Positions 1 to 32,662 of a stretch of DNA of 32,662 bases are shown here, piece by piece. The translations under genes were made by a program, and so were the position numbers. The stretch's first letter is position 1, and each line of letters begins with the position of its first letter. The notes beneath the pieces are model-generated. The model made no database searches, was not told the origin of the DNA, and was given only the letters and a program-made list of their open reading frames with translations. This DNA comes from a virus, in the IMG/VR virus record IMGVR_UViG_3300017782_000102, positions 1 to 32,662 of that record; one strand, written 5' to 3'.

Positions 1-542
1 TCAAAATCTGCAGTCGGTAAGAACGTTGCGATTTCCCATTCGGGTGCGGATACTCTCGCAAGTCTACTCTTTACATGTGCAAACAAATAATGTTTATAAC
101 ATGGTTTAAAAAATCTTAGTTTAGCAGTAGCAGTTAATACTTTATAAGATAACTCGAACCTTGTACTATCATCGTATTTTTTATTAGTAGTTATGTTCAT
201 CAATGCATCTAACATCTTTGCTCTTAGCACTGGGGGTAGATAGTGTAGGTTCAATCCATAGAACCCACCTTCTGCAGGCCCGACTATGATTGACAGAGGA
301 AACCTGTCATAGTAAGGTAAGGTTTTCTTGTGTTTTGGATCATAGAAGAACATATTCATCGAACCAATTAATGGTTGTGACTTGTTGACTAGTTTCACTT
401 GTTCATCTTGCATCAACTGATTTCTATTGACTTTACCCATTGACGATAGTTTACTACGAAACCAAGCACGTGATTGTTGAGTTCGTGGGGTAATCCCTGC
501 ACGAAATGCTTCTTGTTCTACTTTGGCAAATAAATTAGACAT
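1..542 (-). CDS. Probable DNA end protector (T4 gp2-like), 3' end missing
   Basis: The gene reads leftward off the window edge. The ATG is at 542-540 and 180 codons are visible without a stop. The product is basic: an N-terminal segment (AFRAGITPRTQQSRAWFR, about residues 12-28) is followed by a conserved-looking core with FFYDPKHKKTLPYYD and GGFYGLNLHYLPP. I recall this core from marine T4-like phages, where it is annotated as the DNA end protector that caps packaged DNA before tail joining. The assignment rests on that recollection and on its place next to gp4, as genes 2 and 4 are adjacent in T4. I see no catalytic motif. The start is favoured because the conserved segment begins close to it; the next ATG (codon 35) would delete that segment. 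A perfect late promoter lies directly upstream and leaves no room for a ribosome binding site. Confidence 0.5.
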   Translation of the reverse strand, partial: MSNLFAKVEQEAFRAGITPRTQQSRAWFRSKLSSMGKVNRNQLMQDEQVKLVNKSQPLIGSMNMFFYDPKHKKTLPYYDRFPLSIIVGPAEGGFYGLNLHYLPPVLRAKMLDALMNITTNKKYDDSTRFELSYKVLTATAKLRFFKPCYKHYLFAHVKSRLARVSAPEWEIATFLPTADF

Positions 543-547
543 AACAC

Positions 548-555
548 TATTTATA
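548..555 (-). promoter_or_regulatory. T4-type late promoter for the gp2-like gene
   Basis: Read on the minus strand this is TATAAATA, an exact match to the T4 late -10 element recognised by the gp55 sigma with gp33 and the clamp. It fills most of the 14-base gap between the gp4 stop (557-559) and the next ATG (542). T4 late transcripts start about six bases after the element, so the predicted first base is at or next to the A of the ATG. Confidence 0.75.
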
Positions 556-556
556 A

Positions 557-1051
557 CTATTTTTTAGGTTTTTTTCTAAAAGGTTTCAAAGGTTTTAATT
601 TCTTAGTCTTCTTAAACTCTTTCAGTATTCCCATAGACTTCAACGTCTTCTCAGTCCAGATCTGAAATTCCCATCCACGGTCTTTCGCATAGTCGTTCGC
701 TGCTTCCCACTTGTTCATGTTCTTCACGTATGTCATTGCTTCACCAATGTATCGTTTAGACTTGCCTGGATTTTTCGGGAGTTCTGTCTCTTTCTCTGGT
801 TTTATTTCTACTAGTATTGTATTACCAGCCTCGAATGTAATTTTTAAATCAACAAAGTATCTATGCATACGTTTATCCACGTCCCAGAAATATGGAACGA
901 CAGTTTCTTCAGAAGACCAGTACTTTACCTTTGGGTTCCTTTCACACCAGAGAAAACAATCTTTTTCCCAGTGAGATCTATAAGTCACCTTATCGGGGTC
1001 GCCCTTGTACTTCTTTAAATTTCTTACTTTGTATTTTCCAGAATATGCCAT
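557..1051 (-). CDS. 4: Head completion protein gp4
   Basis: This 164-residue protein matches T4 gp4 (about 150 residues), which acts after DNA packaging to ready the head for tail attachment. The sequence shows a TnsA-like PD-(D/E)XK nuclease pattern: Glu29 in the YRSHWEK segment, Asp68 in HRYFVDL, and the Glu82-Ile-Lys84 triad residues in LVEIKP. Recognisable family segments include GDPDKVTYRS near residue 17 and KRYIGEAM near residue 100. The last 25 residues are lysine- and proline-rich. It is divergent from gp48 and shares the 50-base gap 1052-1101 with it. The downstream gp2-like gene follows after 14 bases, which hold a second promoter. Confidence 0.9.
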   Translation of the reverse strand: MAYSGKYKVRNLKKYKGDPDKVTYRSHWEKDCFLWCERNPKVKYWSSEETVVPYFWDVDKRMHRYFVDLKITFEAGNTILVEIKPEKETELPKNPGKSKRYIGEAMTYVKNMNKWEAANDYAKDRGWEFQIWTEKTLKSMGILKEFKKTKKLKPLKPFRKKPKK

Positions 1052-1059
1052 AGTTTCGT

Positions 1060-1067
1060 TATAAATA
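1060..1067 (+). promoter_or_regulatory. T4-type late promoter for the gp48-53-27-5 unit
   Basis: This is an exact TATAAATA, preceded by CGT (giving CGTTATAAATA). It lies 34 bases upstream of the gp48 start in the divergent gap with gp4. A good ribosome binding site (AAGGAAA, 1091-1097) follows before the ATG at 1102. Confidence 0.85.
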
Positions 1068-1082
1068 GGATTACATAAATTA

Positions 1083-1090
1083 TATTTATC
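1083..1090 (-). promoter_or_regulatory. Possible weak late promoter for gp4
   Basis: Read on the minus strand this is GATAAATA, one mismatch from the late consensus. It lies about 31 bases upstream of the gp4 ATG, a normal distance. It is the only candidate promoter seen for gp4 inside the divergent gap. The first T is usually well conserved, so the call is weak. Confidence 0.3.
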
Positions 1091-1101
1091 AAGGAAATAA
1101 C

Positions 1102-2259
1102 ATGGCAGGCAATATTGGTATTCCAGATCAGTTTAGACAGGCAAAAAGCGCAGTTGAAGGTCTATTGAAAAAGAGTTTTAATAAAGCAGAGGATGCAAAT
1201 TCAAATATAACAAACAGAACATCAGGTGGTGCTTACAGATATCCACTAGATGAAAGTTATCCTGTCTATATGCACTACAGAGTTCGTGAAGTTATTCCAC
1301 CTTTAAGAAACGCCACAGATCAAGTTAATGAATTGTATCAAGCACAAGTAGATACTGAATTAAAACCAGTCAGGGGTGTTCAGGAGATTGGTGGATACGA
1401 TAATGTTTCTAAAATGCAAGAAAGTGCATATCAGTTCAGAACATCAAGAGATGCGGCCGCAAAACTTGCAGCTGAAGATAGAGCAAAATTTGCTGCTAGA
1501 TCAGGTGCAAAAGAAGGATTATTAGGATTTAAAACTGCATATTTAGAAAATCCAATTGATATAAGATTATACATGCCGCCTGGAGTTTTGTTTGGTGATA
1601 ACGTTCAATACGCTGACGCACAATTAGGTTTGTCTGGTGCGGCAGGTTTGCAAGCATTCAATGACACAGGTAGTGGCATGAGTGCAATAGGAAATATGTT
1701 GAGTGAAACTGCATCAAGTTTAACAGGATTATTCTCAGGTGGTGGAAGTCTAGATACTGCAAGAGTTGCAATGGCAAGAGGAGTTCAAGCATACTCATCA
1801 CTACTAACTTCTGGTCAACAAGCTGCATTCAACCTTGGTCTTCAAGTTACTGTCAATCCTAATACCAGATCTGTATTCCAAGGTGTATCGGTGAGAAACT
1901 TTTCTTTTACATATGATTTTTATCCGACATCTAAATCTGAACAAAATTCTGTAGAAAAAATAATTAAAACATTTAGAACCCAGATGTATCCCCAAGCAAT
2001 TCCAGAATCAGCATTGCAAGCAGGATTTCCATTAGGATATAAATTTCCAAATTTGTTTGAAATAAGTTTTAAGTTTAACAACGCTGAAATACAAGGAATG
2101 CCTAAACCATTATTTTGTTTTTTAAGAAGTGTGAATACTGCATATAATCCAGGCGGTATGTCATTTCATGATCAGGGTAAACCTACACACGTAAGCATGT
2201 CATTAGCATTCCAAGAGTTCCGCGCATTGAACCAACAAGATATAGAGAACGGACACTAA
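1102..2259 (+). CDS. 48: Baseplate tail-tube cap protein gp48
   Basis: This 385-residue protein is close in length to T4 gp48 (364), which with gp54 sits on the baseplate and starts tail-tube polymerisation. The C-terminal half has the tube-like pattern of that family: FQGVSVRNFSFTYDFYP, then SEQNSVEKIIKTFR, then a final beta segment HVSMSLAFQEFRALNQQDI. The family end has the form 'strand, then E-I/F-x-x-L-N'. The middle (about residues 175-235) is rich in Gly, Ser and Ala, like the flexible part of gp48. The neighbour gp53 starts one base after the stop. gp54 shares this fold, so gp54 cannot be fully excluded; length and position next to gp53 favour gp48. Confidence 0.8.
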   Translation: MAGNIGIPDQFRQAKSAVEGLLKKSFNKAEDANSNITNRTSGGAYRYPLDESYPVYMHYRVREVIPPLRNATDQVNELYQAQVDTELKPVRGVQEIGGYDNVSKMQESAYQFRTSRDAAAKLAAEDRAKFAARSGAKEGLLGFKTAYLENPIDIRLYMPPGVLFGDNVQYADAQLGLSGAAGLQAFNDTGSGMSAIGNMLSETASSLTGLFSGGGSLDTARVAMARGVQAYSSLLTSGQQAAFNLGLQVTVNPNTRSVFQGVSVRNFSFTYDFYPTSKSEQNSVEKIIKTFRTQMYPQAIPESALQAGFPLGYKFPNLFEISFKFNNAEIQGMPKPLFCFLRSVNTAYNPGGMSFHDQGKPTHVSMSLAFQEFRALNQQDIENGH

Positions 2260-2260
2260 C

Positions 2261-3013
2261 ATGTCAAACTATTTTACAAACTTTAGTAATGTTGATTATG
2301 TGTTTGGTGATGATTTTGCTAAAAAGGGTGGTGCTGAACTAACACTAGAACTTTTTCAAGACATAACTTCTTATGTAGATTTTATAGATGACTTAAAAGA
2401 TCTAGCACCATATTACCAGACATACTATGTTTTAGATAACGATAGACCAGATCAGGTATCATATCAAATATATGGAACGACTGATTATCACTGGACGTTC
2501 TATCTAATGAATGATAACATTCGTAGACAGGGATGGCCTCTATCGATGAGAGCACTTGATGCAAAAGTAAAGAGAGATTTTCCACACAAGTTTGTGAGGT
2601 CACATGCAGATCTTACAGGTATCATGATCCCAGGCCAGAGAGCATTTGCATCAAACTCTGCGGCGGGTGGTAGAATACTAAGAAGAAACCTAGACCTCGG
2701 TGAGATCATTATACAATCTGAAAGAGATTTTACAGTACCAGAACAACTGACTAACACAGTGTATAGTGGAGTCACTTCATCCGTTACAGTTTTTGGAACT
2801 GGTGACGAATACAATGCAACCCATCATTACGAAGATGGTGATGGTGAAAGAATAGATATAGATCCAAGACAAGATGCAGGAGCACTAGTAACAAAGATTA
2901 CTAATTACGATTACTATGTTAGAGAAAATGATAAATTAAAAGAGATAAAAGTTATTAGACCAGACTCTATACAGGCAATCATTGGTAACTTCTTTGAAGC
3001 AATAAAATCATGA
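2261..3013 (+). CDS. 53: Baseplate wedge protein gp53
   Basis: At 250 residues it is somewhat longer than T4 gp53 (196). In T4, gp53 clamps the inner wedges to one another and closes the baseplate ring. The family signature is clear in residues 45-115: YYQTYYVLDNDRPDQVSYQIYG, followed by a D-Y-H-W-T-F-Y-L-M-N-D segment typical of the gp53/LysM-like domain ('pays off as the structure moves along the tail axis'). The rest (about 115-250) is a beta-rich extension ending in VIRPDSIQAIIGNFFEAIKS. The stop overlaps the next start in an ATGA, so the two are translationally coupled. Confidence 0.85.
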   Translation: MSNYFTNFSNVDYVFGDDFAKKGGAELTLELFQDITSYVDFIDDLKDLAPYYQTYYVLDNDRPDQVSYQIYGTTDYHWTFYLMNDNIRRQGWPLSMRALDAKVKRDFPHKFVRSHADLTGIMIPGQRAFASNSAAGGRILRRNLDLGEIIIQSERDFTVPEQLTNTVYSGVTSSVTVFGTGDEYNATHHYEDGDGERIDIDPRQDAGALVTKITNYDYYVRENDKLKEIKVIRPDSIQAIIGNFFEAIKS

Positions 3014-4368
3014 GTAATGAAAATTCTCCTATAGGTGGTCAACAGTCCACTTCCGTACAACTTAAAAAGGCAACTTTGAGATCGAGTAGGACTGCTACAT
3101 CGATTGATATAACTTCTGTTGTTTTAGAACTTAGTATGTATGAAAATTTAGCAAGACCTTTTATTACAGGTTATCTTGCGGTGACTGATAGTGAAAGACT
3201 TGTAGAGAACTTTGACATTCAAGGTGCGGAAGAGATAGAGATAATATTCAAGAGATCTACAGAGAAATCTAGTGTAAAAGAAATAAAACAAACTTGGATT
3301 ATACAAAACATAGAAGCTGAACACAATGTACAAGAATTTACAAACGTTGTGGTGTTTAGACTAATAGACAAAGAATCATTTAGATCTGGATTGAAAAATG
3401 TAAATAAATGTTTGCAAGGTCAACCATGGGAAATTATAGATCAAATACTAGTCGAGTATTTAAACAGAGATGATTTAAGAACTTCTGCAGATCTTAATAA
3501 TTCTGAAACAATGAAAGTCATCATTCCAAACATGACACCCATTGAAGCTACACAATGGATTAGAAATAGATCTTTAAATCAAAATGGTTATCCATTTTAT
3601 TTTTACAAGTCTGCGATGACAGGAGAATACTTTTTTGCAGATTTAGAAACTTTAATATCATCACCTGTCATCAATGAAAAACTTCCACTATCTCCAAATC
3701 AATCTGCAGGTTCTTCTGAGAGTAAGTCAACCACTTCCACAATATATAAAATGGAACAACATGCGGTAGACAACTTATATAAGTTAATACAATCAGGAAT
3801 AGTAGGATCTCAAAACAGATATTATGATGTTACCAGAGGTGATTTTGAAATAGTGGACTTCAATGTTAATAATGATTTATTGGTAGAATTACAAGGGTTT
3901 AATACAAGACAAGAAAAACCGTTGTTAGATGGTCGCCTTGCATTTGATGATGTCGCTATATCAAACTACCAAGCAAAAACAATATCTCAGATAAGTAGTG
4001 CAAGAGTTTTTAATGATATGAAATCCTACGATGAAGCAGGAGACATTGGTGATAACAGAAAGAAAATAAAATCTCATGCTATGAGAGAACTTATGAATAA
4101 AACTCCTTTATCAATTATGGTAGAGGGTGATAGGTGGATACATGGTGATAATCATTATGGTGTTGGAAATAATATAAAAGTATTAGTCAGATCAAAAGCA
4201 GACGATCCAGACAATCCATCTGTGGATAGAAAACAATCTGGAGACTATTTGATTATAACTGCAAAGTATGTTTTAGATATGACACAAGGTAAAGTGGGTG
4301 CTACATTTAAATGCGCCAAGTTTGGAAATTATCAAAACGATGCATATAACGTGGGTGGTGGAATATGA
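3010..4368 (+). CDS. Baseplate hub protein, gp27-like
   Basis: A 452-residue protein between gp53 and gp5. In contractile tails the central hub trimer (T4 gp27, Mu gp44, P2 D) binds gp5 and joins it to the tail tube. The N-terminal half has the expected hub layout: short strands with SIDITSVVLELSMYENLARPF, then GYLAVTDSERLVENF, then GAEEIEIIFK, a beta-barrel pattern seen in gp27-type proteins. The segment IIPNMTPIEATQWIRNRSL (about residues 174-192) is the helical element found after the first barrel. The overlap with gp5 (ATGA, 4365-4368) is what one expects of partners made in fixed ratio. The name rests on pattern and position, not on close identity to T4 gp27. Confidence 0.72.
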   Translation: MSNENSPIGGQQSTSVQLKKATLRSSRTATSIDITSVVLELSMYENLARPFITGYLAVTDSERLVENFDIQGAEEIEIIFKRSTEKSSVKEIKQTWIIQNIEAEHNVQEFTNVVVFRLIDKESFRSGLKNVNKCLQGQPWEIIDQILVEYLNRDDLRTSADLNNSETMKVIIPNMTPIEATQWIRNRSLNQNGYPFYFYKSAMTGEYFFADLETLISSPVINEKLPLSPNQSAGSSESKSTTSTIYKMEQHAVDNLYKLIQSGIVGSQNRYYDVTRGDFEIVDFNVNNDLLVELQGFNTRQEKPLLDGRLAFDDVAISNYQAKTISQISSARVFNDMKSYDEAGDIGDNRKKIKSHAMRELMNKTPLSIMVEGDRWIHGDNHYGVGNNIKVLVRSKADDPDNPSVDRKQSGDYLIITAKYVLDMTQGKVGATFKCAKFGNYQNDAYNVGGGI

Positions 4369-7079
4369 TACCAGATACACATAAACATTATTACGGTGAT
4401 GAAACCAGATGGTTTGTTGGTAAAGTTGTTCAGGCACATGGAGATCCTGAAGAACTTGGTCGTATTAAAGTTAGAATATATGGTGTTCACCCAGACAATC
4501 AAGCAGACGCAGAAGTATACGATTTACCATGGGCCTCTGCAGTAGTTCCTACAACTGAAGGTGGTAGTTCAGGGTTTGGTGCTACGGTTGGATTAAAAGA
4601 AGGTGCACAGGTATTTGGTATATTCCTAGACGGTAAGAACTCACAGTTACCATTAGTGTTAGGATCGATACCGAAGAATGAAAGATTACAAACTCCAAGA
4701 TATAATGAAACAAAACCTTTTGCCAATGAGAGAAGTGTAGGTAACTCAAACGTAGGTGCATCACCACCTAGACAGTCAGGAAATGAAGAAGGTGTTAAAG
4801 TTGATATTGGTCAAGGTGACGGTAGAGTTACTATGGCAAATCAGAATGCGACTCGTAATCAACCAATAGATTCAAAACTGTTATTGATCTTACAGAGAGC
4901 TGCAACAGATGCAGGAGTTGACGTTGTAGTTTTTAGTGGTGGTCAATTCAGAAGAGACTCTGGTAATCCTAGAAGAGTTGGATCGATACGACATGATGAA
5001 GGTCTTGCGGCAGACATACATTTATTTTCTGGTAAACAAAGATTAAGTACTTCGAGAGAACATCCTGTTGTTGCTAAGTTCATATCTGCAGTAGTTGCGG
5101 CAGGTGCAAAAGGTATTGGGTGTGGGCCTGGGTATATGGGTTCTGTCGGTATCCACGTTGACATGTGGGGTGCAAAGGCAGGTAGTAAGACTTGGGGTAG
5201 AAATGCTAGACGTGCGAATACTCCTGATTGGGTTCTTGCCGCATATGATCTGGGATTGAAATATGGTGGATCAGGAAAGCCTGGTCTTGTACCCAAAGAA
5301 CTTATTGCAAACAAGGTCAAAGAGAAATCTCAGGCAACCTCAGAGTTTTCTACTGAAGCACAGAAAGCAGTGAATAGACGTGCGGCGTTAGAGGGAACTA
5401 AGTCAAATGACGTAGGAAAGACTTCCAATACGGGATTTACTACAGTATCAACAACCACTGGGTATGATGAGATAAAAGATCTTCCAGTCGCTGCAGTGAT
5501 GACAAATGATATTCCTACACAAGACATAGAGAAAAAAGGATCTGATACAACGACTATAAGTGATCTTACAGGTGGTTCAAATACAAATGGAACTTTAGAT
5601 GAAGTTGTTGTCCAAGCAAACCCAAAAGGTATGGACGTTGCACTAAGAGAAGTTGTAGGAGTTCCAGGCGAAAAAGTTTCGAACATAGTAAGAGAAGCAT
5701 CACCTATCGAAGATGAAATCAAACAGGCAGTTGATGTTCAACAATCAGGTGGGATAGAACAAGATACAGGTGCAAAGGCTGCAACAGCGTCTAAGAAGGT
5801 TTCGAAAGAACTTGGTGATCCTTTTGGATTTGAAAATGAATTTGGTGGTATAGGTAGTGGAGTTAGTAATATTGTTCCTGCGTTGGTATCACAGGCATTT
5901 GGTAAAGAGGGTGTGTCTGACATAGATACTGACACTGAGTTTGTTAATCAAGGTATTAAGTTGACAAATGAAAATGGTGGTAAAGAAACTCCACCTCCTA
6001 TTGTAAAATCGGGGGGTACATCAAACGTATCTAACGTTGTTACTAATCCTACAGGTGAACCACCAAACGATAGAATAACGTATGTTGTTGGATTGGGTGA
6101 TGGTAACTGGGCAGGTGCAAACAGTCGAGGAACTGCAGTAGGTGGTACATTTGATTTTAAATCATTACAGACTTATGATCACATAGAAGCAGAAATGAAG
6201 TTTGCATATGACCAGAGAGAGATAACAAGTTTAATTATCGATTGGTCTAGACTACCTAGCGGTTATGATAATTACAATGTAGATAGAATACATGAAGATG
6301 TTAAAAGAAAACACAATGAAAGATACGGTAGTAAAGTCGTGAATGCCAATCCTTTGGGTTTTGGTTTACAAACTAATTTCTACATTCATCAGAGTGGTAC
6401 TGTTAAAAAGGTTGTACCTGCAAAAGAGGCAGTGAAATCTCTGAAGTATCCAAAAGAAAGAAACGATATCTATGCAAACTGTTTGTTCGTAATGATAAAC
6501 AGTTCTGAAGAGAGTCCACCCACCGCGAAACTGTGGGAGTCTTTGAATGAGGTCATACGTGCATTCATAGATATCTTTCCAGGCGGTGAGATTCTAGGGA
6601 CTAAAGATCTCGCACCATTGAACTCTACAGACGGGCCTGGTTTCGATGTCAGGGGTTATGTTGCACGTAAGTTTGGTAAGGACACAACTTTCACAGACAC
6701 TATTGTTACTTCTATACCATCTGCATCAGAACTTGCAGACAGAGAACCAGAAACTATCGTCACACCAATGACAAGTCAGGATAAGAAACCTAAGATAAAA
6801 GATACCGTAAAGAATGCAACTGCAGAAGCAGTAAAATTTGATAGGGTAGCAGAGTCTTATAGAACTAACAATTCATTAGTAATAGATGCACAAAGACAGA
6901 AGTCAGACGAAGCAAGACAGTCTGTTGCCGCAGATGGATCTGGCAAGTCTAGTAATAAAGTTAAAGTTCTTGATGAAGCAATAGATAAGTCACTAACATC
7001 TAATCTATATCACAAGTCAGAGGCATTAAAGAATGGTTTACGATTTGATCAAACATCGAAGACGTTTAAAGGAAGATAA
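4365..7079 (+). CDS. 5: Baseplate hub gp5 N-terminal part: OB fold, M15-type peptidase, decayed amidase
   Basis: 904 residues. Residues about 10-105 form the gp5 OB domain: ETRWFVGKVVQAHGDPEELG, then DLPWASAV, then PLVLGSIPK. Residues about 160-275 look like an M15-type zinc peptidase. His210 and Asp217 sit in RHDEGLAADIHL and His264 in GIHVDMWG; these match the H-x6-D and HxD zinc sites. This takes the place of the T4 lysozyme domain and could cut peptidoglycan cross-links during tail entry. A long polar Ser/Thr/Gly linker (about 280-560) follows. Residues about 569-775 resemble an N-acetylmuramoyl-L-alanine amidase of the T7 lysozyme type (SLIIDWSRL, FYIHQSGTVKK, ILGTKDL, DGPGFDV), but the metal ligands are missing. 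The last 130 residues are charged and probably helical. The beta-helix of T4 gp5 is on the next gene. Confidence 0.85.
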   Translation: MIPDTHKHYYGDETRWFVGKVVQAHGDPEELGRIKVRIYGVHPDNQADAEVYDLPWASAVVPTTEGGSSGFGATVGLKEGAQVFGIFLDGKNSQLPLVLGSIPKNERLQTPRYNETKPFANERSVGNSNVGASPPRQSGNEEGVKVDIGQGDGRVTMANQNATRNQPIDSKLLLILQRAATDAGVDVVVFSGGQFRRDSGNPRRVGSIRHDEGLAADIHLFSGKQRLSTSREHPVVAKFISAVVAAGAKGIGCGPGYMGSVGIHVDMWGAKAGSKTWGRNARRANTPDWVLAAYDLGLKYGGSGKPGLVPKELIANKVKEKSQATSEFSTEAQKAVNRRAALEGTKSNDVGKTSNTGFTTVSTTTGYDEIKDLPVAAVMTNDIPTQDIEKKGSDTTTISDLTGGSNTNGTLDEVVVQANPKGMDVALREVVGVPGEKVSNIVREASPIEDEIKQAVDVQQSGGIEQDTGAKAATASKKVSKELGDPFGFENEFGGIGSGVSNIVPALVSQAFGKEGVSDIDTDTEFVNQGIKLTNENGGKETPPPIVKSGGTSNVSNVVTNPTGEPPNDRITYVVGLGDGNWAGANSRGTAVGGTFDFKSLQTYDHIEAEMKFAYDQREITSLIIDWSRLPSGYDNYNVDRIHEDVKRKHNERYGSKVVNANPLGFGLQTNFYIHQSGTVKKVVPAKEAVKSLKYPKERNDIYANCLFVMINSSEESPPTAKLWESLNEVIRAFIDIFPGGEILGTKDLAPLNSTDGPGFDVRGYVARKFGKDTTFTDTIVTSIPSASELADREPETIVTPMTSQDKKPKIKDTVKNATAEAVKFDRVAESYRTNNSLVIDAQRQKSDEARQSVAADGSGKSSNKVKVLDEAIDKSLTSNLYHKSEALKNGLRFDQTSKTFKGR

Positions 7080-7081
7080 TA

Positions 7082-9160
7082 ATGGCTGACGATTTAGATA
7101 AATTAGTTGACACCAATCCAGATCTGAGTAAAGACGGATTTGCAGATCCCACAAACAACTATCCACGAAAAGAATATGATAACACTGCGTCCACAAACCT
7201 AGCATCAAGAGGTTTGAAGAACAATGAGTTATACATTGGTGGTAGTACAACAGATCTCAACTTTGATCTTAGAGACAACGGTGTTTCTCAGTATCCATTG
7301 AATCAGGTCAAAGAAACTATATCAGGTCATGTATCTGAGGTAGATGATACTCCGAACAACGAGAGACTCTTATGGAAGCATAAGACAGGTTCTGGTGTCG
7401 AGATGCGTCCAGATGGTACGGTCATCGTGTCATCTCGTCACAATACAATTCATATTACAGGTGGTGATCAGAAAGTTCTTATAGAAGGTGATGGTGATGT
7501 CCACTATCTTGGTAATCTAAAACTTCACGTGACAGGAGACATGGACGTAGAGGTTGGTGGTAACTATAACTTGCAAGTCCATGGAGACAAAACAGAAGAG
7601 ATCTATGGTGGATCTTCTACAGTCGTTCATGAGAATAAGATAGAAACTGTATCGGGTAATAATTCTAAGTTTGTAGCAGGTACAAATACGGACACTGTAT
7701 TATCTGACAATAACCTAACAGTTAAAGGTAATCAGACTGAACGTATCGGTGCAAAACTCGCACAGTATGTCGGTGACAACATCACAATGACTGCACCCAA
7801 TGACATGAACTTTACGTCTAAGAGTATCAACATTGCTGCAACTGATTTATCCGCAATCGCAACTACAGGAGTAATAGGCGGAGACAACATGATCTATTAC
7901 GCAAAGAATTACTATGGAACATCTGCTACATACACTGATGGAGTTACCGCACCTGCCTTTCATGGAGATCTTCAAGGTACAGCTGTTAGATCCATTACTG
8001 CAGATGTTACAAACTCTCAAAACTACTCAGACCCAGACACACATGACGGTAGTGCAGGGAATACTGGATCTGCCCAAGGTTATACTGCAGACAATACTGC
8101 AACTGATACATCTATTCGTGGTTCCGTAAATGCACCAGGCCCAACATCTGCAACCATGGATGATTATTTAAATAAATCAAATTTAGGAATACGTAATGTA
8201 CAAATAGATCCAGGCGATGTAATGAAGGATACTATTAACAAATCAAATTCTTATGGAGGGGTATCGAATTATGCCTTGACAACTGAGAGAGTTAGAAGCA
8301 AGTTAAGAGATCCTAACACTGTACGTAATAAAGTTTTCATTGGTCGTGCTATATCTGAGGGTATATTATCACCAACCTATGTGCAACAGAAGCCTGAACT
8401 ATTTGAGATTGGAAGAATACTAAACACTACTGGTACTTCCAAACTACCATCTGGGAAGATATTAGGGAACGAGGACATTTTTCCAGAGAGGATTGCAAAT
8501 GAGTCAAACATTATTGTTACAAGAACTCTCATACCAAATCAATTGTACAATCCAGAGTTGCAGTTCAATAAGTATGGAGTGATAAACGCAAAGACAAAGT
8601 TAGCAAAGGGTACACCACTTGCTAAATTCTTAGGTGGGTATGGTGATCCTATTACTCTGGATCATATAACAGATGACACTGAAAGATTGAAGATTGCAAG
8701 AAACCTTTATGTACATGCAGAATTTATGTTGTCTATCCAAGAACATCTAGAAAAAACAAATAGACACAGATTAGTTGTAACAGAAGGTTTGTATAAAAAA
8801 CAAGAAGGTGAAACTCTAGATCCAGAGAGTTTAAACTTCCTTGCAACTAGAGGTCAGGCAGTTGTGTATGAAATCCGCAACAGAGGTGGTAATATAGACA
8901 TCGATAAGACGTTTGATATTGCAACTCACTGTAAAGATTATCTAAACTTTGATAAAATGATATTAGATTATGATTCATATAACGCAGATAATAGTCTTAA
9001 CGCACAGATAATCATACAAATGCCTCCAGTAAGTGCAGACTGGAAAATGAGATATAGAAACATTATTGAGACAAGATACAACAATTATACTCAAACTAAT
9101 GGTGAACTTACCGAAATAATAGAACAAAGTAAAGTATCTGAGGATGTAGGACACCACTAA
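7082..9160 (+). CDS. gp5 C-terminal needle: beta-helix protein with extra C-terminal domain
   Basis: 692 residues, starting two bases after the gp5 N-part stop. Residues about 100-260 carry short alternating repeats of the Gp5_C kind (GNLKLHVTGDMDVEVGG, NYNLQVHGD, NNLTVKGNQTERIG). In T4 these fold as a triple-stranded beta-helix needle that pierces the outer membrane. T4 makes gp5 as one chain and cleaves it into gp5* and gp5C; here the two parts are separate genes. Residues about 260-360 are Thr/Asp-rich linker. Residues about 365-692 form a separate globular domain (LRDPNTVRNKVFIGRAISEG, NFLATRGQAVVYEI, YLNFDKMILDYDSYN) whose function I do not recognise. It could be a tip or cargo domain. 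A late promoter follows directly. Confidence 0.8.
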   Translation: MADDLDKLVDTNPDLSKDGFADPTNNYPRKEYDNTASTNLASRGLKNNELYIGGSTTDLNFDLRDNGVSQYPLNQVKETISGHVSEVDDTPNNERLLWKHKTGSGVEMRPDGTVIVSSRHNTIHITGGDQKVLIEGDGDVHYLGNLKLHVTGDMDVEVGGNYNLQVHGDKTEEIYGGSSTVVHENKIETVSGNNSKFVAGTNTDTVLSDNNLTVKGNQTERIGAKLAQYVGDNITMTAPNDMNFTSKSINIAATDLSAIATTGVIGGDNMIYYAKNYYGTSATYTDGVTAPAFHGDLQGTAVRSITADVTNSQNYSDPDTHDGSAGNTGSAQGYTADNTATDTSIRGSVNAPGPTSATMDDYLNKSNLGIRNVQIDPGDVMKDTINKSNSYGGVSNYALTTERVRSKLRDPNTVRNKVFIGRAISEGILSPTYVQQKPELFEIGRILNTTGTSKLPSGKILGNEDIFPERIANESNIIVTRTLIPNQLYNPELQFNKYGVINAKTKLAKGTPLAKFLGGYGDPITLDHITDDTERLKIARNLYVHAEFMLSIQEHLEKTNRHRLVVTEGLYKKQEGETLDPESLNFLATRGQAVVYEIRNRGGNIDIDKTFDIATHCKDYLNFDKMILDYDSYNADNSLNAQIIIQMPPVSADWKMRYRNIIETRYNNYTQTNGELTEIIEQSKVSEDVGHH

Positions 9161-9177
9161 ACGTTATAAATAGTGGT
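9153..9177. repeat. Inverted repeat around the gp25 late promoter
   Basis: ACCACTA (9153-9159) pairs with TAGTGGT (9171-9177) across an 11-base loop. The right arm overlaps the last two bases of the late promoter element and the left arm overlaps the stop region of the upstream gene. It could act as a weak hairpin at the end of the upstream transcript. No U-run follows, so I do not call it a terminator. Confidence 0.5.
9165..9172 (+). promoter_or_regulatory. T4-type late promoter for gp25-6-7
   Basis: Exact TATAAATA preceded by ACGT, giving the same CGTTATAAATA as at 1057 and 27691. It is 23 bases upstream of the gp25 ATG, with a ribosome binding site AGAGG (9186-9190) in between. Confidence 0.85.
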
Positions 9178-9195
9178 AATTAACTAGAGGTATAC

Positions 9196-9633
9196 ATGGC
9201 ACGAGCATTTTCAATTGAAGACGGTTCACTAGACAAATCTATTGTAAGTTCTCGTAACGTTGCTTATAAAGATATAGATCTGACTTTCAGTCCAAAACCA
9301 GCGGGTGACATCTTTAAGAAAGTAGATGCGGCCGCGGTAAAACAGTCAGTAAAGAATCTACTGTTAACCTCCAGAGGTGAAAAACCATTTAATAATTTTT
9401 TTGGTTCTAACCTTAACAGTGCTTTGTTTGGATTAGACACGGAGTTCGATCCAGAGTTTGTGCAGAACTTGATATTCGATGCAATAACAAATCACGAACC
9501 AAGAGCAAGAGTTTTATCAGTATCTGTACTACTGAGACCAGAGAATAATACACTAGACACAACAGTAGAGTTTCAAGTGGTAAACACAAAAGAAATTGTA
9601 ACACTAGATGTGTCATTAGCGAGGGTTAGATAA
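9196..9633 (+). CDS. 25: Baseplate wedge protein gp25
   Basis: 145 residues against 132 in T4. Family GPW_gp25, the universal wedge component (P2 W, TssE) that nucleates the sheath and holds the core bundle of the wedge together. The conserved Glu-Pro-Arg motif, which contacts the sheath initiator site, is residues 101-103 in NHEPRARV. Upstream the pattern VKNLLLTSRGEKPFNNFFGS (about residues 52-71) is the standard family core ('L-l-T-x-x-G-E-r-p-x-x-p-x-f-G'). The next gene starts directly after the stop, with GAGG near the end of this gene as its ribosome binding site. Confidence 0.95.
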   Translation: MARAFSIEDGSLDKSIVSSRNVAYKDIDLTFSPKPAGDIFKKVDAAAVKQSVKNLLLTSRGEKPFNNFFGSNLNSALFGLDTEFDPEFVQNLIFDAITNHEPRARVLSVSVLLRPENNTLDTTVEFQVVNTKEIVTLDVSLARVR

Positions 9634-11475
9634 ATGCCAGCAACAGTCATAAAATCTTCAGAGTTAGATTTTGCAAACATAAAAGAATCTTTAAAAAATC
9701 ATTTTAAACAAAAAAGTGAGTTTGCTGATTATGATTTTGAAGCATCAGGACTTAATAATGTCTTGGATGTATTGGCATACAATACACACCTAAATGGTTT
9801 GACCGCGAACTTCGCAATCAATGAATCATTTTTAAATACTGCACAACTTAGATCTTCTATTGTATCACACGCAGAAACTTTGGGATATGAAGTAAGATCT
9901 CCTACAACATCTAAGGCAGTTGTAAATCTCAATGTTAACTTAGCAGGTGTTGCTAACAGACCATCCCAAGTAGAATTACCTAGTGGGTTTTCTTTTACAT
10001 CCTCTATAGATGGGATCTCATACACATTTAGAACATTAGAGAGTTTCTTTGCGAAAGATGACGGATCAGGTAATTACGAGTTTAAAACATCTAAGGGGTC
10101 ATCGGATATAACAATATTTGAAGGTGTCCAGAAAACAAAAACATTTATTATCGGTGAAAAGAATGAGAGACAGATTTTTGTTATTCCAGATAGTACAATA
10201 GACACATCAACTGCAAGTGTATTAGTTTTCGACACGGCAACTTCCACATCATTCAATAGTTATATTCCTTTGAAAGAGGCAATTAGTATTGATGGTAATA
10301 GTAGAGTTTATTCTATTCGAGAAGCACCTAATGGAAACTATGAACTAAACTTTGGTGATGGTGTATCTTTTGGTAAGAAACCAGATCCAGGCGAAAAGGT
10401 TGTTGTCACTTACTTGTCTACTAAAGAAGGCCTAGCAGATAACGGAACTGTTTTTACCGCAAACTCTAACTTAACAGTAAAACAAATAAACTACCCAGTC
10501 GTAACAACCACAGTAACAGAATCTACAGGTGGTGCACCAAGACAAACTATAGAGAGTATAAGACAACTTGCACCTTTTGCATATGCACAACAAGCAAGAC
10601 TTGTTACATCACTCGACTATAAAGCAATGATCCTAAGTAATTTTGTGGATGTCACAGACTGTAACGTATGGTCAGGAGATCAAAACGTTCCTCGTGATTA
10701 TGGTGCAGTATATGTTGCACTTAACTTTGCCGCAGGAACTGCTAATACGATAAAAGACAAAGTAAAAGCAGACATAATAACAAACTTTTCTGATAACCTT
10801 GGAATCGTTTCTATGACAACTAAGTATACAGATCCTACAGATCTTTTCTTAGAGTTGGTTCTAAGTTTTAATTTTGATCCTGCACTTACAGGATTTAGTT
10901 TGGCTGCAACTGAGAGTTCTGCATATAACTTTATGGTTCAATATTTTAATGAAAACTTAAATAAATTTGATAAGACATTTAGACGTAGTAATATGTTGAC
11001 AGAGATTGACGCACTTGATCCTGCGATCTTATCAAGCAAGTGTGATGTCAAAGCACAACTAAGAATATTCCCAACAATAGGAACTGAGAGAAACTTTGAA
11101 TTACAATATCCAATGCAACTAAAAGGTGCGGATGATTTTACATACACAGTTATCTCTAGTGTTTTCGAATATGATGGATCTATTGCACTCATTAGAAATA
11201 AATTAAATTCTCAGAGACTACAAATACAAAATATAGACGGTGATGTATTGTTAGATAATGTTGGTGAATTTGTACCAACAAGAGGAGAAGTAAAGATTGT
11301 AGGGTTTGCTCCACAAGCATTTATAGGTGGATCTGAGTTCATAAAAATATCAGCGATACCGTTGAACGAAAGTGTGGTAAAACCTTTACGTAATTACGTT
11401 GTGAGGTTAGATCCATCAGTTTCATTTGCAACTGCATCTATAGATAGACAAGATACTAAACTTACGGTAGGATAA
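9634..11475 (+). CDS. 6: Baseplate wedge protein gp6
   Basis: 613 residues against 660 in T4. gp6 is the J-type wedge protein (P2 J, TssF) that dimerises with itself, binds gp7 and forms the inner ring of the baseplate. The N-terminus is diagnostic: DFANIKESLKNHFKQ, then SGLNNVLDVLAYNTHLNG and FAINESFLNTAQLRSS, then the segment on 'sh-a-e-t-l-G-Y' (about residues 25-90). Later, RQLAPFAYAQQARLVTSLDYKAM (about 304-326) is the typical J-domain stretch. The order gp25-gp6-gp7 matches the wedge core in contractile phages. The stop overlaps the next start by one base (TAATG). Confidence 0.93.
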   Translation: MPATVIKSSELDFANIKESLKNHFKQKSEFADYDFEASGLNNVLDVLAYNTHLNGLTANFAINESFLNTAQLRSSIVSHAETLGYEVRSPTTSKAVVNLNVNLAGVANRPSQVELPSGFSFTSSIDGISYTFRTLESFFAKDDGSGNYEFKTSKGSSDITIFEGVQKTKTFIIGEKNERQIFVIPDSTIDTSTASVLVFDTATSTSFNSYIPLKEAISIDGNSRVYSIREAPNGNYELNFGDGVSFGKKPDPGEKVVVTYLSTKEGLADNGTVFTANSNLTVKQINYPVVTTTVTESTGGAPRQTIESIRQLAPFAYAQQARLVTSLDYKAMILSNFVDVTDCNVWSGDQNVPRDYGAVYVALNFAAGTANTIKDKVKADIITNFSDNLGIVSMTTKYTDPTDLFLELVLSFNFDPALTGFSLAATESSAYNFMVQYFNENLNKFDKTFRRSNMLTEIDALDPAILSSKCDVKAQLRIFPTIGTERNFELQYPMQLKGADDFTYTVISSVFEYDGSIALIRNKLNSQRLQIQNIDGDVLLDNVGEFVPTRGEVKIVGFAPQAFIGGSEFIKISAIPLNESVVKPLRNYVVRLDPSVSFATASIDRQDTKLTVG

Positions 11476-12551
11476 TGGCGCACACTGGTTTTGCACAAAC
11501 ATTAAGACACTTCGACAGACATGACATAAATGTCAGGAAAAGTTTGGTTGATGAGGTATTACCAGAACATTTTCGTTCTGATTATCCTCAACTCATCAAC
11601 TTCTTGGATGCGTACTATGAGTTCCTTGACTCTGCTGATAACTTCGGTGGGGTTATCGAAGAACTACAGACTATTAGAGATATTGAAGATGCTAAGTTAG
11701 AATATCTAGATCTTATCCTTGACGAAATTGGTCTGGGTATATCGAATGGTCAGTTCACAACACCAAGAGAAGTCATAAGAAACTTTGGTAACTTCTTTAG
11801 AGTTAAAGGTTCTGAATATTCTATAAATGGTTTCTTTCGTGCATTCTTTAACGAGACAGTAGAGATCTTTCATCCCAAAGACAGTTTGTTTATTGTCGGT
11901 AAATCTAATGTTGGTACAGAGGATGCGAAAAGAATACAAGATGGTAGACTTTATCAGGTCTTCTCTACACTGATAAAAGGCCCGATCCCTCTCTTAGAGT
12001 GGGAAGCGATGTATAGAAACTATGTACATCCATCAGGGTTTTACTTGGGTGCGGCAGTTGTTCTTGAGGCAGAACCTGCATTAAATATTAGAACATTGAC
12101 ATCTATACCTTTTGTCAATCCAAATTTAAATGTCTTCAGTACTGCTGCATTCTCATATGCCGCAGAGGGTGAGGCAGTTGGTGCGATAAGAACTTCTCTC
12201 TATGCACCTAGTTTTGATGGTCTCGACTCAGATCAAGTTAATCCAGATGCAACTCTCTTCATGGAATATGATTATGTAACAGAAGGTTATGTAGAAGGTG
12301 ATCCAGAGAAATTTGAATTACGAGATAGATACAGTCTGATACGTAAGATGTCTGATTGGCAGAATTTAACAATCGCTGAAGTAGAAAATTACTACAGTAG
12401 TATGAACGAGTTCGCAGGATTCAAGATTAGATTTGACGATTTTGCAGATCCAACTGGTGCATCATCAAATGGAGTAGTCAACTCTGCAGTAAGGTTCTCA
12501 TCTACAAGAGATAAATTCTCACAGAGAGAATACATTGTAGGCACAAAGTAG
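11475..12551 (+). CDS. Baseplate wedge protein, probable gp7 / P2 I-like
   Basis: 358 residues, following gp6 with a TAATG overlap. It carries FFRVKGSEYSINGFFRAFF (about residues 107-125), the 'KGT' helix-turn element of the P2 I / gp7 / TssG family, the protein that wraps the gp6 dimer in each wedge. The acidic helical N-terminus (DYPQLINFLDAYYEFLDSAD, then EDAKLEYLDLILDEIG) also fits that family's opening. It is much shorter than T4 gp7 (1032 residues), so it would be the core without T4's peripheral domains. The C-terminal 150 residues are beta-rich and unassigned. The name rests on that motif and on synteny. Confidence 0.65.
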   Translation: MAHTGFAQTLRHFDRHDINVRKSLVDEVLPEHFRSDYPQLINFLDAYYEFLDSADNFGGVIEELQTIRDIEDAKLEYLDLILDEIGLGISNGQFTTPREVIRNFGNFFRVKGSEYSINGFFRAFFNETVEIFHPKDSLFIVGKSNVGTEDAKRIQDGRLYQVFSTLIKGPIPLLEWEAMYRNYVHPSGFYLGAAVVLEAEPALNIRTLTSIPFVNPNLNVFSTAAFSYAAEGEAVGAIRTSLYAPSFDGLDSDQVNPDATLFMEYDYVTEGYVEGDPEKFELRDRYSLIRKMSDWQNLTIAEVENYYSSMNEFAGFKIRFDDFADPTGASSNGVVNSAVRFSSTRDKFSQREYIVGTK

Positions 12552-12563
12552 TGACAAAACCCT

Positions 12564-12571
12564 TATAAATA
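12564..12571 (+). promoter_or_regulatory. T4-type late promoter for the gp8-to-cassette unit
   Basis: Exact TATAAATA in the 46-base gap between the gp7-like gene and the next ATG (12598). ATAAATA is flanked by CCTT (12561-12564) and AAGG (12572-12575), a small perfect inverted repeat. A ribosome binding site TAGGAAA (12585-12591) follows. No further late promoter was found on this strand until 27694, so this element probably drives about 15 kb. Confidence 0.85.
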
Positions 12572-12597
12572 AAGGTACAGTTTTTAGGAAATAAAAA

Positions 12598-13158
12598 ATG
12601 GCAAGACAAATTATAGATAGAGGTACAACTGGTAACGATGGTACTGGTGATGATCTGTACACAGGTGCAGGTAAAATCAATGACAACTTTTCAGAGTTGT
12701 ATGGTGATGTTGTACAGATACGTACTATTATAGGTGGCGATTCTGCATCAGAACTTGGTATAAAATTACACGACAGTACTAATAATGCTTCGTTTCTTGT
12801 TTACGAAGGAACTGCAGATTCTCATGAAACTTCTTTGGGAGTTGTTGACCCTACTGCAGACAGAGTTATTCTCTTGCCAGATAGTGACGGTACAGTCGCA
12901 TTAAAACATAATATAACGGATGAAGTTGCAGCTCTTTCCACAACATTAGATTCAGATTACGTTGCAGAAAGATCTCGTGAACCAACACCAGATTATATTG
13001 ACATCAAACATTATACAGTAGGAACCGAACCTGCAGGTGTACACGGAAGAATGATATTCGTCACAGACGGTAACGCAGGAAACCCATGTCTCGCAATATA
13101 TGATAGTGCAGGTGGTTTTTACAGACGTATTGTCTTGGGTCAAGCAGTTAATACATAG
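12598..13158 (+). CDS. Virion structural protein (fibre or baseplate accessory)
   Basis: 186 residues. The N-terminus contains DRGTTGNDGTGDD followed by KINDNFSELYG (residues about 7-35). This 'NDGxGD ... KINxNFxEL' opening is shared by many myovirus structural and fibre proteins and probably forms a trimerisation or attachment segment. The rest is short beta strands with DSDGTVALKHN (about 97-107) and a C-terminal GRMIFVTDGNAGNPCLAIYDS, like the tip domains of marine phage fibre proteins. It lies first in a late unit directly before gp8, so a baseplate-attached role is likely. No closer assignment can be made. Confidence 0.7.
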   Translation: MARQIIDRGTTGNDGTGDDLYTGAGKINDNFSELYGDVVQIRTIIGGDSASELGIKLHDSTNNASFLVYEGTADSHETSLGVVDPTADRVILLPDSDGTVALKHNITDEVAALSTTLDSDYVAERSREPTPDYIDIKHYTVGTEPAGVHGRMIFVTDGNAGNPCLAIYDSAGGFYRRIVLGQAVNT

Positions 13159-13168
13159 GATATAGAAA

Positions 13169-14515
13169 ATGCCAGCTACGATTACAGATACACTGAGACA
13201 ACAGATTGCTCGTGATTTTTTCGAAAGGTTTGAACAACAAACCCACAATTACTATGTTGCGATAGGTAGATCAGAACCTTGGGACTCACAAGAGACTGTT
13301 CCTACTCCTGTAAACAGTCCAGAAGATGTTGCGAGACTGAGAGATGGTCTACAGTCAATGAAGAAAGTTGCGGCAACATCTCTTGTTGTTCCTAGAAACA
13401 ATTGGTCAAATGGTCGAATATATTCATCATACGATGATGCAACAGGTGGATATCCTGCATTACCCTACTATGTGAAGAATGATAATAGTCAAATATATGT
13501 CTGTTTAGAAGTTGGTAGAAACAGACTAGGGGTTGCACAACCTTCCGTAATAGAACCTACAGGATCTAATAACGACTCATTCAGAACTACAGACGGATAT
13601 GTATGGAAGTTCATGTATACGATTAGTGGTTCACGTGCAGAGAAGTTTCAATCTTCAAACTTCATGCCTGTACAAAAACAATTTACTATTGACTCTAACT
13701 CAACTGGTATTGAATTAAAACAGTTTGAAGTTCAGGACAGTGTCGAGGCTGGTGAGATTTTAAATATCGTACTACTAGATGGTGGTTCTGGATATACATC
13801 TATACCATCGGTCAACATTATTGGTAACGGTACTGCCGCACGTGCGATTGCAGATATCGACTCCGCTGCAGGAGTTGTGTCAAGAATCCGTATGGCAGAT
13901 AGTGGACAACACATTGCACACGGTAGAGATTTTACGGTAGCACAAGTTAGTATTACTGGTGGTGGGGGTACAGGTGCAACTGCACGTGCAGTTCTTCCTT
14001 TTAGTGATTCGGGTGTGGGTGCAGATGCAAGAATAGATTTAAAAACATCGTCTGTCATGTTCCACACAATGATAGAAGGTAATGACAGTGACTTCCTTCT
14101 AGAACAAGATTTCAGACAAGTAACTTTAATAAAAGATCCTCTTTCATACAATGGTTCTAAAATTACATCCAATACTGCAAGTGCATTAGATTTTATGAGA
14201 TTGTCAAGTATTGTTAACGGTTTTACAAAAGATAAACTGATCGAAGGTCAAACTTCATTTTCGAGGGCATTCATCGATGACATTGATTCTGATAAGATTT
14301 ATTACCACCAAACGAAGGGAACTGGTTTCACTGCTTTCCAAGATGGTGAAATTCTTGAAGAAGTTACTGGGCCAGGTCAAGGCATTATTGACTCGGCACT
14401 GATACAACCAGAGGTTGATAGACGTACTGGTGATGTTCTTTACATAGATAACAGAAATCCAGTATCAAGAACTGCAGCGCAAGCAGAAGATATAAAAATT
14501 ATTCTACAATTCTAA
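13169..14515 (+). CDS. 8: Baseplate wedge protein gp8
   Basis: 448 residues against 334 in T4. gp8 bridges the inner wedge (gp7) to the outer baseplate. Family features: an N-terminal segment LRQQIARDFFERFEQQTHNYYVAIGR (residues about 9-34, split by the family's conserved aromatic pairs), then 'PW' and a Pro/Thr-rich loop, then GYVWKFMYTISGSRAEKF (about 144-161), which is a strong gp8 signature. An insertion of about 100 residues (190-290) is Gly/Ala-rich and contains repeated GGGTGATARAVL / GNGTAARAI elements, which accounts for the extra length. The gap to the next gene is ten bases and holds an AAGGG-type ribosome binding site. Confidence 0.9.
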   Translation: MPATITDTLRQQIARDFFERFEQQTHNYYVAIGRSEPWDSQETVPTPVNSPEDVARLRDGLQSMKKVAATSLVVPRNNWSNGRIYSSYDDATGGYPALPYYVKNDNSQIYVCLEVGRNRLGVAQPSVIEPTGSNNDSFRTTDGYVWKFMYTISGSRAEKFQSSNFMPVQKQFTIDSNSTGIELKQFEVQDSVEAGEILNIVLLDGGSGYTSIPSVNIIGNGTAARAIADIDSAAGVVSRIRMADSGQHIAHGRDFTVAQVSITGGGGTGATARAVLPFSDSGVGADARIDLKTSSVMFHTMIEGNDSDFLLEQDFRQVTLIKDPLSYNGSKITSNTASALDFMRLSSIVNGFTKDKLIEGQTSFSRAFIDDIDSDKIYYHQTKGTGFTAFQDGEILEEVTGPGQGIIDSALIQPEVDRRTGDVLYIDNRNPVSRTAAQAEDIKIILQF

Positions 14516-14525
14516 GGGTTGAACA

Positions 14526-17500
14526 ATGGCAACAGTATATACAGATACTTTATTTGAAACAAAATATAAGGATGACTTCAACGATAGTGATGGTTACTAT
14601 CGAATATTGTTCAACAGTGGTCGGTCGCTACAAGCGCGTGAACTTACTCAGGCACAAACAATCATTCAAAAACAGATTGAACGATTTGGTAATAACATAT
14701 TCAAAGAAGGTGCAGCGGTCAAGCCTGGTGGACTATCGATTGACAACAGTTACGAATTTGTAAAACTTGACACAACATCATCATCCACAACTGCTAATGT
14801 CGGTACTATACTAACTGGTGCAACATCTGGTATCAAAGCAGAAGTTCTCCAAAGGGTCGATGCAATTGCAGGTGATCCTGTTACAGTATATGTAAGGTAC
14901 GTTGATACATCTGCGGCATCTATAACAACATCCACACCAAGGTTCTTAGCAGGTGAAAGTCTAGGATCTGGTAGAGTTGTCCAAATTACAAATACAGATG
15001 TAAACCCTGCAGTAGGTAAAGGTACTCGTGCACTAACTGGTGACAGTATCTACTTTACTCAAGGTTTCTTCGTATATACAGAATCACAAAGTGCAATCAT
15101 ATCAAAGTACACTGACGATCCTACAACTAATGTGGGTTTTAAAATTATACAAGAGGTGCAGAGTGTAGATGACAACTTACAGTTATATGATAACCAAGGG
15201 TCATCCATAAACACAACTGCTCCAGGCGCAGACAGATATTGTATTAAACTAAGACTGACTTCAGATGATCAGTTGACATCTGATGAGAACTTTATTCATA
15301 TTAACACAGTAAAAGAAGGTGCGATATTCTCTGCAGTGGTTGCTCAACAGGACATGGCATATGCTATTCCTAGAGACATGGTTGCAACTAGAATAAAAGA
15401 AAACTCTGGTGATTATATCGTAAAACCATTCCGTATCACATTTGAAGAGGATTCTGCAGATACACATTTAATAATGAGAGCGAGTGATGGTATCGTTGTA
15501 GTAAATGGATATAGAGCTGCTAGGTTTACACCAACTGACTTTAGAGTTCCTAAACCAACTTCTGACATTGAGGTTGAAGGTGAATTCATGCCAGTTGACT
15601 ATGGTAACTTTGTTGATGTTGCATCTACAGGTGTCAAAGGTGGCCCTGACATTAAAACGTTTGCGGTACAGAATCTTCGTTCTTCAATCAATCATGGTGG
15701 TTCAACGATAGGTACTGCACGTGTTCGTGCGGTGCATGAGAATGGTGCAAACCTAAGATATCACTTATTCGATATCAAGATGAACACAGGTCAATCATTT
15801 AGGAATGCAAAATCTATTGGTACATCTGTAACATCTTACTTCAACCCAATTCAAACAACTGTTAACAATATCGTATTAGAAGATCCAACCAATAATACGT
15901 TGGTATATGATACACTACGTCAAAGACCTAGAGTTATAGATCCTCAACAGATAGAAGTACAAATCCTTAGATCAGGAACAACTGATGGTGCAGGTAACTT
16001 TACTGTAAGTATTCCAACTGCATATGCATTGACTAACAAAAGTGATTGGTTGGTATTTACCTCTTCTGGATTGGTAGACAACTCAACTCTTGGTGGGTTA
16101 AACACTGGGTCTAACACAACAACTATTACAGGGTTGGCAACTTCAACAGCTGTTAAAGTATATGTCTATGGTGTAACTTCAACACCTATTGTTCGTGCCA
16201 AAACACTTACACAGAATGCTACAGTAACTACTAGTGTACAAACAGATGCACAAACAGGTCAGAAGTTTTTAGACTTACAAACACCAGACATTAAAAGTGT
16301 TAGTAGAGTTACTCTTGTAGACTCTGATGGTGCAGACGTTGCATACAAGTTTAAACTCGATGATGGTCAGAGAGATAACTTTTATGGACTAGGTAGAATG
16401 GTACTGAGTGGTGGTCAATCAGCCCCTGCAGGAAATGTATATGTTAAGTTTGATCATTTCAATCATGGTGCAGGTAACTTCTTTGCAGTTAACTCATACA
16501 CTGGTGTTGTGGATTACGATGACATTCCTAGTTTTACGAGATCTAACGGAGAGATCATAAATCTAAGAGACGCATATGACTTTCGTCCTGTAATGAATTC
16601 TTCTGGAAACTTCACAGAAGCAAACATATCATACTTACCAACTCCTACAGATGTAATTCAATCAGACAATACTTACTATCTGTCAAGAGCACACAAGTTA
16701 CTAATCAATACTGACGGTGAACTTGATATAATAAGGGGTGCAGATGCATTCAACCCTCAGTTCCCACAGGCGCCAGAGAGTACATTACCACTTTATAACT
16801 TTACATTCTATCCAAACACGTTGAATGAAAACGATATGTCAGTCCAAAAGATTGATCACCGTAGGTACACTATGGATGACATCAATCAATTGGAGAAACG
16901 TATTTCAAATCTAGAAGAAGCAACTTCTCTCAACATGTTAGAACTTGCAACTAATAGTTTTGAAGTGTTAGACTCTGCAGGTCTAAACAGAACTAAGTCT
17001 GGTTTCTTTGTAGATAATTTTACAACACATGTGTTATCAGATGTGACAAACCTAGATTACTTTGCATCTATAGATCCTTCAGTTGGTATATTACGTCCAA
17101 CATTTACAGAAGACAATATAAGATTAATGTTTGATTCTGCAAACTCAACAGGTGTTGTTCGCAGAGGTGATAACATATACATCGACTACACTGAGTCAAC
17201 ATATATTACTCAAGAACATGCGACAAAAGCGGTTAAGATAAATCCTTTTTCAAATTCTATCTTTACAGGTAACTTACGAATATCTCCTGCTTCAGATGAG
17301 TGGAAAGATAAAAAGATAGGAGCAAGGAATGTTATTGATGGTGGTGAAAGACTATCTACCAATCAGGCTGCAAACTGGAACAATTGGGAATGGAACTGGG
17401 GTGGTAAAGATCTAGAGGATCTTAAAATTGGAGATGAAACAAACACCATCTCAAAAACTTCAGGTAGAACAACTACTAAAACTGTGAACAAAGTTATATC

Positions 17501-18551
17501 AGAAAGTGTTGTTGAAGAAATAATAGGAACACGAGTTCTACAGGTTGCATTACTACCGTTTATTAGATCTCGTATTATTAGTATTCGAGCACAAGGTATG
17601 AGACCTAACGCAAATGTATTCTTGTTCATGGATGGTAAAAACATGTCAGACTATGTTCGTGAATCTGCATTCCAAAGATATTCTTCTACAACTAAAGATT
17701 ACGGTAATACATTATCTAATAAAACTTCACATAAAGATGGTTCAGGAACATTAACTACTGATATTACAGGGTCAGTTGACATATCTTTCATGATACCAAA
17801 TAATAGTTCTTTTAGATTTAGATCTGGTACACATGAAATAAAAGTTATGGATGTTGGCGCAAATCAAGAAAGACTTGCAGGTACGATTGCTAGAGGTGTT
17901 TATACTGCACAAGGTACACTAGACACTATTCATCAGGATATAAAATCAACTAGGATACTAGAAGTTGAAGGATCTAAGAGTTCGGTCACATCACCTGCAC
18001 CTACAAGAAATAGCAATAACTCAACTCTCCATGATCGTAATAAATCAAATGCTCCGACTGTTCAAGGTAACACATATAAGTGGGATAACGAAACTCAAAC
18101 TATGCTCAAGTTTCCTCCGCCTGGTAAACCAATACGTGGGGACAACCAAGACTACAATGATGCGGCCTTTCCAAGCACACCAAGTAATAACGGTACTGTT
18201 CTATGTTCTCTACTATATCGCAGAGGATATCTACCACAAGAGATCTGGGAACAAGATCACGAGTTTGGTATATGGATGTCAGAAAATGATCCAGATGTAT
18301 TCAATGGTTACCACTCATGGGCGGTTCCAATGGTAGATTGGATAGAGAAAGAATCTCTATTGTCTAAGGTTTACTTCCATGGATGGGTCAGACCATTCAC
18401 TGGTGCATGGGCACAACACATTGCACACCGCATGGAACCAAAGAAGTACAAAGATAATAAGGTTGGAAGATTGATGTTAAATATAGGTGTTCCATTATGT
18501 AGAAGTATTGGTAAATTAATGAGACGCAATAAGGGTATGGAGAACGTATAA
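14526..18551 (+). CDS. Giant DUF4815 virion structural protein
   Basis: 1341 residues. The N-terminus (residues about 24-69: YYRILFNSGRSLQAREL, then QIERFGNNIFKEGAAV) is the DUF4815 signature of marine T4-like phages. In those genomes it lies near gp8 and is thought to do the work of outer baseplate proteins such as gp10. A short coiled coil follows at about residues 781-800 (DDINQLEKRISNLEEAT). The middle is a series of beta domains with Gly-rich turns. The C-terminal 200 residues contain the aromatic HSWAVPMVDWIEKESLLSKVYFHG-type block (split by the start of the last domain) and a very basic tail. It shares one base with the next gene (TAATG). I infer a baseplate-to-fibre connector. Confidence 0.8.
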   Translation: MATVYTDTLFETKYKDDFNDSDGYYRILFNSGRSLQARELTQAQTIIQKQIERFGNNIFKEGAAVKPGGLSIDNSYEFVKLDTTSSSTTANVGTILTGATSGIKAEVLQRVDAIAGDPVTVYVRYVDTSAASITTSTPRFLAGESLGSGRVVQITNTDVNPAVGKGTRALTGDSIYFTQGFFVYTESQSAIISKYTDDPTTNVGFKIIQEVQSVDDNLQLYDNQGSSINTTAPGADRYCIKLRLTSDDQLTSDENFIHINTVKEGAIFSAVVAQQDMAYAIPRDMVATRIKENSGDYIVKPFRITFEEDSADTHLIMRASDGIVVVNGYRAARFTPTDFRVPKPTSDIEVEGEFMPVDYGNFVDVASTGVKGGPDIKTFAVQNLRSSINHGGSTIGTARVRAVHENGANLRYHLFDIKMNTGQSFRNAKSIGTSVTSYFNPIQTTVNNIVLEDPTNNTLVYDTLRQRPRVIDPQQIEVQILRSGTTDGAGNFTVSIPTAYALTNKSDWLVFTSSGLVDNSTLGGLNTGSNTTTITGLATSTAVKVYVYGVTSTPIVRAKTLTQNATVTTSVQTDAQTGQKFLDLQTPDIKSVSRVTLVDSDGADVAYKFKLDDGQRDNFYGLGRMVLSGGQSAPAGNVYVKFDHFNHGAGNFFAVNSYTGVVDYDDIPSFTRSNGEIINLRDAYDFRPVMNSSGNFTEANISYLPTPTDVIQSDNTYYLSRAHKLLINTDGELDIIRGADAFNPQFPQAPESTLPLYNFTFYPNTLNENDMSVQKIDHRRYTMDDINQLEKRISNLEEATSLNMLELATNSFEVLDSAGLNRTKSGFFVDNFTTHVLSDVTNLDYFASIDPSVGILRPTFTEDNIRLMFDSANSTGVVRRGDNIYIDYTESTYITQEHATKAVKINPFSNSIFTGNLRISPASDEWKDKKIGARNVIDGGERLSTNQAANWNNWEWNWGGKDLEDLKIGDETNTISKTSGRTTTKTVNKVISESVVEEIIGTRVLQVALLPFIRSRIISIRAQGMRPNANVFLFMDGKNMSDYVRESAFQRYSSTTKDYGNTLSNKTSHKDGSGTLTTDITGSVDISFMIPNNSSFRFRSGTHEIKVMDVGANQERLAGTIARGVYTAQGTLDTIHQDIKSTRILEVEGSKSSVTSPAPTRNSNNSTLHDRNKSNAPTVQGNTYKWDNETQTMLKFPPPGKPIRGDNQDYNDAAFPSTPSNNGTVLCSLLYRRGYLPQEIWEQDHEFGIWMSENDPDVFNGYHSWAVPMVDWIEKESLLSKVYFHGWVRPFTGAWAQHIAHRMEPKKYKDNKVGRLMLNIGVPLCRSIGKLMRRNKGMENV

Positions 18552-20137
18552 TGTTAAATTCTTTAGGATATCAACAGAATAAAAACCCGATTGCTCAATC
18601 ATTTTTTGTTGACGAAACAAGTGGGATTTACGTAACTAAAATAAATTTATATTTTAAAAATACGTTTCCTGCAACTGCAGAGTTGCAACTTCCTGTCATG
18701 CTACATCTAAGACCAATGAGAAATGGTGTACCTTCTGACGTAGAAGTTGTGCCTGGATCTACAGTTTATGTTGCTCACAATGCGGTGCAAACATCTACAG
18801 ATGGTTCGACTGCAACAGCGTTTACTTTTAACGAACCAATCTTTTTAGATGGTCTTAGGGACTATGCGATTGTAGTTTATGCAGAAACACCAGAGTATGA
18901 GATCTTTATATCTGAAATAGATGATCAAATCATTGGTTCTGCTTCTGCACGTGTCAGTTTAAACCCCAACTTAGGTAGTTTGTTCTATTCTCAAAACGGT
19001 GCAACTTTCTCTGCAAACCAAAAACAAGATCTGAAGTTTGATATTGTTCGTGCAGTGTTTGATACTACCACAACTCTACCAGTTGTCAAGTTAAAAAATG
19101 CATCAGTTCCTCGTGAACTATTGAATTCGAATCCAATCAGGACTTACGAAGCTGACAGTGATGTTAGAGTATATCATACAAATCATGGACTACAAGTTGG
19201 TGATACTGTTTCTATAACAGGTTCGAATTCTGTTGGTGGGTTCACCGCAAATCAAATCAATGGTGATCATAGTATCACTCGTATAGATGCAAGTGGATTT
19301 GAATTTAAAATCGCAGATACCGCAGACTCGGATGAAGTGGGTGGTGGATCATTAGTACAAAGTACAAAGAACATTCCATACTCTATTGTATGGCCTTTCA
19401 TATCAAATCTAAAACCAAATGGAACTGATCTGTATGCTTCTTTCAAAGGTACTAATGGTAAATCCCTTGCAGGTATAGAAACACCTTATACAGTAGATGC
19501 AGATTTCACAGGTGTGAGTTTAAATAAAAATAACTTTGCGCTAGAACATCCTTATGTTATTGCTGCAGACTCAATTGCAGATGCAGAGATTGCGGTAGGT
19601 GCATCGACTGCAGAAATGGAAATCAAGATGTCTACGGCACTGAATACCGTATCTCCTGTCATCGATCTTCAAAGATGTTCTATAACATTGATTGATAATG
19701 TGATTGATAATCAAGATTCCGCTGCAACTAATGGATTTAATATTCCATTGAATTTTATCTCAGAAACTAATGCAAACAGATCTTCTGGGCCAGCAAAACA
19801 TATTACAACTGTAACAACTCTTGCAGAGACTGCAGTTGGATTGAAAGTTATTCTTGCCGCAAATAGACCAAAACCTGCAGGAATAGATCTTTATTATAGA
19901 ACTTGTGATGAGGGTACAGATATTCGTGCGGTTGATTTTGTTAAACAAACAACATCATCTAATAACCCCCCAGATGCAAATAAACAAACTTTCAGAGAAT
20001 ATGAATATCTAATCGGTGGACAAGCAGGTAATGTTCCTGCCTTTACAAAGTTTCAGTTGAAAATTGTTATGACTTCTACTAACTCTGCACAAGTTCCAAG
20101 TATAAAGGATTTAAGAGTAATCGCATTGAGTGTATAA
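18551..20137 (+). CDS. Virion structural protein, partner of the DUF4815 protein
   Basis: 528 residues. The N-terminal domain (NPIAQSFFVDETSGIYVTKI, residues about 12-31, followed by a strand series and FNEPIFLDGLRDYAIVVYAE) is a beta-sandwich pattern that recurs in marine T4-like phages just after, or fused to, DUF4815. A second domain with VRVYHTNHGLQVGDTVSITG (about 206-225) is a known fibre-associated motif ('H-G-L-x-x-G-d-x-V-x-i-s-G'). Both are typical of baseplate-peripheral proteins. The one-base overlap with its upstream neighbour suggests coupled synthesis, and the pair may once have been one protein. No enzyme motif is seen. Confidence 0.72.
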   Translation: MLNSLGYQQNKNPIAQSFFVDETSGIYVTKINLYFKNTFPATAELQLPVMLHLRPMRNGVPSDVEVVPGSTVYVAHNAVQTSTDGSTATAFTFNEPIFLDGLRDYAIVVYAETPEYEIFISEIDDQIIGSASARVSLNPNLGSLFYSQNGATFSANQKQDLKFDIVRAVFDTTTTLPVVKLKNASVPRELLNSNPIRTYEADSDVRVYHTNHGLQVGDTVSITGSNSVGGFTANQINGDHSITRIDASGFEFKIADTADSDEVGGGSLVQSTKNIPYSIVWPFISNLKPNGTDLYASFKGTNGKSLAGIETPYTVDADFTGVSLNKNNFALEHPYVIAADSIADAEIAVGASTAEMEIKMSTALNTVSPVIDLQRCSITLIDNVIDNQDSAATNGFNIPLNFISETNANRSSGPAKHITTVTTLAETAVGLKVILAANRPKPAGIDLYYRTCDEGTDIRAVDFVKQTTSSNNPPDANKQTFREYEYLIGGQAGNVPAFTKFQLKIVMTSTNSAQVPSIKDLRVIALSV

Positions 20138-20337
20138 TGAAACATAGAAAAGTTGATGGTTATGAAGGTTTAGTGAAAGATGAACGTGGAGTAGTCTTGA
20201 ATACCAGTACTGAGGAAATAAGAGCAGCAAGAGCCCGTAAAAAGGCATGGAAGAAAAAACAAGAAGAGATTGATGATCTAAAACAAGATGTTTCCGATCT
20301 CAAAGATATGATGAAACAAATTTTAGAGAAGTTGTAA
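20137..20337 (+). CDS. Small coiled-coil protein
   Basis: 66 residues, sharing one base with each neighbour (TAATG on both sides). Residues about 8-25 (GYEGLVKDERGVVLNTST) are followed by a strongly basic stretch (28-42, RAARARKKAWKKK). A C-terminal heptad coiled coil at about 43-66 has hydrophobics at Ile45, Leu48, Val52, Leu55, Met59 and Leu63. I recall similar short ORFs with a 'GLVKD...G-v-v-N' opening in this position in cyanophage-like genomes, with unknown function. A role as an oligomeric adaptor or chaperone for the adjacent structural proteins is possible; nothing in the sequence decides this. Confidence 0.75.
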   Translation: MKHRKVDGYEGLVKDERGVVLNTSTEEIRAARARKKAWKKKQEEIDDLKQDVSDLKDMMKQILEKL

Positions 20338-21143
20338 TGGCACGTAAAGTAACCGTACAAAGAACAAATACTATCGGTACTTGGAAATCCAAGACTCAAC
20401 AGATGTCCGAATACTTAGGAGATCTGGACGATCTAGGTCAGGTTTTTGATTCGAACCCATTCTACCCTAACCCAGATGAAAAACAAGACTCAAGTTTTGT
20501 TGCTGCATTAAATTCTTCAACACAAATTGGGGATCGAATTCACTTCTTATTCTTTGAGGCTGGTGAACCAATATCATCTGGTGCAGGAAACAAACCAGTA
20601 ACTGCAATCTTTCATGGTGAGTCTGCTCACATTAGAAACATACTGAGAGTCGATCAGATATTAAATACTGATGATGCGATGCCAGGCCCCAACTTCAATC
20701 AAAACGATAAACCGCATTGGTTAGGTGACTCTCCAGGCACTAACGCATTCGATTTTGTGTGTGATAGTGCACACATAAATGTGGCAAAAGTTGGTAACTT
20801 TTTAGACGTTAATGACAGTGCATTCATTTATGATCGTGTAAGAATTGGTGGAATGTCATCACCTCATGATCAGAATGGAACTGCAGAAATTGATAGTGCA
20901 AGAATAATAAACTTACATGCCGTCAACCTGCATTCAGATTCTGCACGTGTGACAGGTAATACAGACGTAGAAGATTTATTCAGTCCTGTATTTACAGCGC
21001 AAAATGCCACCTTTAATGAACTTGCTATAAATCAATTACGCATGGATGGTGACGGTTATGTCGGATTAGTAAAGAAATTTAGAATCGAAAATGAAAATAG
21101 TGTAGACAGGTTTGGTGCATATTTTCTAGATGATTCTAGTTAA
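20337..21143 (+). CDS. DSA-repeat structural protein, paralogue 1
   Basis: 268 residues. The N-terminus (RKVTVQRTNTIGTWKSKTQQM, then EYLGDLDDLGQVF) is clearly related to the next gene. Residues about 95-215 contain irregular 'DSAxI' units (DSAHI, DSAFI, DSARI, DSARV) spaced like the rungs of a beta-solenoid. The C-terminus ends in a strand with FRIENENSVDRFGAYFLDDS. The family is unknown to me. Position between the DUF4815 pair and the fibres suggests a baseplate- or fibre-associated virion protein. It differs from paralogue 2 by an insert of about 50 residues near the N-terminus. Confidence 0.7.
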   Translation: MARKVTVQRTNTIGTWKSKTQQMSEYLGDLDDLGQVFDSNPFYPNPDEKQDSSFVAALNSSTQIGDRIHFLFFEAGEPISSGAGNKPVTAIFHGESAHIRNILRVDQILNTDDAMPGPNFNQNDKPHWLGDSPGTNAFDFVCDSAHINVAKVGNFLDVNDSAFIYDRVRIGGMSSPHDQNGTAEIDSARIINLHAVNLHSDSARVTGNTDVEDLFSPVFTAQNATFNELAINQLRMDGDGYVGLVKKFRIENENSVDRFGAYFLDDSS

Positions 21144-21165
21144 TATATAGTGTTAGAGGTAAAAA

Positions 21166-21837
21166 ATGACACGTAAGGTAACAGTAGATTTAACAGACGC
21201 AGTTGGTTCTTTTATGACCAAGACCAACCAGATATCCGATTACATTGGAGATCTGGATAATCTAGACTCTACTTTCTCAGGTGCTGATAATACAGTAGTA
21301 AGTGCACTGAATAGAGTTGGTGATTTGACAGACTCTATTAACAGGAGATTGTTTGGTGAATCTGCAGGGCCTTTGCATATGCAGGGTATCAATTGTGACT
21401 CAGCGTCTTTCGCTTTAATGAGGGCAGGTCAACTTATTGCAGACAGTGCGACTATCGATTCCGCATTTATTAAAAATCTAGACGTTGACTTCTTAATGGT
21501 TGACAGTGCAAGAATTGAAAGACTGACAGTTTCTGAAGCAATAATAGACTCCGCACTTATAGACTCTGCAACTATACAAAGATTAAGAGCACCCAATCTG
21601 TTATCAGATAGTGCACACATTAATACATTAACAACACATACTCTTAGTGCAGACTCTGCGTACTTTGACATGGCGACAATAGAGAATACATTTGTCACCA
21701 CCTTGTACATGGATGATGCAGGTAATGTGCAGAGAGCATTAGATAATCTAAAACTATTCACAGTAAAAAATGAAGCTGGTACTGCAGTAATATCTGGTTT
21801 CTTCCTATCAACCTCATCAACAACAAGTGTACCGTAA
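21166..21837 (+). CDS. DSA-repeat structural protein, paralogue 2
   Basis: 223 residues, behind a ribosome binding site AGAGG (21153-21157). The first 40 residues (TRKVTVDLTDAVGSFMTKTNQI, then DYIGDLDNLDSTF) align with paralogue 1, as does the end (LYMDDAGNVQRAL, then LFTVKNEAGTAVISGFFL). The centre (about 85-185) is a denser run of at least seven DSA units: DSASF, DSATI, DSAFI, DSARI, DSALI, DSATI, DSAHI and DSAYF. This looks like a pentapeptide-type solenoid or a triple-chain fibre shaft. The codons for D-S-A differ from unit to unit, so the repeats are old or selected, not a recent expansion. Function is inferred to be structural. Confidence 0.7.
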   Translation: MTRKVTVDLTDAVGSFMTKTNQISDYIGDLDNLDSTFSGADNTVVSALNRVGDLTDSINRRLFGESAGPLHMQGINCDSASFALMRAGQLIADSATIDSAFIKNLDVDFLMVDSARIERLTVSEAIIDSALIDSATIQRLRAPNLLSDSAHINTLTTHTLSADSAYFDMATIENTFVTTLYMDDAGNVQRALDNLKLFTVKNEAGTAVISGFFLSTSSTTSVP

Positions 21838-22862
21838 TGACAGTTCGAAGAGCGCTTCTAATAAGAAATTCAGAAGCAATAAGAGAATTTACAAATACTG
21901 AACGAGACAATATACACAAGTTTATTGCTAGGTGTTATGCTGATGCTAGTAATAATAGTGGTGGAGTCAAGTTAAATTTTGTATCAAGTGCAGGTTCTCT
22001 TGATGCTATGACAGACACTCGTATGCAATCTGGTACTTCTGTTGAAACTACAGGTAACCAAGACGCAGTTGATGATGGTGCAGCTGAGTTTGCAAATGAA
22101 GCAACTACTCCAGAACCTACATCCTTTACTCATGAGACATTTGATAAAATAGACCAATCTAGATTAAATCCATCTAGCACTTCTAATGGTTTTACATCTA
22201 GTGACTGGGATACTTGGACTGCAAAACCTGTTTACATGGAATCAGATGATGTCATAAGAGAGATGACTTTTCAAGATGTTCTAGACACATTCATAGATCC
22301 TGTAATTGATAACATAGTATCTGGGACAACTTCTGACTTTGCAGGTGGTACATATTTTATTAGTACGAACTCTTCTGAAACTAACTGTAGCAATTTAGGT
22401 GTTGTGTTTATTGACACGATCACTGACACGGGAACTATAACGGCGGCAAGTATAGGGGAAGATGGTACTGTTCAACAGGGAAGTGCAACTACTCAAACAA
22501 CCTATAGGTTATTTAAAAATAATGGTGTCGTTGTCACTCGTAAACTACCACTAGTAATAGACTATACAGGTAATGGTAGAACTAACCCAGGCGGATTAAG
22601 AGAAATGACTACTGCTGAGTTTTTTGATTTAATGTGCAAATTGATTAGAAGACAAGTATTCGATGGTACAAGTAATACTTTAACTTACAGTATAAATGGA
22701 ACTGGTGTTGCAAAAGGCACATCTATGGTAGATACAAGACTGAATGGATCTGGAGCTCATAATACTCTCTTTGTAGATGCAGACGATTATCGTGCTCAAG
22801 AATTTCCAGATGGAACTGCAGTCGCCGCTCAAACATATACATTAAGATTAAACAGGACTTAA
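21837..22862 (+). CDS. Virion structural protein of unknown class
   Basis: 341 residues, starting in a TAATG overlap with paralogue 2. It opens with RRALLIRNSEAIREFTNTERDNI and has a low-complexity acidic/Thr linker (about 60-105). A central region has DVLDTFIDPVIDNIV (about 149-163). A compact C-terminal domain has TAEFFDLMCKLIRRQVFDG and ends TYTLRLNRT. I have seen this general arrangement in marine T4-like phages near fibre genes, without known function. Base composition and codon use look like the other structural genes, so I group it with them and not with the cassette that follows. The next gene begins after one base. Confidence 0.65.
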   Translation: MTVRRALLIRNSEAIREFTNTERDNIHKFIARCYADASNNSGGVKLNFVSSAGSLDAMTDTRMQSGTSVETTGNQDAVDDGAAEFANEATTPEPTSFTHETFDKIDQSRLNPSSTSNGFTSSDWDTWTAKPVYMESDDVIREMTFQDVLDTFIDPVIDNIVSGTTSDFAGGTYFISTNSSETNCSNLGVVFIDTITDTGTITAASIGEDGTVQQGSATTQTTYRLFKNNGVVVTRKLPLVIDYTGNGRTNPGGLREMTTAEFFDLMCKLIRRQVFDGTSNTLTYSINGTGVAKGTSMVDTRLNGSGAHNTLFVDADDYRAQEFPDGTAVAAQTYTLRLNRT

Positions 22863-22863
22863 C

Positions 22864-23346
22864 ATGATTGATGATCACGAATTTTCAGATGCTTATTACA
22901 TAAACAATGAAAGAACAACATTAAAAACTGAGTGGATAGATAATAAGGATAAAAGTATTTTAAGACCATATATAATTGAGGTTGATAAAGATCCAGAGAT
23001 TTACAAAAAGTTTTTAGAAATGGTTGGTGTTAGTGAAGACTGGCTCAATGAAAGAACTTGGGAAAGAATAAAACTACAAAGAGAAAATTATGAACTTGAA
23101 GTACTTGAAATAGCAAAACGAAATAATGATTTTGTACAAGTAGTAAATCAAAATGACTCTAAAGAATTTATTGAGGGACTTTATAAGTATCTAAATAAAC
23201 CGATGAGTTCTAAAGATTTATTTACTTTTAAATTAAGTTTATTTGAACATGAAAGTGTACAAAAAAGTAAAAAGAAAAAAGTAAAATCAGGTATACGTAC
23301 AGCAAATTCAGCAAAGGAAGCATTTAAGTTATTCTTAGAAATTTAA
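22864..23346 (+). CDS. Unknown acidic/lysine-rich protein at the cassette border
   Basis: 160 residues, no recognised domain. The first half is mixed charge with conserved-looking DDHEFSDAYYINNERTTLKTEW-type residues broken by turns. The second half is predicted helical with LYKYLNKPMSSKDLFTFKLSLF and a basic patch KKKKVKSGIR near residue 137. It ends in a helix (AKEAFKLFLEI). The DNA is AT-richer than the structural genes upstream, as in the genes that follow. One base separates it from the upstream gene and four from the glycosyltransferase-like gene. It could be a virion protein or the first gene of the cassette; I cannot tell. Confidence 0.6.
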   Translation: MIDDHEFSDAYYINNERTTLKTEWIDNKDKSILRPYIIEVDKDPEIYKKFLEMVGVSEDWLNERTWERIKLQRENYELEVLEIAKRNNDFVQVVNQNDSKEFIEGLYKYLNKPMSSKDLFTFKLSLFEHESVQKSKKKKVKSGIRTANSAKEAFKLFLEI

Positions 23347-23350
23347 TTTA

Positions 23351-24091
23351 ATGAAAAATATATTATGTGTAAAGTGGGGTGACAAGTATACTTCTGAACA
23401 TGTAGAAAAATTAAAACAACAAGTAGAAAAACACTGCTCATACGATTTTAATTTTTACTGTCTCACCGACAAACCAGAAAAAGAATATGACATTCAGTTA
23501 CCGACTTGGATGGACGAACACTATATTCCAGAGAAGAATTTCTTTTGGGCATATAGAAAATGTTATATGTTTGACCAAACTAAAATATTCGGTGATGAAT
23601 CATCTGATGATGAGTTTTTATTTTTTGACATTGACGTACTAATACACAATTCTATAGATCCACTATGGGAACTACCTATGGATAAACCATATATCGTAAG
23701 GGGGTGGTGGAATAGTATCGAGAACTGTCAAAAGAATTATGGTAAATTAAAATCAACTCCATTAAATTCTTCAGTGATTAGATGGAACGGCCTGCAATTG
23801 AAAAGGGTTTATGATAATATAAGAAAAAATGCACCTATGATTTTTTTTACATATCGAACTATTGATAACTATTTTAATCACTTTTTCTATGATGTGCATA
23901 ATGAAGAAGAATCATTTTTTCGTGGTTATCCAAAAGGTATGATATATTCTTGGTATAAAGGTAATATATATGGGGAAGATATGGAATTAAAAAAATTAAG
24001 AAAAGATTATATGATATGTTTATTTAATAATAGTGCTTCGGGAATCGATGAAGATATGAATGACATAAGTGAGATAGATGAACTATATTAA
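23351..24091 (+). CDS. Glycosyltransferase-like protein 1 (GT-A, DxD)
   Basis: 246 residues. The start ILCVKWGDKYTSEHVEKL is followed by the strand FYCLTD, as at the nucleotide-sugar binding edge of GT-A enzymes. Asp93-Ile-Asp95 in FFDIDVLI is the metal-binding DxD motif that holds the sugar nucleotide. Residues 120-150 (YIVRGWWN, then LNSSVIRWNG) fit the acceptor-side segments of GT8-like or capsular-type transferases. The likely reaction is transfer of a sugar from a UDP-/GDP-sugar to a glycan or a protein. It is related in its first 100 residues to the gene at 26997. It overlaps the next gene by 14 bases. Donor and acceptor are unknown. Confidence 0.7.
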   Translation: MKNILCVKWGDKYTSEHVEKLKQQVEKHCSYDFNFYCLTDKPEKEYDIQLPTWMDEHYIPEKNFFWAYRKCYMFDQTKIFGDESSDDEFLFFDIDVLIHNSIDPLWELPMDKPYIVRGWWNSIENCQKNYGKLKSTPLNSSVIRWNGLQLKRVYDNIRKNAPMIFFTYRTIDNYFNHFFYDVHNEEESFFRGYPKGMIYSWYKGNIYGEDMELKKLRKDYMICLFNNSASGIDEDMNDISEIDELY

Positions 24092-24728
24092 GTATACACC
24101 TTTTATTAGTAATAATTGGATGAGATCATTAAACTATGTGCATAAAGAAAAACCACATCTGTTTCAAAGAGTATTAGATTCTTTTACAGAATCTCAACTT
24201 GAAAGTAAACTATGGTTAAATAATGAATTAAATAAAATTCAAAATGAATTTAATAATGTAGCAGTGATAGGTGGATGGTATTGTCATGTATTAACTAATA
24301 TCTTGATTGAAAACTTTAATGCTCAGTTTGTTTGCAATTACGATATAGATAAAGACTCTAAGACATTAAGTTATAAATTTAATAAAAAATACAAAGACGA
24401 TGAAAAGTATTATTGTAGCAATAGAAATTTATTTTCAGTGTATCAACCTATAGAAGGAAGACAACGTTACCAAGGGGAAGTTGACTTGTTAATAAATACA
24501 TCATGTGAACATATGTATTATATGAAAGATCTTTTAAAAAGAAATTTTACAACTTCAAGACCTTTGTGTGTGTTACAATCTACAGATAATGATGAATATG
24601 ACGATCATATAAATTGTGTAAAAGATCCAGAAGAGTTAGCAGAACAGGCCGACTTAGTAGATGTTAAATATATGGGTACGAAGAAACTTAGTAACGGAAT
24701 GAATAGGTTTATGGTAATAGGAAGATGA
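24078..24728 (+). CDS. Class I SAM methyltransferase-like protein
   Basis: 216 residues. Motif I lies at 61-68 (VAVIGGWY); the glycine pair sits where the GxGxG loop binds S-adenosylmethionine. The acidic strand end is Asp89-Ile-Asp91 in CNYDIDKDS. A motif IV-like VDLLINTSCEHM lies at 135-146. The order and spacing fit a Rossmann-fold methyltransferase, though the glycine loop is shorter than usual and SAM binding is not certain. Asn140-Thr-Ser-Cys143 in the motif IV position differs from the N/D-PP-Y/F of base-N methyltransferases, so DNA methylation is not supported. I recall related proteins with 'N-T-S-C-E-H-M' in marine phages. Overlaps: 14 bases upstream, ATGA (four bases) downstream. 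Confidence 0.65.
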   Translation: MNYIKYTPFISNNWMRSLNYVHKEKPHLFQRVLDSFTESQLESKLWLNNELNKIQNEFNNVAVIGGWYCHVLTNILIENFNAQFVCNYDIDKDSKTLSYKFNKKYKDDEKYYCSNRNLFSVYQPIEGRQRYQGEVDLLINTSCEHMYYMKDLLKRNFTTSRPLCVLQSTDNDEYDDHINCVKDPEELAEQADLVDVKYMGTKKLSNGMNRFMVIGR

Positions 24729-25747
24729 AAAACTCAGATTTAAAATATATGAGTGCAACCGCTTTCAGTGATATGAAACGAGGAGAGGTGTATTGGCAAC
24801 CTAACAGGTTTTGTAATTATGCTTGTTCTTATTGTTGGCCTTCATCTCATACCAATAAAAAAGATTTTGTAGATAAAGACTTAGCATATAGAACTATCGA
24901 TAGAGTTATACCACTTATGAAAAAACGTGGAATAGAATCTATCAACTGGGGATGGTCAGGTGGTGAAGCAACATTTCATCCTAACTTTTTAGACTTTCAA
25001 GAACGAATATTGAGTTACACTCCTGATATGGGAGCAACTTTTAATATTACTACTAATCTATCTCATAACATGCCTTGGTGGGAAGAATTTATAAGAAGAA
25101 CAGAAAAATATGACTTCAGAGTTATTACTAGTTCATTACATCAAGAATATGTTGACACACCTGCAAAGGTAGAAAAATTTATTGATAAACTAGATTATTT
25201 AAAAGACGCTGGATGTCGAGTGACAATAAATCAAGTGATGGATCCTGATATATATGACGATCAGATAAAAGTCCTAGAAAGGTTTTATGAAAGAGATCAT
25301 CATGTAAGTCGTAAAATAAACTCTAGGTTGCATAGAGATTATATTAAGTACACTGGTGAAACAGTATACGAAGAAGAACAAATTGAGGATATGAATAATT
25401 CTCATATAAGAAAAACTGGAAGAGGGCCACTTATTACAGTCCTAGACAAAGATGATAACAAAATACCAATTAGACATTTTGAGGAAATAAAAAATAATCA
25501 ACTTTGGGCATTGCAAGATTGGGTTTGCTCTGTAGGTTACATATCTGTATGCATAGAAGGCGAGATAATAAAAAGAGGTGTTGGAGGGTGTCACAAACAG
25601 GTGATAGGAAAAATGACAGATGATTGGGAATTGTACGATGAACCTAAACTATGCGGATCTACAAGTTATTGTTCTTGTGTAGCAGATCTTAAATTGCCAA
25701 AATGGAATCCCAAATATGTTGCTGAAAGCGAATGGAAAAAAACTTAA
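24725..25747 (+). CDS. Radical SAM enzyme with C-terminal cysteine set (SPASM/twitch-like)
   Basis: 340 residues. Cys30, Cys34 and Cys37 (CNYACSYCW) form the CX3CX2C site for the 4Fe-4S cluster that cleaves S-adenosylmethionine to the 5'-deoxyadenosyl radical. Gly79-Gly80-Glu81 (SGGEATFHP) is the GGE motif that holds the SAM amino group. Six more cysteines lie at 268, 276, 289, 310, 316 and 318, a pattern suited to one or two auxiliary clusters as in SPASM or twitch proteins, many of which modify peptides or small substrates. QueE, the radical SAM step of queuosine synthesis, is shorter, has a different cysteine spacing and lacks this tail. The gene overlaps the methyltransferase by ATGA and the PP-loop gene by 32 bases. 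Substrate unknown. Confidence 0.85.
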   Translation: MKNSDLKYMSATAFSDMKRGEVYWQPNRFCNYACSYCWPSSHTNKKDFVDKDLAYRTIDRVIPLMKKRGIESINWGWSGGEATFHPNFLDFQERILSYTPDMGATFNITTNLSHNMPWWEEFIRRTEKYDFRVITSSLHQEYVDTPAKVEKFIDKLDYLKDAGCRVTINQVMDPDIYDDQIKVLERFYERDHHVSRKINSRLHRDYIKYTGETVYEEEQIEDMNNSHIRKTGRGPLITVLDKDDNKIPIRHFEEIKNNQLWALQDWVCSVGYISVCIEGEIIKRGVGGCHKQVIGKMTDDWELYDEPKLCGSTSYCSCVADLKLPKWNPKYVAESEWKKT

Positions 25748-26474
25748 ATTCTTAGAGTTTGATACATCAACATTCGATAGAGTGTTTTTAGCATTATCAG
25801 GTGGTACGGACTCTGCGATGATCTTATACTTACTCTGTAAGATAAAACCAGAATGGAAAATAATTTGTCATACAGGAATTGACAAACACAAAGATCCATG
25901 GGTAGGTGAGTATGCTTCAGAGATCGTAGGTTTTATGCAAAATAAATTTCCTAATGTAGAAATTATACATGAGCAATATAAATTCGATAGTTTAGATCCC
26001 ATAACATTATACTATGCTAAAAAAGAATGGGATGCAATAGAAGATAAGTCTGTCTTACCTACAGCTCAGGGGTATTCTAAAGCATTTGCTTCCCAAGATT
26101 TAAAAAGCAAACTTAGAATAAAATATGATATAAAACTATCGATACATGGTATTACTGCTAATCCTCCTATGGAGGTGCAAAAAAAACTTGGTTTTGATAA
26201 AGTTGCTGAACCTAGAAGAAATAAAACGTACAAAGAAGAGACGTGGAAAAAATCAGGTAAGATGCATTATAGACCCTTTGTTAACGTAGATAAAAAGTTC
26301 GTTTCTGATCTATATAAACAATTTAATTTAATGGATGATTTATTCCCTCTTACAATGTCTTGTATAGGTTTTGAAAAAGAAACAAATTATTTTACTGAAC
26401 CATGTAAAGAATGTTACTGGTGTCATGAAAAAAAATGGGCATTCGGTTGTTATGATGGAGGTTTAGTTGAGTAA
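25716..26474 (+). CDS. PP-loop ATP pyrophosphatase, QueC-like
   Basis: 252 residues. The PP-loop Ser28-Gly-Gly-Thr-Asp-Ser33 (LALSGGTDSAMILYLL) binds the ATP phosphates, and such enzymes adenylate a carboxyl or amide group. The C-terminus has Cys216 in TMSCIG, then Cys230, Cys233 and Cys236 in CKECYWCHEKKWAFG; this matches the zinc site of QueC (7-cyano-7-deazaguanine synthase) in arrangement, including the aromatic-Phe end. The centre differs from QueC and no QueD, QueE or FolE lies in the window, so a different substrate is likely. N-type ligases of nucleotide-sugar pathways are another option. It starts inside the radical SAM gene; no clear ribosome binding site supports the ATG, so coupled translation is likely. 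The call of the exact start is less certain. Confidence 0.78.
   Translation: MLLKANGKKLKFLEFDTSTFDRVFLALSGGTDSAMILYLLCKIKPEWKIICHTGIDKHKDPWVGEYASEIVGFMQNKFPNVEIIHEQYKFDSLDPITLYYAKKEWDAIEDKSVLPTAQGYSKAFASQDLKSKLRIKYDIKLSIHGITANPPMEVQKKLGFDKVAEPRRNKTYKEETWKKSGKMHYRPFVNVDKKFVSDLYKQFNLMDDLFPLTMSCIGFEKETNYFTEPCKECYWCHEKKWAFGCYDGGLVE
26457..26461 (+). promoter_or_regulatory. Ribosome binding site deciding a TTG start
   Basis: GGAGG, the strongest Shine-Dalgarno sequence in the cassette, lies five bases before TTG (26467-26469). No ATG or GTG in this frame lies at a comparable distance. It supports a TTG start for the kinase-like gene, located within the end of the PP-loop gene. Confidence 0.7.
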
Positions 26475-27000
26475 ACTACCTAATAATTTACCAGATAATT
26501 TTTTTGATCATATGTGGCCTGGAAAAAAGAATTGGAAAGACGCAAGTAAATATGGTATCATGGGAGATATGTTTTGGAAAGAAATTAGTTGGAATATAGA
26601 TGATGACTGGTTAGATGAATATAAAAAGTTGAGAGAATATGAACCTAGACTAGTTGAGGTATATGGATATGAAAAAAGAAGAATCTATATGCAATGGATT
26701 GACGGAGATATACTGAGACGTAATTTAGATTTAGATTGTTTTATAGAAGCATGTGACATTATGAAAAGCATAGCAACTTATGCTAAAAACAATCCACGAC
26801 CTAGTAAAATTTATCCTGATATGGGATTTTGGTTTCATCATGATATGGCTCCTAGAAATTTTATGATTGAAAAAAATACAAAAAAGGTGTACTTAATAGA
26901 TCCTGATACATTTGGTTTTTGGATATATGGTCAAAAAGAATCTGATATAAAAGACGCTGCTAATTATAAGGGAATGTCAACTGAGAGAAAACCAGAATGA
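26467..27000 (+). CDS. Short kinase/aminoglycoside-phosphotransferase-like protein
   Basis: 177 residues, TTG start chosen because of the GGAGG just upstream. Residues 124-131 (HHDMAPRN) match the HxDxxxxN catalytic loop of APH and choline-kinase-like folds, and Asp145 in LIDPDTFGF fits the metal-binding DFG/DxD position. EPRLVEVYGYEKRRIYMQWIDG (about residues 58-79, in two strands) looks like the hinge region that precedes the C-lobe. The N-lobe that carries the ATP-binding Gly loop and Lys is missing or much reduced, because the protein is about half the usual size. It may be a pseudokinase, a compact kinase, or use a partner. It overlaps its upstream neighbour by eight bases and its downstream neighbour by ATGA. 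Confidence 0.6.
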   Translation: MSKLPNNLPDNFFDHMWPGKKNWKDASKYGIMGDMFWKEISWNIDDDWLDEYKKLREYEPRLVEVYGYEKRRIYMQWIDGDILRRNLDLDCFIEACDIMKSIATYAKNNPRPSKIYPDMGFWFHHDMAPRNFMIEKNTKKVYLIDPDTFGFWIYGQKESDIKDAANYKGMSTERKPE

Positions 27001-27689
27001 AAATAATTGCTGTAAGGATCGGTGATAAGTACGGGCCTGAATATGAAGAATACTTAGAATCTAAATTACCTGAATATGAATTTATATGGGTAAGAGAACC
27101 CATAAGAGAAGATGTCACCCTTCAATGGAATAAAATGTATGGCATGTCTCTTGACATAGACGAACCAGTATGTGTGATGGATATTGACATTATACTTACA
27201 AACGACTATAAAAAAGTATTTGAATATCCTATAGAACCAGGCGAGTTTGCATGTATGCCAGGCTGGTGGAGAGACAGTAATCCAGAGTATACACTAAACG
27301 GTGGATTCTTCAAATACTATCCAAAAGATTGTAGATACATATATGATGAGTTTATGTCAAATGTAGACTATTGGCAACAGTATTATATTAACAACGGTAT
27401 CACAAAAGGCCCTGTAAACGGTGAACAGTATTTTGTGTTTGATCAGGTCAATAAAAAATTAAATATAAAACTTCTTCCTTCTGCATGGTTTACCAGATGG
27501 AAAACCAAATTTCAAGACAGTGACTACCAATATGATAAATGGCAATGGAACATGACTCAGAAATATAAAGAAGTTTCTGGTAATGACTATGTGTGGATGG
27601 GTGAATTTCACGAAGATATAAAGTTTGTACATTTTACGCACTCAAGTAATAAACCAACAGAATGGAAACACTATTCGTCAAAACCCTAA
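26997..27689 (+). CDS. Glycosyltransferase-like protein 2 (GT-A, DxD)
   Basis: 230 residues. It opens like transferase 1 (IIAVRIGDKYGPEYEEYL, with the shared Ile-x-x-V-x-x-Gly-Asp-Lys-Tyr pattern) and has Asp62-Ile-Asp64 in VMDIDIIL as the metal-binding DxD. FACMPGWWRDSN and LNGGFFKYYPKD follow, as expected for the acceptor-side part of GT-A proteins. A carboxy-terminal His-rich end (FHEDIKFVHFTHSS) could supply another metal or donor contact, as in GT8 'HxxGxxKPW' enzymes, here with KPTEWKHY near the end. The gene closes the cassette; the stop is four bases before the next late promoter. It may be a duplicate of transferase 1 with its own donor or acceptor. Confidence 0.7.
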   Translation: MKIIAVRIGDKYGPEYEEYLESKLPEYEFIWVREPIREDVTLQWNKMYGMSLDIDEPVCVMDIDIILTNDYKKVFEYPIEPGEFACMPGWWRDSNPEYTLNGGFFKYYPKDCRYIYDEFMSNVDYWQQYYINNGITKGPVNGEQYFVFDQVNKKLNIKLLPSAWFTRWKTKFQDSDYQYDKWQWNMTQKYKEVSGNDYVWMGEFHEDIKFVHFTHSSNKPTEWKHYSSKP

Positions 27690-27693
27690 TCGT

Positions 27694-27701
27694 TATAAAT
27701 A
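27694..27701 (+). promoter_or_regulatory. T4-type late promoter for the tail-fibre genes
   Basis: Exact TATAAATA preceded by CG, giving CGTTATAAATA. CGTT (27691-27694) and AACG (27702-27705) form a small inverted repeat around ATAAATA, as with CCTT/AAGG at 12561. It is 42 bases upstream of the 27744 start. Confidence 0.85.
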
Positions 27702-27743
27702 AACGTAACATGATGCACGAGTTACTTAGTATCGGATTGGGAA

Positions 27744-28088
27744 ATGGCAGAATACGAAAAATTTACATTCGACATCGGGTCGGATATCGCAGTACAATTA
27801 GAACTTGTAGACCTTAGTGGTAATCCAAAGGATCTTTCAAATTATTCTGCTGCAGCTAAAATGAAACGGAACTACAATTCCGATTCTGCTGACACAACTG
27901 ACTTCTCCGTAGCAATACAACCTACTGATGGTGTAGTAACTCTTTCCTTGACAAACCTACAGACTAACCAACTTCGTGTCGGTAACTACGTTTATGATGT
28001 GGAAATCTCTTTTGTTGACTCCAATGGATCAACAGTAGTTGAGAGAGTCCTTGAAGGAAAGATACGAGCTAACCCATCGGTAACATAA
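27744..28088 (+). CDS. BppU-like N-terminal domain protein (fibre-associated)
   Basis: 114 residues. The sequence runs as a single beta-sandwich: FDIGSDIAVQLELVDLSGNP, then LSNYSAAAKMKRNY, then GVVTLSLTNLQTNQL and GNYVYDVEISF, ending KIRANPSVT. This order (a leading 'G-d-x-a-v-q-l-e-l-x-d-x-x-G', a 'Y-d-v-e' strand, a 'G-k-i-x-v-x-P-x-V-T' end) is the BppU_N-type domain found in receptor-binding proteins of many phages. It is the first gene after a late promoter and shares one base with the next (TAATG), directly before two large fibre genes. A role in fibre attachment is likely. The start was chosen by domain completeness; the ribosome binding site is weak. Confidence 0.7.
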   Translation: MAEYEKFTFDIGSDIAVQLELVDLSGNPKDLSNYSAAAKMKRNYNSDSADTTDFSVAIQPTDGVVTLSLTNLQTNQLRVGNYVYDVEISFVDSNGSTVVERVLEGKIRANPSVT

Positions 28089-28309
28089 TGTCAGAAATTC
28101 CTCCAGTCCAAACACACATTCGAAAAATTACAGTTGGTACTCCAGTCAGAAAAGTAACTGGTGCACAGGCACAGAGTATTGGTGATTTAACAGATGTAGA
28201 TTTATCTGGGAATAGTAACTTTGCAATTCTTCAGTTTAACCTAGCATCAGGGAAGTTCGAAGCAACTACTGAACCAGATGGTTTAGAGTTTGATGCAGGG
28301 ACTTTCTAA
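28088..28309 (+). CDS. Small fibre-associated protein
   Basis: 73 residues, overlapping both neighbours by one base (TAATG). The first half is THIRKITVGTPVRKVTGAQ; the second half is IGDLTDVDLSGNSNFAILQFNLASGKFEATT. The second half is the 'L-x-D-V-D-x-S-G/T-...-L-x-y-d/n-x-x-x-g-k-f' element that repeats inside marine phage fibre proteins and is usually a knob or strand-swap element. As a separate small protein it may be an adaptor or a piece of a once larger fibre. It has no signal peptide, membrane segment or enzyme motif. Confidence 0.7.
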   Translation: MSEIPPVQTHIRKITVGTPVRKVTGAQAQSIGDLTDVDLSGNSNFAILQFNLASGKFEATTEPDGLEFDAGTF

Positions 28310-31300
28310 TGGCAAATATATTTAAAATAAAAACATCCTCTGGTACAGCGACACTAGAAGGTAAGGAAGGTCTCAATATCCTCAAGATTGGGGAAATGGG
28401 ATATTCTTATGCTTCTGGTGACTCTGATGGTGGTGACAGACTATTCATTGGTATTGGGACTCCAGGCCCAAAAGCAAATGGATATGCTAGTGAATATGTA
28501 ACTATTGGTGGTCAATACTTTACACAACTTCTAAGTGCGCCGATTGGTAAACTCAAAGGTGGTAAAGCACTTATCGTTGATGCAAATGGAAAGATTGAAA
28601 CTCAGTCTGGTACATTAAATATTGACGATCTTGAGTTTACGGACGCAACTCTTGCCGCAACACAAGGCCCACTAGTACTCAGAGGTTTTGATGGTACTGT
28701 AAGTTTTGGAGGGGATAGACTTACAGATGTTGCAACACCTCTTGCAGGTACAGATGGTGTAAACAAAGATTACGTTGATAACTTAGATTTACTTCATGCA
28801 AATGCAGATGAGAATCTCGAAGGTACTGGTAATATCAAAGCTGGTAATAGACTTGAGATCAAAGGTAGTTACAACGTCAATACAAAACGTTATGATCTCG
28901 CAGATGGTGCACAAGTTGACATCTATCTCGATTCAAATGTAACAGGTCTTTCATCGATAGAAATCGATAATGTAAAGATCGATGGTAATACTATTAGTAC
29001 CACATCTGGAACATTGACTCTTGATCCGACACCAATCGGTGCGCCAGGTAAAGTTATAATTCAAGGTGACTTACAGGTTGATGGTACTACTACAACAATC
29101 AATTCTACAGAATTAACAATCAACGATAAGAGTATTGTATTAGCAGATAATGCTACTACTCCTGAACAGGCGGATTCATCTGGTATTATAATTGGTGGTT
29201 CAGGAGCACAGATAGTCTGGAAGAGTTCAATAAACTCATGGGTGTTCAATAGAAATATTAGTGGACTTGTTGTAACAGCGGACACACTGCAAGGTAGATA
29301 TGATGGGTTTGATTCTGACTTTGCAACGAAAACAACTACAGATCTTGCAGAAGGTGATAACCTATATTATACTACTACAAGACATGATTCAGATTTTGAC
29401 GTTCGACTTGGAACAAAGACAACAACTGATGTCGCAGAGGGAACAAACCTATATTATACAGACACGAGGTTTGATACTGCATTAGGAACTAAGACAACTA
29501 CTGATGTTGCCGAAGGTACAAATCTATATTATACTATACAACGTGTACGAGATGTAATCAATCTCGTTGACGCAGGTGGAGATGGATCTCTTACATATGA
29601 CTCTGCCACAGGTAAATTTACATATACAGGCCCTAGTGCCGCAGAGGTTCGTGCACATTTAAGTGGTGCAGGTGCAATAGGTTATGACAGTTCTACTGGT
29701 CAGATCTCACTCAGTAATGATGCAGTATATTCATCATCACGTGCAGACAGTGATGCAAGACATGCGGTAAGTGCTGCAGGAGATCTTTCTTATGATCCTG
29801 CAACTGGTGTGTTCCAGTTTGACGTTGAACAGGTTTACACAAAAGCAAACTTTGACTCCGACTTAGACGAAGCACTTGCAAGTGGTACAGGGATTACATA
29901 TGATTCTGCCACTAGTACAATCAATATTACAAATACAGGAGTTACTGCAGGGACATACGGTTCTGCATCTGAGGTTCCAGTATTTACAGTTAATGCACAG
30001 GGTCAATTAGATTCTGCAGGTACAGTAACAGTCGCAGGGGTTTCATCAACCTCTATGGATTCTGCTACAGGTGATTTCACAATCAATACTGCAGATGGTG
30101 GATCATTTGCTACCAGACTATATGATGCCAACATTCTCAATAATGATGGTAACAAGGCAGGTATTACATGGACAGTAAGTGGTGCGACAGACCAATTTAG
30201 AACCGCAACTAACTATATCGACTCTGATCTAGAAGTGTATACAATACGAGAAATGAACTTTACTGGTGATAAACTTCGTATCGAGGTTGCACAGTTTAGT
30301 CCAACACTTGTTGCAACTGGACAGACTAATCTAAACTTTGACCAGAAAGCAACTCAGTTCTCCGTATCGATAGATAACCCAACAGATTTTCCAACACGTT
30401 TTATCAATAGTGTATCTGGTATTACACAAACAAATGCATATGTTGGTCAGGTATTAGGTAACTACAATGCAGGTGCTAAAAGTCAAACTCCTGCAGGTGG
30501 TGTAGATTGGACACAGACATTTGCGTTTGACTCTGCATCTGGCGCCGCAGTAAGAGATAATAACACAGGTTTATCGGGTGGAACTTCCTCTGCAACAATT
30601 ACATTTGCGGATGATCAGGGTGCAGACTTTGGTACAACTGCATCATTCAGTACCACATGGAAAACACCAAACGTGACAATCAGTATGAGTAACTTGAACG
30701 GAAAACAATTCCTTGAGACTTATACTTCTACATCATATACCGTCAATCAGACTAACATGTCATCTTCTGCTAACTTTACTCATACAGTTTCTGGTACTGG
30801 AGGATCTCTTTCTAGTACTACTGGATCTGGGTCATTGACATTTACAACACCAATACACAAAGACAACGGTGGAGGGAGACAAGTAGCTGTGAGTACAGAG
30901 TTTAGAAGACCTCCAGGCGTTGCAACAACTACATATGCAGCGACTGATACCGCATCCGATACCTCGTTAAATGCAAACTTTTCGTATCCTTCATTATGGA
31001 TCTTTACTAATAGTACAGGATTAGCACCTACTAGAGCAGAGGTAGTTAATGGTGATCAGTTTGAATCTGCAGTAAACGAATTAGGAAATCAAACAAATAA
31101 CTTTACAGGCACTGTTAACAATCCAAATGCGACACCTCGTGCATTTTGGTTTATGATAAGGAGTGCAGCATCACAACCAACAACATTTCAAACTGGTGCT
31201 AGTGCATCACTACTCAGTGATGTTGCATTTGTAACAGGCACATTAGATTTGGAACCAGATTCACCACCTGCAGGTTACAGTGCAGAGACCTATAATTTAT

Positions 31301-31347
31301 ACGGTATCACTCTGCAGCCTGGCAACACTTATGTGAGTATTAGCTAA
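28309..31347 (+). CDS. Large tail-fibre protein 1
   Basis: 1012 residues. Residues about 1-70 form an N-terminal module (TLEGKEGLNILKIGEMGYSY). Residues about 247-318 carry the shared module GKVIIQGDLQVDGTTTTIN, then LTINDKSIVLADN, then SWVFNRNI. Residues 340-409 have three copies of T-K-T-T-T-D-(L/V)-A-E-G-x-N-L-Y-Y-T, a known element of marine phage fibres that forms a trimeric shaft. Residues about 420-600 repeat 'Y-D-S-A-T/S-G' strand elements. The last 400 residues are Thr/Ser/Gly-rich beta strands that should form the receptor-binding tip. The fibre lies at the end of the late unit and would determine host recognition. It shares one base with the next fibre gene. Confidence 0.85.
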   Translation: MANIFKIKTSSGTATLEGKEGLNILKIGEMGYSYASGDSDGGDRLFIGIGTPGPKANGYASEYVTIGGQYFTQLLSAPIGKLKGGKALIVDANGKIETQSGTLNIDDLEFTDATLAATQGPLVLRGFDGTVSFGGDRLTDVATPLAGTDGVNKDYVDNLDLLHANADENLEGTGNIKAGNRLEIKGSYNVNTKRYDLADGAQVDIYLDSNVTGLSSIEIDNVKIDGNTISTTSGTLTLDPTPIGAPGKVIIQGDLQVDGTTTTINSTELTINDKSIVLADNATTPEQADSSGIIIGGSGAQIVWKSSINSWVFNRNISGLVVTADTLQGRYDGFDSDFATKTTTDLAEGDNLYYTTTRHDSDFDVRLGTKTTTDVAEGTNLYYTDTRFDTALGTKTTTDVAEGTNLYYTIQRVRDVINLVDAGGDGSLTYDSATGKFTYTGPSAAEVRAHLSGAGAIGYDSSTGQISLSNDAVYSSSRADSDARHAVSAAGDLSYDPATGVFQFDVEQVYTKANFDSDLDEALASGTGITYDSATSTINITNTGVTAGTYGSASEVPVFTVNAQGQLDSAGTVTVAGVSSTSMDSATGDFTINTADGGSFATRLYDANILNNDGNKAGITWTVSGATDQFRTATNYIDSDLEVYTIREMNFTGDKLRIEVAQFSPTLVATGQTNLNFDQKATQFSVSIDNPTDFPTRFINSVSGITQTNAYVGQVLGNYNAGAKSQTPAGGVDWTQTFAFDSASGAAVRDNNTGLSGGTSSATITFADDQGADFGTTASFSTTWKTPNVTISMSNLNGKQFLETYTSTSYTVNQTNMSSSANFTHTVSGTGGSLSSTTGSGSLTFTTPIHKDNGGGRQVAVSTEFRRPPGVATTTYAATDTASDTSLNANFSYPSLWIFTNSTGLAPTRAEVVNGDQFESAVNELGNQTNNFTGTVNNPNATPRAFWFMIRSAASQPTTFQTGASASLLSDVAFVTGTLDLEPDSPPAGYSAETYNLYGITLQPGNTYVSIS
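29326..29535 (+). repeat. Three TTTDVAEG(T)NLYYT repeats in fibre protein 1
   Basis: Units begin at residues 340, 369 and 394 of the fibre (29326, 29413, 29488). Each has Thr-Lys-Thr-Thr-Thr-Asp, then Ala-Glu-Gly, then Asn-Leu-Tyr-Tyr-Thr. Spacings are 29 and 25 residues. Synonymous codons differ among units. A fourth unit is in the next fibre gene (about 32344-32391), and a 17-base identical stretch links 29503-29519 with 32358-32374. Confidence 0.8.
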
Positions 31348-32662
31348 TGCCCAATTATAACGGACTTACAAGAAACCAATGGCCAGGAACATGGAGTCCT
31401 AGTTCCAATCATCCCATTGCATTAGACACAGAGATAAGAGGTGGACTGCGTTATGTAAGTGGTGTAGATAGTGACACTGTAGTAGGAATACACGGACAAA
31501 GACTACAAGATGGGATGGTAGTCTATGTTAAGAACGCACATGGTGGATTTGAAGCAGACAGATACTACAAATATCAATTAGGTTCAGGTCAACACAGAGA
31601 TAGTAACACAGGTGAATTACCAAACGCTGCAAGTAATTGGGCTCCGTTTCAATTAGACTCTGCAGGAACAATCGCACTCATAGATTCAGATTATGTTCAA
31701 GCACGTCAGAATGATTCAGTTGGTGTTGCAACACTTGCATCTAATGCAGAAAAACTAGGGGGACAGTTACCTGCTCATTATCTAGATTTTAATAATATTA
31801 CAAACCCACCTGCGATATTAGATACAGTGGATGTCTCTAACATTATTACCAATGATGTTGATAAAACATTCGTAGACGCACTTGCAATCAACGCAGACAA
31901 ACTTGACGGATTAGACAGACAACAATTCCTAAGAGCAGACCAGTCAGATTCCATGGTCGGTTCTCTCCATATCGACTCAAACTTAGTAATCGGTGGTTAC
32001 ATTGCAGGGCCTGAAACGTTCTTCATTGATCCCGCTGCAGTTGGAGATAATACTGGTAAAGTTGTCATCAAAGGTGACCTGCAAGTTGACGGTACACAAA
32101 CTATAGTAAACTCAACTACCGTAACTATAAATGATAAAAACATTGTACTCGCAGACAGTGCTTCAGATAGTGCAGAAGCAGACGGTGCAGGTATTACCGT
32201 AAACGGTGCTAATGCTAATATAACATATAATGCGACATCTGACAAGTGGGAATTTAACAAAGATATTGCTGCAGGTAATATCAATGCAACACTCTCTGGT
32301 ACATTTACTGGATTTGATTCGGACTTCGATGTCAGACTTGCAACTAAAACTACAACAGATGTTGCCGAAGGTACGAACTTATACTATACTACTGCACGTC
32401 ATGACTCAGACACGTTATCGCAAGTTGACAGTAGTTATGTTCAAACAAGACAAACACCTCAAGACTTTGCGTATAGTTCTTTAACTGGAGCACCAACCAA
32501 TGTCTCCAGTTTTGTAAATGACGCAAACTATCTTGATTCAACAACGGTTCAAGGTGTAGTAACTGCAAATTACATAGATGGTCTCGTAAATTTAAATTAT
32601 TTAGATTCTGCAGAAGTAATTCAATTAGTCGATAGTGCATATGTACAGGCGAGAGAAGGTGA
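31347..32662 (+). CDS. Large tail-fibre protein 2 (3' end missing)
   Basis: 438 complete codons are visible from the ATG at 31347 (overlapping the stop of fibre 1) to the window edge, with no stop. The N-terminus (PNYNGLTRNQWPGTWSPSSN, then EIRGGLRYVSG) is unlike fibre 1 and should be an attachment module. Residues about 237-307 repeat the fibre 1 module (GKVVIKGDLQVDGTQTIVN, then VTINDKNIVLADS, then KWEFNKDI). A TKTTTDVAEGTNLYYT unit follows near residue 333. After it come 'DSSYVQTRQ', 'DSDYVQARQ' and 'DSAYVQAREG' type repeats. These belong to the repetitive fibres of marine T4-like phages. It may pair with or follow fibre 1 in the same fibre. Confidence 0.85.
   Translation, partial: MPNYNGLTRNQWPGTWSPSSNHPIALDTEIRGGLRYVSGVDSDTVVGIHGQRLQDGMVVYVKNAHGGFEADRYYKYQLGSGQHRDSNTGELPNAASNWAPFQLDSAGTIALIDSDYVQARQNDSVGVATLASNAEKLGGQLPAHYLDFNNITNPPAILDTVDVSNIITNDVDKTFVDALAINADKLDGLDRQQFLRADQSDSMVGSLHIDSNLVIGGYIAGPETFFIDPAAVGDNTGKVVIKGDLQVDGTQTIVNSTTVTINDKNIVLADSASDSAEADGAGITVNGANANITYNATSDKWEFNKDIAAGNINATLSGTFTGFDSDFDVRLATKTTTDVAEGTNLYYTTARHDSDTLSQVDSSYVQTRQTPQDFAYSSLTGAPTNVSSFVNDANYLDSTTVQGVVTANYIDGLVNLNYLDSAEVIQLVDSAYVQAREG

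Follow-up and report, generated by a model that had tools for sequence, protein, structure and literature searches.

What is the role of a run of enzyme-like genes in the structural region of a marine phage? The DNA analyzed here, referred to as the window, is an IMG/VR virus record of 32,662 b. Its gene content, which includes baseplate hub, wedge and VrlC-like genes, is that of the tail region of a T4-like marine myovirus. Among phage records, its gp6-like protein was matched best by Phage C48C1 (Kyanoviridae, 39.8%), with cyanophages next at about 30%. A first-pass annotation had described six enzyme-like genes between the baseplate and fibre genes, with overlaps of 4, 8, 14 and 32 bases. 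All six open reading frames were present on the + strand in the order GT1, MT, radical SAM, PP-loop, kinase-like and GT3 (Table 1), and the successive overlaps were 14, 4, 32, 8 and 4 b. None of the six proteins contained a stretch resembling a membrane segment. The small gene before GT1, called UP, is probably the upstream boundary of this cassette; a structural-region gene (21837-22862) lies just upstream of it.

Table 1. Positions of the cassette genes, their neighbours and the late promoters in the window
Feature	Position	Strand	Remarks
TATAAATA, nearest late promoter upstream of the cassette	12564..12571	+	Starts the operon with baseplate genes that contains the cassette
UP, small conserved gene of unassigned role	22864..23346	+	Relative before GT1 in 41 of 44 GT1+MT contigs
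GT1, GT-A-type glycosyltransferase-like	23351..24091	+	Invariant D93xD95; found in 44 contigs
MT, predicted class I SAM-methyltransferase fold	24078..24728	+	Invariant N140 and C143-E144-H145 (NTSCEHM motif)
Radical SAM enzyme	24725..25747	+	CX3CX2C (C30, C34, C37) and invariant Cys 268, 289, 310, 316; twitch/SPASM-like
PP-loop ATPase, QueC-like fold	25716..26474	+	SGGTDS, PF(x)4K, C-x13-CxxCxxC; NPP in place of QueC YPDC
Small APH/kinase-like protein	26467..27000	+	TTG start; HxD....RNF, LIDPD
GT3, GT-A-like glycosyltransferase-like, constant last cassette gene	26997..27689	+	Invariant D62xD64
TATAAATA, T4-type late promoter of the fibre unit	27694..27701	+	Begins 5 b past the end of GT3
Fibre-assembly protein (L-shaped tail fibre assembly family), first gene downstream of the cassette	27744..28088	+	

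The enzyme identities proposed in the first-pass annotation held in outline, firmly for the radical SAM protein and by fold, motif or weak profile for the others. The radical SAM protein, whose identity is certain, matched PF04055 with 49.5 bits (cut-off 29.5), and the three cysteines of its CX3CX2C motif were invariant in 21 sequences. Its four C-terminal cysteines, putative ligands of an auxiliary cluster, were also invariant, and the SPASM family of Pfam was unmatched. Identification of this protein as MoaA or viperin was rejected because both scores were below the curated NCBIfam cut-offs (42.9 of 284 bits and 31.1 of 180 bits, respectively). A role in anti-phage defence was likewise set aside, as PADLOC gave weak viperin-like and kinase-like matches only. 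Searches of phage records by tblastn found no match to either the radical SAM or the PP-loop protein. MT had no match in Pfam, but almost every PDB match listed for its predicted model (pLDDT 91.7) was a methyltransferase (TM up to about 0.65), and the model points with confidence to a class I SAM-dependent methyltransferase fold. The kinase-like protein had a sub-threshold match to APH (PF01636; E = 0.018, 15.2 of 23.2 bits), and its HxD....N and DPD motifs were kept in three homologues. Weakest of the cassette identities are the putative glycosyltransferases GT1 and GT3. GT1 had a weak match to a PHROG glycosyltransferase (3e-5) and another to LgtC at the DxD region (E = 0.06), while GT3 was distantly homologous to GT1 and had no profile match above noise. 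The DxD motif was invariant in both families.

The presence of a radical SAM gene adjoining a QueC-like gene favours one possible role, modification of DNA or tRNA through preQ0/7-deazaguanine or a hypermodified base, and this was examined through the PP-loop protein. Its score against Pfam QueC (PF06508) was 17.6 bits, below the cut-off of 22. The ATP loop SGGTDS is at residue 28, and among 21 homologues SGGxDS was found in 18 and S[AG]GxDS in all 21; the PF(x)4K-type motif, TxSC and four zinc-type cysteines were invariant or nearly so. These cysteines were kept but differently spaced, as C-x13-CxxCxxC, and the exact QueC motif C(x)8CxxCxxC occurred in 0 of 21. Three further motifs defined for QueC are YxQxHxxE, VPxRN and YPDC, and the Y, R and Y of these are required for preQ0 formation by E. 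coli QueC (PMC13329287). Each was absent from all 21 homologues, and an alignment read by eye placed an NPP-type motif at the YPDC position. The predicted model (pLDDT 91.7) matched PP-loop enzymes in general in Foldseek; of the 50 listed matches, QueC (3BL5) scored best by target-normalised TM (0.59), yet it ranked 41st. Because the ATP loop and cysteines are kept, the substrate motifs are absent and the structural matches are general, the protein is built on a QueC-like scaffold but is not QueC.

The genomic surroundings also spoke against this role. PF01242 (the PTPS family, QueD) had no match in seven related contigs, which like the window are fragments and one of which is 148 kb, and the controls gave matches in 9 of 14 cases. 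A scan of the seven contigs for PF12851 (TET-type hypermodification) was silent, but so were its controls, and it is not counted as evidence. The radical SAM protein was weakly QueE-like, and the cassette sits in a late tail operon. The QueC/preQ0 pathway is thus disfavoured by the missing substrate motifs and the absence of PF01242, and modification of DNA or tRNA seems very improbable. The first-pass annotation had known of no described pathway with this set of genes; the motif loss and the sub-cut-off scores agree, in that QueC/preQ0, MoaA and viperin all fail to fit.

Other members of the QueC superfamily, Cap9 (type IV CBASS) and QatC, have in common with the PP-loop protein the SGGxDS loop, P[FL](x)4K, TxSC and C-terminal zinc cysteines, and Cap9 was its best PDB sequence match (4e-5). 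In contrast to Cap9 and QatC, the nucleobase-binding motifs of the PP-loop protein are replaced and a CBASS or Qat partner is absent; PADLOC gave no match for it. The substrates of Cap9 and QatC are, or probably are, protein N termini (PMC13279940), which raises the possibility that the cassette makes a modified, natural-product-like peptide or small molecule, or modifies a tail protein without sugars, its GT-like proteins transferring something else. The twitch/SPASM-like radical SAM protein resembles peptide maturases at low score, and the Asp/Asn hydroxylases of the sister cassettes described below could act on protein. However, a precursor-peptide gene was not recognised among the cassette ORFs of at least 40 aa, and the two constant GT-A-like genes point to sugars, which makes this reading improbable.

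To see how the genes are arranged elsewhere, viral contigs were scanned with the PP-loop, radical SAM and MT families, which gave 140 loci including the window, 101 of them non-redundant. A single radical SAM sequence retrieved none and a two-sequence alignment 39, and all locus counts are lower bounds, since exact peptide patterns were required and the MT loci are 80 of 533. GT1 (at least 45% identity) preceded MT in at least 44 of the 101 non-redundant loci, and GT3 was also present in 38 of the 44. The recurrence of one gene order at tail loci, envisaged in the first-pass annotation, was evident: GT1 and MT led and GT3 closed the cassette in about 40 distinct viral contigs, all at one slot, which in the relatives has a VrlC-like gene and a conserved structural-region gene upstream and head-tail connector and tail-sheath stabiliser genes downstream. 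The cassette was also present where the next gene was not a fibre-assembly gene. The idea that these genes belong together was sustained in part. More than 500 viral contigs contain relatives of MT, and in two contigs (L003 and L004) PP-loop relatives stand alone right after a phoH-like gene, outside any decoration cassette; the ordered set is nevertheless conserved in the approximately 40 contigs.

The genes between MT and GT3 were variable. An Asp/Asn beta-hydroxylase relative was found in 30 loci, as was a family of about 443 aa with no Pfam match, and the remainder included several radical SAM families, carbamoyltransferase, 2OG-oxygenase-like and GDSL genes, and a nitroreductase-like protein (read from its sequence; no Pfam match). 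The version with both radical SAM and PP-loop genes occurred in five contigs (the window, L006, L022, L074 and L060), with kinase relatives in L022 and L074, and the PP-loop gene was found without radical SAM in L007, L009, L099 and L101. The 443-aa family (L093, 9156-10487, with about 30 relatives) has the motif SGGSSGSGSGH and usually adjoins the Asp/Asn hydroxylase in sister cassettes.

The sequence TATAAATA is read as a late promoter on the established pattern of T4-type late promoters. It was absent inside the cassette, in agreement with the earlier statement that the cassette has no promoter of its own. Its four copies on the + strand each fall in a different one of the window's four intergenic gaps of at least 30 b; 0.11 would be expected in all gaps together given their own dinucleotide content. 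Over the whole window its count (5 versus 3.2 expected) was not above chance, and its placement alone stands out. In four relatives (L007, L010, L074 and L101) it overlapped the GT3 stop codon and the fibre-assembly gene then followed GT3, as in the window, and in the related loci it was never found just downstream of the GT1, MT, radical SAM or PP-loop genes. Phage C48C1 had the same promoter before its fibre-assembly gene and two other genes in the same slot, read as GT-like and 2OG-oxygenase-like, so the slot is probably an insertion site at the end of a late operon. The late control with tail genes that had been proposed is consistent with this layout, which suggests that the cassette would be expressed late, in one operon with the tail genes.

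The first-pass annotation had also suggested a separate origin for the cassette, on the basis of its low G+C content. The G+C of the cassette genes was indeed lower (27.5-34.2%, versus 33-40% in structural genes), but GC3 was no different (0.20-0.32 versus 0.20-0.31). The low G+C arises at codon positions 1 and 2 and reflects amino-acid composition, so composition is no sign of foreign origin, and the argument from G+C was rejected. Exchange of the cassette was instead shown by gene identities that were incongruent with the backbone gene VrlC. Correlations of distance with VrlC over the whole set were weak (10-16 loci), and the argument is therefore carried by two pairs. Between the window and contig L102, protein identity was 36% for VrlC, 91% for GT1, 84% for MT and 73% for GT3, with the middle replaced by other genes, and the DNA was 86.3% identical over exactly 23350-24728, precisely the stretch occupied by GT1 and MT. 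Between the window and L099, the values were 90% for VrlC, 57% for GT1, 40% for MT and 82% for GT3; the flanks had 83-85% DNA identity, and the radical SAM and kinase genes were missing. These comparisons show that related viruses exchange the cassette as a block or rebuild it gene by gene. The dN/dS of the cassette genes was 0.05-0.15, indicating purifying selection.

The constant ends, swappable middle, late layout, lack of membrane proteins and place by the fibre genes fit a decoration cassette, which most likely makes a small sugar-like decoration and attaches it to the virus tail or to the host surface. Judging from the enzyme families, GT1, GT3 and MT would build or attach a short sugar-like group, and the replaceable middle would set its chemistry: the radical SAM enzyme could remodel a carbon centre, the PP-loop enzyme could use ATP to adenylate a carboxyl or amide group and so form a new C-N bond, and the small kinase could phosphorylate. 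The group would be made during virion assembly, with a tail or fibre protein as the most likely acceptor, which would change adsorption, and the host envelope as the next best. We favour, with slightly less than even confidence, a decoration cassette that is expressed late, is exchanged horizontally, sits in the host-recognition cluster of a Kyanoviridae-like marine myovirus and places its group on a tail or fibre protein, changing adsorption. There is precedent in mycobacteriophages, where, as summarised in PMC12363180 (citing Freeman 2023), phage-encoded glycosyltransferases glycosylate capsid and tail-tube proteins. The systems of Che8, Corndog and Myrna are described there by their glycosyltransferases, and it is at the level of description that they are likened to the cassette.

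The host envelope is nearly as probable a target: an O-antigen or other surface glycan would be decorated during infection, blocking superinfection or the re-adsorption of released virions to debris. The glycosyltransferases and LPS-type genes of this region in pelagimyophages are read in this way, as O-antigen modification, in PMC7029224, and genes usual in surface-sugar clusters, of the carbamoyltransferase, SDR and aminotransferase types, are found in the relatives. The DxD region of GT1 also resembles that of LgtC, an LPS enzyme. However, a late-promoter layout with tail genes suits work on the virion better than early exclusion, and a flippase, a ligase and any membrane protein are absent from the cassette.

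The cassette most likely belongs to an island already known from pelagimyophages and cyanomyophages, the host recognition cluster (HRC; PMC7029224). This is a variable region with tail fibres and glycosyltransferases at the same place, between VrlC and the neck genes, and it gains and loses radical SAM cassettes. VrlC-like genes lie upstream of the cassette in the window, which ends before its own neck genes, and neck genes lie downstream in the relatives. Two abutting ORFs (1341 and 528 aa) encode the VrlC-like protein of the window (14526-20137), each matching a different part of a single 2056-aa PHROG family, while its counterpart in C48C1 is a single ORF. Both this island and its turnover of radical SAM cassettes were known before (PMC7029224). 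No description of the constant GT1-MT ... GT3 frame, the late-promoter boundary, the block exchange or the PP-loop family was found in the open literature, including the available text of that paper, and the glycosyltransferase and radical SAM genes of the region have so far been catalogued as host-surface genes, with no frame around them described.

The constant frame, swappable middle, precise late-promoter boundary and clean block exchange make the cassette a defined unit, and its product can be tested in a cultured relative, the SAR11 phage Pelagibacter phage Mosig EXVC030M. Mosig_00082-00098 include an MT relative (HMM 5e-36) and a glycosyltransferase relative (8e-23), which stand among radical SAM, carbamoyltransferase, aminotransferase and nitroreductase genes. 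The Mosig cluster differs in its middle and in identity (26-29%), and a PP-loop relative was not found among the seven Mosig proteins tested. Should the virion be the acceptor, chemistry as well as sequence would diversify the tails of abundant ocean phages. It is possible, though rather doubtful, that in T4-like marine phages two constant transferases frame an exchangeable set of biosynthetic genes which writes chemically different decorations onto the virion tail; such a cassette would be a chemical counterpart of diversity-generating elements, and its PP-loop member would be a QueC-fold enzyme re-aimed from nucleobase to sugar or protein.

Relatives of the PP-loop gene were also seen on cellular-looking contigs (L156, L157 and L151; Bdellovibrionia and related MAG contigs of up to 937 kb). 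They lie there in the company of many radical SAM genes, together with an MT relative in L156 and a carbamoyltransferase-like gene in L151. The same set of enzymes may also be at work in cellular genomes, some of which belong to predatory bacteria. Four viral contigs (L028, L040, L050 and L059) each contained several radical SAM genes along with sugar-epimerase-, oxygenase- and GT-like genes, and all but L050 contained PP-loop genes. In some of them radical SAM lay directly before MT, and these contigs represent a much larger version of the same cassette theme.
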